This document shows, piece after piece, positions 1-58,712 of a stretch of DNA of 58,712 nt. The notes under the pieces were generated by a model. That model searched no databases, was not told the origin of the DNA, and saw only the letters and a program-made list of their open reading frames with translations. Made by a program: the position numbers and the translations under genes. The first letter of the stretch is position 1. Each line of letters starts with the position of its first letter. The stretch spans positions 1-58,712 of the IMG/VR virus record IMGVR_UViG_3300014962_000008. The stretch is one strand, 5' to 3'. This DNA comes from a virus.

Positions 1-230
1 GCTGTTGTCGAAGCGGTTGGCAACAAGGTTAATCGCGGAATTGAGCGATGCCGCGTAAAACGTGTTGCTGTTGTCGAAGCGGTTGGCAACGAGATTGATC
101 GCGGAATTAAGCGATGCCGCGTAGAACGTATTGGTGTTGTCAAAGCGGGCAGGCGCAAGGACAACCGGCCCCGCAGAGATGCTCGCGGCGTAGAAAGTAT
201 TGGTATTGTCAAAGCGGGTAGCCTGAACGA
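1..230. repeat. 66/69-bp in-frame tandem repeats at the left edge
   Basis: Units begin at about 1, 67, 133 and 202. Each starts with a gntgttgtc-type sequence and encodes RFDN[ST]NTFYAAS on the minus strand. The first two units are nearly identical, the later ones diverged. They lie entirely within the partial gene at 1-294 and match the repeat type at 58439-58712. Confidence 0.85.
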
Positions 231-294
231 GTTCGTTCGGGAACGGCCCCAGCGAGGCGAAGGGCGCTTCAGCGAATGCGGTTATGCCAAACAC
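1..294 (-). CDS. Tandem-repeat virion/fibre protein, N-terminal part (runs off the left edge)
   Basis: A leftward frame starts at a GTG at 292-294, preceded on the minus strand by a GGAAGG-type ribosome site, and stays open to base 1. The first ~25 residues are unique. Then come repeats of about 22 residues built on RFDNxNTFYAAS followed by a variable hydrophobic stretch. The same motif in the same phase fills the leftward frame at 58212-58712, so this is most likely the N-terminal half of that gene, split by the contig ends. The regular hydrophobic/aromatic repeat suggests a fibrous or beta-solenoid virion component. It lies last in the late fibre cluster, downstream of the small gene at 344-673. 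Function is not recognised. Confidence 0.7.
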   Translation of the reverse strand, partial: MFGITAFAEAPFASLGPFPNELVQATRFDNTNTFYAASISAGPVVLAPARFDNTNTFYAASLNSAINLVANRFDNSNTFYAASLNSAINLVANRFDNS

Positions 295-343
295 GGTGCG
301 CTACCTTCCCGCAGGGGGGCTGTCTACCCCGTCATAGAAAAAC

Positions 344-673
344 TTACTCGGCCCACGGGAGGGGCGGCGTTACGACAGGCGGGTTGATCTGGTCAGCAAT
401 CTGCTGCGCCACATTGGCCTCATAGGCCGCAACCTGCTCCTCGCCCAGCGCACCCTTAACCCAGCCAACAACTTGCTCTTCGGTCAGATCGGCGTAGGGG
501 GTAAACGAAGCTTCCGGATCAAGGGTTAGGCCAACTGAGCCGTATACGCTGCCAGCGTATTCGCCGTCCGTGCCGTTCATGATCCAGTGCGCGGTGAAGA
601 CCACATCGGTTTCGCCTTCATACTCAGGGTAGCAGTTAAGCTGCGAGATGATCCAGTTGTAAGTCACGCTCAT
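344..673 (-). CDS. Small conserved phage protein of the fibre module (DUF7936-like)
   Basis: This 109-residue protein is preceded by a GGGAG ribosome site. It starts MSVTYNWIISQLNCYPE and has a central beta-rich part with YAGSVYGSVGL, an acidic TEEQVVGWVKGALGEEQV helix and a Pro-rich tail ending PPLPWAE. This pattern recurs in small proteins encoded beside fibre genes in many environmental phages; I associate it with DUF7936, but that label is from memory. It is 3 bp downstream of the assembly-chaperone-like gene at 677-1129. Possible roles are a minor virion protein or a fibre-assembly helper; the sequence does not decide. Confidence 0.6.
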   Translation of the reverse strand: MSVTYNWIISQLNCYPEYEGETDVVFTAHWIMNGTDGEYAGSVYGSVGLTLDPEASFTPYADLTEEQVVGWVKGALGEEQVAAYEANVAQQIADQINPPVVTPPLPWAE

Positions 674-676
674 GTC

Positions 677-1129
677 TTAGGCTCCCGGCGCCGTAGGCCA
701 CGTAATGTTGAAGGGATCGGGCTGCGCCGTAATGTCGCGCAGGCTTTGGCGATAAGTCGCCCACTGCTGCGTCTCGACGTTCGACAGCGGCGCGTCTGGG
801 AGCTGTGTCCAATCGCAAGCGGCCAGCTTGGCGTTGCGCTGGTTGCGGACACTTGACCATTGGTTGTCGGTGCGCTGCGCCACTTCTTCCGCGCTGGCGT
901 CGGTGACTACCCAATTCTGCACCCACTTTCCAGCGGATTGCACCGGATCGCCTTCGACGACATTTTTGGTGTAATCAACGGTGGGGAGCGGGACGCCTTC
1001 AACGGCTGCGTAGCCTTCGGGCGGCGAGAACGGCGTTGGGAAGCTGACGTTGTTGTAACGCAGCCGAATGTCGCCCTCGTACACGGGGTATTCGACAACG
1101 GCGTTATCTTCAATGCGAGCGTAAGTCAT
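677..1129 (-). CDS. Phage tail-fibre assembly chaperone-like protein
   Basis: This 150-residue protein has the C-terminal signature of the phage tail assembly chaperone family: RNxxLAACDWTQLPDAPL, then WATYRQSLRDIT and a Pro/Trp end (NITWPTAPGA). The N-terminal ~60 residues (ARIEDNAVVEYPVYEGDIR) resemble the usual N-terminus of these proteins. In the family, such proteins help fold or attach distal fibres. Its start codon overlaps the end of the beta-propeller gene at 1126-2400 by 4 bp, so translation is likely coupled, which fits a chaperone for one of the upstream fibre proteins. Confidence 0.65.
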   Translation of the reverse strand: MTYARIEDNAVVEYPVYEGDIRLRYNNVSFPTPFSPPEGYAAVEGVPLPTVDYTKNVVEGDPVQSAGKWVQNWVVTDASAEEVAQRTDNQWSSVRNQRNAKLAACDWTQLPDAPLSNVETQQWATYRQSLRDITAQPDPFNITWPTAPGA

Positions 1130-2400
1130 ATCGTGGTCACCGTTGATGTTAGGGTTGTGGCCGCATCAGTCAGAGTGGAGGCGGCGTCGGTCAGGCTCGA
1201 GGTAGCGCCGGTCAAAGAGGACGCTGCATCTGTCTGAGAGGACGCCGCATCTGTCAAGCTCGAGGCGGCATAGGTGAAACTGTACGAGCCGACTGTGTAG
1301 GTGCCGGTAAGCGACCCGTCGCCGGGGAGTTTTGCGAAGAGGAAGTCATAGTTTCCGCTGACATTAGAGTATCCGCATACATAGACGTTAGCGGTGCTGT
1401 CTACGGCTATGCCGTATGCTTGATCGTCGCCGCTGCTACTCAAGCTCCGCTGCCATTGAATTGTGCCGGAGGTATTGTACTTAGCAAGTTGGATGTCAAA
1501 CGTTCCGTTAGCGACGCCACATACGTAAACATTCCCGCTGCTGTCTACAGCGATGCCGAACGCCTGATCGGTAGAACTACCGCCCAGCGTCCGTTGCCAC
1601 TGGATTGCGCCGGAAGTGTCATATTTAGCAAGCTGGAAATCAAACGTACCGCTGGCGGTAGACCAGCCGCATACGTAGACGTTGCTGCTACTATCTACCG
1701 CAACAGACTGGCCGCTAGTGCTGCCGCTGCCGCCCAAGCTCCGCTGCCACTGAAGCGTGCCAGAAGTGTTGTACTTGATCACTTGTAATTTTGACGTAGT
1801 ACCATTGTCGGAAGCGCCGCATAGGTAGACGTTGCCTGAAGCATCTACGGCGATGCCACGGCCAACATTGCTAGTGCTATCCCCCAAGCTTCGCTGCCAT
1901 TGAATTGTGCCGGAGGTGTTGTACTTGGCAATCTGGAAGTCGTTTGTACCGCTGACATTAGAGTATCCGCAGACGTAGACGTTGCTGCTGCTATCTACAG
2001 CAATGCTATAGCCTATCTCGCTGCTGCCACTGTCAAGGGTCCGCTGCCACTGGATTGTGCCTGAAGTGTTGTACTTAGCGAGTTGAATATCCGTCGTACC
2101 GCTGGCGGCGGAAGATCCGCAGACGTAGACGTTGCTGCTGCTGTCTACAGCGATGCCGAACGCCTGATCAGTAGAACTGCTGCCCAGTCTCCGCTGCCAC
2201 TGAATGGTGCCGGAGCTGTTGTACTTAGCAAGCTGAATATCGTTCGTACCGCTGACGACAGACCGCCCGCACATATAGACATTTCCGCTGCTATCTACAG
2301 CAACGCCGTAGCCGAGATCATCAGTACTGCCGCCGAGCAAGCCGATCCAGCCAAGGCCGGTTACATTACTGCCCGCTGATAGGAACATCCGATCCAGCAT
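1126..2400 (-). CDS. Seven-repeat SBBP-type beta-propeller adhesin-like virion protein
   Basis: This 424-residue protein contains seven repeats of about 45-48 residues with the core IAVDSSxNVYVCGxS followed by AKYNTSGTIQWQRSL. This matches the SBBP beta-propeller repeat. Seven copies are what a closed seven-bladed propeller needs. There is no signal peptide. The C-terminal ~50 residues switch to heptads of the type SSLTDAA, probably a coiled or beta-helical stalk. It follows two fibre genes and precedes a chaperone-like gene, so a host-binding virion role is inferred. The stop and start with the fibre gene at 2400 overlap (TAATG). Confidence 0.7.
   Translation of the reverse strand: MLDRMFLSAGSNVTGLGWIGLLGGSTDDLGYGVAVDSSGNVYMCGRSVVSGTNDIQLAKYNSSGTIQWQRRLGSSSTDQAFGIAVDSSSNVYVCGSSAASGTTDIQLAKYNTSGTIQWQRTLDSGSSEIGYSIAVDSSSNVYVCGYSNVSGTNDFQIAKYNTSGTIQWQRSLGDSTSNVGRGIAVDASGNVYLCGASDNGTTSKLQVIKYNTSGTLQWQRSLGGSGSTSGQSVAVDSSSNVYVCGWSTASGTFDFQLAKYDTSGAIQWQRTLGGSSTDQAFGIAVDSSGNVYVCGVANGTFDIQLAKYNTSGTIQWQRSLSSSGDDQAYGIAVDSTANVYVCGYSNVSGNYDFLFAKLPGDGSLTGTYTVGSYSFTYAASSLTDAASSQTDAASSLTGATSSLTDAASTLTDAATTLTSTVTTI
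1150..1275. repeat. 21-bp degenerate tandem repeats encoding S-L-T-D-A-A heptads
   Basis: At least six 21-bp units encode (S/T)SLTDAA variants at the C-terminus of the beta-propeller protein. The units differ at third bases but share the gtcag(g/a)ctcgagg core on the plus strand. Confidence 0.7.
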
Positions 2401-3962
2401 TATTTGCTGTCCTTCATAAGCTGGACACCGCGCCAGATCGTGCCGCCATCGTCAGTAATAAAGCCGAGAACATCTACACCGCTTGTCGTTAGCGTTGGTG
2501 CCGTTCCACCGGGCCAATCAACTGATGCAGGCCACGTTTGCGTTCCTGTTCCGCCGTTGGTCAATTCCAGCAGGAAGCTATAGGCACGGGTCGCTGGAGC
2601 ATTGGTAAATGTCCAAGTCAGTGCGCCTGTAGCGGTCTTGGTGAAGTAGTTCCCAGCAGAACAATCAACAGCAGAGGCTGCAACCGCAGTGACATTGCCG
2701 CGCACAGAACCGAGAAGGTCTGCGGTTGCGGTTGTAACGGTTCCGGTAAAGGTCGGAGAGGCCGACAGGACGTTATTACCAGTTCCGGTAGAGGTGGTTA
2801 CACCCGTGCCGCCGTTCGCCACTGCCAAGGTGCCGGAAACATGGGTCGTAAGACCGATTTTACCCCAAGATGGAGCCGTTCCAGTACCACCGGAGATCAG
2901 AGCATTTCCGGTTGCTACACCAGCCAGCTTTGACAGCGCGCTGGTTGTAGAAGCGTAGAGGATGTCGCCGACTGTGTAAGATGACTGGCCCGTGCCGCCG
3001 TTTGCGGCGGGGAGCGTTCCGCTAACTTGAGTGGTCAGGCTCACGCCGGACAGCGTGCCGCCGAGTGTCAGCGAGCCGGACGAGGTGACGGTGCCAGTCA
3101 GGGTGATGCCGTTGACGCTGCCGGTGCCTGAGACACTAGTAACCGTGCCGCCGCCGGAACCAGCGCCGATAGCCGTGCGGAAGCTGGCTGCGTCCAGCGC
3201 GCTGACGGTGTTGTCTGCATTAATCTGCAAGAACGTGATGGCGCTGGGGTTGGTCAGCGTGAAGACGTTCGCGCCGACCGTGGTTGCGCCGAGGTTGGTG
3301 CGGGCCGCCGCTGCGCTTGTCGCGCCAGTGCCGCCGTTGGCCACGGCCACAGTGCCCGTGACGTTGGCCGCGTTGCCGGAGATATTGCCGCTAATGTCTG
3401 AGCCCGGAATTGTAGCGCTGGCCGTAAATGCTGAAGTACCGCTGCCCTTGACATATCCGGTCAGGGTAGTTGCGCCAGTGCCGCCATTGGCCACGGCCAC
3501 AGTGCCCGTGACGTTGGCCGCGTTGCCGGAGATATTGCCGCTAATGTCTGAGCCGGGGATGGTGGCGCTGGCCGTGAAGGCCGAGGTGCCGCTGCCCTTG
3601 ACGTAGCCCGTCAGCGTGGTTGCGCCCGTGCCGCCGTTGGCGACCGGCAGGGTGCCGGTGACCTGCGTGGTCAGGCTAACGCCAGACAGGGTGCCGCCGA
3701 GCGTCAGCGATCCGGACGACGTGACGGTGCCGGTGAGCGTAATGCCATTGACCGTGCCGGTGCCGCCAACGCTGGTGACGCTGCCGCTTGCGCCCGCGCT
3801 CGAGGCAAGGAGCTTGACGCTGCCGCCAGCGTTCTTGAAGTACAGCTTCTCATCAGTCAGGTTGATCGCCAGCTCGCCATCAGCGAGATTGACGGCAGAA
3901 GGCGTCGCAGCCGCCGTAGTGGTGCGATATAGCTGGATCGGCGTGTAGTTTGTAGCCGCCAT
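2400..3962 (-). CDS. Tail fibre protein with GGTG-type repeats
   Basis: This 520-residue low-charge protein starts MAATNYTPIQLYRTTTAAATPSA, a common phage fibre N-terminus (YRTTTAAxxPSxxNLxxGELAINLTDEKLYF). The middle is made of repeats including LPVANGGTGATTLTGYV and a tandem 50-residue block containing SATIPGSDISGNISGNAANVTGTVA. The C-terminal ~90 residues form a distinct cap (TWTFTNAPATRAYSFLLEL, TQTWPASVDWPGG, WRGVQLMKDSK) seen at the ends of many phage fibres. Parts of the repeat region are shared with the fibres at 3962-6337 and 52301-53581. Confidence 0.8.
   Translation of the reverse strand: MAATNYTPIQLYRTTTAAATPSAVNLADGELAINLTDEKLYFKNAGGSVKLLASSAGASGSVTSVGGTGTVNGITLTGTVTSSGSLTLGGTLSGVSLTTQVTGTLPVANGGTGATTLTGYVKGSGTSAFTASATIPGSDISGNISGNAANVTGTVAVANGGTGATTLTGYVKGSGTSAFTASATIPGSDISGNISGNAANVTGTVAVANGGTGATSAAAARTNLGATTVGANVFTLTNPSAITFLQINADNTVSALDAASFRTAIGAGSGGGTVTSVSGTGSVNGITLTGTVTSSGSLTLGGTLSGVSLTTQVSGTLPAANGGTGQSSYTVGDILYASTTSALSKLAGVATGNALISGGTGTAPSWGKIGLTTHVSGTLAVANGGTGVTTSTGTGNNVLSASPTFTGTVTTATADLLGSVRGNVTAVAASAVDCSAGNYFTKTATGALTWTFTNAPATRAYSFLLELTNGGTGTQTWPASVDWPGGTAPTLTTSGVDVLGFITDDGGTIWRGVQLMKDSK
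3337..3636. repeat. Two tandem 150-bp units inside a fibre gene
   Basis: The sequence beginning ttggccacggcc at 3337 recurs at 3487, exactly 150 bp (50 codons) later. About the first 70 bases are identical and the rest diverges mainly at synonymous sites. A related unit occurs around 4310-4450 in the neighbouring fibre gene. Confidence 0.85.
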
Positions 3963-6337
3963 TAGAAAGTACCTCCGTCGATCCCGCCAAACGACGGGGC
4001 AGATGATCCGTTAGATAGCAGAACTTGACCTGCAGTTCCAGCAGTCGTGAAAGCGTATGCTGTACCAGTGCCGTAAGCCACAGTGCCCGCCGTGGGAGTG
4101 GCGGTGCCGTTAGTACCGCCGTTGGCAACGGGCAATGTGCCAGACACGTGTGTGGTAAGCCCGACTTTGCCCCAAGCCGGAGCAACCCCAACACCCCCGG
4201 ACAACAGCGCGTTGCCTGTGGCCACATCAGCCAGTTTTGACAGCGCAGTCGTTGTTGAGGCGTAAAGAATATCGCCTACGGTGTACGACGACTGTCCCGT
4301 GCCGCCGTTAGCTGCAGCCACGACGCCAGTAACATTAGCTGCGTTACCAGAAATGTTACCGGAAACATCGGAGCCGGGAATAGTGGCGCTGGCTGTAAAA
4401 GCCGAAGTGCCATTGCCCTTGACGTAGCCCGTCAATGTAGTTGCGCCCGAGCCACCGTTTGCCACAGGCAGCGTTCCGGTAACTTGGGTAGTAAGGCTGA
4501 CACCGCTAAGCGTGCCTCCAAGCGTCAGAGACCCTGTCGAAGTGACAGTACCCGTCAAAGTGATCCCATTGACGCTGCCAGTGCCGCTCACCGAGGTGAC
4601 CCCGGCGTTAGCAATTGAGATAGAGCCGTTGCCGTTGGTGATTGAAATCCCGGCACCAGCGGTCAACGTAGCCTTGGTCAGCGTGTTCCCAACACTATTG
4701 CCAATCAAAAGCTGGCCGTCGAGGTAGGATGTCTGCCCCGTGCCGCCGTTGGCGACAGGCAGGGTGCCAGTGACCTGCGTCGTCAAGCTGACGCCGCTCA
4801 GCGTGCCGCCCAGCGTCAGGGAGCCGCTGGTGGTAACCGTACCGCTCAGCGTGATGCCGTTGACACTGCCCGTGCCGGACACGCTGGTTACGGTGCCGAC
4901 GAACTGGTCGGCGCTGGACAGCGTGAAGTTGGGGTACGTCCCCGTAATTGTCATGTTCGACCCGGCGGTCAGCGTGACCGTCTGGTCCGGAGCCGTGTTG
5001 GTGACCGTGATCGAGCCAGCACCATTGGTAACCGAGATACCAGCGCCAGCCGTTAGCGTTGCCTTCGTCAGCGTGTTGCCGGTCGTATTACCGATCAGGA
5101 GCTGCCCGTTAGTGAAGCTGGTCTGCCCAGTGCCGCCTGCCGTCACCGGCAACGTGCCTGTGGTCAGGGCGCTGGTTGACGTGGCGTAGACGGCCCCGCC
5201 GCTGGTGTAGCTTGTCAGCCCTGTGCCGCCCAGCGACGTTGCCACAGGCGATGTTAGGCTGAACTGCGTGCCGGTCAGGGTCAGGCCAGTGCCTGCGCTG
5301 TAGACCTGCGCCGAGGACACCTGCGTAAAGGTGATGGCCGTGGTGCCAAAGTTGATCGTGCCTACGGTGTTGCACACGTAGGTCTCGCCAGCTCCGGTGT
5401 TGCCGCTGCTGATAAAGAACGCGTCGCCTTCGCCCAGAGCAGTCGGGCTTTTCACCCCGTAGCTGTTGGCGTCGGTAGCACGGGTCAGAACCCAAGCAAC
5501 GGAGCCACTGCCGACCGTTGTTACAGTGTAAACGCCGTTCTCAAACTGGTTGGTCTGATTGTAGACAAGAATGCGGTCGCCGACCTGCGCCACTACACCG
5601 TCCGGCGTGAACGCGCCGAGCGTACCTGCGTTGGTCAGGGTCGCGCCAACGCCGCCGGTACCGTTGTTGTAAGTAGCATTGAGGTTGCCGGTGGTGCCCG
5701 GCACCTCGTACTTGACCGCCGTATGGTACGTGATGCCAGAGGCCACCATCGTATCGACGTAAGTCTTGTTGGCCAGATCATTGCCGCTGCTCGGCGTTGT
5801 GCTGACCGTACCGGATGTCAGGGCCACCGAGGTCAGGGTCGGCGTCATGCTCCAACTCGGCGCGCCCCCGCTTGCCGTCAGAACGCCGGTGCCAGTGTTC
5901 AGGAAGGTCGTGGCACCTGCGCCTGTCTGGTACGGGATGGCGTTGGCCGTACCGCCCGACAGGTTGGTGGCGCTGGCCGCACTGCCAGTGATGTTGATAT
6001 TGACGTTGCCGGACGCGTCGTAGTTGACCGACTTGGCCGCCGTGTAAGTGACAAACACGTCCTTGTCGCCAGCCGAAAAGTTGACCAGCGCGTTGGCGTT
6101 GCTCGAAGCCAGCACGACATCGCGCGACAGGCTGGTGCCCGCCGCCGTGTACGTGCCGATGCCCACTTCCCACTCGGACGTGCCTACGCCCGCAATCGTG
6201 TAGTAGGTCGTGTTGCCGTTGCCAACACCGGCCCCGAAAGTGCGGAAACCAATCGGCGCAGTGCCGCTCAGAGTTACCGCTCCGGTGCCCGTAGTGGCCG
6301 TCGTGTCCTTTACGCGATCAGCGAGAACGAGCGCCAT
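3962..6337 (-). CDS. Large tail fibre protein with GGTG-type repeats
   Basis: This 791-residue protein begins MALVLADRVKDTTATTGTGAV, a widespread phage fibre N-terminus followed by FRTFGAGVGNGNTTYYTIAG and a TSLSRDVVLASSNANALVNFSAG-like block. Residues ~180-340 form a domain with NQTNQFENGVYTVT and EGDAFFISSGNTGAGETYVC. The rest is repeats (GTLPVANGGTGQTS, LTAGAGISVTNGxGSI, SGTGSVNGITLSGTV). The C-terminal cassette with GDILYASTTTALSKLA and LLSGGVGVAPAWGKV recurs almost unchanged at the end of the fibre at 52301-53581. It is predicted to be trimeric and involved in adsorption. It abuts the next fibre by a 1-base overlap. Confidence 0.8.
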   Translation of the reverse strand: MALVLADRVKDTTATTGTGAVTLSGTAPIGFRTFGAGVGNGNTTYYTIAGVGTSEWEVGIGTYTAAGTSLSRDVVLASSNANALVNFSAGDKDVFVTYTAAKSVNYDASGNVNINITGSAASATNLSGGTANAIPYQTGAGATTFLNTGTGVLTASGGAPSWSMTPTLTSVALTSGTVSTTPSSGNDLANKTYVDTMVASGITYHTAVKYEVPGTTGNLNATYNNGTGGVGATLTNAGTLGAFTPDGVVAQVGDRILVYNQTNQFENGVYTVTTVGSGSVAWVLTRATDANSYGVKSPTALGEGDAFFISSGNTGAGETYVCNTVGTINFGTTAITFTQVSSAQVYSAGTGLTLTGTQFSLTSPVATSLGGTGLTSYTSGGAVYATSTSALTTGTLPVTAGGTGQTSFTNGQLLIGNTTGNTLTKATLTAGAGISVTNGAGSITVTNTAPDQTVTLTAGSNMTITGTYPNFTLSSADQFVGTVTSVSGTGSVNGITLSGTVTTSGSLTLGGTLSGVSLTTQVTGTLPVANGGTGQTSYLDGQLLIGNSVGNTLTKATLTAGAGISITNGNGSISIANAGVTSVSGTGSVNGITLTGTVTSTGSLTLGGTLSGVSLTTQVTGTLPVANGGSGATTLTGYVKGNGTSAFTASATIPGSDVSGNISGNAANVTGVVAAANGGTGQSSYTVGDILYASTTTALSKLADVATGNALLSGGVGVAPAWGKVGLTTHVSGTLPVANGGTNGTATPTAGTVAYGTGTAYAFTTAGTAGQVLLSNGSSAPSFGGIDGGTF

Positions 6338-6358
6338 TATCAGCCCCTAACGTGTCAA

Positions 6359-6760
6359 TTACAGCGCGAAGATGCCCGTAGCATTCCACGTGATAGAGAT
6401 GTCACCGCCGTTCGGTGTCACCGGCAGATTGGTCACGCCCGTGTCGATGAAGGCCACCAGCGGCGAAGTCGCCGCGTTGCCCGTGTCGATGAAGATCACA
6501 AGGCTCACCACCTGCGACCCCGTAACCGCCGTAAACGTCACGTCGGCAGCGTCGAACACGCCGTTGGTGAAAGTCTTGCTGCCCAGCGTCTGCGGCGTGC
6601 CGACAACAGACGCGCTGACGCTGCTGTAATACTGGTTGGCAGCCGAATAGGTGTAACCGGCAGTGACGAGGGCAACCTTAACGGTCTGGCCGTCGAGGTC
6701 GTTATTAGCAGTGAACTCGAGGAGAGCCTGCTTCCACTTGGGATAAAGGGCGTTGGCCAT
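6359..6760 (-). CDS. Small phage virion protein of the fibre module
   Basis: The 133-residue product starts MANALYPKWKQALLEFTAN and contains DGQTVKVALVTAGYTYSAANQYYSSV, then a beta-rich C-terminus (VIFIDTGNAATSPLVAFIDTG, DISITWNATGIFAL). I recognise this as a common small structural-module protein next to fibre genes in environmental phages, but know no tested function. Spacing to the neighbours is 15-21 bp. There is no signal peptide or membrane segment. Confidence 0.65.
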   Translation of the reverse strand: MANALYPKWKQALLEFTANNDLDGQTVKVALVTAGYTYSAANQYYSSVSASVVGTPQTLGSKTFTNGVFDAADVTFTAVTGSQVVSLVIFIDTGNAATSPLVAFIDTGVTNLPVTPNGGDISITWNATGIFAL

Positions 6761-6774
6761 AGTCTAAACTCCTG

Positions 6775-7410
6775 TTAGCGCTTCTTGCCGTGAGGCATGG
6801 TGGACAGGCCGCCGTGTTTGAGGCCCAGAGCGCCGCGCAGACGGTCAACCAGCGGCTTGGCGCTAAAGCCTGCCCCTGCCGGACCACGGCGTGCGGCCTC
6901 CATTTCGGCCTTGCTGACCGGACGCGAGAGGCGACGGTCCAGTGCGGTGCGCGGCATGTCTTCGGCGACAGTGGTGCGCTCAACGGTGACCATGCGCGGC
7001 TTGGCCTTCGGGCCGTCCTTGGGCATCTTCTCGTATGGATCAGCCCGGCCCGACTTGCGCAGGATGCGCTCAGGTGTATTCAGCTCATCCATGGTCATGC
7101 GGCGGCCCTTCTTGTCCACCGGACGGGTTGAGATGCCTTCTGGCCCCATGCCCATCGGCGTGCCTTCAGCGCGCTTGACCGGGATTTTGGCACCGGCCTT
7201 GCGCGCCTCGCTCAGGGCAATCGCCACGGCCTGCTTGGGGTTGGTTACTTCGGGGCCCTTCTTGCTACCGCTGTGCAGCGTTCCCGACTTGAACTCGCCC
7301 ATGACCTTGGAAATCTTGGCCGCGCCCTTGACCTTGCCGCCCTTGGCATAGCCCTCGCACGATCCACCCTTCATGTAGTGGGTCTTGGTGCTGTTTTTGA
7401 ACCCGTCCAT
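6775..7410 (-). CDS. Basic DUF6496-like protein
   Basis: This 211-residue protein is rich in Lys, Arg and Gly. The N-terminal half carries KVMGEFKSGTLHSGSKKGPE followed by VTNPKQAVAIALSEARKAG, the signature of the DUF6496 family, which occurs in bacteria and phages. The C-terminal half is Arg-rich (TALDRRLSRPVSKAEMEAARRG) and ends HGKKR. A DNA-binding or DNA-packed internal virion role is possible from its charge, but this is inference. It sits between a basic-tailed virion-module protein and a fibre-module protein. Confidence 0.6.
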   Translation of the reverse strand: MDGFKNSTKTHYMKGGSCEGYAKGGKVKGAAKISKVMGEFKSGTLHSGSKKGPEVTNPKQAVAIALSEARKAGAKIPVKRAEGTPMGMGPEGISTRPVDKKGRRMTMDELNTPERILRKSGRADPYEKMPKDGPKAKPRMVTVERTTVAEDMPRTALDRRLSRPVSKAEMEAARRGPAGAGFSAKPLVDRLRGALGLKHGGLSTMPHGKKR

Positions 7411-7411
7411 G

Positions 7412-8515
7412 TCACTTACCTTTCTTGCGCGCCGCGAAGGCGTTGTCTACCAGATTTGGGTACGGACGACCAGCCGCCTTGGCGCGTCGCTTGGCAGCGG
7501 CCTTCTTCTTGACGCTAAGAACCTTGGGCTTGCCTTCCGGCCTTGGCTTGTCCCAGAAGGGCTTGGCGGCGAGGCCGCCCTTGGCGAAGCGCTCGCGGTT
7601 GGCGTCAATGAAGTCCGTCAGGGCCTTGCGGCTGGCCAGATTGGCGTTGAACAACTCGGCGCCGCGTGCCTCGTCATACTCTCCCGTGGAGCGCTTGTAG
7701 GCTGTGCTGGCCGCCTCGGCTGCCGCATTGGCTTCCTCTAGCTGCTTGCGCCGCGCCTGATATGCCGCGAATGCTTCGTCGCGCGCAGGCTGCATAGCCT
7801 TCGCGGTTGCCTCGTAGTAGCCCGGAGCCATGGTCGGCTTGTAACCGCCCTGCATGGCTGCGTACTTGCTGACGGTGTCCTTCATGCCCTGCAGATTGCG
7901 CTCCCACTGCGGGAGCAACTTGTTCTGCATGTTTTCGATGGTACTTGTAAGCGAGTTGCGCTGGACAGTGTATCGCGGATCGGTGCCGTATTCGGCAAGC
8001 TGCCGCTGATAGTCCGCCAGATGCTGGCGGCCTGACGCAAGATACTTCTCGTAAGCTTCTGCCTCTTCGGCAAAGCCCCGCTGGTCGGGGTTGCCATACA
8101 GGCTCAGGTAGCCTTGAGCCTGCGTTGGCGTGGCGCGGCCTTCCATGACATCGCGCTGGACTTGGAAGGGCGTCAGCTCACGGTAGGCGTTGAGGTAGTC
8201 CGTAGCCACGTTGCTGCGGCGCGAAGGATCTTGCGTGCCAAGGTTCTTGAGCAAAATCCACTCATTCATCTTCTGAGTGTCAAGAGCCTTCTGATACGCA
8301 GTCGGGTCCGGAGCGTAGGAGCCAAGCAAGGTGGGGAAGGGGGCCTGATTTCTACCCCTGCGCGCCGCGAACTGGGCAACGGACTGAAGCCAAGAGGGCA
8401 CCTTGGCCTTGTAATCTACCCAAGTGCCCTGCGGCTCAACTGGTGCCACACCTGCGGGCTGCTGGCCAACTGGGCCACCGGCCAACAAGGCTCCGAGGTT
8501 TAGAGGATCGGCCAT
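7412..8515 (-). CDS. Helical head-module protein with basic C-terminal tail
   Basis: The chosen start is the ATG at 8515 (MADPLNLGALLAGG). A GTG five codons upstream at 8530 is the alternative. Residues ~30-270 are strongly helical and charged (EEAEAYEKYLASGRQHLADYQ, QARRKQLEEANAAAEAAS). The C-terminus is very basic (KKKAAAKRRAKAAGRPYPN and ARKKGK). No known domain is recognised. The position between the decoration/capsid genes and the fibre genes suggests a virion component. A DNA-contacting tail is possible from charge only. Confidence 0.55.
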   Translation of the reverse strand: MADPLNLGALLAGGPVGQQPAGVAPVEPQGTWVDYKAKVPSWLQSVAQFAARRGRNQAPFPTLLGSYAPDPTAYQKALDTQKMNEWILLKNLGTQDPSRRSNVATDYLNAYRELTPFQVQRDVMEGRATPTQAQGYLSLYGNPDQRGFAEEAEAYEKYLASGRQHLADYQRQLAEYGTDPRYTVQRNSLTSTIENMQNKLLPQWERNLQGMKDTVSKYAAMQGGYKPTMAPGYYEATAKAMQPARDEAFAAYQARRKQLEEANAAAEAASTAYKRSTGEYDEARGAELFNANLASRKALTDFIDANRERFAKGGLAAKPFWDKPRPEGKPKVLSVKKKAAAKRRAKAAGRPYPNLVDNAFAARKKGK

Positions 8516-8517
8516 TC

Positions 8518-8814
8518 TTAACAATCCCACTTCCGGAGCGACAACGCCTTGCGGGTTGGGCGCCCCTTGTCGTCTTTCATCGGTCCCGGCATGCCTGACA
8601 TCCGGGCGCAGAATGACTTGCGCCGGGCGGCTGCCTTGGGCGACTTCTTTGCCTGCTTGGCGCTGACCGGAGGCTTGATATCGTGCCCCTGCGCACGCAG
8701 AGAAGCACGGCCCTTGGCGTTGAGGCCGCCTTCAGGGTTTTGCCCCTCCTTGCGCGTCCACGCCCCGCCACCCTTGGCGAGGCGCTTCACGCTAAAGTCA
8801 GAGCAAGCAGACAT
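8518..8814 (-). CDS. Small basic DUF6321-like protein
   Basis: This 98-residue protein carries NPEGGLNAKGRASLRAQG, KPPVSAKQAKKSPKAAARRK and SFCARMSGMPGPMKDDKGRP, and ends RKWDC. This highly conserved pattern is one I associate with DUF6321 from cyanophages and other environmental phages. It has three Cys residues and is very basic. Function is unknown; its family is usually found in structural regions. Its start overlaps the stop of the gene at 8814-9467 by 1 bp, suggesting coupled translation. Confidence 0.65.
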   Translation of the reverse strand: MSACSDFSVKRLAKGGGAWTRKEGQNPEGGLNAKGRASLRAQGHDIKPPVSAKQAKKSPKAAARRKSFCARMSGMPGPMKDDKGRPTRKALSLRKWDC

Positions 8815-9467
8815 TACTGCGTTGACTGCTGGACAACCGTCACGCGGGCCGTGCCGCTACCGGCGGTAAAGTTGACCCGCACAGCGCGCATCAGCACGGT
8901 GGTGCTGTGCGTTTGGTCCGTGGTAGCGCTCGTGAAGGCGGCTGCCGGGTGGGCAACTGCAAGCTGCGTGATCGAGGTGTCGAAGGGGTCTTCGTTGGTG
9001 TACTCAACGCTGTACGTAATCGCGCCGTCCAGTTCATTGACGGAGATCGTCGTGACCTGATTGGGCACGTAGATGTCAAGCGGCCACCAATCACCCGTGC
9101 CGAAGCTCGGAGTGTCGGGGTTGCCGACTTCGACCGTCTCAACGGTGTACGTGACTGCGGTAGCAACCGAGATCGCCGTGATTGTCTTGAACAGCTTCAC
9201 CGTGCTGGTGGTGCTGTTGTTCGGGCCGACCACGTTTTCGCTCTGGGTGAGGCCACTGGCATCGGTGCCGAATACGGTGAAAGTTGTGTCGCTCAGGTCG
9301 CTGGAGCTGGTGAAGTCCACGGAGGTGGCTTCGGGGAAAGTGACAACACCGCCGGAAGCAAACGCGCCGCCGAGGGTCAGGTCAACGCCGTCAACGGGCG
9401 TTTCGGCAGTGACCGCGCTGTTCGGGTCAGCAGCCGCGTAGGAAATTGTCTTCTGGATAGGGCGCAT
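8814..9467 (-). CDS. Beta-rich virion protein, probable capsid decoration or short fibre
   Basis: This 217-residue protein is rich in Thr, Val, Ser and Ala and has no Cys. It starts MRPIQKTISYAAADPNSAV and alternates short strands throughout, e.g. DTTFTVFGTDASGLTQSEN and AVRVNFTAGSGTARVTVVQ. It lacks a signal peptide. It follows the capsid-linked gene at 9544-10245 after a terminator-like hairpin. The composition and location suggest a surface virion protein; no family is recognised. Confidence 0.55.
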   Translation of the reverse strand: MRPIQKTISYAAADPNSAVTAETPVDGVDLTLGGAFASGGVVTFPEATSVDFTSSSDLSDTTFTVFGTDASGLTQSENVVGPNNSTTSTVKLFKTITAISVATAVTYTVETVEVGNPDTPSFGTGDWWPLDIYVPNQVTTISVNELDGAITYSVEYTNEDPFDTSITQLAVAHPAAAFTSATTDQTHSTTVLMRAVRVNFTAGSGTARVTVVQQSTQ

Positions 9468-9488
9468 CTGCCGATCCTTATGTAAATA

Positions 9489-9530
9489 GGGGCGGGCCGC
9501 CCGGGAACCCCCAGACCAAAAGCCCGCCCC
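9489..9530 (-). terminator. Terminator-like hairpin after the gene at 9544-10245
   Basis: A 9-bp perfect stem pairs 9489-9497 with 9522-9530, with a 24-nt G/C-rich loop. On the minus strand it lies just past the stop of the 9544-10245 gene and is followed by TATTTACA, a weak U-run. It probably attenuates rather than fully stops late transcription, because the genes beyond it have no clear promoter of their own. Confidence 0.55.
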
Positions 9531-9543
9531 TTACTACCACGTC

Positions 9544-10245
9544 TTAACGCTCTTTGGCAACGTAGACGTAATCGACCGTCATCGTCTTGGCTACGCCTTC
9601 ACCATTCTGCAGCGCGAAGCTCACGGTGCAGGTGGTGTCAGGCAGGTAGGCAGACGAGGCATCAAGCGAGCCCACGACAGCGCCATTGACTTCGTACGCC
9701 ACCTTGCCTTCGCCATCATAGTAGAAGCCGAGGGTGATGAACGTATCGTTCGCAAGCGTTGCAACAGACGACGCCGAGGTCGACCCGGTGGTGGCGTTCT
9801 TCCGGCAGACAACCGACACAGCAGTCGAGCCATCAGCCTTGAGGAAGTAAACACCGTCCGTCACGTCCAGCGGGGTCGTGTCAACGACCTGAAGGCCGAA
9901 GACGAGATCCGACTGGGTGGCGTCCGACACCTTGAAGCGGCAGCGGAAGAACAGCTTCTTGCCGGACGTGAAGGTCCAAGCAGCAGGCGTCTTCTGCAGC
10001 GCAACGAGGTCGTTGTCGGCAGCCGTGTTGGTGAGCAGCAAAAGGCCACCGTCACCGGCGGTCAGCGCCTGAGTGGCGCCTGCGTCGGTTTCGGTGACAA
10101 CCCAGTCACCAGCCGTGTACGTGTCAAAGTCGTTAAAGTACTCGTGGAACAGCGTCGGGTTGGGCTGAACCATGTCCGCAAACAGGTCAGTCTCACCGAC
10201 GTTGGTCACGCCGAACGGGAAGCGAGTATTCGAAATGTTACCCAT
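9544..10245 (-). CDS. Lectin-like beta-sandwich virion protein (possible head decoration)
   Basis: This 233-residue product has a strong AGGAGG ribosome site. The N-terminus (NISNTRFPFGVTNV) is followed by FHEYFNDFDTYTAGDWVVTE and a domain with FRCRFKVSDATQSDLVFGLQV, GFYYDGEGKVAYEVNG and VSFALQNGEG, ending in VDYVYVAKER. That layout resembles concanavalin-A/laminin-G-like beta-sandwiches found in phage head decorations. It is directly downstream of the major capsid gene, between two hairpins. A role on the capsid surface, possibly sugar binding, is inferred. Confidence 0.6.
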   Translation of the reverse strand: MGNISNTRFPFGVTNVGETDLFADMVQPNPTLFHEYFNDFDTYTAGDWVVTETDAGATQALTAGDGGLLLLTNTAADNDLVALQKTPAAWTFTSGKKLFFRCRFKVSDATQSDLVFGLQVVDTTPLDVTDGVYFLKADGSTAVSVVCRKNATTGSTSASSVATLANDTFITLGFYYDGEGKVAYEVNGAVVGSLDASSAYLPDTTCTVSFALQNGEGVAKTMTVDYVYVAKER

Positions 10246-10267
10246 GGTGTCCTCCTAGAAAGGAAGA

Positions 10268-10287
10268 CTGGGGGCCGAAGCCCCCAG
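10268..10287 (-). terminator. Strong TTCG-loop hairpin after the major capsid gene
   Basis: An 8-bp perfect stem (10268-10275 with 10280-10287) closes a TTCG tetraloop on the minus strand and is followed by a pyrimidine-rich TCTTCCTTTCT. It lies 5 bp past the major capsid stop. It probably ends or stabilises an abundant capsid mRNA. The 16-nt core recurs at 20359-20374. Confidence 0.7.
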
Positions 10288-10292
10288 CCTCA

Positions 10293-11207
10293 TTAGATAC
10301 CCGGGGTACCGTACACGCCGCGCGGGTCAGTCCAGCCGAACGCATAACGCTCGGTGGCCTTGTAACGCATGCTGTCGGTTTCGAAGTCGCCTTCCATGGA
10401 CTTTTCAAGCCCACGGCGCATCGCCAGCTTCAGGCCTTCCGGCGCATCGGTCTGGACCCACCATGCGGTGGTCGAGGTGATACGCGAGAGGTTGGCCTGC
10501 CCGTCGTCCAGAAGTCCCATCGAACGTACTGGATTTACGTCATTATTTGCCGTTCCAGCGCGCAGTGCAGACTTGAGCAGCACTTCGGCTTGGAAGACGT
10601 TTGACGGGCCGGTGACGATCTTCTTCGGGGTCAGACGGATGCGCTTGCCGTTGTTGTCAACAGCGTTGCGGATCTGAATGAGAAGCTGTTCCAGCGAGGT
10701 CTGCGAAAGGTTCGCAGAGGTGGAAAGCTTGTTCGAGAAGGTGCCGCCGGAGATCGGGTGATCGGTCGCAACCAGTTCCTTGCCGTCGCCGCCAACGTAC
10801 GAAGCGTTGAATGCACGGTTCAGAATGTTTGCACCAAGGGTTTCCTTGGTTTCGATCAGCGACTGCGCGAGGTGACGTGCATAGGTCTGACCGATGCGGA
10901 TGTGGTCACCGTCTTCGACCAGAACCTTCGTCAGAGCGAAGGCCAGACCGTAGACACGGTAGACGTAGCGCTGAATAAACAGCACGCCGCCTGACTGGTA
11001 GGTGACCGGCATGCCGTCGGGCAGTTCCGGTGCAGCGCCGAAGCCGTACAGCACAGGCTCTTCGTGGTAGTTCCGGGGGATGCCCTTGAACTCCTTGAAG
11101 ACCTGCGACCATTCGTCTGCGCGCTGGTCATAGATGCCGTTGAACTCTTCGTTCAGGATCGGCTCGACGATGGAGCGGAAATCAGTACTCCGCATTGGGG
11201 TAGCCAT
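10293..11207 (-). CDS. Major capsid protein (HK97-fold type)
   Basis: The 304-residue product has an AGGAGGG ribosome site 6 bp upstream of ATG, the best in the late block. It starts MATPMRSTDFRSIVEPILNE and has VYRVYGLAFALTKVLVEDG, TPKKIVTGPSNVFQAEVLLKS and a C-terminus with MRRGLEKSMEGDFETDSM and FGWTDPRGVYGTPG. This pattern is familiar from major capsid proteins of environmental podoviruses. It lies between decoration proteins, downstream of scaffold and followed by a strong terminator, as expected for the most abundant virion protein. No separate protease gene is seen upstream. Confidence 0.85.
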   Translation of the reverse strand: MATPMRSTDFRSIVEPILNEEFNGIYDQRADEWSQVFKEFKGIPRNYHEEPVLYGFGAAPELPDGMPVTYQSGGVLFIQRYVYRVYGLAFALTKVLVEDGDHIRIGQTYARHLAQSLIETKETLGANILNRAFNASYVGGDGKELVATDHPISGGTFSNKLSTSANLSQTSLEQLLIQIRNAVDNNGKRIRLTPKKIVTGPSNVFQAEVLLKSALRAGTANNDVNPVRSMGLLDDGQANLSRITSTTAWWVQTDAPEGLKLAMRRGLEKSMEGDFETDSMRYKATERYAFGWTDPRGVYGTPGI

Positions 11208-11220
11208 TGTTCAGCCCTCC

Positions 11221-11769
11221 TTAGTAGTCAACAATGTCCGCGACGTTCTGGTGCTCAGAAATCTGAACCTGAACGATCACGTAGGTGTCGCCCCAAGCGT
11301 TATTAGCGCCCGGAGTGATACCGATGACACGGAACGAAGCGTTGTTGGCAATCGAGGAAACATCCAGCATCTGGCTCGAAAGCCCGGTGGTGGTGTTGCC
11401 CGAAGCGGCGGTGAAGTCGTACTGAGCGCCGATCGTGGTGGCGTCCATAGCAGCGTTGCTCTGGATTTCATACACGATGGTCGGATCGAGCGTGGCGTAG
11501 GCAACGATCTGCGTGGCGTTCGCCTGAGCGACCCACTTGTTGCTTACGCGACGGCGACCGTCGCTGTCGGTCCACTCAACACCCTGAAAGGTGCCAATGA
11601 AACGATCACCGACGCCAGCGGCTTCGAGATTGCCGTCAACAAGCTTGACGGGCTGGTTTTGGTAAATAGTCGTCGCGTAGGTCGGGTCGATCGAGTAGGC
11701 GGTGGGACGAACCACGCCACTCGGCGAGTAGACCGGGCGAAGACCGAAGGGAGCCGAAGTCGAAGACAT
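11221..11769 (-). CDS. Capsid-associated (head decoration-like) protein
   Basis: This 182-residue protein lies immediately upstream (in transcription) of the major capsid gene. It starts MSSTSAPFGLRPVYSPSG and continues with IDPTYATTIYQNQPVKLVDG, GTFQGVEWTDSDGRRRVSN and DVSSIANNASFRVIGITPG. It is beta-rich, has no Cys, and an FxGVE/GLRP arrangement typical of small capsid cement proteins paired with HK97-type capsids. The position, size and composition support a head decoration role; this is inference, not a confirmed family assignment. Confidence 0.65.
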   Translation of the reverse strand: MSSTSAPFGLRPVYSPSGVVRPTAYSIDPTYATTIYQNQPVKLVDGNLEAAGVGDRFIGTFQGVEWTDSDGRRRVSNKWVAQANATQIVAYATLDPTIVYEIQSNAAMDATTIGAQYDFTAASGNTTTGLSSQMLDVSSIANNASFRVIGITPGANNAWGDTYVIVQVQISEHQNVADIVDY

Positions 11770-11805
11770 GGGCTGTACTCCGTAAAGGGTTGCGTTTTAC
11801 CCCGC

Positions 11806-12354
11806 TTAGGCGAAAATGCCGCGGCGAGGTTTGTGATCACGCATCTCCTGCATGCCGTCACCTTCGTACATACTGGCACCAGCCCGCTCAGCCTGTTCGC
11901 GCATCATCTCCGCGACTTCAGCCAGCTTGTCTTCTTCGCGCAACGGGGCGTCGTGGTGAGCCTCCTGCATGAACCTTTCGTAAAGGCTCAAGGGCAGCTT
12001 AAACGCGATCATCTCGTTCACCCCGATCATCCCGGCATACTCGCCGGTCTTGATAGAGGCATGCGCCATTCCGGGGATCTCATCTGCCTTAACAGGCTCG
12101 TAACCGAGCTGCATGCGACGGTAGATGGGGTCGCGCGGATTTTGGGTGGTCAACCAGCACATGTGATAGCCCGGAATATCCGGCAGATCAGGAAGTGCGT
12201 CGTTGAAAAGTTGATTACGGAACATTTCGAGCCGGTCGTCTTCGCTAACTTCCCGCGCTTCCGTGACCTGTCGGTCCTGTGAGCGGCGGTCGTCGCGGCG
12301 ACCTACTACATCCATGTCCTTCTTCAACCTTGCGTCTTCAGTACCGTTCGTCAT
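11806..12354 (-). CDS. Conserved head-module protein of unknown function
   Basis: This 182-residue protein has an AGGAG ribosome site. It is charged at the N-terminus (KKDMDVVGRRDDRRSQD) and contains ALPDLPDIPGYHMCWLTTQN, PRDPIYRRMQLGYEPVKADE and a helical C-terminus (EEDKLAEVAEMMREQAERAG). The WLTTQNPRDPI/GYEPV pattern is one I have seen in environmental phages between scaffold and capsid genes, without a known role. It could be a minor head or assembly protein. Confidence 0.6.
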   Translation of the reverse strand: MTNGTEDARLKKDMDVVGRRDDRRSQDRQVTEAREVSEDDRLEMFRNQLFNDALPDLPDIPGYHMCWLTTQNPRDPIYRRMQLGYEPVKADEIPGMAHASIKTGEYAGMIGVNEMIAFKLPLSLYERFMQEAHHDAPLREEDKLAEVAEMMREQAERAGASMYEGDGMQEMRDHKPRRGIFA

Positions 12355-12372
12355 GTTGTCTCACTCCTTCTT

Positions 12373-13302
12373 TCAGCGAGCCGAACCATTGTCGTAGGCC
12401 TGATACGCTTTCAAATAGCGTTGGCGAAGCACGGGATCATCCCATACTCCAGCCTCAATCATAGCCTGCTTACGTTCCGGTGTCACGTATATTTCTTTCT
12501 TGGTGCTAACAGGGGCGTGTTCACGGGTATTTCCCGTGGGCGGGCCCTTGCGTCGCGGCTTGGCAGTTTCGGTCGGAGCGTCGTCTCCGCCGATGGCTTC
12601 AGCCACCCGCGCAGTCAGTTCCTCCCAGTACTCGCGGCTGGCCGGGTTGTAGCCCTCAGACGCAAGCTCGTTGTCGATTGCCTTGGTCAGCGCACTGTCG
12701 CGGTCGCGGCCTGTCGGGTCGTACCACGGGTTGGCTTCCATCCACTCGCGAGCATAGTTGACCACGGATGGGTTTGGTGCGGCCGGTGCCGCTACCTGCT
12801 GACGCGCCTGCTCAAACTGGCGCTTGGCTTGATCGAGTTGCTGTGCCTCGGCAATCGCCTGATCGCGGATGCGCATGGCCGCCACGACATCCTCGCCATT
12901 GCCCGCCTCGGTGGCCTTGGCAATGATCGCCTCAGCCTGACGCACGTCCGCAACAGCCTTGGCGAGACGCTGCTCGAGCGTCTGCACGTTGGTGTTGACG
13001 GCGTGGGTCTCCGTGGCGGAGACGCGCTGCGACAGGGCCGCAACGGTTTCGCGCAGCATCTGCAGTTCGCGCTGGGCGGCGTCACGCGCGCGCTTCTGGC
13101 GCTCGCGTCGCTTGACCCGCTTGTCGGCCTTGACAACGTCCTCCTCGCTGTCGTCTTCGCTCTGCGCTAGACGCTCATCGTCTTGGTCGTCATCGTCCTC
13201 CTCGGCTTCCGCCGGGGCGGCTTTCTCTTCGGCCTCTTCGGGCGGAGTTTCGACGGGGATCAGCTCGTCGTCGTCTTTTTCGGTAATCGTATTGTCGGTC
13301 AT
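12373..13302 (-). CDS. Capsid scaffolding protein
   Basis: This 309-residue protein opens with ~65 extremely acidic residues (DDDDQDDERLAQSEDDSEED), followed by a long coiled coil (~70-170, e.g. LQMLRETVAALSQRVSATE) and a C-terminal ~50-residue basic/aromatic part ending KAYQAYDNGSAR. This architecture and its place two genes upstream of the major capsid gene are characteristic of phage scaffolds. The C-terminal segment (PERKQAMIEAGVWDDPVLRQ) would be the capsid-binding end. Strong AGGAG ribosome site. Confidence 0.75.
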   Translation of the reverse strand: MTDNTITEKDDDELIPVETPPEEAEEKAAPAEAEEDDDDQDDERLAQSEDDSEEDVVKADKRVKRRERQKRARDAAQRELQMLRETVAALSQRVSATETHAVNTNVQTLEQRLAKAVADVRQAEAIIAKATEAGNGEDVVAAMRIRDQAIAEAQQLDQAKRQFEQARQQVAAPAAPNPSVVNYAREWMEANPWYDPTGRDRDSALTKAIDNELASEGYNPASREYWEELTARVAEAIGGDDAPTETAKPRRKGPPTGNTREHAPVSTKKEIYVTPERKQAMIEAGVWDDPVLRQRYLKAYQAYDNGSAR

Positions 13303-13329
13303 GACCGGCTCCTTTCTAGCCTTATCGAC

Positions 13330-13758
13330 TTACAGGAAGGCCTTCATCGCCAGCGGATCGCCGGTGATCTTGCCTAGTAGGTCGAGGTCGTTGAAAATGA
13401 CAAAGAGGATTTCCTCCCCGTCCTCGTTACGGACGGACCAGCGGTCGCCCCCGTACTTCGGTGCGCGCACGAAATCGTTCACGCCGACCCACGCGCCTTC
13501 AGGCCATGGCTCCATCGTGTTGCGATTGTGGAACGCCAGCGGGCCCATGGCGATAACCTTGGCCACCTGCGTGTTCCACGTCTCCGTGTCGCGTGTCTCT
13601 CCGGACAGGATGATCCCGCCCTTGGTCTTGGTCTTGGCGCGCCTGATCTGGCACAGCACTCGGCTGCCAAACGGCTGCACGCCGGGGTCGATCGGCGGGA
13701 AGGCGTCCTCGACGCCCTCGTAGTCGAACTCGACCTTGTTCATTTCATAGGCCTGCAT
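13330..13758 (-). CDS. GroES-like co-chaperonin
   Basis: The start at 13758 (MQAYEMNKVEF) is chosen for its AGGAG site 6 bp upstream; the frame extends further but without a ribosome site. The 142-residue product has the Cpn10 layout: FGSRVLCQI strand, a flexible segment TKTKGGIILSGETRDTETWN (mobile-loop region), then TQVAKVIAMGPLAFHN, GVNDFVRAPKYGGDRW and EEILFVIFNDLDLLGKI. In GroES the mobile loop contacts GroEL, and T4 gp31 is the classic phage replacement needed for capsid folding. The location next to scaffold supports capsid-folding assistance using host GroEL. Confidence 0.75.
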   Translation of the reverse strand: MQAYEMNKVEFDYEGVEDAFPPIDPGVQPFGSRVLCQIRRAKTKTKGGIILSGETRDTETWNTQVAKVIAMGPLAFHNRNTMEPWPEGAWVGVNDFVRAPKYGGDRWSVRNEDGEEILFVIFNDLDLLGKITGDPLAMKAFL

Positions 13759-13777
13759 ATTCGCTCCTTTCTGCAGG

Positions 13778-13969
13778 TTAAAGTACGAAGTCCTTGCGCT
13801 CCTTCTCGGCAACGGTGTCGATCAGGATGCGCTTGGCCATCTCAAGTCCAGCGTAGAGCCCCACAGCCCGTCCATAGTTGAACTCCCCGGGCTGGGGGTG
13901 CTGCAGCGCCTCATGGGCGAGCTTTGATTGCTCGACCTCCAGACGCTGCAGTAGCTGCTCTAGTTTCAC
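13778..13969 (-). CDS. Small helical protein of the head module
   Basis: This 63-residue protein starts at a GTG (13967-13969) that overlaps the stop of the gene at 13966-14106 (GTGA). The sequence MKLEQLLQRLEVEQSKLAHE predicts a helix, followed by FNYGRAVGLYAGLEMAKRIL and a basic end (KERKDFVL). The coupled start and dense packing support a real gene. No family recognised. Confidence 0.6.
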   Translation of the reverse strand: MKLEQLLQRLEVEQSKLAHEALQHPQPGEFNYGRAVGLYAGLEMAKRILIDTVAEKERKDFVL

Positions 13970-14106
13970 GCAGAGGTCTTCTTGCTGCCGCTGACTTCAA
14001 ACTTGGGCGACTGGCCCATCTTGAGCAGCTTGTGCAGGTTGGTGTTCTCGGCGTTGATGCTGCCAGTTTCCTTGCCCTTGCTCAGGGCGGCGTCGTTCTT
14101 TGCCAT
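13966..14106 (-). CDS. Tiny 46-residue protein between portal and co-chaperonin
   Basis: ATG at 14104-14106, stop at 13966-13968. The product begins MAKNDAALSKGKETGSINAE and ends SPKFEVSGSKKTSA. It is basic and has no Cys or membrane segment. Its stop overlaps the next gene's start, and the upstream tiny gene ends 4 bp before it. Tight packing and codon-like composition suggest it is translated; function unknown. Confidence 0.55.
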   Translation of the reverse strand: MAKNDAALSKGKETGSINAENTNLHKLLKMGQSPKFEVSGSKKTSA

Positions 14107-14110
14107 CGTG

Positions 14111-14245
14111 TCAGTCCTTCTTCTGGCCCATAGTCAACTGCGCCGCGCGCAGGTTCTTAGGGGCGGGCTTAGGGGTGGTTACCTCGGCTTTCGTCGGGGC
14201 GGTGTCCGCAGCGGGCTGCTGGACCTTGGTCGGCTTCTTGGCCAT
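14111..14245 (-). CDS. Tiny basic Pro/Ala-rich protein downstream of portal
   Basis: ATG at 14243-14245, 44 residues, starting MAKKPTKVQQPAADTAPTKA and ending LRAAQLTMGQKKD. It is disordered-looking and basic. It starts 8 bp after the portal stop with a GAGGTAG-type ribosome site. Its real translation is supported by packing only; function unknown. Confidence 0.5.
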   Translation of the reverse strand: MAKKPTKVQQPAADTAPTKAEVTTPKPAPKNLRAAQLTMGQKKD

Positions 14246-14253
14246 TGTCTACC

Positions 14254-16806
14254 TCATTGGTTAGGATTAGGGTTGATGCCTGTGCCGGTGGACACGCCGA
14301 CACGCTCGCCGCTGGCGATCTCGGCTGCAGCGAGCTGCATGGCCGTGCGGTTGTCGTCCGTGTTCATGGCCATGCGTGCTTGCAGCTCTGCGGCCTTGCG
14401 TGCGTCCTCGGCGGCCTGCTGCTGCTGCGCCATCTGCACGCGCGCCTGCAGCTCGGCGATGCTGAGCTGGGCGTCCTGCTGGTCGCTGGCTGCGTCTTGC
14501 TGCATGCGCGCCTGCTCGATGGCCATGCGCTGCTGCTGCGTCTGCTGGTCGGCCTGCATGCGCATCTGCTCAAGCTGCATCTGCTGCTGAAGCTTCTGCC
14601 CCTCGAGGGCCATGCGCGGGTCTTGCATGGGCTGCGGTGCGAACTGCTGCATGATCTGCTGCGCCTGCTGGATGATCTGCGGCAGGCTCTGGAAGAGCTG
14701 CTGTCCTGCACCCAGCGCCACGCCGCTGGCGTCGGCAAGCATGCGGTCAAGGGTGCGCCGCTCCTCGTTGTCCGCGTCCTCGACCATCTCCTTGAGCACG
14801 TCGCCGATGTCCTCGCCGATGGCCTGATTGCTGACCTCGACCACCGCCGTGGCGTACCACAGGGCAAGGTGCTCCTTGAGGTGGTTGAGGATGACCGGGA
14901 TCAGGGTCGGGGCGATCAGCGGGTTCATGCCGAAGGTCGGGTCCATCATGTACGCGATGTGCGTCTGCAAGTGGGCCAAGTGGTCCTGCTCGGGGAATGC
15001 CGTGATCGGTCGGCCCAGCGACGCGGCGACGTTCTCGTTGATCGCGTTCTGCTCCTTCGGCTCCAGCGGCGGGGCAAGCAGCTCCTTGGCGTTGGGGATT
15101 TTCAGCGTGTCGAGGATGCGCTCCTCAACCTTGCGCATGTTGTAGAGCTGCGGCATCGCCTGAGCGCGCTGCGCCACGGCCTGCATCTGCGCAAAGCGCT
15201 GCGTCTCGCTGAAGATGTTCGGGTCGCTGACCGGGACAACGTCAAGCGGCCCTTCGAAGTCTGCGCGCGTTGCCAGCTCCTCGCCAGCCTCATGCTCCAG
15301 ACGCTCGTCGTCGAGGTTCATGGCGTTGAGGCGGTGGAGGATGCGCAGCATGCGCGCCATCGCGTCGTGCAGACGCCCGTGGATCGACGAGTAGACGACC
15401 ATGCCCTGCTCAAGCTTGGCCAGTGTCGTGCCGACGGGCGCGTTCGGGTTCTGGTCGGCGATGTCCTCCATGGACGTGCGCACAACGCCCTTGCCCGCGT
15501 CGATCAGGAAGCCCAGCAGGCTGAACAGCACGGGGTTGGGCGGATTGTACGGCATCGGCATGAAGATCTTGCGGATGTCGTCAACATTGAGGCCGCCCTC
15601 GATCTCGCGGATTTCGCCCGGCACGGGTGCCTCGGACTGCCCGCCGATCTTGGCGCCCTTGAGCTTCAGGCCTGCGGGCGTGTTGCTGATGTGCGCCGCG
15701 TCAAGCAGGGCACGCAGCGAGCCGGTGGCGGCAGCGCTCAGGCCGCCGATCATGTGCGGCAGGCCGATCGGGTAGGCACCGCGCCACGGGATGAAGGGGA
15801 ACTCAACGAACCACTGCAGCTCTTCCTGCGACGCGTCGTCCTCGTCCCAGTTACGGTAGATGCTCAGCACCTTGCCGGTGGATTTATCCACCGAGATGAT
15901 GTAGGGTAGCGGCCCCTCGTCTTCCACGTCCGCGATGGCGTAGATTTCGTAGACGATGCGCAGACCATCCTCGTTGTAGCTGGTCTCGTCGCGCCCCTCG
16001 ATCTTGTTGTTGGCCTTGCCCGCGCCTGACAGCTCAGGCTCCATGCCCACCGGAGCAAGGTCAACGTCGCGGTACATGCCAGATTTTACACGCTGCTCGT
16101 AGTCGAGCTGCGTCAGGTACTGCACGTGCGTCTTGCGCTGCGCCGTGTAGAAGTTGGTCGCGGCGTAGGGCAGGTACATGTCGTCGATCGCGACGAATAG
16201 GAAGTTCGGGCGGTTGCGCTTCTCGTCCCAGCCCAGCTTGAGGTACTGCGCGCCGCCCAGCGGCACCTGCGTCATGAGCTGCTCAAGCTCTGCGCGGACC
16301 TCGGGGCACTGCACGGTCATCTGCCAGTTGAGCAGGTTCGTCTTGCGCTTGGCCTTGGCCAGCTTCTCTTCGTTCTGCTTGCCCGGGATGAAGTCCTTGG
16401 CCGGTCCCTCGGGCGGGAATATCTCCTTCATGGCCCGCGCGGCAAAGTCAACGCAGGCCTCGGTCAGCATGGGGTGCACGACCTTCGACGCGCCGCTGAA
16501 CTGCGCCCCGCCGGGCGCGTCATCGCCCAGACCCGTGCGGCGCAGGCCCTCTTCGTACTGCTCGTCGCGCTTCTTGCGCGCCTCCTTGTCCTTGGCGATC
16601 AGGTCAAGGAAGGAAGACGACAGACGCATGAGGTCTGGCTCGGACATGTTCTCGGCGAGGTTGGTGTAAAACTCGCTCTGACCCTCGGGCGGGCTGTCCT
16701 CGTCATCGAAGCGCACGATCGCGCCGCCGTCCTCGGTGTCCTCCACCTCGCTGTCGGCCCCTTCGACCTCCATGTACTCGCCTTCCGGCTTCTCGTCTTC
16801 GTCCAC
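14254..16806 (-). CDS. Portal protein (P22-like)
   Basis: The 850-residue product starts at GTG 16806 with an acidic leader (MDEDEKPEGEYMEVEGADSE). The body has portal-like segments: QYEEGLRRTGLGDDAPGGAQ, CVDFAARAMKEIFPPEGPAK, VEFPFIPWRGAYPIGLPHMI, a GSLRALLDAAHISNTPAG crown/wing segment and a MEDIADQNPNAPVGTTLAKL stem-like helix. The last ~130 residues are extremely Gln/Met/Ala-rich coiled coil (QQQMQLEQMRMQADQQTQQQ), resembling the long C-terminal barrel of P22-type portals. It lies just after terminase, as usual. It would form the dodecameric DNA gate. Confidence 0.85.
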   Translation of the reverse strand: MDEDEKPEGEYMEVEGADSEVEDTEDGGAIVRFDDEDSPPEGQSEFYTNLAENMSEPDLMRLSSSFLDLIAKDKEARKKRDEQYEEGLRRTGLGDDAPGGAQFSGASKVVHPMLTEACVDFAARAMKEIFPPEGPAKDFIPGKQNEEKLAKAKRKTNLLNWQMTVQCPEVRAELEQLMTQVPLGGAQYLKLGWDEKRNRPNFLFVAIDDMYLPYAATNFYTAQRKTHVQYLTQLDYEQRVKSGMYRDVDLAPVGMEPELSGAGKANNKIEGRDETSYNEDGLRIVYEIYAIADVEDEGPLPYIISVDKSTGKVLSIYRNWDEDDASQEELQWFVEFPFIPWRGAYPIGLPHMIGGLSAAATGSLRALLDAAHISNTPAGLKLKGAKIGGQSEAPVPGEIREIEGGLNVDDIRKIFMPMPYNPPNPVLFSLLGFLIDAGKGVVRTSMEDIADQNPNAPVGTTLAKLEQGMVVYSSIHGRLHDAMARMLRILHRLNAMNLDDERLEHEAGEELATRADFEGPLDVVPVSDPNIFSETQRFAQMQAVAQRAQAMPQLYNMRKVEERILDTLKIPNAKELLAPPLEPKEQNAINENVAASLGRPITAFPEQDHLAHLQTHIAYMMDPTFGMNPLIAPTLIPVILNHLKEHLALWYATAVVEVSNQAIGEDIGDVLKEMVEDADNEERRTLDRMLADASGVALGAGQQLFQSLPQIIQQAQQIMQQFAPQPMQDPRMALEGQKLQQQMQLEQMRMQADQQTQQQRMAIEQARMQQDAASDQQDAQLSIAELQARVQMAQQQQAAEDARKAAELQARMAMNTDDNRTAMQLAAAEIASGERVGVSTGTGINPNPNQ

Positions 16807-16874
16807 GGGTCAATCCTTACTCTGTTTGCCGGACATATCGTCTCGCGCGTTTACCATGCGTGCCGTTGCAATGT

Positions 16875-17087
16875 CTACCACTCGTCAGCCTGTTCGGAGA
16901 AGCGCCTCGTCACGAAGTACAGGATGCCCACGATCTGGGCCGCCGTCAGGCCGTCCTCGATAGCCATCGTCACGGCGCGTGCAAGGTCGTCGTGCAGGGT
17001 CTGTTCGCCCGGGTGGACGTTCTCGTTGACGGGCAGGTAGCGCCTGATCTCGATTACGTTGTCGTCTTCGTCTTCGTCTTCGTCCAT
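16875..17087 (-). CDS. Small acidic-headed helical protein between terminase and portal
   Basis: ATG at 17085-17087 with GGGAG 8 bp upstream; 70 residues. It begins MDEDEDEDDNVIEIRRYLPV and continues with LHDDLARAVTMAIEDGLTAA and VGILYFVTRRFSEQADEW. The acidic head encoded by gatgaa-type repeats resembles the portal's own N-terminus. The next 68 bp up to the portal start hold no convincing gene. Function is not recognised; it may assist packaging given its location. Confidence 0.6.
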   Translation of the reverse strand: MDEDEDEDDNVIEIRRYLPVNENVHPGEQTLHDDLARAVTMAIEDGLTAAQIVGILYFVTRRFSEQADEW

Positions 17088-17098
17088 ACGTATCTCCC

Positions 17099-18547
17099 TC
17101 ACGCCGCGTACGGGTTGCCGGTGTTCTTGCGCGGCACGATTACCGGCGCGTCTTCCTTGATCAGTTTGATCATACCCTTGTCCATCATGAGCCGCATGGC
17201 TTGGCTGGCGGCGTCCACGTGGTCGTCGTGCTTGATGCTGCCCTCGCCCGTGAATGCGCACAACTGCGTGATCAGCGGGTCGCACCAGTTGCGCGGCCTG
17301 CCCGGGTGCTTCTCGCTCTCCGGCACCCAGACGCGCTTCTGCGCGAAGACCGGGCTGACGATGTGCAGGCGGGTGAGCTTGTCCGCGCGCCCCGGGTTGT
17401 ATGCGTAGGCCTCGATGCCCGCCTCGGCCAGCATCTGGCGCAGGCTGATGCCGCTGCCCTTGTCCTCGATCAGCAGGATGTCCGGCTTGCGCCCGGAGGT
17501 GAGCGGCTTGCTGCTGCCGAAGAGCGGCTTGATCAGCGCCTGATCCTCGTCGTCGCCGTAGGGCGTGTTCATCTCGCGCTTCACGCGGCGCATCAGGTCG
17601 GGCAGGCCGAGGTGGTCTTCCCAGCAATCAAGCAGCATGACGTTGGAGCGCTTCTCGTGGTGGAAAACTCCCCACACGCTGCACGCCGTTGGGTCGGGGT
17701 CGCCCTTCTTGTCGAGCGACTTCTCGGTGTAGGCCGTGTCGAGGGACATGATGATCCAGTCGAAGCGCGGCAGGGGTTTGTCGTGCGGCCACAGGCGCAT
17801 CCAGCTCCGCTTGATGATGCCGCTCTCTTCGGGGTCGATCAGCTCGCCGTACAGCTCCTGCCTGCCGAGCGTCGTGCCCTCGTACTGCTCAAGCGCCTTG
17901 AAGAAGCTGTCGGGCAGGTTGGCCTTGTTGTCGAAGGTCGAGCCGCGCACGATGATACGATCGGGCGCCGGGGTGCTGAGCTTGCGGATCAGCTCCTTGG
18001 GCTTGGGTGTCGTTGTCCACAGCACCTGCGGGTTGGGGCCGAGGCGCATGCCGAACATTGCCATGTCCCACGTGTCCTCGTCGTACTGCCACGCTGCCAG
18101 CTCGTCGAACCAGCCGCGACAGTGCTGCGGCCCGCGCAAGCGCTCGGGCTTCTCCGCCGTGAAGCCGCGTATCGTGCTGACGCCGCCAGCCACGTTCTTC
18201 ATGCGGATGAGCATGTCGGACTTGTTGTGCTCGACGAGCAGCTCAGGGGGTAGCACGCTGAGGATGCCGCTCTCGCCCTCGAAGCAGGTGAACTTCACGT
18301 CGCTGTAGGTCGGGGCGATGACGCAGCTATCGAAGCCGCTCGGGTCTTCGAAGACGGCCCGCGTAATCCACTCGGCGCCGACGCGGGTCTTGCCGAAGCC
18401 GCGCCCGGCGAGGTAACCGCACTCGGTCCAGTTAGAGCCTTCAACCATTTGGTTGGGCCGCGCTGTCGCGCGCCACCTGTTCTGCCAGTCGAGGTGGACG
18501 CGCTGCTCGGGGCTGAGCTGGGCAAGGAGGGCGGCAACGTCGGTCAT
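17099..18547 (-). CDS. terL: Terminase large subunit
   Basis: This 482-residue protein has both terminase domains. ATPase: Walker A GRGFGKT (~48-54), a CVIAPTYSDVK strand, Walker B-like GWFDEL with acidic pair (~148-149) and the coupling motif LWTTTPKP (~176-183). Nuclease: MSLDTAY (D270), LLIEDKGSG (E361/D362) and DDHVDAASQAM (~441-450), the three acidic clusters of the RNase H-like fold. It packages DNA into the prohead with the small subunit. It is 4 bp overlapped by the upstream small gene. Headful packaging would fit a circularly permuted genome, but this cannot be read from the sequence alone. Confidence 0.93.
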   Translation of the reverse strand: MTDVAALLAQLSPEQRVHLDWQNRWRATARPNQMVEGSNWTECGYLAGRGFGKTRVGAEWITRAVFEDPSGFDSCVIAPTYSDVKFTCFEGESGILSVLPPELLVEHNKSDMLIRMKNVAGGVSTIRGFTAEKPERLRGPQHCRGWFDELAAWQYDEDTWDMAMFGMRLGPNPQVLWTTTPKPKELIRKLSTPAPDRIIVRGSTFDNKANLPDSFFKALEQYEGTTLGRQELYGELIDPEESGIIKRSWMRLWPHDKPLPRFDWIIMSLDTAYTEKSLDKKGDPDPTACSVWGVFHHEKRSNVMLLDCWEDHLGLPDLMRRVKREMNTPYGDDEDQALIKPLFGSSKPLTSGRKPDILLIEDKGSGISLRQMLAEAGIEAYAYNPGRADKLTRLHIVSPVFAQKRVWVPESEKHPGRPRNWCDPLITQLCAFTGEGSIKHDDHVDAASQAMRLMMDKGMIKLIKEDAPVIVPRKNTGNPYAA

Positions 18548-18867
18548 GCGTTCCGGTACAGGCTCAGTGCGTCGCGCAGTTGGAGGTTGGTCTCGCGGAT
18601 GCGGTCATAACGGTCGTTAGCATCGGACAGCGCGCGATCCATCGAACGCAGCTCGCGCTCAAGTTCGCGGATGCGACGCCACGGGCCGATCGGCGCGCGC
18701 CAGTTGAAGCCGAAGGGCACGGCGAACTTGAGGCGGCGTGCGTGCCGGTCCCACAGGATGTGCAGCGAGAGCCACGGCGTGCTGAGGATCACGTTCTTCG
18801 CCAGCGGTTCCCACAAGACGTTAAGCCCTGTGCGAACTTGCCCCCCTTCCCGGCGCCGGTAGATCAC
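18544..18867 (-). CDS. Small protein between terminase subunits
   Basis: This 107-residue protein overlaps both neighbours by 4 bp (ATGA-type), so it is translationally coupled to both terminase genes. The N-terminal half is basic and aromatic (LSTPWLSLHILWDRHARRLK, VPFGFNWRAPIGPWRRIREL). The C-terminal ~45 residues form a coiled coil (RELERELRSMDRALSDANDR). No family recognised. Its position suggests a packaging accessory role, but that is inference. Confidence 0.55.
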   Translation of the reverse strand: MIYRRREGGQVRTGLNVLWEPLAKNVILSTPWLSLHILWDRHARRLKFAVPFGFNWRAPIGPWRRIRELERELRSMDRALSDANDRYDRIRETNLQLRDALSLYRNA

Positions 18868-19301
18868 TCGGACGATCCCGCTTTGCGCAACGCCTCGGCA
18901 AGTTGCAGCGTGAGCGCCACGGTGTCGACGTTGCTATCGACCTTGAGCGTCTCGCCATCCTTGTTGCCGACATCAACGACCTGCTTGTCGCCGTACTTCT
19001 TCGGCTTGAGCTTGCCCATGGCCCACTTGCGCGTGTCGATGCGCACGCGCTTCTCTTGCGGGTCGAGGCCTTCCCGGTCGGCGATCTCGAGGATCTCCTC
19101 GAGCATGTCCTCCGTGGCCGCTTCGCGCGCACGCGCATACTTCTCCGCGAAGTCGGGGAAGCGATCGAGCCACACGTACACGGTCGATGCGACAGGGAAC
19201 TCATCCATCATGCAAAGCTTGCGCAGGCTCACGCCCTCTGTGAGCTTGTCACAGATGCGGTTAGCCATCTCTTCGGTGTAAGTGCTCGGGCGTCCGGTCA
19301 T
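18864..19301 (-). CDS. terS: Terminase small subunit (Sf6 gp1-like)
   Basis: This 145-residue protein starts MTGRPSTYTEEMANRICDKL and has a helix-turn-helix (GVSLRKLCMMDEFPVASTVY, WLDRFPDFAEKYARAREAAT). These are the hallmarks of the Sf6/terminase-small family that recognises the packaging site. The central DMLEEILEIADREG helix is the usual oligomerisation region. A C-terminal stretch (KYGDKQVVDVGNKDGETLKV) completes it. It is the first gene of the packaging set, directly before terL. Confidence 0.85.
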   Translation of the reverse strand: MTGRPSTYTEEMANRICDKLTEGVSLRKLCMMDEFPVASTVYVWLDRFPDFAEKYARAREAATEDMLEEILEIADREGLDPQEKRVRIDTRKWAMGKLKPKKYGDKQVVDVGNKDGETLKVDSNVDTVALTLQLAEALRKAGSSE

Positions 19302-19321
19302 TGATCTGCATGCTCCGTAAA

Positions 19322-19345
19322 CGTGACAGGGCTTCCAGTGTCACG
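19322..19345. repeat. 7-bp perfect inverted repeat upstream of terS
   Basis: CGTGACA at 19322-19328 and TGTCACG at 19339-19345 form an inverted repeat with a 10-bp loop, in the 85-bp gap between the small winged-helix gene and terS. It is a candidate operator for the terminase genes or a weak hairpin. No T-run follows in either direction beyond TTTACGG on the minus strand. Confidence 0.45.
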
Positions 19346-19386
19346 ACGCAAGATACGCTCGATCTCCACATTGCGCAAGGGTGCTG

Positions 19387-19650
19387 TCAATCGAAGACGA
19401 ACAGATCACCCTCAACGCGAAACGGCAAGTCACCTCGATCGTGCATGCGCCGCATCGCCCTGACCAGACGCTGCCTGCGCGTGTCGCGCTTCTCACCGAC
19501 ATGCGGCAGCGCCTCAATGCAATGACGCAGGAAGTCCTCGTGACCCATCGACGAGTGCACGAGGGACAGCGCCTCCCCTTGTGCCCGAACCAGCTCCTCG
19601 ACCGAACCCTTCTGTCCCCACCCCTGCTGGTTCGAAGCAAACAATCTCAT
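19387..19650 (-). CDS. Small protein sharing the C-terminal domain of the phage primase-helicase
   Basis: The chosen start is ATG at 19650 (MRLFASNQQGW) because GGGAG lies at the right distance; longer starts exist to 19689. The 87-residue product ends EALPHVGEKRDTRRQRLVRA, then RMHDRGDLPFRVEGDLFVFD. The C-terminus of the primase-helicase at 28659-30683 reads EALPAPEEGKRDTRRQSVVR, then SREKDGPLKVEGGKIIFYE, so the same short helix-turn-strand (winged-helix-like) unit is present twice in the genome. It is the first gene of the leftward late block and lies beside the candidate control region. A regulator or replication modulator is possible; function is unknown. Confidence 0.65.
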   Translation of the reverse strand: MRLFASNQQGWGQKGSVEELVRAQGEALSLVHSSMGHEDFLRHCIEALPHVGEKRDTRRQRLVRAMRRMHDRGDLPFRVEGDLFVFD

Positions 19651-19684
19651 TTTCATCTCCCTTTCACTACAACACTGAAACGCA

Positions 19685-19714
19685 AACATACAACATATCC
19701 GGTCACAGCGTCAA
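19685..19714 (-). promoter_or_regulatory. Candidate leftward (late) sigma70-like promoter
   Basis: On the minus strand TTGACG (19709-19714) is separated by 18 bp from TATGTT (19685-19690), about 35 bp upstream of the start at 19650. This is the best sigma70-like pair before the leftward block. The -35 box sits beside a CTGCACC motif (19719-19725), so a factor binding that motif could block or activate it. Confidence 0.5.
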
Positions 19715-19718
19715 GGAA

Positions 19719-19997
19719 CTGCACCGCGAAGCATCACGGTGCAAAAGTTTCAGAGCCTGCATCATCACCGCCAGCAGCTCCTGCACCACTTGCAGCATCA
19801 GGGTTACCCCTAAAGGGGTACCCCCTCTGTGCTGCAGCAGTTGGTGCATTTCGGGGAGCTGCACCATCTGCACCGTGATGCACCATGCTGTAAATGGTGC
19901 AAATGGTGCAGGCCCAAAGCCAACGAAAATTCGCTGAGAAAACTTTTTTCACACCACATGCACTTTTTTGCAAATAGGGGGTTGCAACGCTGCACCA
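19719..19997. repeat. Cluster of TGCACC/GGTGCA iteron-like motifs in the divergent control region
   Basis: Motifs occur at 19719-19725, 19737-19743, 19781-19787, 19843-19848, 19859-19865, 19868-19874, 19879-19884, 19896-19901, 19905-19910 and 19990-19996. Several are tandem with 9-11 bp spacing (19859-19886, 19894-19910) and the longer core is TGCACCAT/ATGGTGCA. They lie in the ~390-bp non-coding gap between the two transcription blocks, next to AT-rich tracts at 19928-19976. They are candidate iterons of a replication origin or operators of a phage regulator. A TTTTTCACA at 19945-19953 weakly resembles a DnaA box. Confidence 0.6.
19805..19820. promoter_or_regulatory. 16-bp palindrome (operator-like) in the control region
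   Basis: TACCCCTAAAGGGGTA is an inverted repeat with 6-bp arms and a 4-bp centre. It sits in the middle of the divergent gap, flanked by the TGCACC motifs. The form suits a dimeric regulator; no regulator can be assigned to it. Confidence 0.5.
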
Positions 19998-20034
19998 CAT
20001 ATGAGAGAAGAGGTCATCAGAAACGCACTTACGG
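19969..20034 (+). promoter_or_regulatory. Early promoter-leader cassette 1
   Basis: TTGCAA at 19982-19987 is preceded by TGCAAATAGGGGG, identical over 21 nt to the cassette at 30689. At the usual 17-bp spacing the -10 position reads GAGAAG (20005-20010), a poor match; TATGAG overlaps at 20000-20005 with a short spacer. A CATCAGAAACG leader variant follows at 20015. It drives the first rightward gene at 20045. The weak -10 suggests it needs an activator or is an operator rather than a constitutive promoter. Confidence 0.55.
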
Positions 20035-20044
20035 AGCAAATCAG

Positions 20045-20347
20045 ATGACCGAACTCGACACCCTCCTCGCCGAAATGAAAGCTGCCACCAAGACCGTGAC
20101 ACTCGACGATCTCGGATCTGCCCAGCGCAAGGCTGCTGAGCGTGTCATCGCTAAGGTCGTTGGCGAGCGCAAGGAGATCAAGAAGCTCACGATCCACCGC
20201 TTCGCAGACAACCGCTACGTAACGCTGTACGTTGAAGCTGGTCTGCCCAACGACGAAGGCACGCTTGCTGCGATCTTCGCTCGTGACGAAGCTCACGTTC
20301 GGGTCGGCATCAACGGCGGTGTCACCGACATCACCCGCAACCGCTAA
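20045..20347 (+). CDS. First early gene, unknown 100-residue protein
   Basis: ATG at 20045 is preceded by CGGAG and cassette 1. The product starts MTELDTLLAEMKAATKTVTL and continues QRKAAERVIAKVVGERKEIK, then a beta part (FADNRYVTLYVEAG, AHVRVGINGGVTDITRNR). It has no Cys or membrane segment. A frame extends upstream to 19829, but the motif-filled control region makes that unlikely to be coding. No family recognised. As the first early transcript it may act in host takeover, which is inference. Confidence 0.65.
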   Translation: MTELDTLLAEMKAATKTVTLDDLGSAQRKAAERVIAKVVGERKEIKKLTIHRFADNRYVTLYVEAGLPNDEGTLAAIFARDEAHVRVGINGGVTDITRNR

Positions 20348-20358
20348 CCCAACCTCTC

Positions 20359-20374
20359 GGGGGCTTCGGCCCCC
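20359..20374 (+). terminator. TTCG-loop hairpin after the first early gene
   Basis: GGGGGC-TTCG-GCCCCC forms a 6-bp stem 12 bp past the stop of the 20045-20347 gene. No T-run follows, so it probably attenuates or protects the mRNA end. The same 16 nt form the core of the hairpin after the major capsid gene. Confidence 0.55.
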
Positions 20375-20377
20375 ACC

Positions 20378-20397
20378 CATCAGCAACGCAGGAGTAC
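20378..20397 (+). promoter_or_regulatory. Conserved leader/ribosome-binding element before 20403
   Basis: CATCAGCAACGCAGGAGTAC contains the AGGAG ribosome site for the ATG at 20403. The same leader, with small changes, precedes the starts at 21165, 25751, 30764 and 37098. Its last 19 nt occur inverted at 34496-34514. Confidence 0.65.
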
Positions 20398-20402
20398 CCG
20401 AC

Positions 20403-20672
20403 ATGGCCCATCTCATCACCCCGCGCCTCAACATCAACGGCACCAGCGCCGTTGACCTGATCGACCCGCGCCGCAAGGCGATCGACCTGATCGGCGAGCT
20501 GGTCGAGACGCTCAAGCAGGTCACGCCCAACGGACGCGACTACCCGGCGGAGCACGCCACCCGTCTGAGTGGCGACCGTGCCACCCACTTCGACCGCCTG
20601 TCGGCCCTGCGCGACCTGCAGGCCGCCCTGCTTCAAGAAGCCGTACAGATCATGCAACAAGAGGAGGCTTGA
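20403..20672 (+). CDS. Conserved small early phage protein
   Basis: The 89-residue product begins MAHLITPRLNINGTSAVDLI and continues RRKAIDLIGELVETLKQVTP, PNGRDYPAEHATRLSGDRAT and RLSALRDLQAALLQEAVQIM. The NINGTS...NGRDY pattern with two flanking helices is familiar from small early proteins of many environmental phages; no function is known to me. Start supported by AGGAG in the conserved leader. Confidence 0.65.
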   Translation: MAHLITPRLNINGTSAVDLIDPRRKAIDLIGELVETLKQVTPNGRDYPAEHATRLSGDRATHFDRLSALRDLQAALLQEAVQIMQQEEA

Positions 20673-20675
20673 CCC

Positions 20676-20894
20676 ATGCCACTAGAACTGACCAGCTTCA
20701 CCGGCGCACTCCGTGAGCGCCACCCCAACATCGAGAGCGTGATCGACCGGCTGGCCGACACCTTCACCGGGTCGCTGATCTCCAGCAGCCCCTACACCAC
20801 CGAGGCAGGCAGCATCGCCTACCGCATCTGGGTAGACAACGACCAGCTCTACGGCTGGGCCATCCCGCTCAGCGACATCTACGAGGGAGACTGA
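20676..20894 (+). CDS. Small early protein, unknown
   Basis: 72 residues, starting MPLELTSFTGALRERHPNIE, with a VIDRLADTFTGSLISSSPYT stretch and an aromatic C-terminus (YRIWVDNDQLYGWAIPLSDI). GAGGAGG precedes the ATG by 10 bp. It follows the 20403 gene by 3 bp. No family recognised. Confidence 0.55.
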   Translation: MPLELTSFTGALRERHPNIESVIDRLADTFTGSLISSSPYTTEAGSIAYRIWVDNDQLYGWAIPLSDIYEGD

Positions 20895-20898
20895 CATC

Positions 20899-21099
20899 AT
20901 GACCGCAGACAACCAGCAACGCCGCCTCGACCTGAACAGCCTGCTGCTGACCTTCGAGAGCGACATCATCCGCCGATACGACCTACAGCGCGCCGACCCA
21001 CCGGAGGATTTCCTCGACATCGACGTTGACGCATCAGTCGCCAAGGTGAGCACGCGCATTGAGCGCATCCGCGAGAAGATCCTTGCCTACGCAAACTAG
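20899..21099 (+). CDS. Small early protein, unknown
   Basis: 66 residues, MTADNQQRRLDLNSLLLTFE at the start and KVSTRIERIREKILAYAN at the end; strongly helical and charged, with a central FLDIDVDASVA. GAGGGAG precedes the start. The fourth gene of the first early transcript. No family recognised. Confidence 0.55.
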   Translation: MTADNQQRRLDLNSLLLTFESDIIRRYDLQRADPPEDFLDIDVDASVAKVSTRIERIREKILAYAN

Positions 21100-21102
21100 C
21101 GC

Positions 21103-21156
21103 TTGCAATGTAGCATTGCACGTGCCAGACAGGACAACCAATCAGCAACAAAGGAG
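21103..21156 (+). promoter_or_regulatory. Early promoter-leader cassette 2 (degenerate -10)
   Basis: TTGCAA (21103-21108), a second TTGCA 13 bp on (21116-21120), and leader AATCAGCAACAAAGGAG before the ATG at 21165. At 17-bp spacing the -10 position reads CAGACA, so a second factor or a different start is likely. Confidence 0.5.
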
Positions 21157-21164
21157 ACGCTGAC

Positions 21165-21437
21165 ATGTTTAAGTACCTCATCGCCGCAGCCGCGCTGCTC
21201 ACGCCCACCGCCGCCAGCGCAGCCGAGATCATGATTACCTCCGGGCGCCAGAGCGTCCTGACCGAGGCCGCCAAGACCATCTGCCGCACGGTGATGGAGA
21301 CCAAGGGGCGGGCGGGCGAGACCTTCGACCGCGAGGTGTCCTACCTCCGCCTCACCCCCGACGAGCAGGTCTACCTGCTCTCGCTGTGCGTCCTCTACGC
21401 GCAGGGCCGTGTTGATCAGGCAAGGGCGCAGCGGTGA
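21165..21437 (+). CDS. Secreted/periplasmic early protein with signal peptide
   Basis: The 90-residue product begins MFKYLIAAAALLTPTAASAA, a clear Sec signal peptide with a likely cut after A-S-A (residues ~17-19). The mature ~70 residues (EIMITSGRQSVLTEAAKTIC, SYLRLTPDEQVYLLSLCVLY, RVDQARAQR) contain two Cys that could form a disulphide in the periplasm. Exported early phage proteins often act in superinfection exclusion or envelope defence, but nothing here proves that. It has its own promoter-leader cassette and precedes a run of overlapping small genes. Confidence 0.65.
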   Translation: MFKYLIAAAALLTPTAASAAEIMITSGRQSVLTEAAKTICRTVMETKGRAGETFDREVSYLRLTPDEQVYLLSLCVLYAQGRVDQARAQR

Positions 21438-21661
21438 TGACTGATCTCGACAAGGCGAACCGCGAACTGGACGCAATCATGCTGCCCGTGAACAACGAAC
21501 TGGGCGACCGGATCGTCAGGACGTGGCTCAAGCTGCACATCGCATGGGCGCAGGAGGCATATGACACTGCGACCCACGAAGAGGACAGGGTCAATGCGCT
21601 GGCTGACCTCCATGCCATGAGCCAAGTGCTGAACTACGCAGGGGGTGAGTTCGATGACTGA
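21437..21661 (+). CDS. Small helical early protein
   Basis: ATG at 21437 overlaps the previous stop (TGATG); a GTG one codon earlier is possible. The 74-residue product (MTDLDKANRELDAIMLPVNN, TWLKLHIAWAQEAYDTATHE, ALADLHAMSQVLNYAGGEFD) is helical, with no Cys. No family recognised. Confidence 0.55.
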   Translation: MTDLDKANRELDAIMLPVNNELGDRIVRTWLKLHIAWAQEAYDTATHEEDRVNALADLHAMSQVLNYAGGEFDD

Positions 21662-21708
21662 TCCTTGCAAATTGGGAGCGGCGCTCCGGATATTTGGGAG
21701 TGAAGGAG

Positions 21709-21906
21709 ATGACTGACAACATTTCCACGTTCTCGACCGGCTGGTGCTTCACCTGCGGCACGAACGCATGTGAGCATGTGAAGCATCTGAACCTCTGCAA
21801 CCGGAACGCGTTTGATATGTTGCTGCGCGATCTAATGGAACAGAAGCCAAAGACCAAACTGCCGGGACTAACTGGCGAACCGTGGAGGAGGTACCCCCAT
21901 GACTGA
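21709..21906 (+). CDS. Small Cys/His-rich, probably zinc-binding early protein
   Basis: ATG at 21709 with GGGAG 8 bp upstream; 65 residues. The N-terminal half has CFTCGTNACEHVKHLNLC, i.e. C-x2-C-x4-C with two His and a further Cys, a likely zinc site. The C-terminus is charged (LRDLMEQKPKTKLPGLTGEP). A longer TTG start at 21694 is less likely. No family recognised. Confidence 0.55.
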   Translation: MTDNISTFSTGWCFTCGTNACEHVKHLNLCNRNAFDMLLRDLMEQKPKTKLPGLTGEPWRRYPHD

Positions 21907-22126
21907 CATCCGCATTGAATGGCTGACCGCCAGCACAGATTGCGACCAAGCCGGTTGCAGCGGCGGCTACTCCGAAGGCGCACGGGTCTGGTTCGACGGT
22001 GAACTGGCCCTCGACCTTCCGCCAGAACCATCCTGCTACGGTTCGGCCTTCTACGATCAAGAGCAAGTGTTCGGCCTGATCCTAGCCAAGCTGGGGCATA
22101 ACCTTGTGGAGACTAGCTATGACTGA
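21899..22126 (+). CDS. Small early protein, unknown
   Basis: 75 residues, overlapping the previous gene by 8 bp, with GAGGAGG upstream. It starts MTDIRIEWLTASTDCDQAGC, has three Cys in total, and an acidic/aromatic body (GARVWFDGELALDLPPEPSC, FYDQEQVFGLILAKLG). No family recognised. Confidence 0.55.
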   Translation: MTDIRIEWLTASTDCDQAGCSGGYSEGARVWFDGELALDLPPEPSCYGSAFYDQEQVFGLILAKLGHNLVETSYD

Positions 22127-22475
22127 CAGTATTGAGCAGAAAGCACTGGCACTGATTGACAAGACGCGCCGCAATAGTGACTTGCCAAAGGCCAGAGACG
22201 AAAACGCGCGTGGCAGTGTGGCGTTTCCAGCCTTGCTCTGCGCCATCGAACAGCACGAAGCCTTCAAGTTGGAAGTGAGCGATGCGGTGGCGGCTGCGTT
22301 AGATTGCGGCGATGTTGAGCGCCTGCGCCGTGAAGGCATCCTTTCCCGCTTCATCATCGCCAAGCCCGACCCGCTGGTTGATTACCTAACTAACGACGAG
22401 GGGTATTTCCCAAGGGTGGCAAAGGAAGTCGCTGACAGGCTGCGTTCCAAGTTTGAGATAAAGGAGAAGCGGTGA
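22119..22475 (+). CDS. Small helical early protein
   Basis: ATG at 22119 overlaps the preceding gene by 8 bp; 118 residues. The sequence (MTDSIEQKALALIDKTRRNS, FPALLCAIEQHEAFKLEVSD, DCGDVERLRREGILSRFIIA) is helical and charged, with LVDYLTNDEGYFPRVAKEVA near the end. The leading MTDSIEQKAL segment resembles short accessory proteins of alphaproteobacterial phages. Function unknown. Confidence 0.55.
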   Translation: MTDSIEQKALALIDKTRRNSDLPKARDENARGSVAFPALLCAIEQHEAFKLEVSDAVAAALDCGDVERLRREGILSRFIIAKPDPLVDYLTNDEGYFPRVAKEVADRLRSKFEIKEKR

Positions 22476-22675
22476 TGCCTGAAGATGAACTCGTGGAGTG
22501 GCTGCGTAGTGATGGCGTCTACGAAGGCCGCGCGTTTTTGCAGCAAGCCGCCGACTGCATCGAAGCCCTTGAGGCCGAGAACGAGCGGCTGCGTGAGGCG
22601 CTAAGAAACATTGATGCGTGGGGCGACGAATGGGCTGCGTCAAAAGCCCGCGCCGCACTCGCAGGAGAACAGTAA
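22475..22675 (+). CDS. Small leucine-zipper protein, copy 1 of a shuffled family
   Basis: ATG at 22475 overlaps the previous stop. The 66-residue product has ADCIEALEAENERLREALRN (a coiled coil) and ends ASKARAALAGEQ. The EALEAENERLR segment is encoded by 35 bp that are identical to 23097-23131, and the RAALAGEQ end resembles the RAALGEKQ end of the next gene. This is a typical variable early accessory family in phages; function unknown. Confidence 0.6.
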   Translation: MPEDELVEWLRSDGVYEGRAFLQQAADCIEALEAENERLREALRNIDAWGDEWAASKARAALAGEQ

Positions 22676-22989
22676 TGTCCAAAGAACGTAGCAAAATTAT
22701 GGACAACCTGATCGCACAGGACGCGGACTTGATAGCCAAGCTGCGCGATGAGGACAGCTATTACCGCCTTCAAGAGAAGCACTGGTGCATCGACGCTGAA
22801 GAACTGGAGCGCCAGCGTCTAGCTGCTGCTGATCGTATTGAGGCCCTTGAGGCCGGATTGCGTGAAGTGTTCGAGCAATGGGCTGGCAGTGAAGGCTTCA
22901 TCCCTGAAACAGCACCGGAGGGGTATCTGCTCCAACTAACCAAGCGCATGGCTGACATCGCCCGCGCAGCCTTGGGAGAAAAGCAATGA
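22675..22989 (+). CDS. Small leucine-zipper protein, copy 2 of a shuffled family
   Basis: ATG at 22675 with GGAG upstream; 104 residues. It starts MSKERSKIMDNLIAQDADLI, has a helical middle (LEKHWCID-type region, then ADRIEALEAGLREVFEQWAG) and ends ADIARAALGEKQ. The IEALEA core is shared with its two neighbours, with the zipper shortened here. Function unknown. Confidence 0.6.
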   Translation: MSKERSKIMDNLIAQDADLIAKLRDEDSYYRLQEKHWCIDAEELERQRLAAADRIEALEAGLREVFEQWAGSEGFIPETAPEGYLLQLTKRMADIARAALGEKQ

Positions 22990-23222
22990 CAGAGATTGAA
23001 CGCAAAGCGCGGGTGGAGTTTCTGCGAACAGAGGCGGAATTTACGCATGAGTTTCATATTGCCGCCGACCAGATCGAAGCAGACGGCAAGCGCATTGAAG
23101 CCCTTGAGGCCGAGAACGAGCGGCTGCGTGACCAACTAGAATATGCGGTAAAAGAGCTTTCCAGTTACCGCGCAAAGTACATGGTCGGCACCAGCGCACC
23201 CTTAGGAGACAGCCATGACTAA
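22986..23222 (+). CDS. Small leucine-zipper protein, copy 3 of a shuffled family
   Basis: 78 residues, starting in a 4-bp overlap with the previous stop. It contains ADQIEADGKRIEALEAENER followed by LRDQLEYAVKELSSY, a continuous coiled coil, encoded partly by the 35-bp sequence shared with 22562-22596. It probably dimerises. Function unknown. Confidence 0.6.
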   Translation: MTEIERKARVEFLRTEAEFTHEFHIAADQIEADGKRIEALEAENERLRDQLEYAVKELSSYRAKYMVGTSAPLGDSHD

Positions 23223-23385
23223 GCAGCTAACCCCGCTACGCCGCAAGGACCAAGCCACGGGCTATCAAGCTGCGGTCAGGGATATCGTAGCGTGGTTGCG
23301 GCGCGACGAAGACCCGTACCCTGACAGCTACGATATAGCCGACGAGATCGAAGCCAAGTTTGGAAAAGCCAATGTGGCTGACTGA
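23215..23385 (+). CDS. Small early protein, unknown
   Basis: ATG at 23215, stop at 23383-23385; 56 residues, overlapping the previous gene by 8 bp, with AGGAG upstream. It reads MTKQLTPLRRKDQATGYQAA, then VRDIVAWLRRDEDPYPDSYD and IADEIEAKFGKANVAD. The AWLRRDEDP/IADEIE pattern resembles other small phage early proteins that carry one or two amphipathic helices. Function unknown. Confidence 0.5.
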   Translation: MTKQLTPLRRKDQATGYQAAVRDIVAWLRRDEDPYPDSYDIADEIEAKFGKANVAD

Positions 23386-23458
23386 CCTACGCAACTGGCT
23401 CTGGGATAACTTCGGCTTCGAGCTAATCGACTGGGCCGAGGACGACATCAGGTTTTGA
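23372..23458 (+). CDS. Possible 28-residue Trp-rich peptide
   Basis: ATG at 23372 inside the previous gene's end; the product begins MWLTDLRNWLWDNFGFELID and ends WAEDDIRF. Four Trp in 28 residues and an amphipathic pattern could suit a membrane-surface peptide. No clear ribosome site, so translation is uncertain. It ends 9 bp before the oppositely oriented metallophosphoesterase stops. Confidence 0.3.
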   Translation: MWLTDLRNWLWDNFGFELIDWAEDDIRF

Positions 23459-23466
23459 AGGAAGTG

Positions 23467-24603
23467 CTAGTGCTCAATCATCTCCGGGCAGACCATGACA
23501 CGCCCCACCTGACCGAAGCGCTTGTGGTACGTGATGGCCTGCGCAGCCCGATCAGCGATCCAGCCGCCACGCGCGGCGTACGCGTCACGCGCTGCCAGCG
23601 TCGGGTGCTGCACAACGGTGACGCCGTTGTATTCCTTCTCGTCCCGGTGATGCCGGTGGCCGCAGTGGATCTCGCGGCGGCGAGTGGCGCCCCACGTCTC
23701 CGGGAACTGGGCGGCGAAGAGCAGCGGGAGCTGCTCGTTCTTGACCTTGTGCCCGTGGTGGACGCCAAGCATCGTCTCGCCCCACTGGAAGACGTAGAAG
23801 GGCAGGTCGCTGTCATTGACGCGCAGGCGCGGCTCATCCTCGTAATGCACGGCGAACAGGTCGGACAGCCAGCCAGCACCCTCCTCGTCGTGATTGCCCT
23901 CGGCTATGATCAGATGCACATCGTTATGCCGCTCAAGGGACATGCGCACCAACTCGCGGATCAGGCGGATGGCGCTGCGGCGGATCTTGGGGTAGCGGCT
24001 GTCGGCGTCGAGGATGTTCTTGCTGGCGGGCGTGAGGGGGAGCTTGCCGTCCGTGTGCAGGAAGTCACCTTGGATATTGATCACGGCGGCGTGCGCTGCG
24101 GGGGATTGCTCCACCATGGCGCGCATTGCGCCCAGCAGGACACGCTCGGCGATGGCCAGATCCCAGTCCGCGCCGCCCTCGTTGTGCCACGCGTACATGC
24201 CGAGGTGGTAGTCGGTAAAGGTGTAGAGGTTACACAGGTCGGCGTTGACCAGACCCGGCGCGGTGATCGCCTCGGCCTTGGGCAAGTCTTCCTTCAGGGC
24301 CTCGACCACCTCCAGCATGGCCGCGCGCATGGCCTCGCGATCGGGAGACTGCCTCTCCCACGTCCGCTCGACGTTGCCCGTGGGCCCGCGCTGGATGGTG
24401 ACCTTGCCCATGGCGTAGCCGGGCGCCACGCCACTCTCGAAGTGGCCCGGAGCGAAGCCGCGCGCCGCCGCAGCCCGCACCCTCGCTTGGAAGGTGCTGC
24501 GCGGCATGCCGAGGGCCGCAGCGGCCTCAGTTTCCGTTCCGTATTGTTGGAGCGCTTCTACAGTCTCGCGAAGGACATCTTCGGACAGTGGCTGTGCAGG
24601 CAT
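23467..24603 (-). CDS. HTH-metallophosphoesterase, reversed inside the early block
   Basis: ATG at 24603 with GAGG upstream; 378 residues. Residues 8-50 form a helix-turn-helix (TETEAAAALGMPRSTFQARV). The catalytic domain has the calcineurin-like metal motifs in order: TDYHLG (D131, H133), QGD (179-180), AEGNHDE (236-240), VHHGHK (282-286) and HCGHRHH (315-319). Enzymes of this fold cleave phosphoesters using two metals. A nuclease or nucleotide-hydrolase role on phage or host DNA is plausible; the substrate cannot be read. It is the only minus-strand gene in the 20-kb early block and faces away from the DnaA-like gene, so it has separate control. Confidence 0.75.
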   Translation of the reverse strand: MPAQPLSEDVLRETVEALQQYGTETEAAAALGMPRSTFQARVRAAAARGFAPGHFESGVAPGYAMGKVTIQRGPTGNVERTWERQSPDREAMRAAMLEVVEALKEDLPKAEAITAPGLVNADLCNLYTFTDYHLGMYAWHNEGGADWDLAIAERVLLGAMRAMVEQSPAAHAAVINIQGDFLHTDGKLPLTPASKNILDADSRYPKIRRSAIRLIRELVRMSLERHNDVHLIIAEGNHDEEGAGWLSDLFAVHYEDEPRLRVNDSDLPFYVFQWGETMLGVHHGHKVKNEQLPLLFAAQFPETWGATRRREIHCGHRHHRDEKEYNGVTVVQHPTLAARDAYAARGGWIADRAAQAITYHKRFGQVGRVMVCPEMIEH

Positions 24604-24678
24604 CAAGACCTCGAACGTAGTTCGGGGCGGACATATACAGCGAATGTTTCACTTTTGCACTAAAAAAGGAATTGACAG
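24604..24678. promoter_or_regulatory. Divergent promoter gap between metallophosphoesterase and DnaA-like gene
   Basis: This 75-bp gap must hold start signals for both neighbours. Leftward, TATATG (minus strand, within 24633-24640) is a good -10 candidate with a weak -35. Rightward, TTTTGCAC followed by AT-rich sequence and GGAATTGACAG precedes the TTG start. Neither shows the TTGCAA cassette clearly. Confidence 0.4.
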
Positions 24679-25254
24679 TTGTTTATAAGCGACACCATCG
24701 CCAAGTGCGCGGACTTATTTTACGTCAACCAGAACCTCATAACCTCGAAAAGCAGGTTGCGCACTGCCGTCCGCGCCCGTCAGGCTTTGGCCATGGCCCT
24801 CTCAATTCGCGGGCACTCGACTGCCGCGATCGGGCGCTGGCTGGGGCGAGACCACACCACGATTATGCACAGCCTCGACGTGGCCAAGGAACTCATGTCT
24901 CGCGACAGTATGTTTGGCGAGAAGGTTTTCCTCTTGGCGCAGAGCGTGCACGAGGTGGATAACCCCCACCCCCAGCGCCACAAGCAGAAGGCCAAGCTGG
25001 ACAAGGAAGCCAAGACAATCGTTCTAGACGACACCCCGGAGGAGAAGGTCGAGGCGGAAAAGGAGCTGCGCTACTCTGGGCCGGAGGCTTGGGGCTGCGA
25101 CAAAGGCGTGCCCACGCACAACAACCTCAACCGCAGCCTGCGCTACGTATCGGAAAAGCTCCTCGAGAGCATCAACCGCGAACTCAAGAAAGCCGCGATG
25201 GCACGCGCAGCCAAGCCGCACTATCGCCTTGTGGGAGGACTGACCAGTGACTGA
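24679..25254 (+). CDS. DnaA domain IV-like DNA-binding protein
   Basis: It starts at TTG 24679 with GGA upstream; 191 residues. Residues ~28-72 match the C-terminal DNA-binding domain of the replication initiator DnaA: VRARQALAMALSIRGHSTAA, then IGRWLGRDHTTIMHSLDVAK; the GRDHTTxxH signature contacts the DnaA box. The AAA+ ATPase and domains I-III of DnaA are absent. The rest is a charged linker (KQKAKLDKEAKTIVLDDTPE) and a helical C-terminus (NNLNRSLRYVSEKLLESINR). It could occupy DnaA boxes on host or phage DNA. Such stand-alone domains occur in some phages; the exact role here is inference. Confidence 0.75.
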   Translation: MFISDTIAKCADLFYVNQNLITSKSRLRTAVRARQALAMALSIRGHSTAAIGRWLGRDHTTIMHSLDVAKELMSRDSMFGEKVFLLAQSVHEVDNPHPQRHKQKAKLDKEAKTIVLDDTPEEKVEAEKELRYSGPEAWGCDKGVPTHNNLNRSLRYVSEKLLESINRELKKAAMARAAKPHYRLVGGLTSD

Positions 25255-25501
25255 AGACGAACTGCACAACGAGGCTCACCTCAACGCCGAGCATGAAGTG
25301 CGCGAGGTGCTGAACGCCACCTTTTACGATGAAAACCTGCGCTGCTGCCGGGCAGATGTCTTGCTCAATGTTCTGGAGGATGAGTTCATGCAGATGGACG
25401 ACAGCGACGACGTGTCCTTCGTCCTGTTCCGCATGGTCGCCTTGGCCCTGCAGCGCAATCAACAAGACGCCCAAATCTTCGACACGGTGGGGTCAGCATG
25501 A
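25247..25501 (+). CDS. Small acidic early protein
   Basis: 84 residues from GTG 25247 with GGAGG upstream, overlapping the DnaA-like gene by 8 bp. It is acidic (MTEDELHNEAHLNAEHEVRE, VLEDEFMQMDDSDDVSFVLF) with a Cys pair (RCC). Strong acidity can mark DNA mimicry, but it is short and nothing confirms this. No family recognised. Confidence 0.55.
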   Translation: MTEDELHNEAHLNAEHEVREVLNATFYDENLRCCRADVLLNVLEDEFMQMDDSDDVSFVLFRMVALALQRNQQDAQIFDTVGSA

Positions 25502-25596
25502 AAATCCTGAGCAACGCAGCCATGCTGCTGGGAGGCAGCCTGCTTGTCGCCCAGTGGCTCGTCCTCTTCTGGGCCCTGTGGGTGATGACGCCATGA
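25498..25596 (+). CDS. 32-residue single-membrane-span peptide
   Basis: ATG at 25498 overlaps the preceding stop. The product MKILSNAAMLLGGSLLVAQW continues LVLFWALWVMTP, essentially one hydrophobic helix. A second TM peptide follows at once. In an early block it could act as a membrane-associated exclusion or regulatory peptide; too short for domain assignment. Confidence 0.5.
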   Translation: MKILSNAAMLLGGSLLVAQWLVLFWALWVMTP

Positions 25597-25691
25597 TAGC
25601 AGCCATCATCTCCCTGACTGCGGTCGTTGTGGCCATCGTCGCGGGCGATTGGCTGGGGCGCGCAATCAGTGAATGGAAAAAGTTCAAATAG
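25593..25691 (+). CDS. 32-residue single-membrane-span peptide (pair of 25498-25596)
   Basis: ATG at 25593 overlaps the previous stop (ATGA). The product is MIAAIISLTAVVVAIVAGDW followed by a charged tail LGRAISEWKKFK: a hydrophobic helix with a positive C-terminus, which predicts the tail in the cytoplasm. The tandem, coupled arrangement suggests the two peptides work together. They differ from the holin at 54743-55003. Confidence 0.5.
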   Translation: MIAAIISLTAVVVAIVAGDWLGRAISEWKKFK

Positions 25692-25745
25692 GGTATTGCA
25701 ACGCTCCGTTGCATGGCTTATGGGTCAGTCATCAGCAACGGAGAT
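25686..25745 (+). promoter_or_regulatory. Early promoter-leader cassette 3
   Basis: TTCAAATAGGG, then TTGCAA (25696-25701), 17-bp spacer containing a second TTGCA (25709-25713), TATGGG (25719-25724) and leader CATCAGCAACGGAG ahead of the ATG at 25751. It lies partly inside the end of the previous peptide gene. Confidence 0.65.
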
Positions 25746-25750
25746 ACCCC

Positions 25751-26038
25751 ATGAACAACCCTGAATATACCGCCCACGCCATCAACGAAGCCCTTTCCGG
25801 GCATGGCATCGGCGTAGTCTGGGACGGCAGCGAGGCGGAAGCCGATGGCGTTGAGCTGTTCTACGTCTGCGCAGACGGCGACGACACCGACCTGATCGTC
25901 TTGGATCACGGCTACTGCCTCGAGATCGTAGAGAATGTGGGCGACCGCTCCTACGTGTCGGTCGACGAGGCAATGAGCTTCGATAGTTTGGCCGCCAAGC
26001 TGGTGAACATCATTGACCGACTGGGAGAAGAGGTATGA
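25751..26038 (+). CDS. Small acidic early protein
   Basis: 95 residues, start supported by cassette 3 and its leader. The sequence is acidic (WDGSEAEADGVELFYVCADG, DDTDLIVLDHGYCLEIVENV, SVDEAMSFDSLAAKLVNIID). It may be a DNA mimic or a small binding protein; no family is recognised. Confidence 0.6.
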   Translation: MNNPEYTAHAINEALSGHGIGVVWDGSEAEADGVELFYVCADGDDTDLIVLDHGYCLEIVENVGDRSYVSVDEAMSFDSLAAKLVNIIDRLGEEV

Positions 26039-26295
26039 GGCTTTCGGACATCATCAACCCGTGGAGTGCACTGCGCCGTGCGCGCCAGCGCTATGACGAC
26101 CTGTGCGCTAACACGGCTATCGCCATGCGCAACGCTGAGCGCAAGGTTGAAGAGAGCGAGAAGTCTGCGCGAGAGGCACGCCTGCGCGCCGCCATCGCCA
26201 AGACGGACATCACACGACTGGAGGCTGCGCTGAAGGAGGCGCACTTCCGTAATCCAAAGACGGGCCGCTTGGGCCGCAAGGGGGAGCGCTTCTAA
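26035..26295 (+). CDS. Small basic helical early protein
   Basis: 86 residues; starts MRLSDIINPWSALRRARQRY and is highly helical (NAERKVEESEKSAREARLRA) with a basic end (NPKTGRLGRKGERF). It overlaps the previous gene by 4 bp. A long coiled coil is likely. Function unknown. Confidence 0.55.
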   Translation: MRLSDIINPWSALRRARQRYDDLCANTAIAMRNAERKVEESEKSAREARLRAAIAKTDITRLEAALKEAHFRNPKTGRLGRKGERF

Positions 26296-26489
26296 TGAGC
26301 ACCGAGAAAGAAATATCAGCCCGCGCGCGTAAACTGTTTGCGCGCCGTGAGCGCCTTGAGGCACAGCTCCGCGCGATTGACGCCGAGCTTGTCAAGGCGC
26401 GCAGTGAGTACCGCGAGGTGACGCGTGTCTTCATCAACGACATGCCGCGTTTCCGCAACGCAGTACACCAGATTAAGGTAGCAGCATGA
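26295..26489 (+). CDS. Small basic helical early protein
   Basis: 64 residues, starting MSTEKEISARARKLFARRER and continuing LRAIDAELVKARSEYREVTR, i.e. coiled coil. Its ATG overlaps the previous stop by 1 bp, and its stop overlaps the regulator gene by 4 bp. Function unknown. Confidence 0.55.
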   Translation: MSTEKEISARARKLFARRERLEAQLRAIDAELVKARSEYREVTRVFINDMPRFRNAVHQIKVAA

Positions 26490-26722
26490 CCACTAAAAAC
26501 GAACGTATCGCCGCCCTTGACCTCGCCATTGAGCGAGGGGGCGGCATCGTCAAGTTCACCAAGGCCATGGGCGTGACGCACCAAGCGATCTACGCGTGGC
26601 GCAAGCGCGGCTGGGTGCCGCCCGAGCGTGCCGTCGTGATCGAGAGCATCTTCGGCATCGACCGCGGCCTGCTCATGAACCCAAATCTCGTGCGCGCCGT
26701 CAGCGGACAAGTGGGAGACTAA
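26486..26722 (+). CDS. YdaS/Cro-like HTH regulator
   Basis: 78 residues. The helix-turn-helix FTKAMGVTHQAIYAWRKRGW with PPERAVVIESIFGIDRGLL is close to the YdaS/Cro-like family (GWVPPERA signature). Such proteins act as small DNA-binding repressors or antitoxin-like regulators in phages. No toxin partner (YdaT) is seen beside it. It is a plausible regulator for the early/late switch, though its operator is not identified. Confidence 0.75.
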   Translation: MTTKNERIAALDLAIERGGGIVKFTKAMGVTHQAIYAWRKRGWVPPERAVVIESIFGIDRGLLMNPNLVRAVSGQVGD

Positions 26723-26724
26723 AG

Positions 26725-28641
26725 TTGCGCTACGGTTCCGTCTGCAGCGGCATTGAGGCCGCGACTGCCGCATGGCACCACATGGGCTGGGAACCCGCCT
26801 TCTTTTCAGAGATTGAGGCTTTCCCGCGCGCGGTGCTTGAACACCACTACCCTGAAGTCCCACTGCATGGCGACTTCACAACCATTGAGAAGAACCAATA
26901 TGGCCAAATCGACCTCCTCGTTGGCGGAACCCCCTGCCAATCCTTCAGCGTTGCCGGTCTCCGAGGGGGACTGGATGATGAACGTGGTAACCTCGCCCTT
27001 GAGTTTTGCCGACTTGCTCAGCGCGAGCAACCTCGCTGGATTGTCTGGGAAAACGTCCCCGGTGTCCTGTCATCGAACGGAGGACGGGACTTTGGTTCCA
27101 TCCTCGGGGCGCTGGAAGACCTCGGGTACGGTCTCGCGTACCGGGTCTTGGACGCTCAGTACTTCGGAGTGGCCCAGCGACGCCGCCGTGTGTTTGTTGT
27201 CGGATATCTTGGAGACTGGCGACCTGCCGCAGCGGTTCTTTTTGAGCGCCACAGCATGTCAGGGCATCCTGCGCCGAGCCGAGAAGCGCGGAAAGAAGCT
27301 GCCAGAGCAGCTTCAGTCAGCACTCATGAGTGTGGTGGAATTGGAAGCTACAACGAAAGCGACATCAGCAGCCCTCTCCTCCGATCAGGAGCTGACAAAG
27401 GACACGGATGCGAAGCCCTCATCGCTGGAGGGGATGGACTTGCTCTGACCGAGACAGTCGGCACGCTGCGCACCCGCCGCCCGGGCGAGGGCGGCGTGCA
27501 AGGTGACTTCGACCACATCGTGCCGGTGGTCAGCCCTGCCTTGAACACGCAGAGCGGGTCGCACCACGCGCCCGACACCAAGGCCTATGTCGTTGTCCAC
27601 GGTACGCAAGACCCCTGTGTCTCCACAGACACTGCTTTCGCCTTGGGCCGCAATAATGGTGGCGAAAACGCCATCGCCTACTCCATCATGCCGATGAACA
27701 GCGGCAAGGACTACAAGGCCCGCGAGACTGAGGTCGCGCAGCCGATCATGGCGGGCGGCCCAGTGGGCGGCAATCAGGGCGGCGACTATGTTGTTCAGCC
27801 AACCATCGCCATCCAAGATGTTCGCGGTACCGATAAGGCACAGAACGGCAAGGGCTGGTCTGATGAGGGGGCTAGCTACACCGTTGACACCCACGCAACG
27901 CAAGGTGTGTCAAAAACAGTTGCCGCACGCAACGATCAGGACACGGCTTCCTGTGTGGCCTTTACGGCTCGCGATTACGGCGCGGATGCTACAGAAAACT
28001 TAGCACCCACCATGCGGTCTTTGGCGAGGGGCGCGGACGGGCATCAGTCAGGGTCACATGGTTTGGCCGTGGCATTCGCACAGAACACCCGCGATGAGGT
28101 TCGTCTGATTGGCGATGATCGCGCACTGTCATTGCAGCGCAGCCAGACACAGGCAATTGCACTCCAAGATGTGCGTGGGATTAAAAAAGCGCAGAATGGG
28201 CGCGGTTGGAACGATGATGGGTCAGCATATACAGTTGACACACGGGCAACGCAAGGTGTGGCTTACCCAGTGGGCAGCAATCAGGGCGGCTTTACCAACA
28301 GCCACCAGAACGGCGGCGTGATGCCTGCAGTTGCGATCGGCTTCAACGAGGACGGCACTGCGCGGACATTGACTGCGCGTCACGACAGCAGCCCGTGTGC
28401 TGATCGCGGGCCAGATGTGGTATCGCAAACCTCTGCCGTTCGCCGCCTGACCCCTGTTGAGTGCGAGAGGCTGCAAGGGTTTCCTGACAACTTCACGGCA
28501 ATCCCGTGGAAGAAGAAGGGACCAGAGCAGTGCCCCGATGGCCCGCGCTACAAGGCGCTCGGCAACAGCATGGCGGTTCCGGTCATGCGGTGGATCGGTG
28601 AGCGCATCCAGCTTGTTGATGACTTGATTTCGGTCCTATGA
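26725..28641 (+). CDS. DNA cytosine-C5 methyltransferase with long repeat insertion
   Basis: The start chosen is TTG 26725 with GGGAG upstream, 2 bp past the regulator gene's stop; 638 residues. Motifs: VCSGIEAA (~6-13), GGTPCQSFS with catalytic C71, WENVPG (~108-113), QRRRRVF (151-157) and near the end LTPVECERLQGFPDN with LGNSMAVPV. It transfers methyl to cytosine C5. Between QRR and the C-terminal motifs lies a ~400-residue insertion containing two copies of IAIQDVRGxxKAQNG followed by YTVDTxATQGV, and Gly/Asn-rich blocks; it probably includes target recognition. The enzyme may protect phage DNA from restriction. No cognate endonuclease is seen. Confidence 0.9.
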   Translation: MRYGSVCSGIEAATAAWHHMGWEPAFFSEIEAFPRAVLEHHYPEVPLHGDFTTIEKNQYGQIDLLVGGTPCQSFSVAGLRGGLDDERGNLALEFCRLAQREQPRWIVWENVPGVLSSNGGRDFGSILGALEDLGYGLAYRVLDAQYFGVAQRRRRVFVVGYLGDWRPAAAVLFERHSMSGHPAPSREARKEAARAASVSTHECGGIGSYNESDISSPLLRSGADKGHGCEALIAGGDGLALTETVGTLRTRRPGEGGVQGDFDHIVPVVSPALNTQSGSHHAPDTKAYVVVHGTQDPCVSTDTAFALGRNNGGENAIAYSIMPMNSGKDYKARETEVAQPIMAGGPVGGNQGGDYVVQPTIAIQDVRGTDKAQNGKGWSDEGASYTVDTHATQGVSKTVAARNDQDTASCVAFTARDYGADATENLAPTMRSLARGADGHQSGSHGLAVAFAQNTRDEVRLIGDDRALSLQRSQTQAIALQDVRGIKKAQNGRGWNDDGSAYTVDTRATQGVAYPVGSNQGGFTNSHQNGGVMPAVAIGFNEDGTARTLTARHDSSPCADRGPDVVSQTSAVRRLTPVECERLQGFPDNFTAIPWKKKGPEQCPDGPRYKALGNSMAVPVMRWIGERIQLVDDLISVL

Positions 28642-28658
28642 GCGGAGAGGACAACGAC

Positions 28659-30683
28659 ATGACAAACATCAGGGCAATTGCGCCCGCGCTACAGGCTGTT
28701 CGCGTTCCGGAGCCGCTCAGGGCATTGCCCGGCTGGCTGATCTGGCGCTATGAGCAGTTCGCAGGCGAGGCCAAGCCGCGCAAGATCCCCTACTGGGCAG
28801 ACGGCACCCGTCGCCACGGCCAGCAGGGCGGCCCGCAGGATCGCGATCGGCTGTCCACCTTCGTGGCTGCGCAGGACGCGGCGATCAGGCTGGGCTTCGA
28901 CGGCGTGGGCTTCGCGTCTCTGGCCGACTTTGGCTACGTCTTCCTCGACTTCGACGCCTGCGTCGACGTGCATGGCAACATGCCCAAGGAAGTCGAGGAC
29001 ATCGTCAACCGGACCTATGCCGAATACAGCCCGAGCGGCAAGGGCGTGCGCGCCGTGCTCAAGGGTGATCTGGGCAACCACAAGAGTTATCCAACGCCCG
29101 ACCAGTACGGCTTCGAGACGTTCAGTTCCACAGGCTTCGTGACCTTCACCGGCAACATCCTGCCGATCGTTGAGGTGCTGGGGTACGAGGACCACATCGC
29201 CGACGTGGACGAAAAGACCAAGGCGCTGTGCGAGCGGCGCTTCGGTGCGTCCGCAGGGACGACCTTCGACGCGGACGACTTCATGGCCGGGCGCGAGCCG
29301 AAGGTTGGCTTGACCGTCAGCCAGATGCAGGAGCTACTGTCGCACCTCGACCCAAGCATGGGCCGCGAGCCGTGGCTGCGCGTCGGTCTGGCCCTTCATC
29401 ACGAGACCGAGGGTGACGACACCGGCTTTGAGCTGTGGGACGAGTGGTCGAGTGAGGGCGAGACCTACCCGGGCACAGAGGGCCTGCGCTACCAGTGGGA
29501 AAGCTTCAGGCCGACACCGGGCAAGCGCCAAGTCACCATGGCCTCGGTGATCAAGATGGCCAAGGAGGCGGGCTACCGCCCCACTGAGGCAGGCAGCCGC
29601 GAGGAAGTGTTCGCCAAGGCCGAGGCGATCATGGCTGACCTGCCAGCGAAGAGCACAGGCCGCTTCGGCCCGGTGCCGATTTACGACCTGACCCAGCGCG
29701 AGCCGATGAGCTGGCTGATCAAGGCCGTGCTGCCCAAGGCCAAGCTTGGCATCCTGTTCGGCGCGTCAGGCAGCGGCAAGACCTTTGTCGCGCTGGACCT
29801 CGCCTTCTCAATCGCGCGGGGCAATGCGTGGCGCACGCGCAAGACGACCAAGGGGCGTGTTGTGATCATCGCCGCGGAGGGCGGCAGCGGTCTGGGCAAG
29901 CGCGCCGAGGCCTACGCACAGTTCCACGGCTTCGACCTGCGCAGCGTGCCAGACCTGCACGTCATCACCGCTGCACCCAACTTCCTCGACAGTGACGACA
30001 TCTCGGAGGTGATTGCCGAGATCAAGAACCTTGGCCCGGTCGATCTGGTCGTAACCGACACGCTGGCGCAGGTCACGCCGGGTGCGAACGAAAACACGTC
30101 CGAGGACATGGGCCGCGCACTGGCCAATCTCAACCTGCTGCACGAAGCGACGGGGGCGATGAACCTCGCCGTACACCACGCGGGCAAGGATCTCACCAAG
30201 GGCTCGCGCGGCTGGTCCGGCATCAAGGCCGCCGCCGACGTGCAGATCGAGGTGCTGCGCCACGAGAACGGCGAGCGCGAGATCGTCATCGAGAAGATGA
30301 AGGACGGCGAGGACGGGCTGCGATGGGGCTTCAAGCTCGAGGTGGTTGAGCTGGGCGTAGACTACGACGGCGACAGCATCACGAGTTGCGTCGCGGTGGA
30401 GGCCGACCTGTCTAAGCCAAGCGAGGACATGGAAGACCGCAAGGGCCTGAAGCGCCGCGGGCGCATCGAGAACCACGTCCTTGAGGTCATGACGCTCTTC
30501 GGCGCAGAGAGCGTTGTCAGCGCGGTCGAGCTTATTGACAAGGCCGTCGAGGCCCTTCCGGCACCGGAAGAGGGCAAGCGCGACACGCGCCGACAGTCCG
30601 TGGTGCGCGCGATTAACGGCCTGAGCCGGGAGAAAGATGGCCCACTTAAAGTGGAAGGCGGAAAAATTATCTTCTACGAGTAA
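28659..30683 (+). CDS. Primase-polymerase/helicase fusion with winged-helix-like C-terminus
   Basis: ATG at 28659 is chosen because GGAGAGG precedes it; the frame opens earlier at 28638. The N-terminal ~170 residues look like a primase of the archaeo-eukaryotic type: YVFLDFDAC (D97, D99), EYSPSGKGVRAVL and FSSTGFVTFTGN. Then a PriCT-like part (~220-285, WLRVGLALHHETEG). Residues ~360-520 are a RepA/DnaB-class ATPase: GASGSGKT Walker A (368-375), VVIIAAEGG, DLVVTDTLAQ. The C-terminal ~60 residues contain KRDTRRQSVVRAINGL, shared with the protein at 19387-19650. It would prime and unwind DNA for the phage polymerase. Confidence 0.85.
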   Translation: MTNIRAIAPALQAVRVPEPLRALPGWLIWRYEQFAGEAKPRKIPYWADGTRRHGQQGGPQDRDRLSTFVAAQDAAIRLGFDGVGFASLADFGYVFLDFDACVDVHGNMPKEVEDIVNRTYAEYSPSGKGVRAVLKGDLGNHKSYPTPDQYGFETFSSTGFVTFTGNILPIVEVLGYEDHIADVDEKTKALCERRFGASAGTTFDADDFMAGREPKVGLTVSQMQELLSHLDPSMGREPWLRVGLALHHETEGDDTGFELWDEWSSEGETYPGTEGLRYQWESFRPTPGKRQVTMASVIKMAKEAGYRPTEAGSREEVFAKAEAIMADLPAKSTGRFGPVPIYDLTQREPMSWLIKAVLPKAKLGILFGASGSGKTFVALDLAFSIARGNAWRTRKTTKGRVVIIAAEGGSGLGKRAEAYAQFHGFDLRSVPDLHVITAAPNFLDSDDISEVIAEIKNLGPVDLVVTDTLAQVTPGANENTSEDMGRALANLNLLHEATGAMNLAVHHAGKDLTKGSRGWSGIKAAADVQIEVLRHENGEREIVIEKMKDGEDGLRWGFKLEVVELGVDYDGDSITSCVAVEADLSKPSEDMEDRKGLKRRGRIENHVLEVMTLFGAESVVSAVELIDKAVEALPAPEEGKRDTRRQSVVRAINGLSREKDGPLKVEGGKIIFYE

Positions 30684-30756
30684 AAAAGTGCAAATAGGGG
30701 GTTGCAACGTCAGATTGAAGCTACTATATAGGGTTCATCGCAACGCATATAGGAGT
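30684..30756 (+). promoter_or_regulatory. Early promoter-leader cassette 4
   Basis: TGCAAATAGGGGGTTGCAACG (30689-30709, identical to cassette 1), TTGCAA at 30702-30707, 17-bp spacer, TATATA at 30725-30730, then CATCGCAACGCATATAGGAG before the ATG at 30764. It has the best -10 match of the five. Confidence 0.7.
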
Positions 30757-30763
30757 TCATACA

Positions 30764-31075
30764 ATGGCAACTGCACCCGTACTCGATTTCGTTTCCGCCG
30801 CCATCGACCAGCTCGGCTCGGTCAAGGCCCGCATCGCAGAACTCAAGGCCGAGGAAGCCCGTCTGGCTTCCCTGATCGCCGAGAGCGGTCACGATGCGTA
30901 CGAGGGCAACCTCTTCCGCGCCACCGTCTCGAAGGTCGCCGACCGCCAGTCGCTGGACGTTAAGGCAGCCGAAGCCAAGCTCCGCGAGCTGGGCGTTGAT
31001 GGCCGCTGGTTCAGCAAGAACCAGAAGACCAGCAAGGGGTACACGACCGTCAAGGTCGTGGCTCGCAAGGCGTAA
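30764..31075 (+). CDS. Early coiled-coil protein of a replication-linked family
   Basis: 103 residues with a coiled coil (KARIAELKAEEARLASLIAE), then a beta part EGNLFRATVSKVADRQSLDV and KAAEAKLRELGVDG, ending GYTTVKVVARKA. Small proteins with this arrangement are common next to replication genes in phages. It follows cassette 4. Exact function unknown. Confidence 0.6.
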   Translation: MATAPVLDFVSAAIDQLGSVKARIAELKAEEARLASLIAESGHDAYEGNLFRATVSKVADRQSLDVKAAEAKLRELGVDGRWFSKNQKTSKGYTTVKVVARKA

Positions 31076-31085
31076 GGAGGCAGAC

Positions 31086-31262
31086 ATGCACGGCATCCTC
31101 GCAGCAGAATACACGACGGGTACCAATCGGTACCCGCCGACCCTCTACATCAACCGCATCATCAGCGGCCACCGCTCAAACGTGATTGCGTTCAACGTAA
31201 AGAACAAGCGCGAGGCGCGCGAACTGGCCAAGCGCTACGGCGCCACGCCTTGGAACTTTTGA
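31086..31262 (+). CDS. Small early protein, unknown
   Basis: ATG at 31086 with AGGAGG; 58 residues reading MHGILAAEYTTGTNRYPPTL, YINRIISGHRSNVIAFNVKN and KREARELAKRYGATPWNF. The RYPPTLYINRIISGHR motif and the basic end suggest nucleic-acid contact. Function unknown. Confidence 0.55.
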   Translation: MHGILAAEYTTGTNRYPPTLYINRIISGHRSNVIAFNVKNKREARELAKRYGATPWNF

Positions 31263-31273
31263 GGAGACACCCA

Positions 31274-31573
31274 ATGCCTGACCGCAGCTATTACCGCCTC
31301 GAGGGCGACAAGCGTCTGATCGAGGACGCCAAGTACAATCCCAGCCGTGAACTGGCCATCGCTCTGGGCGAGCGTCTGGAGGACGTTTTGGCTGAGTTTG
31401 ACGAGAAGGTCGGCGAGCAGAAAGACCGCGCCGCCGATGCAGAGCGCGATGCCAGCAAGCTTGAATACAAGATTGAGGAGATGGACGGCATCATCGCCAA
31501 ACTGGAAATGGCCCTCGACTACCGGGACAACCGCATTGCCGAACTTGAAGCACAACTGAAGAAAGGAAACTGA
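31274..31573 (+). CDS. Early coiled-coil protein
   Basis: ATG at 31274 with GAGGAG; 99 residues. The second half is a long coiled coil (EQKDRAADAERDASKLEYKI, EEMDGIIAKLEMALDYRDNR, IAELEAQLKKGN). The N-terminus MPDRSYYRLEGDKRLIEDAK is charged. No family recognised. Confidence 0.55.
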   Translation: MPDRSYYRLEGDKRLIEDAKYNPSRELAIALGERLEDVLAEFDEKVGEQKDRAADAERDASKLEYKIEEMDGIIAKLEMALDYRDNRIAELEAQLKKGN

Positions 31574-31575
31574 GA

Positions 31576-32064
31576 GTGTACAAGATTGAGATCACCGCAG
31601 ACACGCTGGCGGAGTTGTCCGGCAAGGTCATGACGCTGGCGGCCAAGCTGAACACCGGCGCGGCAACCGAGGCTCCGCGTAGGGCCGATTTTGAGGAGGT
31701 CGAACGCCTTATCGACCGTGAGCTGCCTTTCTTGGGGCGCGTTAACCCCGTCATGCCGGAGGTGGCCGAGATGGCAGCCGCCCCGGAGCCTGCGAACGAG
31801 GCCACCGAAGCACCATCGGCCCCGGATACTTCGCCGGAAAGTGGTACCCCGACATCCGGCACTGGCCCGACTGCGGAGACTGCATCCCCTACTGAGCTGA
31901 ACTTCGAGACCGACGTGGCACCCTACGTGCTGCAGGTCGTGAAGGAGAAGGGTAAGCCTGCAGCGCAGGAAATCCTGAGCCAGTTTGGTGTGGAGAAAGC
32001 ATCAAACCTTGACCCGGCCATGTGGCCTGAACTTGTTGAAGCACTGAAAGGAGCACTGTCATGA
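31576..32064 (+). CDS. Early protein with disordered centre and helical C-terminal domain
   Basis: GTG start at 31576 after AAGGAAAC; 162 residues. The N-terminal part (MYKIEITADTLAELSGKVMT) is followed by ~60 Pro/Glu/Thr/Ser-rich disordered residues. The last ~45 residues (VVKEKGKPAAQEILSQFGVE, LDPAMWPELVEALKGALS) form a small helical domain like those ending recombination and SSB-associated phage proteins (AxEVLxxFGV..L). It lies next to the recombination genes. Function is inferred only from location. Confidence 0.55.
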   Translation: MYKIEITADTLAELSGKVMTLAAKLNTGAATEAPRRADFEEVERLIDRELPFLGRVNPVMPEVAEMAAAPEPANEATEAPSAPDTSPESGTPTSGTGPTAETASPTELNFETDVAPYVLQVVKEKGKPAAQEILSQFGVEKASNLDPAMWPELVEALKGALS

Positions 32065-32303
32065 CCTACCAGATTGTTAAGAACAAGCCGTTCCCGGGCA
32101 TCAAGCGCGGCACGCGCTCGAAGTATCCCTTCAGCAAGATGAAAGTTGGAGATGCCTTCGAGGTGACCGACAAGCCCTGCAATCCAAAAGTCCGTAACGT
32201 ACTGGCGTCGGCTGCACGTCAATACGCCCGGCACCACAACCCCAAGGCTGCCTTCGCGACGCGCATTGTTGATGGTAGCCTCTGGATCTGGAGGACAGCA
32301 TAA
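32061..32303 (+). CDS. Small DUF7303-like protein
   Basis: 80 residues with the distinctive pattern KYPFSKMKVGDAFEVTDKPC, then VLASAARQYARHHNPKAAFA and IVDGSLWIWRTA. I associate this YPFxxMxVGDxF ... RQYARRHxxKxFxxR ... VWRTA pattern with DUF7303 from phage recombination/replication regions. It overlaps both neighbours by 1-4 bp. Function unknown. Confidence 0.65.
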   Translation: MTYQIVKNKPFPGIKRGTRSKYPFSKMKVGDAFEVTDKPCNPKVRNVLASAARQYARHHNPKAAFATRIVDGSLWIWRTA

Positions 32304-33544
32304 TGGCCCACGCCAAGCTTAGCCCATCGGGCGCGCATCGCTGGATGGCGTGCCCGGGCAGCGTGGTGCTGGAGGCTCAATACCCGGACGAGGGCAGTAG
32401 CTACGCCCGAGAGGGAAGCGCTGCGCACGAACTGGCCGCGATCGTCCTCGAGGAAGATGACGATCTGGCCGCCAACTACATCGGCAAGAAGGTCGAGTTC
32501 TTCGAGGGCGATGACCCGCTCTTGTGGGACGTGACGCAGAGCATGGCCGATCACGTCGATGACTACGTCAGGCTTGTCCGCGAGTACGCCGAGGGCGGGA
32601 CGCTCATGGTCGAGCAGCGCCTTGGCATTGGCCACATCACGGGGGAGGAAGGTGCCAAGGGCACCAGCGACGTTGTGATCGTCAAGGGCGGCGAACTGAT
32701 CGTCATTGACCTCAAGTTTGGCATGGGCGTGAAGGTAGACGCTGCGGACAACCCGCAGCTCCAGCTCTACGCGCTGGGTGCGCTGAACGAGTTCGACATG
32801 CTGGGGGACTTCCACACCGTCACTATGGTGGTCCACCAGCCTCGCTTGAACCACGTCAGCGAATGGTCGATCCCGGTTGCGCAGCTACGCGAGTTCGCTC
32901 TTTCCGCCGAGGCTGCAGCGAACATTACAAGGGATGCCGAAGACGTTTTGGCGCAGAACGGCAAGCTTGATTGGATGTACCTCAACCCCGGCGAGAAGCA
33001 GTGCAAGTTCTGCAAGGCCAAGTCCTCGTGCCCTGCGCTGCGTGCCGAGATCACCGAAGTGGTCGGCGGGTCTGCCGCTGCCACGATCGAGGAGTTCGCT
33101 GAGTTCACGCCGGAGACGGTCGACATGCAGACGGGTGATAACTACCTGCCGATCGCCATGTCCAAGGTCGAGCTGGTCGAGCAGTGGTGCAAGGCCGTTC
33201 GCGCCGAGGTCGAGCGTCGCCTGCTCGCCGGGCAGCCGGTAGACGGCTACAAGCTTGTCGAGGGCAAGCGCGGCTCACGCAAGTGGAGCAGCGAGGCGGA
33301 CGTTGAGGCTCTCTTCAAGTCTTTCCGCCTGCGGCAAGACGAGATGTACGATTTCAGCTTGATTTCCCCGACAAAGGCGGAGAAGCTGTTCAAGGAAAAC
33401 CCCAAGCGCTGGTCCAAGGTTCTCGACCTTGTCACGCAAAGCTCGGGAAAGCCGTCTGTGGCACCCGCCACCGACAAGCGGCAAGAGATTGCCGTTCAAT
33501 CCGTTGCGGATGACTTCCGCGACTTACTGCAAACTGACAATTGA
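32303..33544 (+). CDS. DUF2800 RecB/Cas4-like nuclease
   Basis: 413 residues. The N-terminus SPSGAHRWMACPGSVVLEAQ with REGSAAHELAA, the nuclease core GTSDVVIVKGGELIVIDLKF and NPQLQLYALGAL (D and E/D-x-K acidic cluster) and the Cys set C17 plus CKFCKAKSSCPALR together indicate a PD-(D/E)XK nuclease with a Cas4/AddB-type Fe-S cluster. DUF2800 nucleases of phages are thought to process DNA ends for annealing. It is followed by DUF2815, its usual partner in many phages. Confidence 0.8.
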   Translation: MAHAKLSPSGAHRWMACPGSVVLEAQYPDEGSSYAREGSAAHELAAIVLEEDDDLAANYIGKKVEFFEGDDPLLWDVTQSMADHVDDYVRLVREYAEGGTLMVEQRLGIGHITGEEGAKGTSDVVIVKGGELIVIDLKFGMGVKVDAADNPQLQLYALGALNEFDMLGDFHTVTMVVHQPRLNHVSEWSIPVAQLREFALSAEAAANITRDAEDVLAQNGKLDWMYLNPGEKQCKFCKAKSSCPALRAEITEVVGGSAAATIEEFAEFTPETVDMQTGDNYLPIAMSKVELVEQWCKAVRAEVERRLLAGQPVDGYKLVEGKRGSRKWSSEADVEALFKSFRLRQDEMYDFSLISPTKAEKLFKENPKRWSKVLDLVTQSSGKPSVAPATDKRQEIAVQSVADDFRDLLQTDN

Positions 33545-33563
33545 AGAAGTGGACAACTGAACT

Positions 33564-34148
33564 ATGGCTACTCGCATTATGCTCAAGAACGTCGTTCTGG
33601 CTTTCCCGGCTCTGGCCGAACCGCAAGCCTTCGGTGAAGGCGACCCGGCTTATGGCGCAAAGTTCCCCATTGAACCTAACAGCGAACAGCAGAAGGCCAT
33701 TGAAGCCGCAATGCTGGCCGAGGCCAAGGAGACGTGGAAGGACAAGGCAGACAGCGTTCTGAAGATGCTGGCCGAAGACAACAAGCTGGCCTTCACCAAG
33801 AAGGTCTATCGGTCAAAGAAGACTGGAGAGGCCTATCAGGGCTTCGAAGGCAAGCACTACCTGTCCGCGCGCAATGCCAAGACCCAGCCGACTGTGTTTA
33901 ACCAGTATGGCGAAGAACTGGCCAGCAAGGGCGACATTGAGCGTCAGGCGTTCAGCGGTGCCGTTGTCAACGCCTCGATCGAGATCTGGGCGCAGGACAA
34001 CAAGTGGGGCCGTCGCATCAACTGCTCGCTGCGCGGCGTCATGCTGACCGGCGAGGGTGAAAACTTCGGTGGGGGCTCTAGCCCAGCCAGCGCCGATGAA
34101 TTTGCCTCTCTGGCCAAGGCCAAGGCCGATGCGGAGGACATCCTGTGA
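33564..34148 (+). CDS. DUF2815 single-stranded DNA-binding protein
   Basis: 194 residues. It starts [20 protein letters not shown], has a beta-barrel-like run ([40 protein letters not shown]), [20 protein letters not shown] and [20 protein letters not shown]. This matches DUF2815, an OB-fold-like ssDNA-binding protein common beside DUF2800 and phage polymerases. It would coat ssDNA during replication or annealing. Confidence 0.8.
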
Positions 34149-34399
34149 GCGACGCCGGGCACAACGTGACCGACGACCGCCTGCGTCTTCTGATCGAGCG
34201 CGTCGAGCGTTTGGAAGAAGAGAAGGCGGCTATCGCCGATGACATCAAGGATGTGTTCCTTGAGGCCAAGGCGGTAGGCTACGACGCCAAGATCATGAAG
34301 CAGGTGATCCGCCTGCGGAAGATGCAGCCCGACGACCGGCGTGAGATGGAAACCATCCTCGACCTGTACAAGTCGGCCCTTGGCATGGACCTACTTTAA
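34145..34399 (+). CDS. GapR-like nucleoid protein (DUF2312)
   Basis: 84 residues from GTG 34145, overlapping DUF2815 by 4 bp. The sequence [20 protein letters not shown], then [30 protein letters not shown] and a C-terminal [13 protein letters not shown] is a full-length match to GapR/DUF2312 as I know it from Caulobacter and other alphaproteobacteria. GapR forms a clamp on overtwisted AT-rich DNA and stimulates type II topoisomerases during replication. This copy sits directly before the polymerase gene, so it may relieve supercoils on the phage template or compete with host GapR. It is also the best pointer to an alphaproteobacterial host. Confidence 0.8.
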
Positions 34400-34411
34400 C
34401 ACTATAGGAGC

Positions 34412-34462
34412 GGTGTGACGGGATCATTGTCCCTCTGGCAATGTCGCTAAGCCCGTCACACC
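34412..34462 (+). repeat. 11-bp perfect inverted repeat before the polymerase gene
   Basis: 34412-34422 pairs fully with 34452-34462 around a 29-nt loop that contains a nested CATTG/CAATG pair. It starts 12 bp past the GapR stop and touches the second inverted repeat. In RNA it would be a stable stem; it could be a terminator, leader structure or processing site. Confidence 0.65.
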
Positions 34463-34545
34463 CTCTATTCTGGCGAGCCGCGCGAAGGTGCGGGTGTACT
34501 CCTGCGTTGCTGATACTCCTCCGCGCGGCTCACCAGAATAGAGGG
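34461..34545 (+). repeat. 24-bp inverted repeat with inverted leader in the loop
   Basis: 34461-34484 pairs with 34522-34545 with one C/A mismatch (23 of 24). The 37-nt loop contains, at 34496-34514, the exact reverse complement of the leader used at 20379-20397. The start codon of DNA polymerase follows 10 bp later. Confidence 0.75.
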
Positions 34546-34555
34546 ACTTATCAGC

Positions 34556-36553
34556 ATGGCCACTCTCTGGCTCGATCTCGAAACGTACAGCACCATCCCG
34601 ATCAAGAACGGCGCACACAAGTACGCCGAGGGCGCCGAGGTGCTCCTCGTTGCGTGGGCATGGGACGACGAGCCCGTGGTCGTGTGGGACTGCACAGAAG
34701 GCGTGTGGGATACCTTCGCGCACGGCTTGCAGAAGGCGGTTGATCAGGCGGAGAGCGTGGTCATCCACAACAGCGCTTTTGACCGCACGGTGTTGCGTCA
34801 CTGCGGCGTAAATATACCTGTGGAAAAAGTTGATGACACCATGATCACCGCTCTGGCGCACAGTTTGCCGGGTTCTCTGGGCCAGCTCTGTGACGTTCTG
34901 GGCGTGCCGCAAGATAAGTCTAAGGACAAAGCCGGTAGACGGTATATACAGTTGTTCACGAAGCCGTGTCCGAGGAACTGGAAGATACGGCGAGCAACGA
35001 GGGAGACACACCCTGATGAGTGGAACGCCTTCATCGAATACGCCCGCCTCGATGTGGACGCAATGCGAAACATACATCGACGCCTGCCTCATTGGAACAA
35101 TACACACGGTGAGCGGCACCTTTGGCGACTCGACCAGAGAATTAATGACCGTGGTGTGTCCGTCGATCTGGACTTCGCCCAATGCGCAATCGGAGCTTTT
35201 TCACGAGCTACGCGATCTCTGGCCACTCGTGCAGCCGCTCTGACGGGCGGTATTGTCTCCTCAACAACGCAGCGGCAGAAGTTCATTGACTACCTGCGCG
35301 ACGTGCGCGGCTTCGAGGCCGATGACCTGACCAAGGGCACCGTGGAGGGCTTGCTCAAGGGCGAGCTTGACCCGAAGGTGCGCGAGCTGCTGGAGATCCG
35401 GCAGCAGGCCGCAGCGACCAGCCCGGCCAAGTACAAGGTGCTGATCGAGGCGACATCGCGCGACGGACGCCTGCGCGGCACGATCCAGTTCTGCGGTGCC
35501 GCGCGCACCGGGCGCGATGCGGGGCGGATATTCCAGCCGCAGAACCTGCCCCGCTCGCCTGACTGGTTCGACGGCGAGGTGCAGGAAACCACGATCGAGG
35601 CCATCAAGCACGACTGCGAAGACATCATTTATGAGAACGTCAGCGAACGCTGCGCCTTCGCGGTGCGCGGGACGCTGCTGGCCGCGCCCGGCAAGAAGCT
35701 TGTCATTGCCGACTTGTCGAACATCGAAGGCCGCGTGCTGGCGTGGCTGGCGGGTGAGGATTGGAAGATCGAAGCCTTCAAGGAATACGACAAGGGCGTT
35801 GGGCCTGACCTCTACAAGGTGACCGCCGGGCGCATCTTGAACAAAGATCCGTTCGAAGTTACCAAGACCGAGCGACAGAACCAAGGCAAGGTTCCCGAAC
35901 TAGCGGGGGGCTACGGGGGCGGGCTGGGTGCGTACCGCAAGATGGGTGGAGACACCTTCAACGCCATGGACGATGACACGATCGGGGGGATCGTGCAGGC
36001 ATGGCGCGCGGCGCACCCAGCCACAAAACGCCTGTGGTATGATGTCGAGGGCGCCGTTCGCTCCGCCGTCCGTGAGCCGGGTGAGAGCTTTGAAGTGCGC
36101 GCCCTGCTGCGCGTCGACACGGCCAAGGGCCCGGACAACGTGGACTACGTCCGCATCCGCCTGCCGAGCGGTCGCTACCTGTGCTACCGCAACATGCACA
36201 TCACCTCCGGCGACGATGAGTTCGGCGGCAAGGTGGCGGGGCAACTCGTCTACGAGGGCGTCAACCAGTTCACGCGCAAGTGGGAGCTGCTGGAGACCTA
36301 TTACGGCAAGCTGGTCGAGAACATCGTGCAGGCCATCGCCCGGGACGTGTTCATGTCCGGCATGCGCCGCGCCGAAGAGGCTGGCTATTGCGTCGTCCTG
36401 CGCGTGCATGACGAACTGGTCTGCGAAGTGCCAGACGATCCGTCATACACGCACGAGCAACTGGCCGAGATGATGGCCACGAACCCTAGCTGGTCACTTG
36501 GCCTGCCGCTGGCAGCGGCTGGCTTCGAAAGCTACCGATACAGAAAAGAATGA
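34556..36553 (+). CDS. DNA polymerase, family A
   Basis: 665 residues. Exonuclease: LDLET (D7, E9), HNSAFD (D76) and YARLD (Y162, D166), so proofreading looks intact. Polymerase: motif A IADLSNIEGR (D386), motif B with R440, K445 and YG (453-454), motif C VHDELV (H618-E620). It replicates phage DNA. ATG at 34556 follows GAGGG and the two inverted repeats at 34412-34545. It is in the same direction as helicase, nuclease and SSB genes. Motif A has DLSNIEGR rather than the common DYSQIELR, a variation seen in other phage polymerases. Confidence 0.9.
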   Translation: MATLWLDLETYSTIPIKNGAHKYAEGAEVLLVAWAWDDEPVVVWDCTEGVWDTFAHGLQKAVDQAESVVIHNSAFDRTVLRHCGVNIPVEKVDDTMITALAHSLPGSLGQLCDVLGVPQDKSKDKAGRRYIQLFTKPCPRNWKIRRATRETHPDEWNAFIEYARLDVDAMRNIHRRLPHWNNTHGERHLWRLDQRINDRGVSVDLDFAQCAIGAFSRATRSLATRAAALTGGIVSSTTQRQKFIDYLRDVRGFEADDLTKGTVEGLLKGELDPKVRELLEIRQQAAATSPAKYKVLIEATSRDGRLRGTIQFCGAARTGRDAGRIFQPQNLPRSPDWFDGEVQETTIEAIKHDCEDIIYENVSERCAFAVRGTLLAAPGKKLVIADLSNIEGRVLAWLAGEDWKIEAFKEYDKGVGPDLYKVTAGRILNKDPFEVTKTERQNQGKVPELAGGYGGGLGAYRKMGGDTFNAMDDDTIGGIVQAWRAAHPATKRLWYDVEGAVRSAVREPGESFEVRALLRVDTAKGPDNVDYVRIRLPSGRYLCYRNMHITSGDDEFGGKVAGQLVYEGVNQFTRKWELLETYYGKLVENIVQAIARDVFMSGMRRAEEAGYCVVLRVHDELVCEVPDDPSYTHEQLAEMMATNPSWSLGLPLAAAGFESYRYRKE

Positions 36554-36563
36554 GCAATCTCAT

Positions 36564-36761
36564 ATGCTTACGCAATTAAACCCTTCTCTACCCCTCGACA
36601 CGCCCAAGGGCGCGGGTTACGCTGTGGCCGTCATTGACTACGGTCTGGAGCATAGCCTGCTATGGGTAGTCGCGCTAAACGATACCGGCGAGATATGGTG
36701 CGTCCCGAACAGCGAGGTGAGGATGCAGAAAAACTGGTCCGCAGGACGGCGCGGGGAATGA
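36564..36761 (+). CDS. Small conserved protein between polymerase and VRR-NUC
   Basis: ATG at 36564; 65 residues. It reads MLTQLNPSLPLDTPKGAGYA, then VIDYGLEHSLLWVVALNDTG and EIWCVPNSEVRMQKNWSAGR. The LNPxxPxDTPKGxGxAxxVIDY...LWVV...TGExWxVPN pattern is familiar from phages near polymerase genes. Its stop overlaps the VRR-NUC start. Function unknown. Confidence 0.65.
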   Translation: MLTQLNPSLPLDTPKGAGYAVAVIDYGLEHSLLWVVALNDTGEIWCVPNSEVRMQKNWSAGRRGE

Positions 36762-37051
36762 CCCCGGCAGGCAAGCTGCAGGGGCACCTGCGCAAGCTGG
36801 TGCAGGGCAGCGGGGGTCAGTACCGCAAGATCCGCTACGAGGGGCGCAGGGGCTGCCCAGACTGCCTGATATGGTGGGACTGGCCTGCCCTCGCCTTTGT
36901 CGAGATCAAGGCGGAGGGTGACCGCTACAGCAAGCTGCAGGAGCGTGAGATTGAGCGCATGCGCGCGGCGAATATCCCCGTATTCACCGCAAGGACTGCG
37001 GAGGATGTGGAAAAAATCGTTGACCTAGTTAAAAAGGGGGTTGCAACCTGA
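36758..37051 (+). CDS. VRR-NUC family nuclease
   Basis: ATG at 36758; 97 residues, short and complete. It starts MTPAGKLQGHLRKLVQGSGG, has RKIRYEGRRGCPDCLIWWDW (PD catalytic pair) and ALAFVEIKAEGDRYSKLQER (E-x-K), and ends AEDVEKIVDLVKKG. This is the VRR-NUC fold of structure-selective nucleases. Phage members probably resolve branched DNA. Overlaps the preceding small gene by 4 bp. Confidence 0.8.
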   Translation: MTPAGKLQGHLRKLVQGSGGQYRKIRYEGRRGCPDCLIWWDWPALAFVEIKAEGDRYSKLQEREIERMRAANIPVFTARTAEDVEKIVDLVKKGVAT

Positions 37052-37090
37052 CATTGCAAGTGCTATAAGGGCGCATCAGCAACGAAGGAG
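37033..37090 (+). promoter_or_regulatory. Early promoter-leader cassette 5
   Basis: GGGGGTTGCAACC, TTGCAA (37041-37046), second TTGCA 13 bp on (37054-37058), 17-bp spacer, TATAAG (37064-37069), then CATCAGCAACGAAGGAG before the ATG at 37098. With cassette 4 it is the clearest sigma70-like match. Confidence 0.7.
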
Positions 37091-37097
37091 TAACCAA

Positions 37098-37259
37098 ATG
37101 TCCAAGACCCAAGCAGAACTGAAGGCCATTGCCTACTCGCTGGCCGACGAGATCGAGACCCGCGCTGCGCCCCGCATCAAGGCTGGGCTGAGCCGCGAGA
37201 AGGCCCTGATGCTGACTATCATGGAGCTGGGCGGCAAGATCACGATCGTGAAAGGGTAG
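37098..37259 (+). CDS. Small early protein, unknown
   Basis: ATG at 37098, after cassette 5; 53 residues: MSKTQAELKAIAYSLADEIE, then TRAAPRIKAGLSREKALMLT and a beta end KITIVKG. It is helical and basic-acidic balanced. Nothing recognised. Confidence 0.55.
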   Translation: MSKTQAELKAIAYSLADEIETRAAPRIKAGLSREKALMLTIMELGGKITIVKG

Positions 37260-37262
37260 GAC

Positions 37263-38000
37263 ATGGCTCGGACAATTTGCTGGTTTAGCTGCGGCGCTGC
37301 CAGCGCCGTTGCTACCAAGCTGACGTTAAAAGATACGCCAGACGCTATCATTGCATACTGCGAAACCGGCGCTGAACATCTCGACAACGAGCGTTTTTTG
37401 CGCGACTGCGAAGAATGGTTTGGCAAAGAGGTTACGCGCATCCGGTCGGAGCAATACGCCTCTACTTGGGAAGTGTGGGAGAAGCGACGCTATCTGGCGG
37501 GGATTAACGGCGCGCCTTGCACCAGCGAATTGAAGTTTATTCCTAGGCTTAACTTTCAGCTTCCCAGCGACATTCATGTGTTTGGCTACACCAACGACAA
37601 AGCGGACGTGAACCGCGCCAAGCGCATGGTGGAGACATACCCGGAGATGAAGCAGCGGCACCCGTTAATAGACTACAAGCTGGATAAACGGGCTTGTTTG
37701 GCAATGGTTATGAACGCCGGAATTGAAGCGCCGGTAATGTACTCGTTGGGGTTCCAGAACAACAATTGCATCCCCTGCGTAAAGGCTACCAGCCCCTCTT
37801 ACTGGGCGTTGGTTCGGAAACAATTTCCAGAGGAGTTCAAGCGTATGTCAGATTTGTCCCGCGCGCTTGGTGCGCGGCTGACGCGCATTAAAGGCGATCG
37901 CGCTTTTATTGATGAGATACCGGCAGACCAGCCCACGACCGATCCAATTGCACCGGCGTGCGATTTTCTCTGCCAGTTCGCGGAGAGCGAATTAGACTAA
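37263..38000 (+). CDS. PAPS reductase/ATP-pyrophosphatase-like enzyme
   Basis: 245 residues. The N-terminal FSCGAASAVATKL resembles the PP-loop (SGGxDS-like) of PAPS reductases and relatives. It has an NAPCTSELKF-type Cys and an NNNCIPCVKATSPSYWALVR CxxC segment, as in the phage branch of this family. Enzymes of this group activate a substrate with ATP or reduce sulfate; DndC, which acts in DNA phosphorothioation, is a relative. No DndA, D or E genes are recognised nearby, so a sulfur role for DNA is only a possibility. Its stop overlaps the helicase start. Confidence 0.7.
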   Translation: MARTICWFSCGAASAVATKLTLKDTPDAIIAYCETGAEHLDNERFLRDCEEWFGKEVTRIRSEQYASTWEVWEKRRYLAGINGAPCTSELKFIPRLNFQLPSDIHVFGYTNDKADVNRAKRMVETYPEMKQRHPLIDYKLDKRACLAMVMNAGIEAPVMYSLGFQNNNCIPCVKATSPSYWALVRKQFPEEFKRMSDLSRALGARLTRIKGDRAFIDEIPADQPTTDPIAPACDFLCQFAESELD

Positions 38001-39364
38001 TGACTTTCAAGCCCCACCCATATCAAGAGGAGGCCATGGCGCACCTGTACAAGGTGCGCCGCAGCGCCCTGTGGATGCCGATGGGCGGCGGCAAGACTGT
38101 CACCACCCTGACGGCCCTCGACAACCTGAGCATGGTCGAGGACGTATTCCCCGCGCTGGTACTGGCACCGCTGCGCGTCGCCCGATCGACGTGGCCCGAG
38201 GAAGTCAAGAAGTGGCCGCACCTCTCGCACCTCCGGGTCAGTGTCATCACCGGCACGCCGAAGCAGCGCGAGCGGGCGCTGGCCGAGGAGGCGGACATTT
38301 ATTGCACTAACTACGACAACCTCGTGTGGCTCCGCAACGCGCTGGGCAACGAGTGGCCCTTCAAGACGGTCGTGGCGGACGAGTTCACGCGCCTGAAGTC
38401 CTTCCGCATCTGGCAGGGCGGCTCCAGAGCGCGTGCGCTTGGTCAGGTGGCCCACACCCACGTCAAGCGCTTCATCGGGCTGACTGGCACGCCCGCACCG
38501 AACGGCGTCAAGGATCTCTGGGGCCAGATATGGTTCCTCGATCAGGGCGAGCGGCTGGGGCGCACGTTCAGCGCCTTCGAGCAGCGCTGGTTCCGCAAGG
38601 GCTACGACGGCTACAGTCTCGTGCCGTATGAGCACACGCAGAAGGAGGTCGAGGACAAGCTGCGTGACATCTGCCTGACCGTTCAGGGCTTGCAGGTGGA
38701 CGAGCCGATCACCAGCCCAATCTACGTTGACCTGCCGCCCGCGGCGCGCAAGGTGTACGACGAAATGGAGAAGGAGATGTTCGCCGTCATCAACGATGAG
38801 GGCGTCGAGGCGGCCAACGCGGCGGTGAGGACACAGAAGTGCTTGCAGCTTGCCAACGGCGCGCTGTACGTTGACGAGGACGGGAACTGGGAGGCCGCCC
38901 ACGATGCAAAGCTGGACGCGCTGGAAAGCATCATTGAAGAGGCGAATGGTGCTCCGGTGCTGGTGGCCTACAATTTCAAGCACGATCTGGAGCGGCTACG
39001 GCGTCGTTTCCCTAAAGGCCGGGTCTTGGACGCTGACCCTGACACGATCAAACAGTGGAACGCGGGACGGATTTCGGTCTTATTCGCTCACCCTGCGTCA
39101 GCAGGCCACGGCCTCAACCTCGCCGACGGAGGAAACATCCTCGCATTCTTCGGAGTAAACTGGAACCTCGAGGAGCACATGCAGATCATCGAACGTATCG
39201 GGCCCATGCGCCAGAAGCAGGCAGGCTATGATCGCCCAGTGTTTGTTTACCCCATCCTCGCCCGCAAGACGGTCGACGGTCTGGTCATGGACAGACTGTC
39301 GTCGAAGAAGAGCGTGCAGGAAATCTTGTTGGAAGCGCTGAAGCGCCGGAAAGGAACGAAGTGA
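38000..39364 (+). CDS. SNF2-family helicase/translocase
   Basis: ATG at 38000, preferred because it overlaps the previous stop; 454 residues. Motifs: MPMGGGKTVT (Walker A), VVADEFTRLKSF (DExx box), LTGTPAPNG (motif III), and SAGHGLNLA with IERIGPMRQ (motifs V and VI). Phage SNF2 proteins of this size occur with DUF2800/DUF2815 and polymerase, so it probably remodels DNA or drives recombination in replication. No nuclease domain is attached. Confidence 0.85.
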   Translation: MTFKPHPYQEEAMAHLYKVRRSALWMPMGGGKTVTTLTALDNLSMVEDVFPALVLAPLRVARSTWPEEVKKWPHLSHLRVSVITGTPKQRERALAEEADIYCTNYDNLVWLRNALGNEWPFKTVVADEFTRLKSFRIWQGGSRARALGQVAHTHVKRFIGLTGTPAPNGVKDLWGQIWFLDQGERLGRTFSAFEQRWFRKGYDGYSLVPYEHTQKEVEDKLRDICLTVQGLQVDEPITSPIYVDLPPAARKVYDEMEKEMFAVINDEGVEAANAAVRTQKCLQLANGALYVDEDGNWEAAHDAKLDALESIIEEANGAPVLVAYNFKHDLERLRRRFPKGRVLDADPDTIKQWNAGRISVLFAHPASAGHGLNLADGGNILAFFGVNWNLEEHMQIIERIGPMRQKQAGYDRPVFVYPILARKTVDGLVMDRLSSKKSVQEILLEALKRRKGTK

Positions 39365-39804
39365 CCCACACCTACATTTGCCGGACGTGCGGCATCGAAC
39401 ACGACACGATCCCCAAGGCCATGGCCTGTTTCGACGCGCACGAGGAGGAAGCCGTTGGCCAGTTCATCGAGGCGGCGGCGGACGAGGTACTGCTTGAAGT
39501 ATCGCCGCCGGATGTCGAAGTGCCCCTCGCCGAGGCCCCTGAGCTGCTGGGCCGCGCAGCGCGTCACATGCACGACCGCTCCAATGTCTATGACAAGCCG
39601 GAGGGCGAGCGGTCTATGGGCCGCGCCGTGCAGGCCTTCAATGCCATCACCGGGCACAACCTGACCGAGAGCGAAGGCTGGCTATTGCTGCAGGTGCTCA
39701 AGGACGTGCGCCTGTTCACTCGGTCGGAGTACCATCCGGACAGCGCCGAAGATTGTATTGCTTACGCGGCGCTGAAGGCCGAGGCCAAGAGTAAGGGGCT
39801 GTGA
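39361..39804 (+). CDS. DUF6378-like protein with N-terminal zinc finger
   Basis: GTG start overlapping the helicase stop; 147 residues. The first ~25 residues hold CRTCGIEHDTIPKAMACFDA plus H, a likely C2-C/H zinc site. The rest (AARHMHDRSNVYDKPEGERS, MGRAVQAFNAITGHNLTESE, LKDVRLFTRSEYHPDSAEDC) matches the DUF6378 pattern (RxxxYDxPxGERSM, FN, LTExEGWLxLxxLKDVR, DSxED). DUF6378 is found in phages and looks nucleotide-related, without a proven activity. The finger-domain fusion is notable. Confidence 0.7.
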   Translation: MTHTYICRTCGIEHDTIPKAMACFDAHEEEAVGQFIEAAADEVLLEVSPPDVEVPLAEAPELLGRAARHMHDRSNVYDKPEGERSMGRAVQAFNAITGHNLTESEGWLLLQVLKDVRLFTRSEYHPDSAEDCIAYAALKAEAKSKGL

Positions 39805-39805
39805 G

Positions 39806-39973
39806 ATGACACACGAAGACGCTGTAAACGCAGCGCTGTCCGACATGGGCCTCCCCCGCACACGGGAGAATTATCTGTACGTGTTGTTTGGTGGAGAGCC
39901 GCTGCCGGAAGAATGGGGGCCGGAGGACGAAGCGCGTAACTTGCCCGCCGACCTCCGCGCTCCGTTTACTTAA
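39806..39973 (+). CDS. Last rightward gene, small acidic protein
   Basis: ATG at 39806; 55 residues starting MTHEDAVNAALSDMGLPRTR and ending LPADLRAPFT, acidic and rich in Pro. It overlaps the end of the convergent gene at 39966-41477 by 8 bp, so there is no spacer for a terminator. Function unknown. Confidence 0.5.
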   Translation: MTHEDAVNAALSDMGLPRTRENYLYVLFGGEPLPEEWGPEDEARNLPADLRAPFT

Positions 39974-41477
39974 CGCTGAACACGCGCTTTACCGGGCGGC
40001 CCATCAACTCCGCGATGCGGAAGCGAGCCTCGTCAGGCGAAGACGAAGTGCGCCAGATGTCGGCAACCGCATTCTTCAGCGCCTCTGTCTTGGCGTTCGA
40101 CCCCCACAAGTCTCGCACACCTTCCCAAGTGATAGACTGAACTGCGTTTCCGCGCGGGATGCCTAGCTCCTTGGCCGCAAGGTTATGAGCATCGCTGATA
40201 AGGCCGTAATAGCCCTTAGACCCAGTTGGTGCGGATGTCATGCCCATACCCATGCCGCGCGTTGCGATAGTGTCGTTCGCTCCAGCCGGGAACAAACCAG
40301 TCGCGCCGGTAGAATGGGTGTCAGCGGTGATGATGTCGCCCGCCAGATTAGGGTCAGCAATGTCGTTGTAGAACGACGGCACCTTGCCCCCACCAGTCAG
40401 CGTGCCGCGAATATTCGCCATTGAAGGATCTTGCATCATCGACAGCGCGTTGGACAAGTCGCGGCTGTTGCCCCACGTCATCGCACCGAACGTGTCGCCC
40501 AGTTCTCCGGACGGTAGGATGTTTGGCACTTGCTGTTCGAACCGCGACTTGTCGGCAAGAACAATGCGCGAGTACAGATCCATCGGGTCTGTGAGTTCAC
40601 CAAAGTCGCTACGAGCGATGCGGTCCACGTAATCAAGTCCGCGACGTACCGGGGCGAGTTGCTTTGTTGGATCGGAAAGCGACGTCTGCTGCGCAAGGAA
40701 GGCGCGCAAACCAGAAGGATCGACGGCGAAGTCATCCCCCATCATTTGCGACATGCGGTCGATACGGGCCACGTTTACAGGCCACGGGGTTTGCGGAGAG
40801 GTGGCGGCAAGACCAGCCCACCCTGCTTCTGGCGCTTTATTGATGCGCGCGGCGAAGTCACGACCAAGCCGGTTTGCTGTCGGATACCATTCCATGGACG
40901 CAGTGGCAGTTTCCGGGTCCATTAAGTCTTCAGCGATGAACTTCAGGTTGTCAGCACCTCGGCGAACACCTTCCTCGTAAATCGCGTCCGGAGACATCCC
41001 CTTCATGTCAGCCATGAAAGGCTCATCGGTCAGCAAATCCATAGAGCGGGCGAACGCCTTGGGGTTCAGCTTCATGCCTTCGCCGGTCTGCGTAAGCAGC
41101 ACTTCGTCCGGGTTCCCAAAAACAGCAAAGTTCTTTTCGTTCGGGCGGCGCGTACTAATCAAGCTGGTGCCTTCCAGCGGCATAGCCCCGAGGTTGCTAA
41201 CTTCAGGTGTCGGTTTAGCCGCGAGGCTTGATTGTTCTTTTTTCTTGGCGGGGGCCTTTGCTTTTGACTTGGGCGCCGATGTTTCCGGCGCAGTTGCTGC
41301 GGGCTTCCCGCCCGTTGGTTTAGCAGCCAGCGGCTTGGCCTGTTCGACCTTGGGCGTGCGCTTCTCACTACGCTGCGCCGTTCGGGTGACCTTGCCCCCG
41401 AGGGCGGGTATGTCGAGGCCGGTGGCGTCCTCCACACCTCGCACAAAGACTTCAAGCTTGTTTGGTCTCTTTGCCAC
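39966..41477 (-). CDS. Virion protein with Lys/Ala-rich leader (DUF7178-like)
   Basis: 503 residues. Residues 1-100 form a low-complexity, basic region (KPLAAKPTGGKPAATAPETS, KSKAKAPAKKKEQ). The following ~400 are an enzyme-like or structural domain with NFAVFGNPDEVLLTQTGEGM, ADTHSTGATGLFPAG and GNAVQSITWEGVRDLWGS. The ITADTHS...QSITWEGVR pattern is one I associate with DUF7178, seen at the C-termini of phage virion polyproteins. As the last leftward gene it is probably a component of the ejected internal core; no catalytic motif is recognised. Confidence 0.55.
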   Translation of the reverse strand: MAKRPNKLEVFVRGVEDATGLDIPALGGKVTRTAQRSEKRTPKVEQAKPLAAKPTGGKPAATAPETSAPKSKAKAPAKKKEQSSLAAKPTPEVSNLGAMPLEGTSLISTRRPNEKNFAVFGNPDEVLLTQTGEGMKLNPKAFARSMDLLTDEPFMADMKGMSPDAIYEEGVRRGADNLKFIAEDLMDPETATASMEWYPTANRLGRDFAARINKAPEAGWAGLAATSPQTPWPVNVARIDRMSQMMGDDFAVDPSGLRAFLAQQTSLSDPTKQLAPVRRGLDYVDRIARSDFGELTDPMDLYSRIVLADKSRFEQQVPNILPSGELGDTFGAMTWGNSRDLSNALSMMQDPSMANIRGTLTGGGKVPSFYNDIADPNLAGDIITADTHSTGATGLFPAGANDTIATRGMGMGMTSAPTGSKGYYGLISDAHNLAAKELGIPRGNAVQSITWEGVRDLWGSNAKTEALKNAVADIWRTSSSPDEARFRIAELMGRPVKRVFSVK

Positions 41478-42181
41478 TACTTTGCCCTCTTCACTGCAAG
41501 GCCACCCCGACGCATAGCGGGCAGACCGCCAACCACATCTTCCTCGTTCACGATCTCGCCGTTCTCGTCAATGTAGCGGCGCACACCGTCTGTGTTCTTT
41601 GCGGCCAAGGATTTCTTTGCCTTCTTGTCCTTCAAGTATCGGCGCGTACCTGAGAGGCCCTCGGTGGCAGCACGAAAGCCGAGGGATGTGACGGCGTTCG
41701 CCAGTGCGTCGTCGCGAATTTTCTGCAAGATGTCGGACGGCGTGTCAGCCTGCCCGGCGCTGTACATCGCGCCATTGAGCACCTCGTCGCCAACGCCGAC
41801 AGCTAGGCGCCCCGGCATCGAGCCTGTGGCCGCCGTCAGCACGTTGGGGGCGTAGCGCTTCAATAGCGCTTCGAGGGGTGCGTCCAGCGCACGGGCCGCT
41901 CTAGCCACGCGCATGCCGCTGGCAGCCGCCGCGCCCTGACCACCCGGAACAAAGGAACCGACGATCCCGGGAACAAGCGATCCGCCTATAAGCGCGCCCA
42001 TTGCCATTTTGGGGTTTTCTTCCGCCCATTCCTGTGTGCGGCGTTCGATGTCCTCCTTCAGGTTGCGGTACGCGCCCTGTCGGAGGAGGTACGCGCGCAG
42101 CGCCGCCTCCGCCTCGTCGGTCGTACCGAAGGACAGGCCCTGCCCCGTTTGGCGGAGGAGGTTGGCTAGGTAGTCAGGCAC
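41477..42181 (-). CDS. Internal virion-type protein with hydrophobic segment
   Basis: 234 residues, coupled to its neighbours by overlaps. It starts MPDYLANLLRQTGQGLSFGT, has ENPKMAMGALIGGSLVPGIV and GSFVPGGQGAAAASGMRVAR (a Gly/Ala-rich hydrophobic stretch), and ends basic. GLSFGxxDExEA and an NPKxA..GA..GG..P core occur in other phage internal proteins that cross membranes during ejection. Role is inferred. Confidence 0.55.
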   Translation of the reverse strand: MPDYLANLLRQTGQGLSFGTTDEAEAALRAYLLRQGAYRNLKEDIERRTQEWAEENPKMAMGALIGGSLVPGIVGSFVPGGQGAAAASGMRVARAARALDAPLEALLKRYAPNVLTAATGSMPGRLAVGVGDEVLNGAMYSAGQADTPSDILQKIRDDALANAVTSLGFRAATEGLSGTRRYLKDKKAKKSLAAKNTDGVRRYIDENGEIVNEEDVVGGLPAMRRGGLAVKRAK

Positions 42182-42186
42182 TTACC

Positions 42187-45100
42187 TTAGCTCCCGTAGT
42201 ACGGCGTCACAGCCTTTGCCTTTTCAGCAATTTGCTGCTTGACCACTTCCGCCGGAATTGTTTCACCCATGCGAGTGGTAACGCTGCCGTCGGGATTTAG
42301 CTTGGAGCCGCTACCGTACACCATGTCGAGCACAACGCCTTGCGACAGCGGTTGCGGTGCCACGTAGTACTCCTCGGGGCGATCACCCTCGGCCATAACA
42401 TTTACCGCCCCAAGGCCGCCAGCATAGGTGCCAAGTGCGCGCGGTGCCTGAGCGCTCTGCGCATAGTCAGCAACACTCTGCTGCGCTTTCTGCAGCGTTG
42501 ACAGCGCGCCTTCTGGCTCAAGGTTCATAAGCATCGGAGCAAGCTCCTTGGCGCGTGCGCCAGCACGGTACGGAGCGCCCAAACCAAAGGTGTCGGCCAG
42601 CCAACCGCGAACGCCCGGTTGCGCGGCGGCGTTGCGAACCAGATTGGCCGCGCTGAGTACGGGCGAGCCGGTGAGCAGCGTATCGCCGATTGCGCCCAGC
42701 AGATTGGCGCCGGTCAAGCCAGCTTCAGCCTCCGCTCGGCTTGCGGCTGGGATGGACGGCTTTACGACTTGCTCGGTCGCCAGCATGCGGCCTTCCAGCT
42801 CAGCACTCTTGGCAAAGTCCGCCGCATTGGGAGCAATCAGGTTCAGCTTCTGCTGCTGACGCTTTGTCCCCAGCAGCACGCCATACGGGTCGGTGTTCGC
42901 GCTGCGAGCGTTGTCAACAGCCGTGCGCTGCGCGGTGGCGAAGCCGCGCTGGTAGCTTTCCAACGCCCTCGCCTTGAGCGCCGCCTGTTCCGGCGTTCCT
43001 TCTGGCATGGCGTTGATCCGCGCCAGTGTGCGCTCAACGTCGGCTGGCGGCGTATTCGGGTCAAGAGCCTTAACCCCTTGCGCCAAATAGTCGCGCGGCG
43101 CGATGTACTGCGACCAAGCCGACTTGGCCGATGCGTAATCCGGGTTCAGGTAATCGAGCCGCTTGTCGAAGCGCCGCAGGAAGTTCTGCGCGTTGTCAAC
43201 AGCTGGGTTCTTCGTGTCGAGGGTCAGAGTTACCGGATCGCGGTACTGATCAACTTCGCGCTGCAGACCTTTCCGAATGTAGTGCAGGGTCTCCCACGAC
43301 GGCTTCTGGACGAGTTTAACGATGCCTTGATCATCGAGATCAAAGCCCAGCGCCTTAGGGTCTACGCCACGGCTTTCAGCATACACGTATGCTTGCTGGA
43401 GGCCTTTGCGCCCAAGCGTGGTGTCGAGCAACGCGTCGATCTTTTCATCAACCGGAGCGGGGCGGGACAGCGCCTTTTCGTAAAGCGGAGCGGCGGCGTA
43501 GTCGGCGGCACGCTCAATTTCAGCCTGCGCAGTCCGCAGGTCGTCATATGGCTGCCCGACAAACTTGGTAATGCTTTCCTTCAAGCGGTCAATCCGGTTC
43601 GCCGCACGCTCGCCAAGGGCCGCTTCAGCCTCACCAGCTATGTCCTGCGAGCGGCGCGTTGTCTGTCTCCCAAGGGTCTGAGCCGGAGTTGACACGTCAA
43701 CAAGGCCCATAGGCAGCTCAAGCCGTGCAGCCTCGCTAAGGCGCTGTTCGATCTCGTCCATCGGACCAAGTTTGCCAGAAATGGTAGTTTCGCCGTAAGT
43801 CGGCTTAGGGGCCAATTTCGGGCCGTACTTGCTGGACAGCGCGGACAAGCCGCGCCCCGTGGCTTCAAGCGCAGGGGCGAGTGCGTACCGGCCCGCCATG
43901 CTGCCGAGCGTTGACACGCCTGCGCCAGTGATAGCACCGAGCAATGGGTTATCTGGGCTTTCACCGGCGCCGGTCGTGGCTCCGTATCCAAGGTCGGCCA
44001 AGAATGCTGCGCGGGTCGGCGCAAGACCCGCCTTCATCAACCCACCCGTAAGGCCGATTGATGTCGGAATTGATCCAGCAAAGGTTCCGGCAAAGGAAGC
44101 CCCGGGCGAAGCCTCGCTGTAAATGTCCATTGAGCGCTGTTGACGCTCAGCGGCTGCCGGGTCAAAAATGCTGGTAATGTTCGGACCTTGACTAGCCAGC
44201 AACGCGTTCCCGGTCTTAGCGAGAAACGCATTGACAGGGTCATTCAGCGCCCTGACCTCTGCCATCTTCTCCGGCGTAATCGGCGTCTCCGCCGGAACAA
44301 TCAACGCACCGCTGGGCCCGCGCCCGCCTTGCCGCAGATAATTGTCGCGGTATTCAATGACGGGGCGAAGCTTGGCGCTGTCAAGCGGCGGCATGCGCAA
44401 CGCCTTAGCAAGGTCTTGAAGCTTCTGCTCATCCGCACCCTCGTCCAACGCTTGTTGGAGGATAGCTGCGTTTTTGCGATCAAGGTCCGACACGCCAAGG
44501 CCGGTCTCTTCCGGCACAGTCTTGTATTCGGGCTCGTTGATGCGTCCCGGCAAGGGGGCTGAACGATCCACGCCCGGCTCTGGCATAACAGTCAGTCCGG
44601 AAGGCGCGCTAAGCGATGGGAGTGCTGCCGGTTGTTCAGCGGGCGCCCCCTCTGGCGCCAGTTCTTGGGGCACGTCAAGGAACGTGCCTACTTCGCGAAC
44701 CCCGATATTCCGTCGCTCTTCTTCAGGCAGCGCGAGGTAGTCGCGGGCGCTTTTCGCGTTTGGTTCTACCCAATTGATGGGGGCGAACCCCATGGATTTT
44801 GCTTTGGCGTCCAAACGGCGGCGCAGGTTGTAGAGCTTCCCAAGATATGTGTAATCAAAGTCAGTCGTCGAGGGCTGGTTAGCGGCGACAAAACGCTCCG
44901 CGTCCTTGTCCGATTGTGCGCCTGCGCCCGGAACCTTGAACACAGACAGGCCGACATCTGCAAGACCTGCTCCGGTCGCGTTGATCGCGCCTTTCTCTTG
45001 CGATGGAAGATACTCAAGCGTAGACTTGATAAGGCCGCGACCAGACAGCGTCTGGTTGAACTGACGGGTCAGCAGGTTGATCGTGTTGATCGCGGCCTGC

Positions 45101-45369
45101 ATGTTGCTGACAGTCGTGTCGAATGCAGCTTTTTCAGCCGAGGGCGGCTTGGGCTTACCGGCTTCGCGAGCTTCGATTTCGGCCTTAGTGGCCTTGGCTT
45201 CTGCTTCACGCTTTTCTGCGGGCAGAAGTTCGAGTGTCCGCTTAGTGCTGGCGCGAGATTGGCCAGACGATGCGCCGCTCTGCTCAATATCAGCACCGAC
45301 TTTACGCTCCTGCGGGGTTCGCCCGGAAGCCGCTTGTACGTCCGCTGCCCACCATTCGTTCTGTGCCAT
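42187..45369 (-). CDS. Large internal virion (ejection) protein
   Basis: 1060 residues, with an N-terminal coiled coil (ELLPAEKREAEAKATKAEIE, NMQAAINTINLLTRQFNQTL), a middle of helical, charged segments (TPAQTLGRQTTRRSQDIAGE, ERAANRIDRLKESITKFVGQ) and Ala/Gly-rich stretches around residues 425-500 (FAGTFAGSIPTSIGLTGGLM). The size, helical content and position at the far end of the tail block fit an ejected core protein of a podovirus. No lytic transglycosylase motif was recognised. Confidence 0.6.
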   Translation of the reverse strand: MAQNEWWAADVQAASGRTPQERKVGADIEQSGASSGQSRASTKRTLELLPAEKREAEAKATKAEIEAREAGKPKPPSAEKAAFDTTVSNMQAAINTINLLTRQFNQTLSGRGLIKSTLEYLPSQEKGAINATGAGLADVGLSVFKVPGAGAQSDKDAERFVAANQPSTTDFDYTYLGKLYNLRRRLDAKAKSMGFAPINWVEPNAKSARDYLALPEEERRNIGVREVGTFLDVPQELAPEGAPAEQPAALPSLSAPSGLTVMPEPGVDRSAPLPGRINEPEYKTVPEETGLGVSDLDRKNAAILQQALDEGADEQKLQDLAKALRMPPLDSAKLRPVIEYRDNYLRQGGRGPSGALIVPAETPITPEKMAEVRALNDPVNAFLAKTGNALLASQGPNITSIFDPAAAERQQRSMDIYSEASPGASFAGTFAGSIPTSIGLTGGLMKAGLAPTRAAFLADLGYGATTGAGESPDNPLLGAITGAGVSTLGSMAGRYALAPALEATGRGLSALSSKYGPKLAPKPTYGETTISGKLGPMDEIEQRLSEAARLELPMGLVDVSTPAQTLGRQTTRRSQDIAGEAEAALGERAANRIDRLKESITKFVGQPYDDLRTAQAEIERAADYAAAPLYEKALSRPAPVDEKIDALLDTTLGRKGLQQAYVYAESRGVDPKALGFDLDDQGIVKLVQKPSWETLHYIRKGLQREVDQYRDPVTLTLDTKNPAVDNAQNFLRRFDKRLDYLNPDYASAKSAWSQYIAPRDYLAQGVKALDPNTPPADVERTLARINAMPEGTPEQAALKARALESYQRGFATAQRTAVDNARSANTDPYGVLLGTKRQQQKLNLIAPNAADFAKSAELEGRMLATEQVVKPSIPAASRAEAEAGLTGANLLGAIGDTLLTGSPVLSAANLVRNAAAQPGVRGWLADTFGLGAPYRAGARAKELAPMLMNLEPEGALSTLQKAQQSVADYAQSAQAPRALGTYAGGLGAVNVMAEGDRPEEYYVAPQPLSQGVVLDMVYGSGSKLNPDGSVTTRMGETIPAEVVKQQIAEKAKAVTPYYGS

Positions 45370-45378
45370 GATGACCTC

Positions 45379-46179
45379 TTACTTGACTTTAGGGACGATT
45401 TGACCAGCTTGCGGGCCAGCAGGGACAACGTAAAACTCGCCAACAGGGATAGCATCATAATCCGCTTTAGTCACGGGGCGATGCACAAACTTAGGCACCT
45501 CGACTGGCTTGCCGGTCAAAGGATTGATCTGGTAGCTGGGAGCGCGAGCTTTTGCCGCGGCTGCCTCCGCTTGTGCTTCTTTAATTTTCGCTTCTTCTTC
45601 AGCCTTGGCGATGTTGTAGCGCATCTTGAGCGAGGTTTCGTAATCGTCGGACATGCCCTTGTCGTAGGCGTTCCTCAGTTCCATCTCCGCCAATGCACGC
45701 TTCCGCTGGGCGTCTTGTTGCGTCTTCGCAACGTCACCCAGCGCAGAGCTGACGTTCGCCACGGTGCCTGCAAAGCCGCGGTAGGGCTTCGGGCTGAGAA
45801 GAGCTTTGGACAGCGCAAAGAGTTGCTGCGACAGGTTAGGACCGCCGTATGCCTGCGCGATATACTCGCGCCCCTTGGCGAGGGCGGCCTCGCGTTCGCT
45901 TTGCCGCCTAGCAGGGTAGTCGAGTATTTCTTGCCGAACTCCCGCGAAGCCGCCAAGCGGGGACGGCGTTTGCGCGTTGTTGCCGGAAGCGACCGTGGAC
46001 AAGGGTCCAGCAGACGGCTGCCCAGAACTCGGGGGCAACTCAGCGCCGGGGAGAGAAAAGGTTCTCTCCGCTGCGTCCACTTCGTAACCGTTTTCTTGCG
46101 CCCACTGCATGGCCGCAGGAACGCTGCCCAATTTCTGCGCAACGGCGTTGAGTTCCTTAGTGCTGATGTATTTTGGCAT
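45379..46179 (-). CDS. Virion-module protein, Pro/Gln-rich and helical
   Basis: 266 residues. It starts MPKYISTKELNAVAQKLGSV and contains a disordered LPPSSGQPSAGPLSTVASGN part, a helical RQSEREAALAKGREYIAQAY region and a KYNIAKAEEEAKIKEAQAEA-type coiled coil (written here loosely), ending with VGEFYVVPAGPQAGQIVPKV. It lies between two large virion proteins. An internal or ejection protein is likely by position. Confidence 0.55.
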   Translation of the reverse strand: MPKYISTKELNAVAQKLGSVPAAMQWAQENGYEVDAAERTFSLPGAELPPSSGQPSAGPLSTVASGNNAQTPSPLGGFAGVRQEILDYPARRQSEREAALAKGREYIAQAYGGPNLSQQLFALSKALLSPKPYRGFAGTVANVSSALGDVAKTQQDAQRKRALAEMELRNAYDKGMSDDYETSLKMRYNIAKAEEEAKIKEAQAEAAAAKARAPSYQINPLTGKPVEVPKFVHRPVTKADYDAIPVGEFYVVPAGPQAGQIVPKVK

Positions 46180-46193
46180 CTAGCGCTTCCTTA

Positions 46194-47756
46194 TCATATA
46201 CCAAGGAGTTTACCGAGGGCGTTGGTGCTATTGGCTTGCGCCAGAATACCAGCCGCACCGGACAGCGCGCCGCCGATGGTCTCCGCCGTACTCGGCTGGT
46301 ACGTGGCGGTGTTGCCCGTGGGCACGATGCCTTCTTCGGTCACGGCCTTGGGGACGCCGCCCACAACGCCTTGGAACGTAGCCAGCGCGTTGTTGATCTG
46401 TTCTTGGTTGTAACCCTGCTGACGGAGGAAGTCGCCGTATGCCACGTCGAGGTTCTTCTGCGCCTGACCCTGTTGGAGGCTGCCCATCTGCTGCAGCGCG
46501 CCCGCGCCCGTGAGGCCGAGGCTTTGGGCCTGCCCGCCCAACCCGGCGAGCTGTCCAGCAGCCGCAAGCTGGCGGCTGATGTCTGCGCCGCCGAGCGCAC
46601 CAATTTGCGAGCCGATGTCGGCCAGAGCGCTCTGCTGCGCCGTTGTAAGGTTGCCGCCGATCTGGCCAAGGGCGCCAAGCTGCTGGCCTGCCTGAGCGAG
46701 GGCCTGCTGCTGAGCGGTGCCGAGTTGACCGCGCTGCGCCCCAATGTTGGCCAAGGCCTGCTGTTGGGCCTGCGTAAGCTGGCCAAGCTGAGTGCCCATG
46801 CCCGCCTGCTGCTGCGCCGCCTCGAGCAGTGCCTGCTGCTGCGCTGTGCCAAGCTGGCCAGTCGTGGCGGCAAGCTGAGCCTGACGGGCGAGGTCGGCCT
46901 GAGCCGTGGCCTGCGCCTGCGTGTAGCCCTGCGAGAGGAGCTGTGCCTGCTGCGCGCGCACGTTCTCGTCAACATCGCGCAAGGCGCGTGCCGTGTCGGT
47001 CATCATGCCGGACGGCGTGCTGACGCCACCCCCGCGGGGGCCAAAGCCAAGCTGACCGGCGCGAACATAACGCCCCTCGATCTCGGGAAGCAGTTTTTCG
47101 CGCAGGGCGCGTGCGCCCATCTCACCTGCCCGATCAACCACCTGCGAGATGTAGGGGTTCATATACTGCGACACGTCAGTCGTAAGCTGACCGGCCTGCG
47201 AGAGCAGTGGCTGCGCAGCGCTGAGACCGCCAGCCGCAGTGCCTTGCGCCATGGTGCCAAGGGCCTGCTGGTAGGACGGCGCGGCGGCGGCCACGCTATT
47301 AAGTTTCTCGGCGGTGGAGAGCGTCGGCTCTGCGGCCTGCATGCCAAGGGCTTGCGTGCTCTGCTGCGCCAGTTGCTGGCCCTGCTGGAGGTAAGGCTGG
47401 GCGGCGCCCAGACCTGACATGCCTGCCGCCTGACTGAAATAGGGCTGCGCCGCGCCGAGGGCGTTCTGCCCCATGATGTTCTGCGTTGCCGTAGTCGCCG
47501 TGCCAAGGGCGGGCTGATAGGCCGTTGCGGCGGCGGGCACTGCGCCGAAGGCTTGCTGCTGCAGGGGCGAGAACTCGGCAACGCGCGGGCCCTGATACGC
47601 CGTGTAAGGCGTAGCCATCTGCGCCTGCTGGTTCGACAGCAATTGCATGGCGTAGTTGGTGTACCAGTCAGGCAGCACCGTCTGGCTGGTCAGCGACTTA
47701 TACGCCATCTGCGCCGGGATCTGCCCATCGGCCAAGAAGGAGGAAATATCAGCCAT
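46194..47756 (-). CDS. Gln/Ala-rich repetitive virion protein
   Basis: 520 residues, with repeats of the type GQLGTAQQQALxxAxQQ over residues ~285-400 and similar Ala/Gln-rich blocks elsewhere (LGAAQPYFSQAAGMSGLGAA). The N-terminus MADISSFLADGQIPAQMAYK, with VLPDWYTNYAMQLLSNQQAQ, is distinctive. Such repeats form long helices and the protein may be an internal core or needle-like component. Function is inferred from location only. Confidence 0.6.
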   Translation of the reverse strand: MADISSFLADGQIPAQMAYKSLTSQTVLPDWYTNYAMQLLSNQQAQMATPYTAYQGPRVAEFSPLQQQAFGAVPAAATAYQPALGTATTATQNIMGQNALGAAQPYFSQAAGMSGLGAAQPYLQQGQQLAQQSTQALGMQAAEPTLSTAEKLNSVAAAAPSYQQALGTMAQGTAAGGLSAAQPLLSQAGQLTTDVSQYMNPYISQVVDRAGEMGARALREKLLPEIEGRYVRAGQLGFGPRGGGVSTPSGMMTDTARALRDVDENVRAQQAQLLSQGYTQAQATAQADLARQAQLAATTGQLGTAQQQALLEAAQQQAGMGTQLGQLTQAQQQALANIGAQRGQLGTAQQQALAQAGQQLGALGQIGGNLTTAQQSALADIGSQIGALGGADISRQLAAAGQLAGLGGQAQSLGLTGAGALQQMGSLQQGQAQKNLDVAYGDFLRQQGYNQEQINNALATFQGVVGGVPKAVTEEGIVPTGNTATYQPSTAETIGGALSGAAGILAQANSTNALGKLLGI

Positions 47757-50440
47757 TACTTACGACCTTTCAGGTACTGCTCGGGCTTTTTTGCGTTGGC
47801 GCTAAACTCGCCCTTGGCCATGTGCCGCCCCTTGTGCTTACGCACGTTAACACGAAACTGGTCAAGAGCCTCGGCCCCTGCCTTGCTTGATCCGTTGCCA
47901 AGCATGGCAACCGTTTCCGCATCTATAACATATTCTCCGTCCGACAACATGGCGGGGATTTTGTCGTCCCGCCCGTCACCCGGGCCGCCGACTGCGTAGC
48001 CCTGCGTGGACTGCCCCAGACCGCCCCCAGCCATGCCGCCTTCGGCATACTTGGGTGACGCATCGACAACGCGCTGCAGGTCCGCGAGGCGGCTGTTGTA
48101 GTCGGCGAGGAGGGTGTTCCTGACTTCCGGATTGGTGGTCTCGGCGATGTGGCCACGCAGGTATTCAAGGTAGTCAAGCTTGGCCTGCAGGTCGCGCCCG
48201 GCGTACTGCGGGTCGCCCGTGATGAACGAGGGGGTAGCATTCGCGCCGAACATGTTGGCATACTCGGTGCGGTACTGATCCATGTAGGGCTTGAACTCGG
48301 AAAACGGTTCCGGATTGCGCGTGTTGGCGAGGTACGACCCAGCCGCCACGCGGCGCAGCATGTCCGCCGGAACGCCGTATTCCGTCATGTACTTCTGGTT
48401 CATCGCGTCCAGCGCGCCTACGCGGTTCTGGAGTTCTGCCAGTAGCGCCGGGTCAATCGCCTGCGCCTCGGGCAGCGTACCAGCCTGCGTCATGGCGGCG
48501 ATTTCAGCCTGCCGCCTAGCCCAAGCGTTTGCTGCCTGCTTGTCAAAGGCTTCCAACTCAGCGGCGGAGAAGCCGCTGCTGGGGCTGATGTCTGCGGCGG
48601 TAGAGGCTGGCGCGTTCGATGTACCCAAGGACGCGGCGGCGCCAAGGCCGGACATTCCGGCGCCAGAAACTGTCGGAGTGGAAGCAACTGGGGTGGATGC
48701 TGCCGGAGCGGTAACATTCTGCAGCGCGCCAGTAGTGCGACCGGCACCCTCGCCGTAGCCCGTGTAGGCGTTGCTGAGGTTCGCCGCGCCTTGCGGCACG
48801 TTGCTGAAGAAGCTTTGCTCGGGGCCGTAGCCGTAGCGATACCAATCCGTCCCCGCCATTGAGCGGGGCGCAGCCTGCTGCAGGTTCGACGTGGGAAGCT
48901 GGGCGCTGAAGATCGGGTTTAGCGGGCCGCGCATACCAGCAAGGCCGCTCAGCCCGCTGCTGCTTCCCTTGCCGCCCAGACCGCCGAGGGTGCTGGCTGC
49001 CAAGCCAGCGAGGCGGAGATAGTCGGACGTGGTAAGACCTTTCTTCGTGTCGGTCGTTGTGGGTTGCGTTACGCCCGTGTTTACCAATGTTGGGGCTACT
49101 CCCCCAACCACAGACGCAAGCGTCTCGTTGAACGAGGGCGGCTTGTATTTGTTGCTGACAACGATTTCGTTCGGGTTGGTGGTAGCGGGGGCGGGTGCCG
49201 TAGGCACTACGGGGACCGAGATGCCCGCGTTTACCGGCTTATTTTTACCACTTGAGACCTCGACAAGATTCTCATTGGGGTAGTACGTTCCGGCTCCCGG
49301 AACCGTTCCCGCTATGCCTCCGGCAAGGCCCCCTGCAGCCGATGCCGGATTGGAAATCGGGGCGCCGTACACTGTGGTGGGGGCGCCGAACGTCTCGTCA
49401 AATTGCTCTTCAAGGGAGGGCCCTTGGTTGTATATCTGATCGCCGTAGTTGACACCGCTTAGCGCACCTGAAGCCGCGCCGAGGGCACCGCTCAAGAAGC
49501 TAGTCGGGATATTGCTGACGCCTTTGCTACCGATAACCTGAATAAGATTACCGCCAGCAGTAGGAGCGCCTGCAGCGCCGCCGAAACCGCCAGCAGCGCC
49601 GCCAACGTTGCTAAGTGATCCAGATGCGATTTGGTTAGCAAGAGTAGGGTTGACACCCAAACCGGAAAGCAAGTCGGCAGTGTCAATAGCCCGCGCTTCA
49701 AGATCTCCAACGTTAGGAGTTTTGCCGCCACCCAAAAGGCCCGTCATTGCTGCGCTAGACAGGCCAGCCATCGCGCCGGATTTAAGGGCATCAGCAAGAC
49801 TTGCGCCTGTAGCCAGATTAGCGGCGGCGTTTACACCCCCCGCAGCAAGGCCCGCACCAAGCGGCGTTGCTGCCGCCCCAACAGCGCCCGGAGCGACAGT
49901 GCCCGCACCTTGGATGTAGGGGCCGAGGAGGCCACCGCCCATCGCGGTTGCACCTGCGATCAGCACGTTCTTCAGGGTGTCGTCTTTCGGTGACCGCCCA
50001 AAAAGCTGCGCACCGGGCGTCACATCACCTTGGTACAATTTCCAGCCGCCGGGAGCTTGCTTATCTGCCGCAGAAATCAGGGACTGCATTTCTTCGGGGG
50101 TAGCTGCCGAGCCGATTACATTGTTTTTATAGTCGGTCAGAGCGTACGTCTGTCCCGGCTGGAACACCACAGGAGCCGCATTCCTGTAAGTAAAACCGCC
50201 TTGTTCGTCCGGCACGCCTATTTTGGCTCCGGTGTCGAAGCGGTAAACCATGTTGGGGTCGTACGCCGCGCCCGGGTCCGAAAGAAGGTTCAGGTCTCTG
50301 GTGTTAACCATGCCGATGTTCCAGTCGCCTAGGTCGAGTGGAGCATACTCAGTAACCGCCTGCACCGGCTGTTCAGTCGGCAAGCGCTGGACGCCCGATG
50401 TCAGGTCGTTTGTGAAACCGGGAATGTAGTATTCGTCCAT
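47756..50440 (-). CDS. Very large virion protein with conserved C-terminal domain
   Basis: The start at ATG 50440 (MDEYYIPGFTND) overlaps the stop of the gene at 50440-50673; 894 residues. The middle is Gly/Ala/Pro-rich with membrane-like helices (LAAGGVNAAANLATGASLAD, AGGLAGGIAGTVPGAGTYYP). The C-terminal ~90 residues include GGPGDGRDDKIPAMLSDGEY, VIDAETVAMLGNGSSKAGAE and MAKGEFSANAKKPEQYLKGR, a conserved end found in many phage tail/internal proteins. Probably a large ejected or tail-hub protein. Confidence 0.65.
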   Translation of the reverse strand: MDEYYIPGFTNDLTSGVQRLPTEQPVQAVTEYAPLDLGDWNIGMVNTRDLNLLSDPGAAYDPNMVYRFDTGAKIGVPDEQGGFTYRNAAPVVFQPGQTYALTDYKNNVIGSAATPEEMQSLISAADKQAPGGWKLYQGDVTPGAQLFGRSPKDDTLKNVLIAGATAMGGGLLGPYIQGAGTVAPGAVGAAATPLGAGLAAGGVNAAANLATGASLADALKSGAMAGLSSAAMTGLLGGGKTPNVGDLEARAIDTADLLSGLGVNPTLANQIASGSLSNVGGAAGGFGGAAGAPTAGGNLIQVIGSKGVSNIPTSFLSGALGAASGALSGVNYGDQIYNQGPSLEEQFDETFGAPTTVYGAPISNPASAAGGLAGGIAGTVPGAGTYYPNENLVEVSSGKNKPVNAGISVPVVPTAPAPATTNPNEIVVSNKYKPPSFNETLASVVGGVAPTLVNTGVTQPTTTDTKKGLTTSDYLRLAGLAASTLGGLGGKGSSSGLSGLAGMRGPLNPIFSAQLPTSNLQQAAPRSMAGTDWYRYGYGPEQSFFSNVPQGAANLSNAYTGYGEGAGRTTGALQNVTAPAASTPVASTPTVSGAGMSGLGAAASLGTSNAPASTAADISPSSGFSAAELEAFDKQAANAWARRQAEIAAMTQAGTLPEAQAIDPALLAELQNRVGALDAMNQKYMTEYGVPADMLRRVAAGSYLANTRNPEPFSEFKPYMDQYRTEYANMFGANATPSFITGDPQYAGRDLQAKLDYLEYLRGHIAETTNPEVRNTLLADYNSRLADLQRVVDASPKYAEGGMAGGGLGQSTQGYAVGGPGDGRDDKIPAMLSDGEYVIDAETVAMLGNGSSKAGAEALDQFRVNVRKHKGRHMAKGEFSANAKKPEQYLKGRK

Positions 50441-50673
50441 CAGCCTACGCCTTCGAGCATCGGATACGCACGTATAGCCCAATCGCGCCAGTTTGAAAAC
50501 TGGTACGGATCAGGTACAACCTGCTTTGCAAAAGAGGGCGACCGGAGGAAGCCCACCGCGAAACCTTGCCACTTAGCCTCCTCGGGAGGCTTGCCAAACG
50601 ACCAAGCGTCGCCAACGGCCAGAATAACCGAAGAGGCCCAGTCTTGCCAAGTCATGCCGATCGGGTTGATCAT
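50440..50673 (-). CDS. Small tail-module protein
   Basis: 77 residues, starting MINPIGMTWQDWASSVILAV and continuing GDAWSFGKPPEEAKWQGFAV, FSNWRDWAIRAYPMLEGVG. Trp-rich, with an amphipathic first half. Its start overlaps the gp10-like stop by 4 bp and its stop overlaps the large gene's start, so coupled translation is very likely. Function unknown. Confidence 0.6.
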   Translation of the reverse strand: MINPIGMTWQDWASSVILAVGDAWSFGKPPEEAKWQGFAVGFLRSPSFAKQVVPDPYQFSNWRDWAIRAYPMLEGVG

Positions 50674-52301
50674 CCGCCCAACACGGTTGCGTCACCCGGC
50701 TGCAAGTGCGCCAGTATGAGGCCCATCTGATAGTCGCCGCCGATGCAATTGCTCTCAAAGCGGAAGCGCAATTCGCGGCGCTGTTCCTTGAAGAACACGA
50801 CCTGCTCCTGCGGCGTCTGAGGCTCTTCGACAATTGTCTTGACTTCTCCGGCGATTTCCTGAGCGCGGGCGTTGGCGCGGCCCATGGCCTGAACCGTAAG
50901 CGGCCCTGACTGGACGAAGTCGGGCTCCATCATCAGAACCTGCAGGGCGTTATTTTGCTGCGCCTGCACAGGAAGCGACAAGTCAGCCGTCTCGAAGTAG
51001 GACTGGATCGGATTAAGGGTCAGGCCGTCAATCTCATCCGTGCCGATTTCATGCACCCAGAACTTGTAGCGAATGGCGTTGCTGTCCTCGGTCACGCGAA
51101 CGTCCACGCCGTTTTCGTCTACGCGGGTGTATGCGCTGTCTTCGGTGATGCGGTCATCTTCAGGAAGAAGGTAAGGCTCGCAGCCAGCCATGAGGGGTCG
51201 GCGGAAGACTGCCGGGAACAGGCCCGCGCTGCGCCCACCGTTAGGCAGGGCGGTGTCGTACCACGTATCTTCACGAGTGTTGTAGATAACTGCGTGGTTC
51301 GGCTCAAGGCTGTCGCCCTTCGGGAAGCACCACCAGATTTCGCCGAAGCGCGGCACCTTGAAGGCGAACACTTTCTGCCGCTGCGCGTAATTCAGATTGT
51401 CAAAGAAAAAGTTCAGGTTGAGGTTGTTCGGCACCTCTCGCACGACACCATTGAACATCAGGAAGCGGTCTGTGCCGACCCAGTAGAACACGCCGTCGTA
51501 CTCGATAACGCTCTGGGCCGACAGTATAGATGTCTGCGCCGAGATCGTGTCAAAGGCGAAGGCTGTCGTCGTTGGGTCGCCCGTGTACGTCATGCGGATC
51601 AGGCTGTCCGCCGACCAGAGGAGGCCTGACGGGCTGCTGCCCGGGCCGCCGCGCAGGGGCATACCGCGCACGATCTTCTGCCCGGTGACATAGGCAAAGC
51701 CAGCGCCGCTGCCCGTGTAGTCCGTTGGATCTCCCGGCACCGACCACATGACGAAGCCGTCACTGCCGAAGGCCACAGTGTATGGGTGCAGCGAGACGAC
51801 ACCCCCCGTGACGCTGTAGCCGGACGGGAAGTTGGTGATTTCGGTGAGCGGCGCGGTGCCGAATGCGTCGCCGTAGAAGAGCTGCCCGTCATTGCTGTTG
51901 CAGATGCAGTTGAGGTTTGGGGCTACCTGCGCAACGAGTTGGAGGCCGCTGCCCGTAGATGTCTCAACGTCAAACTGCCACAGATTGGCGTCGCTCTGGA
52001 TCAGCGTGTTAGGCGTGCGGTCGGTGATGACACTCGTGTTCAGGTTGCCGTCAATATAGAAGCGCTCAAGGGCATTGGCCGACCCGGCGTGGACATAAGT
52101 AAGCTGGTCAAGCGTGTACTCATGCAGGGTGCGAGCTACGCCCAGCAAGTACTTGTTGATCGAGCGATACCCGCCGATTTTACGCGGCAGACCGCGCTGA
52201 AAGCGCACCCACTGCCCGTCAACGTAGGCGTCGCCTTCAAACTTGGTTCCGTCCCGCTTGATGCCGGGCGCGGAACGGATTTGGACGATGTTCTCGGCCA
52301 T
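50670..52301 (-). CDS. Tail hub/packaged-DNA stabilisation protein (P22 gp10-like)
   Basis: 543 residues, beta-rich with repeated VxW/YxG-type motifs along its length: RDGTKFEGDAYVDGQWVRFQ, GGYRSINKYLLG, YTVAFGSDGFVMWSVPGDPT, LIRMTYTGDPTTTAFAFDTI, VIEYDGVFYWVGTDRFLMFN, VPRFGEIWWCFPKG. This suits a beta-propeller and is what I know of P22 gp10-like tail accessory factors, which cap the portal with gp4. It is positioned beside a gp4-like gene and fibre. The match is by pattern and location. Confidence 0.7.
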   Translation of the reverse strand: MAENIVQIRSAPGIKRDGTKFEGDAYVDGQWVRFQRGLPRKIGGYRSINKYLLGVARTLHEYTLDQLTYVHAGSANALERFYIDGNLNTSVITDRTPNTLIQSDANLWQFDVETSTGSGLQLVAQVAPNLNCICNSNDGQLFYGDAFGTAPLTEITNFPSGYSVTGGVVSLHPYTVAFGSDGFVMWSVPGDPTDYTGSGAGFAYVTGQKIVRGMPLRGGPGSSPSGLLWSADSLIRMTYTGDPTTTAFAFDTISAQTSILSAQSVIEYDGVFYWVGTDRFLMFNGVVREVPNNLNLNFFFDNLNYAQRQKVFAFKVPRFGEIWWCFPKGDSLEPNHAVIYNTREDTWYDTALPNGGRSAGLFPAVFRRPLMAGCEPYLLPEDDRITEDSAYTRVDENGVDVRVTEDSNAIRYKFWVHEIGTDEIDGLTLNPIQSYFETADLSLPVQAQQNNALQVLMMEPDFVQSGPLTVQAMGRANARAQEIAGEVKTIVEEPQTPQEQVVFFKEQRRELRFRFESNCIGGDYQMGLILAHLQPGDATVLGG

Positions 52302-53581
52302 TAGAAGGTTCCGCCATTGACGCCATTTGCTGTTCCGGTGCCGCCGTTAGCACTCGGTAATATGCCAGACACGTGAGTAGTCAGGGCCACCTTGCCCCAC
52401 GCCGGGGCAACACCTACGCCGCCCGAGAGGAGGGCGTTGCCCACGGCCACGTCACTTAACTTGGCTAGTGTGGTCGTGCTGTTCGCGTAGAGCAGATCGC
52501 CGATCGCGTAGCTAGTGATGCCAGTGCCGCCATCGCCAACCCCCAGAGGCAGCGAGATAGCCGCCGTATCTGCGTCGATTACGTTGGTTCCGTTGCAGTA
52601 ATAGATGCCGCGAGAACCCTGTGGGACGAGGACCGGAGTGCCGCTGGCAGTACGTATATACAGGCTGTATGCACCGCTCGTGGCGTTATCGACCCAGTAC
52701 TGCTGCACCGTTGTGGGGACAATGATGTACTGATCCGAAGTCAGCGTGCCAACGAACTTGTAGGCAATTCGGTTCAGTTCCGAACCGGCCAGCGTGTAGT
52801 TCCCGCCGGTGACCGTGATCGACGTGAAGTCAAAGGCGAAGACCGCCTCCTGCCCGAGGCCTAGCGTGAACCACTCAAGGCCGTCGGTGATCAGGCTAGT
52901 GCTTTCGCCGGGGCGGAGGATAAGCGTGGCCGTGTCATCGACCGTCTGGCTGCCCGCCGGGTCGATAGTCAGGTCGCCGCCGCCGCTGTTGCGGACGGAG
53001 ACAAAGAAGTTATTCCCAACGGTGACCGTGCTGGGCAGATTGACCGTGCCCGTTCCGGTGCCCGTCCAGACCAGCACTTGAGCGCGATCGGTGTCTAGCA
53101 CCGTGCGCGGGCTGGTGTTGAAGGTTACAACCGGCGTGGACTGCGACAGCGTGTTAGACGTGACAGTCAGGCCGTAACCGGCCAGCGCCGACGCCTGCAC
53201 GGTGGCCGTCGAGGCACCGTAGCGGAAGACGCGCCACGTGCCCGCGGCTGTCGTGGTGGCGGCGAGGTACAACTGCCACTGCTCGCCCACGCCAACGGTG
53301 GCGATAGTGTTACCCGCAAAGTCCTTGATCGTGAAGGCGCTGGAGCTTGCAACGAGGTTGTTGAACAGGATCGTCTGCCCAGCGCCCGTCTGCGTGGCGT
53401 CCGGCATGATAACCGAGAAGGCGCCCGTGGCCGTTACGTCAATGATGCGCGCGGCGGGAGGCGTGTCCCCGGAGTTCTCCAGCGGCCACTCAAGGGGCGT
53501 GTCAACATCCAGCGTCAGCGACAGATACGACACGTCCGAAGGGTAGATAGTGCCCCCGCCGAATACGTTGGTGTAGCTCAT
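52301..53581 (-). CDS. Tail fibre protein, third of a repeat family
   Basis: 426 residues. N-terminus MSYTNVFGGGTIYPSDVSYL, with a PAARIIDVTATGAFSVIMPD beta domain, a LVWTGTGTGTVNLPSTVTVG part and GTLTSDQYIIVPTTVQQYWV. The last ~90 residues are the cassette GDLLYANSTTTLAKLSDVAV, LLSGGVGVAPAWGKVALTTH and GGTGTANGVNGGTF, almost the same as in the fibre at 3962-6337. The N-terminal part probably attaches it to the hub proteins encoded next to it. Confidence 0.75.
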   Translation of the reverse strand: MSYTNVFGGGTIYPSDVSYLSLTLDVDTPLEWPLENSGDTPPAARIIDVTATGAFSVIMPDATQTGAGQTILFNNLVASSSAFTIKDFAGNTIATVGVGEQWQLYLAATTTAAGTWRVFRYGASTATVQASALAGYGLTVTSNTLSQSTPVVTFNTSPRTVLDTDRAQVLVWTGTGTGTVNLPSTVTVGNNFFVSVRNSGGGDLTIDPAGSQTVDDTATLILRPGESTSLITDGLEWFTLGLGQEAVFAFDFTSITVTGGNYTLAGSELNRIAYKFVGTLTSDQYIIVPTTVQQYWVDNATSGAYSLYIRTASGTPVLVPQGSRGIYYCNGTNVIDADTAAISLPLGVGDGGTGITSYAIGDLLYANSTTTLAKLSDVAVGNALLSGGVGVAPAWGKVALTTHVSGILPSANGGTGTANGVNGGTF

Positions 53582-54231
53582 GCTTCTTTCCTTACAGCGG
53601 AGCGATCAAGGATTTTTGCCAAGTCCTCGCCGTTGAGCATCGCAGCGGCGCGGTCGTAATACTGCTGCCACGTGCCGATGCGCTCGTCATTCTTGAGGAA
53701 GGGCGTGGCCTCCAGCAGCGTGCCGTACAGCAAGAGCTGAGGCGCGTACTCGGTCAGCCAGTTGGTCTGGACGCTGTCATCAAGCAGCGGAGGCAGCTCG
53801 TAATACAGCACCTCAAATGGATACGCCTCGTCCGGCGTCGGCGCGAACAGCCAGTTGTCGTAGTTGTAATCGGCGTAAAACAGCGGCGTATCGGTTTCGC
53901 TCTCATTCGGCCAATACGAGCGGCAGTACTCGTAATCGCGGGTGTAGAGCGTTGTGCGGTTAGCGTTTCCGGCACCCGTGCCAATGTTGATCGAGACGGT
54001 GTCGCGCCAGCGATCAGGCTTGGCGTACACGGACTGACCCGGCACCATGGTGTCGGTCACTACGGCGATGAAGCCCTGAACCTTCAGTTCGCGGGCAATG
54101 CGCCGCTCCGCCAGATTGATCAGGCGCGGGATCTGCTCATAGACGATGGGGTCAGCCGCAAGCGTCGCGCCGCGCTCAAGGTAGCGCTGCACGTCCTGCT
54201 TTAGCGTCTCGAATGTCATCGTCGTGGCCAT
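53578..54231 (-). CDS. Tail adaptor protein (P22 gp4-like)
   Basis: 217 residues. It starts MATTMTFETLKQDVQRYLER, includes IPRLINLAERRIARELKVQG (a helical adaptor core), DTMVPGQSVYAKPDRWRDTV and ADYNYDNWLFAPTPDEAYPF, with a second helical half (NWLTEYAPQLLLYGTLLEAT). This order, and the location next to the gp10-like gene, match portal-tail adaptor proteins of podoviruses. A direct gp4 homology is plausible but not certain. Confidence 0.65.
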   Translation of the reverse strand: MATTMTFETLKQDVQRYLERGATLAADPIVYEQIPRLINLAERRIARELKVQGFIAVVTDTMVPGQSVYAKPDRWRDTVSINIGTGAGNANRTTLYTRDYEYCRSYWPNESETDTPLFYADYNYDNWLFAPTPDEAYPFEVLYYELPPLLDDSVQTNWLTEYAPQLLLYGTLLEATPFLKNDERIGTWQQYYDRAAAMLNGEDLAKILDRSAVRKEA

Positions 54232-54245
54232 ATGGAACCTCTATA

Positions 54246-54506
54246 TCACTTTTCAGCCGCCTGCACAGCACCCCGCCACGCATCAAGCGTAGCGCGGTGT
54301 TTTGCAGCGCACAGCCCGTAGGCATACACTATATCAGCCTCCCACTGGACCCGCGCCGGGTCAATCAGCGGTTCTGGCACCCCCGGAAGCGGCGCGCACG
54401 GCTGTGCGAGGTTCGCCGGAGGCAGCGGCATTGGCGTTGACACGCGCGTCGTCGAGCAGCCGGACACCAGCATCAGGAACGGCGCAATCAGCAGGTACTT
54501 CGACAT
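54246..54506 (-). CDS. Outer-membrane spanin (Rz1-like lipoprotein)
   Basis: ATG at 54506; 86 residues. The start MSKYLLIAPFLMLVSGCSTT is a lipoprotein signal with the lipobox LVSG-C at Cys17. The mature part is Pro-rich early (STPMPLPPANLAQPCAPLPG). It overlaps the Rz gene out of frame by 146 bp, the classic Rz/Rz1 arrangement. Spanins fuse inner and outer membranes in the last step of lysis of Gram-negative hosts. Confidence 0.8.
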   Translation of the reverse strand: MSKYLLIAPFLMLVSGCSTTRVSTPMPLPPANLAQPCAPLPGVPEPLIDPARVQWEADIVYAYGLCAAKHRATLDAWRGAVQAAEK

Positions 54507-54750
54507 TGCGGTACACCTCACGAATGGTGTTTCTGGTTTTGACTTCGAGCGGCTGCATGCCAGCCGCAAGGTTTTCAAAGAGGGCAGATGACTTGCTGAC
54601 GGCAGCCACGGCAGCGTCTTGCGCCTTGGCAGCGGCCTCAACGGCCTTGAGAGCGTCCGCGTCGGCCTTCCAATCGCGGATACCCCAGCCCGTGATCACT
54701 CCGACTAGCAGCGCGCCCCCGGCGGCGTAGAACATCAACGGATTAAGCAT
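54361..54750 (-). CDS. Inner-membrane spanin (Rz-like)
   Basis: 129 residues. The N-terminal MLNPLMFYAAGGALLVGVIT and GWGIRDWKADADALK give one membrane span followed by a periplasmic coiled coil (AVEAAAKAQDAAVAAVSKSS). The C-terminus is Pro/Ala-rich. It overlaps the holin by 8 bp and contains part of the Rz1 frame. Together they form the spanin complex. Confidence 0.8.
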   Translation of the reverse strand: MLNPLMFYAAGGALLVGVITGWGIRDWKADADALKAVEAAAKAQDAAVAAVSKSSALFENLAAGMQPLEVKTRNTIREVYRNVEVPADCAVPDAGVRLLDDARVNANAAASGEPRTAVRAASGGARTAD

Positions 54751-55003
54751 TGTCCGACACTCCCTTGATCTTTCCCCACTCGCGCACCGCGAAGGCTCCG
54801 GCGATAGCGGTGACTAGGAGAGACAGGCCGGTGAGATCCGTGCTTGGCATCTCGTCGTGCTTGAACAGGCGGTAGAGAGGCACGATCACGCCATGTACAG
54901 CCATGGTGCCTGCGATCCAGACACAGGTCACCGGGCGCCACCACTTGCGGATGACGCACAGGGCGACTTTCTCGCCCGCAAGGAGACGTTCCTTTAGGGT
55001 CAT
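54743..55003 (-). CDS. Holin
   Basis: 86 residues, with two or three hydrophobic spans: RPVTCVWIAGTMAVHGVIVP, and STDLTGLSLLVTAIAGAFAV followed by REWGKIKGVSDNA. The PDLTGLxxLVTAIAGAFxVREWGKIKG-like end is a familiar phage holin signature. It overlaps endolysin by 4 bp and the inner spanin by 8 bp. It would form lesions that release endolysin to the wall. Confidence 0.85.
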   Translation of the reverse strand: MTLKERLLAGEKVALCVIRKWWRPVTCVWIAGTMAVHGVIVPLYRLFKHDEMPSTDLTGLSLLVTAIAGAFAVREWGKIKGVSDNA

Positions 55004-55482
55004 GCCTCGTTCGTCGATACGACGCCCCCTGCCCGGCGCACGGGACCGCCAACGACCGGCACGTCCTTCGGCCAGCGAATTGCGATGCAGCGAGCCTTGG
55101 CCAGCTTCATGATGTTTACGGCGTTCCCTTGGTTGCCGCCCAACACGTAGAAATAGGTGTTATCCTCGCCAACGTAGAAGCCAACGTGCCCGCCGCCCTG
55201 CCGCGCAAAGACGAGGACGGCACCGGGCGCAACGTGTGTGCTGCGCAGATTGGAGCCCCAGTCAGCCCACGCCTTGGCGCGCATCCAGTCCTTGGGCAGC
55301 GGCAGGTTCGCCTGACGCATGCAGTGCGCCACGAAGACGCCGCACCACGGGGTCTCGTCGTCCCGCCACCACGCCTTGAGGCGCTCCAGCCAGCCGAGGA
55401 TTACGGCGTTGTGACGCGCGCCGGGGACTTCTTTAAGCCCAACGTGCTTGCGTGCCTCAACTAACCATGCTGGCTCAGTCAC
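55000..55482 (-). CDS. Endolysin, CHAP/NlpC-type peptidase
   Basis: The start chosen is GTG 55482 (VTEPAWLVEARKHVG) with AGGGAG upstream; the frame opens further but overlaps the neighbour. 160 residues with the TIGR02594-type pattern: GARHNAVILGWLERLKAWWR, DDETPWCGVFVAHCMRQANL (catalytic Cys in PWCG), KAWADWGSNL, then ARQGGGHVGFYVGEDNTYFY (His in GGHVG) and VLGGNQGNAVNIMKLAKARC. It cuts peptidoglycan. There is no signal peptide, so export needs the holin. Confidence 0.85.
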   Translation of the reverse strand: MTEPAWLVEARKHVGLKEVPGARHNAVILGWLERLKAWWRDDETPWCGVFVAHCMRQANLPLPKDWMRAKAWADWGSNLRSTHVAPGAVLVFARQGGGHVGFYVGEDNTYFYVLGGNQGNAVNIMKLAKARCIAIRWPKDVPVVGGPVRRAGGVVSTNEA

Positions 55483-55492
55483 CGCCTTCTCC

Positions 55493-55807
55493 CTAAAGGC
55501 CAGCCGACTTGGCAATGAGGACTGCGCCTGCTCCGGCGAGGCCCACAAGCCCGCGATCCACCCACTTAGCGACTTCAGTGTATTGAGGCCTTTGCTCGGC
55601 ATAGGTCTTCTCCATGGCGGTCAGGCGATCCTCGATCTTGCCGATAGCCTTGAAGGCACGCTCCAACGCCTCTGCGGTCTGCGCCTGACGCTCCTCAACG
55701 AGGGCCAGCTTCGTGATGGCTTCGGACAACTTGTTAAGCGCGGATTTCACCTCCGTGACATCCGTATGAAGTGCTTCAAGTTTGACCGTGAGTACATTGT
55801 CAATCAC
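55493..55807 (-). CDS. Coiled-coil protein with C-terminal membrane span (XhlA-like)
   Basis: 104 residues. A coiled coil covers ~residues 1-70 (KLEALHTDVTEVKSALNKLS, ERQAQTAEALERAFKAIGKI). The C-terminal RGLVGLAGAGAVLIAKSAGL is one hydrophobic segment. This layout resembles XhlA-type and other membrane-tethered coiled-coil phage proteins beside lysis genes. It may regulate holin action or anchor to the membrane. Confidence 0.6.
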   Translation of the reverse strand: MIDNVLTVKLEALHTDVTEVKSALNKLSEAITKLALVEERQAQTAEALERAFKAIGKIEDRLTAMEKTYAEQRPQYTEVAKWVDRGLVGLAGAGAVLIAKSAGL

Positions 55808-55818
55808 CGCTACCGCCC

Positions 55819-56178
55819 CTACTTCAGGTTACGCAATTTGTAGATCGTTGACAGGTACACATCGGTGACGCCGTCGATCAGGTTAGCAACGGCACGATTG
55901 CCCTTGCAGATTTCTTCGTGGTGCTCTTCGATCCACTCGGCATCACCCTCCAGTACGGACAGCACTTCGCTGCCAGCCTTGGGCGCGGGGATGTTGCCGA
56001 TCAGGTCAAACGCGCCCTGATACGCCTCGACAAGTCGGTCGATGGCGTCGATCACATCATCATAGAAACTGCCCAGCGCCTGATGCTTGGCATAGCTGCC
56101 GGTACCTGTGGCGCGCCAATGCTCAAAGTGCGCGAGGTTGCGGGCGTAGAAGACCCGGCTGATCAGTTGCTCGATCAC
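55819..56178 (-). CDS. DUF5856-like helical protein
   Basis: 119 residues. The pattern MIEQLISRVFYARNLAHFEH, HQALGSFYDDVIDAIDRLVE, AYQGAFDLIGNIPAP and STIYKLRNLK resembles DUF5856, a ferritin-like four-helix family often present in marine phages. Function is unknown; Dps-like fold is a suggestion from the helix pattern. Its start overlaps the fibre gene stop by 4 bp. Confidence 0.7.
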   Translation of the reverse strand: MIEQLISRVFYARNLAHFEHWRATGTGSYAKHQALGSFYDDVIDAIDRLVEAYQGAFDLIGNIPAPKAGSEVLSVLEGDAEWIEEHHEEICKGNRAVANLIDGVTDVYLSTIYKLRNLK

Positions 56179-56777
56179 AGGTCGATCCTTTCAGTCACAA
56201 CGATCGCAGACGGAACGGCAGGGGCGATAGCCCCGGCTGCCGTGTGCTCAAGAGTTACGGCCACGTTTTCCGGCAGCCACATGACCTCAATGTATTGCCC
56301 CGCCGTTACGGTAACGTAAAACACAGATGAGAAAAATGCGTTTCCGCCATCGCCTGCCTTGGGGACAGTTATCTTGGTCGCAGAGGCGGCGATTGCTGTG
56401 CCTTGCTTAGCAAGCCATACGGTCGCGTCGTGGTCGGAGGCATCGCTGTTTGCAAACTGCAGGCTCGGAGAGATCATGTACGTTCCGGCTTCCGCATACG
56501 TGATGCGGGTGAGCGCCGAGCCATTTGTGACGACCGTTACACCCTTGGTGTTGATGTCATTGGTGCCAAACTTGACAGCCGTGGCCGCGCTGACACTTCC
56601 GGTCTGGTCCGTGACATCGTAAAACGCACCGTACTTGGTCCCCGCGTAGGCAATGTCCTCGCTGGCGGTATTGACGCTGTTGTAGACGCCGCCGGATAGC
56701 TGGGAGACCTCGAGCAATTCTGCCCCGGTAAGGGGCGTAGATGCTGGCGTCAGTTCGCTAATTTTCTTCGTAGCCAT
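56175..56777 (-). CDS. Fibre/head-fibre protein with C1q-like C-terminal domain
   Basis: 200 residues. The N-terminus MATKKISELTPASTPLTGAE with LLEVSQLSGGVYNSVNTASE is the common KKISELxPASxxLTGxELxExxQ adaptor of phage fibres. The C-terminal ~130 residues (TRITYAEAGTYMISPSLQFA, SSVFYVTVTAGQYIEVMWLP) have the strand spacing of a C1q/TNF-like jelly roll, which trimerises. Likely surface-exposed. Confidence 0.7.
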   Translation of the reverse strand: MATKKISELTPASTPLTGAELLEVSQLSGGVYNSVNTASEDIAYAGTKYGAFYDVTDQTGSVSAATAVKFGTNDINTKGVTVVTNGSALTRITYAEAGTYMISPSLQFANSDASDHDATVWLAKQGTAIAASATKITVPKAGDGGNAFFSSVFYVTVTAGQYIEVMWLPENVAVTLEHTAAGAIAPAVPSAIVVTERIDL

Positions 56778-56897
56778 GTCTTAACTCCTAAGCGTAACGA
56801 CGCCGACGGCTGGGGAGGGGCAGCCGCCGACGCCGCCACACGGCAAGTGGAGCGAACCTGTAGCCGTAGTGGTTCGGGATTTGCTCCGTTGCATCTC

Positions 56898-57125
56898 TTA
56901 CGGCTCCAGCGGCGTGTCGGGGCGCGGAAAGCGCACGCTGATGTTTTCCGTCTGCCGGGCTGGCAGTCGGTACGGGTCGTAATCGTCAAGGTCGGCTGCA
57001 CAGACGCGCAAACCGGGGTAATTCGGATCGGGCATCAGTTCGTCAAGCGGAAACTTGCGAGAGCAGCGCCCGCAGATGCCTATGGCGAGGGTCGCGTTGC
57101 CCGTGGTGTCGAGGAAGACTGCCAT
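56898..57125 (-). CDS. Small zinc-ribbon-like protein
   Basis: 75 residues. It has MAVFLDTTGNATLAIGICGR, GICGRC (C-x2-C), a SRKFPLDELMPDPNYPGLRV stretch with a further Cys, and DDYDPYRLPARQTENISV. The CGRCxxKxxLxEL...PGLRVCxxDxDxYDPYRL arrangement is common in phage tail/head modules and probably binds zinc through three Cys and another ligand. The 118-bp gap downstream (56780-56897) holds no further gene; it has a weak G/C-rich hairpin only. Confidence 0.6.
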   Translation of the reverse strand: MAVFLDTTGNATLAIGICGRCSRKFPLDELMPDPNYPGLRVCAADLDDYDPYRLPARQTENISVRFPRPDTPLEP

Positions 57126-57128
57126 GGC

Positions 57129-58115
57129 TTACCTCGTGTAGGCCCCGATGGACGGGGCAATGTTGATCGGAGAATTGTCGCGCTCTTCCTGCTGCGCCAT
57201 GTACAGGGTCTGCTGCGCCTTGGCCTCAAGCATGGGAGCCATCTGCGCGTCCACCTCGACGAACTCCATGGCAAGCTTTGCGGCGAGCATGGCTACGATC
57301 GTCTCATACCAGCGCTGCGGAACCTCGATTTCCTGCGTCATGGTGCCCACATCCATGATGTGGCGGTGCGACCAGACTACAATCTGCATGACTTCGGCAG
57401 CCTGATTAGGCACCGGCCAGAGGTTCATGACCGGCGAAAGCGACTGGCGGTCAAGCCAATATTGCAGGGGGCGGTTACTCTGGAACGTCTTGTTGGGGAG
57501 GTTGGTGTAGTCGTCCCGGTTCAGACGAGCCAGCGGGATTTCCGTCGGCGTGTTCCCGAGGTATATCTGGCTGAAGTCTAGAATGCCGCTGGTTGCCCGC
57601 ACGCGGAAATAGTTTGCCGCAACGACGCTGTCTAGATCGTACCAAGACCACTCCCCGACACCTTCATTCGGCACTTCAGCCTGAATGATAGTCCACGTCA
57701 AGCCATCGTCCGAGCGGGAAAACTCAATGGGGGCGGAGGGGCCAGCCCACCGCACGCCGACCGTGCTGACCTGCGTTGGCGATGCGAACTCGGTCACCTG
57801 CGTTGTGGCAGTCACCGTATCGGTGCCGCTTACTTCCTGCAGCCAGCGCAGGTTGGCGTTCAGGATGTCAACGGTGCCGCTCTGGGTCGTGATGTAGTTG
57901 GTGCCATCATACAGCGGGTAGATGGTCTTTTGGATACACCAGAGGGGCGCGCCCTGATTGGCGAGATCCGACAGCATGAGGTACAGCGCGTCGTTGGCGA
58001 TGTCCACATGCTCGGCGCTCAGGCTTTGCGCAGGCATCTTGCACCGGCGAGCGGCATGCTCAATCACGCGGCGCGTGTTGAACGTCGTCTGAGATACAGT
58101 GCCGGAATAGGCCAT
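57129..58115 (-). CDS. Virion protein with beta-sandwich middle
   Basis: The start chosen is ATG 58115 (MAYSGTVSQTTFNTRRVIEH); a longer frame exists to 58154. 328 residues. The N-terminal ~60 are helical (RRCKMPAQSLSAEHVDIAND, ALYLMLSDLANQGAPLWCIQ). The middle (VGVRWAGPSAPIEFSRSDDG, EWSWYDLDSVVAANYFRVRA) is discoidin/beta-sandwich-like. The C-terminus is again helical (ETIVAMLAAKLAMEFVEVDA). I recognise the first block from environmental podovirus tail regions. Probably a tail or connector component. Confidence 0.65.
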   Translation of the reverse strand: MAYSGTVSQTTFNTRRVIEHAARRCKMPAQSLSAEHVDIANDALYLMLSDLANQGAPLWCIQKTIYPLYDGTNYITTQSGTVDILNANLRWLQEVSGTDTVTATTQVTEFASPTQVSTVGVRWAGPSAPIEFSRSDDGLTWTIIQAEVPNEGVGEWSWYDLDSVVAANYFRVRATSGILDFSQIYLGNTPTEIPLARLNRDDYTNLPNKTFQSNRPLQYWLDRQSLSPVMNLWPVPNQAAEVMQIVVWSHRHIMDVGTMTQEIEVPQRWYETIVAMLAAKLAMEFVEVDAQMAPMLEAKAQQTLYMAQQEERDNSPINIAPSIGAYTR

Positions 58116-58211
58116 AAGATGATCGCTCGCTTGGTCAAGACAGCAGCTCGCCACGGTCGGGCAAGCATCTCTGGCGGTTATCTATGTAGCAAAAGGCTGC
58201 TCCCGTGTAAA

Positions 58212-58712
58212 CTAGCACCCGGGCTGCATTGCTTTTCGGGGTAACTGCTTAATCGTCATGCTGCCGCGCGGAAGCTCCGTTATGGTCATAGCACCGCGGG
58301 GCAGCTCAACAACAGTCATGTCCTGCCGCTGGCAGCGCGGATGGTACGGGATCGGCACCGGACTGCCGCCGGTGATAGAGGCGGCATAGAAGATATTGGT
58401 GTCGGCTATGAACGGCGGATACAGCGGGTTTAAGTTGACCAGATTGACCGGGTAGAACGTGTTGCTGTTGTCTAGCCGCGCCGTCTGGGTCAGCGCAATT
58501 GCGCTGTTCAGCGATGCGGCGTAGAACGTGTTCTGGTTGTCAAAGCGCGCTGGAAGGAGCGTAATCGCGCTGCTCAGGGTGGCTGCGTAGAACGTGTTAG
58601 TATTGTTGAGGCGCGCTGTCTGGGTCAGCGCAATTGCGCTGTTCAGCGATGCGGCGTAGAACGTGTTCTGGTTGTCAAAGCGCGCTGGAAGGAGCGTAAT
58701 CGCGCTGCTCAG
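58212..58712 (-). CDS. Tandem-repeat virion/fibre protein, C-terminal part (continues off the right edge)
   Basis: The leftward frame is open from 58712 to a TAG at 58212-58214. It has RFDNQNTFYAAS-type repeats of 22-23 residues, then a DTNIFYAASITGGSPVPIPY block, then three 11-residue repeats (MTVVELPRGA, MTITELPRGS, MTIKQLPRKA) and a short end with Cys. With 1-294 it makes one gene if the ends join, but a direct join lacks 21 bp (7 codons) of one repeat, so some sequence is missing. Function unknown; a repeat-built virion protein is likely. Confidence 0.65.
   Translation of the reverse strand: MSSAITLLPARFDNQNTFYAASLNSAIALTQTARLNNTNTFYAATLSSAITLLPARFDNQNTFYAASLNSAIALTQTARLDNSNTFYPVNLVNLNPLYPPFIADTNIFYAASITGGSPVPIPYHPRCQRQDMTVVELPRGAMTITELPRGSMTIKQLPRKAMQPGC
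58483..58712. repeat. 95-bp exact direct repeat reaching the right edge
   Basis: The 95 bp at 58483-58577 recur exactly at 58618-58712, i.e. 135 bp (22 plus 23 codons) apart. The window stops precisely at the end of the second copy, which suggests that the contig ended in a repeat rather than at a real genome terminus. Confidence 0.85.

Follow-up and report, generated by a model that had tools for sequence, protein, structure and literature searches.

Comparative sequence analysis of a conserved DNA polymerase leader RNA, a probable antisense regulator of phage messages

To our knowledge, promoters, sigma factors, antiterminators and repressors are nearly always held responsible for the temporal control of phage genes. 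Alphaproteobacterial sRNAs carry hairpin loops with CUCCU that are aimed at Shine-Dalgarno sequences. Among phage RNAs, the CI RNA of phage P4 (with seqA/seqC) is an antisense RNA in the leader of the replication/immunity operon that pairs with the phage's own transcripts (PMC4825925). The c4 RNA of P1/P7 (cited in PMC12197685) is an antisense leader RNA that also pairs with transcripts of its own phage. The IsrK leader RNA of Gifsy-1 has two roles, one as a segment of an mRNA and the other in trans, on a message of the phage (PMC4825925). The sar and sas RNAs of phage P22 are antisense RNAs that pair with phage messages, and sar blocks the initiation of ant translation (PMC12197685).

In this study, a leader element at positions 34412-34555 (plus strand) was analysed in a 58.7-kb virus record of IMG/VR, the whole of which is called the window. 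Like P4 CI and P1 c4 RNA, the element would be a phage leader RNA that pairs with transcripts of the same phage. P4 CI, which has to do with lysogeny, works through termination of transcription at one or two sites in its operon, whereas the element has one loop for a common address on several scattered genes, would cover the Shine-Dalgarno sequence and has no known lysogeny setting. IsrK, which can be likened to the element by description, has a single target next door and activates translation. The element is aimed at translation starts like P22 sar, but sar and sas have a single target each and the element has several, encoded elsewhere. The CUCCU sRNAs, also compared by description, are bacterial and their target set lacks a dedicated address. 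No Rfam match to the P4 CI / P1 c4 RNA family was obtained with the region or the whole window, and no description of the element was found in the open-access literature. The comparison of relatives makes it probable that the element is the 5' leader RNA of the polymerase gene and an antisense regulator that, on a set of phage mRNAs, covers the ribosome sites.

Locus and fold of the polymerase leader

The genes around the element were assigned by Pfam to DUF2800, a ssDNA-binding protein, a GapR-like protein, a family A polymerase and a VRR-NUC protein, and their order was that of Caulobacter phage RW. The Pfam matches (GapR_DNA-bd, DNA_pol_A) agreed with a first, sequence-only reading of this DNA, which had placed the element between a GapR-like gene and the polymerase. 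The features are listed in Table 1. In relatives, tblastn placement put the GapR-like gene directly 5' of the element in every copy checked, regardless of whether the polymerase or an inserted small gene came next. Small genes of various kinds were inserted exactly between element and polymerase in L005, L007, L010, L012, L019, L027, L028, L042, L218 and other contigs, and in these contigs it is therefore the inserted gene that has the element as its leader. L044 (phage RW, 3537-6419) and L494 (6001-8883) had polymerase genes that exceed that of the window by about 290 codons, and the phage RW polymerase matched in two pieces; the extra codons are possibly an intein.

A promoter-like sequence ended a few bases 5' of P1, with a TATA that was nearly invariant in 30 relatives. 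A strict consensus promoter scan gave no sigma-70 site for the polymerase leader, so that this promoter is a candidate only. Judged from its position, the RNA may start from it at P1.

Table 1. Positions of the element, its neighbouring genes and the target leaders in the window
Feature	Position	Strand	Details	Basis
GapR-like gene	34145..34399	+	84 aa	Pfam GapR_DNA-bd, E 1e-33
Candidate promoter	34380..34408	+	TTGGCA (34380-34385), 17 nt, TATAGG (34403-34408)	Sequence
Hairpin P1	arms 34412-34422 / 34452-34462	+	11/11 complementary	Fold and alignment
Hairpin P2	34461..34545; arms 34461-34488 / 34518-34545	+	28 nt, 2 mismatches, 29-nt loop	
P2 lower helix	34461-34473 / 34533-34545	+		Fold, alignment
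P2 conserved mismatch	34474 / 34532	+	C.A or U.U	Fold, alignment
P2 upper helix	34475-34484 / 34522-34531	+		Fold, alignment
P2 loop	34489..34517	+	Anti-Shine-Dalgarno CTCCT 34499-34503; antisense core GTTGCTGA 34506-34513	
Polymerase Shine-Dalgarno and cis copy	34540..34555	+	AGAGGG (34540-34545); ATCAGC (34550-34555)	Sequence; cis covariation
Family A DNA polymerase gene	34556..36553	+		Pfam DNA_pol_A
Target leader 1	20379..20405, site 20380	+	ATCAGCAACGCAGGAGTAC..ATG; gene at 20403, 89 aa	19-nt perfect match
Target leader 2	21141..21167, site 21142	+	ATCAGCAACAAAGGAG..ATG; gene at 21165, 90 aa	
Target leader 3	25731..25753, site 25732	+	ATCAGCAACGGAG..ATG; gene at 25751, 95 aa	
Target leader 4	37075..37100, site 37076	+	ATCAGCAACGAAGGAG..ATG; gene at 37098, 53 aa	

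Both inverted repeats of the first reading were recovered. The arms of the perfect 11-bp repeat (34412-34462) were complementary throughout, and the 24-bp repeat with one mismatch (34461-34484 / 34522-34545) was the inner part of the longer P2 stem. The two repeats overlapped by two bases (34461-34462). The plus strand of the region folded at -87.3 kcal/mol, compared with -58.2 ± 4.4 kcal/mol for 200 dinucleotide shuffles, none of which was as good (z -6.6). The 5' part of the P2 loop could form an apical helix that left GCTGAT free; in the predicted fold GCUGA was unpaired and CUCCU was loosely held in that helix. The Shine-Dalgarno sequence of the polymerase lay within the 3' arm of P2, a point that the first reading had missed. 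P2 is long enough to be a substrate of RNase III. The plus strand of the region had no G+C-rich stem with a U run, P2 being followed by ACUUAUCAGCAUG, and an attenuator in the form of an intrinsic terminator was thus not found. A search of Rfam with the region and the whole window gave no match above chance; the element is a family absent from Rfam, including its riboswitches and other cis-regulators.

Copies were collected via polymerase relatives and DNA patterns, and most were metagenome contigs of uneven completeness. Both hairpins were kept 3' of the GapR-like gene in at least 40 distinct IMG/VR copies; the stem pairing, whose conservation in related phages had been proposed as a check, was therefore retained. 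Among 30 distinct relatives and 38 pairs (the cis pairing described below included), standard pairs occupied 95.3% of cells, compared with 36-49% when the structure was slid. Changes on both sides were seen in 24 of the 38 pairs, and none of 500 shuffles reached any of the five measures, which indicated that the element acts as a plus-strand RNA fold. Such changes affected all 10 counted pairs of P1 and 13 of 21 in P2, and RNAalifold gave an independent fold of the aligned relatives. G.U combinations on the plus strand outnumbered A.C combinations 25 to 5, so the RNA of the element is the plus strand. This bias spoke against the proposed start of a minus-strand antisense RNA. A minus-strand transcript or gene in the loop was likewise rejected, because the leader sequence there has no start codon behind it and the wobble bias favours the plus strand.

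Long, near-perfect inverted repeats could also belong to an invertible DNA switch or be the scar of a small mobile element, both of which had been suggested. The loop, however, faced the same way with respect to its neighbouring genes in every copy examined, the arms occurred nowhere else in the genome, and the locus was fixed in relatives, where the arms diverged and their pairing was kept. As a conserved function, this origin is effectively refuted and has almost no probability left.

No isolated phage among the isolated-phage records of the collection carried the element. A scan of viral contigs for the loop pattern GTTGTTGATA found no recognised hairpin copies besides L014; the same scan of bacterial genomes gave three matches without hairpins, taken as chance, and no prophage copy with that pattern. 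Between its GapR-like gene and its polymerase, Caulobacter phage RW also has two stacked hairpins, in a gene order shared with the window (DUF2800, DUF2815/ssDNA-binding, GapR-like, polymerase). Unlike in the element, the P2 loop there is short and lacks the antisense core, and the phage RW genome was found to contain no UCAGCAAC leaders.

Loop core and the leaders of distant genes

Positions 34496-34514 of the P2 loop were the exact reverse complement, over 19 nt, of the leader at 20379-20397. This identity had been noticed in the sequence-only reading, which overlooked three more leaders with the same core (21142, 25732 and 37076). The motif CTCCTN0-2CGTTGCTGA occurred three times in the window, against 0.00 expected. 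Class 1 loops kept CUCCU-N0-3-GUUGCUGA, to which the leader UCAGCAAC-N-AGGAG is complementary. In 39 class 1 contigs, UCAGCAAC-N-GGAG leaders were located 3-15 nt 5' of an ATG, with 1-7 per genome. They were exclusively on the polymerase strand, and reversed-pattern controls gave zero. Three class 1 contigs, some of them fragments, had no leader (G016, G030 and G033).

The duplex of the loop with target leader 1 was calculated at -41.7 kcal/mol, and when the loop was paired with every predicted start region, all four window leaders gave some of the best duplexes. Fifteen start regions were bound below -25 kcal/mol, compared with a mean of 2.6 (maximum 7) for shuffled loops. In many phages the match of loop and leader was inexact in the spacer between core and Shine-Dalgarno; since these spacers differ, the duplex is often bulged.

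Some leaders were just 3' of a promoter-like TTGCAA-TATA block; others were mid-operon, right after a stop codon or hairpin. Because the motif was found in both settings, it belongs to the mRNA level. The target genes are probably early, as judged from their promoters and place. PHROG gave no match for the four target proteins of the window or for two class 3 targets. Two further features were observed around the leaders. A repeated, promoter-like block with two TTGCA half-sites (TTGCAA-N8-TTGCA) and an A+T-rich -10 preceded three of the four leader genes (21080-21160, 25670-25750 and 37010-37098) and was present in many relatives; a phage repressor or activator may use it as an operator. Directly 5' of some mid-operon leaders (20355-20378 in the window; L268; L303) there was a G-rich/UUCG/C-rich hairpin (GGGGGCUUCGGCCCCC or similar), perhaps a processing or partial termination site.

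The loop core and the leaders changed together. The leaders of class 1 genomes (loop GUUGCUGA) were 96 UCAGCAAC, 3 UCAACAAC and 2 UCAAGCAA. In class 2 (G038, contig L014; loop GUUGUUGA), all four leaders were UCAACAAC and none was UCAGCAAC or UCAAGCAA; this class is one phage with four leaders, and the sampling was uneven. The polymerase tree nested it in class 1, with a class 1 phage, L012, as its closest relative (support 100/100), so the change is derived. The class 3 loop UUGCUUGA defined a clade of L487, L490, L492, L493, L495 and L497. UCAAGCAA leaders were predicted from this loop before the search. None was present in the class 3 DNA around the polymerase; when whole contigs were searched, the three larger ones of class 3 proved to have UCAAGCAAGCAAAGGAG and UCAAGCAAGCACAAGGAG in front of start codons and no leaders of the class 1 kind. 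The tally for these contigs (G040-G042) was four UCAAGCAA, no UCAGCAAC and no UCAACAAC leaders. In all three classes, each leader hit was located on the strand of the polymerase, and reversed patterns gave none. The duplex energy of loops with their own leaders was -28.0, compared with -24.7 ± 0.8 for swapped duplexes (p 5e-5; class 1 alone, p 0.03). Two marks of a trans-acting antisense RNA of a phage were therefore found: complementarity to the ribosome sites of several mRNAs encoded elsewhere, and compensatory change of RNA and target, in classes 1-3 and in the swapped duplexes. As loop and address changed together in relatives, the RNA very probably pairs with these messages and controls the timing of their translation.

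A divergent clade, class 4 (L503, L504 and G048), kept the hairpins with a different loop (CCCUCCAGCGCGGUCGCG) and had neither the core in the loop nor core leaders. A de novo leader search in G048 found only an 11-nt match around one Shine-Dalgarno sequence and a shorter match at another. Antisense activity is consequently not universal among carriers of the hairpins.

Co-variation of the core would likewise result if a phage protein, binding DNA or RNA, recognised UCAGCAAC in the leaders and, inverted, in the loop, and several leaders do follow promoters with paired TTGCAA/TTGCA motifs. Such a protein site is very unlikely, because the leaders are tied to Shine-Dalgarno sequences and also occur mid-operon without a promoter, and because the loop is part of an RNA fold with plus-strand wobble bias. 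Nor would a protein account for the flanks of the cis copy, which co-vary by complementarity.

A second address copy before the downstream start codon

Between its Shine-Dalgarno sequence and the ATG, the polymerase gene of the window carries ATCAGC, which is complementary to the P2 loop and had also escaped the first reading. Most relatives had the address a second time, as GUUAUCAGC or GUGUAUCAGC, directly 5' of the downstream AUG; this copy is optional. Where present, its flank, (G)UUAUCAGC or GUGUAUCAGC, matched the loop flank without exception. The loop AAC occurred with UUAUCAGC (GUUA) in 10 of 10 cases and the loop ACAC with GUAUCAGC (GUA) in 22 of 22 (10:0 against 0:22; a p-value would be only indicative, as the copies are related). 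In the L128 type, the loop GAUCC was matched by GGAUC in cis. This co-variation suggests, at the level of sequence, that the downstream gene is autoregulated. A simple cis pseudoknot with P2 intact was rejected on geometry: the 0-2 nt available are too few to span more than 20 bp of helix. P2 must therefore be opened or cut for the cis pairing to form, or the two partners are on separate molecules.

An attenuator or RNA switch on polymerase expression had been proposed earlier. The conserved RNA fold and the downstream Shine-Dalgarno sequence support this part, but the inverted leader copy means antisense pairing in trans; the earlier interpretation was, overall, partly supported. Control in cis only, in which P2 and the pairing of the loop with the start region regulate the downstream gene and the likeness to leaders is incidental, would fit the Shine-Dalgarno sequence in P2, the co-variation of the cis flank and the hairpins without leaders of phage RW. 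It is strongly disfavoured by the co-variation of loop and leaders in two separate lineages, one of which (L014) has no cis copy, and by the Shine-Dalgarno complement kept in the loop, which the cis copy does not need; it is a very unlikely explanation.

The main rival of the antisense regulator is the reverse direction, in which abundant leader mRNAs invade the loop, compete with the cis copy and change polymerase translation by releasing its start, so that the loop would sense early transcription. In line with this direction, the loop bases that pair with the leaders in trans also pair with AUCAGC in cis, and the polymerase Shine-Dalgarno is located in P2. Invasion of the loop alone, however, would not open the lower P2 stem, and many phages with the trans pairing lack the cis copy (L014, L265, L185, L208, L498, L487 and others), so that the trans function is independent of it. 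The reverse direction is therefore rather unlikely, although clearly less so than control in cis only or a protein site.

Proposed mechanism and significance

The antisense regulator remains the best explanation. It draws on features of the compared sequences, namely compensatory changes in the hairpins, the bias to the plus strand, the set of leaders and the co-variation in trans and in cis. We infer that the loop pairs with the leaders in the cell and that the leader genes are repressed, with regulatory direction, timing and processing deduced in the same way, and that the hairpin is active either within the leader or once it has been cleaved. In the proposed mechanism, P1 and the long P2 stem would present the loop 5'-CUCCU-N-GUUGCUGA-3'. 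Pairing would most likely begin at the unpaired GCUGA of the loop, capturing the 5' part of the address. The duplex would then extend until the CUCCU of the loop covers the Shine-Dalgarno sequence of the target, and ribosomes would be blocked. RNA from the replication operon would in this way turn down the set of leader genes as replication begins. The cis copy would pair with the same loop and give feedback on the polymerase or the inserted gene.

A more tentative extension, which we consider possible but doubtful, makes the loop a hub that pairs, in a mutually exclusive manner, either with the address of many early mRNAs or with its own downstream start. RNA-RNA pairing alone would then count early against replication transcripts and time the switch from early expression to replication, and any gene could join by means of a 15-nt address.

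Phage leader RNAs that pair with transcripts of their own phage were already known; by comparison with them, what appears to be new is that a single loop would serve an address common to many genes. The comparison of sequences speaks for a regulon based on base pairing, with a single structured leader RNA and, in front of several genes, a common 15-nt address. The co-evolution of loop and address spans a group of relatives of Caulobacter phage RW that are apparently uncultured, and its three classes are natural antisense/leader pairs that are potentially usable as parts.
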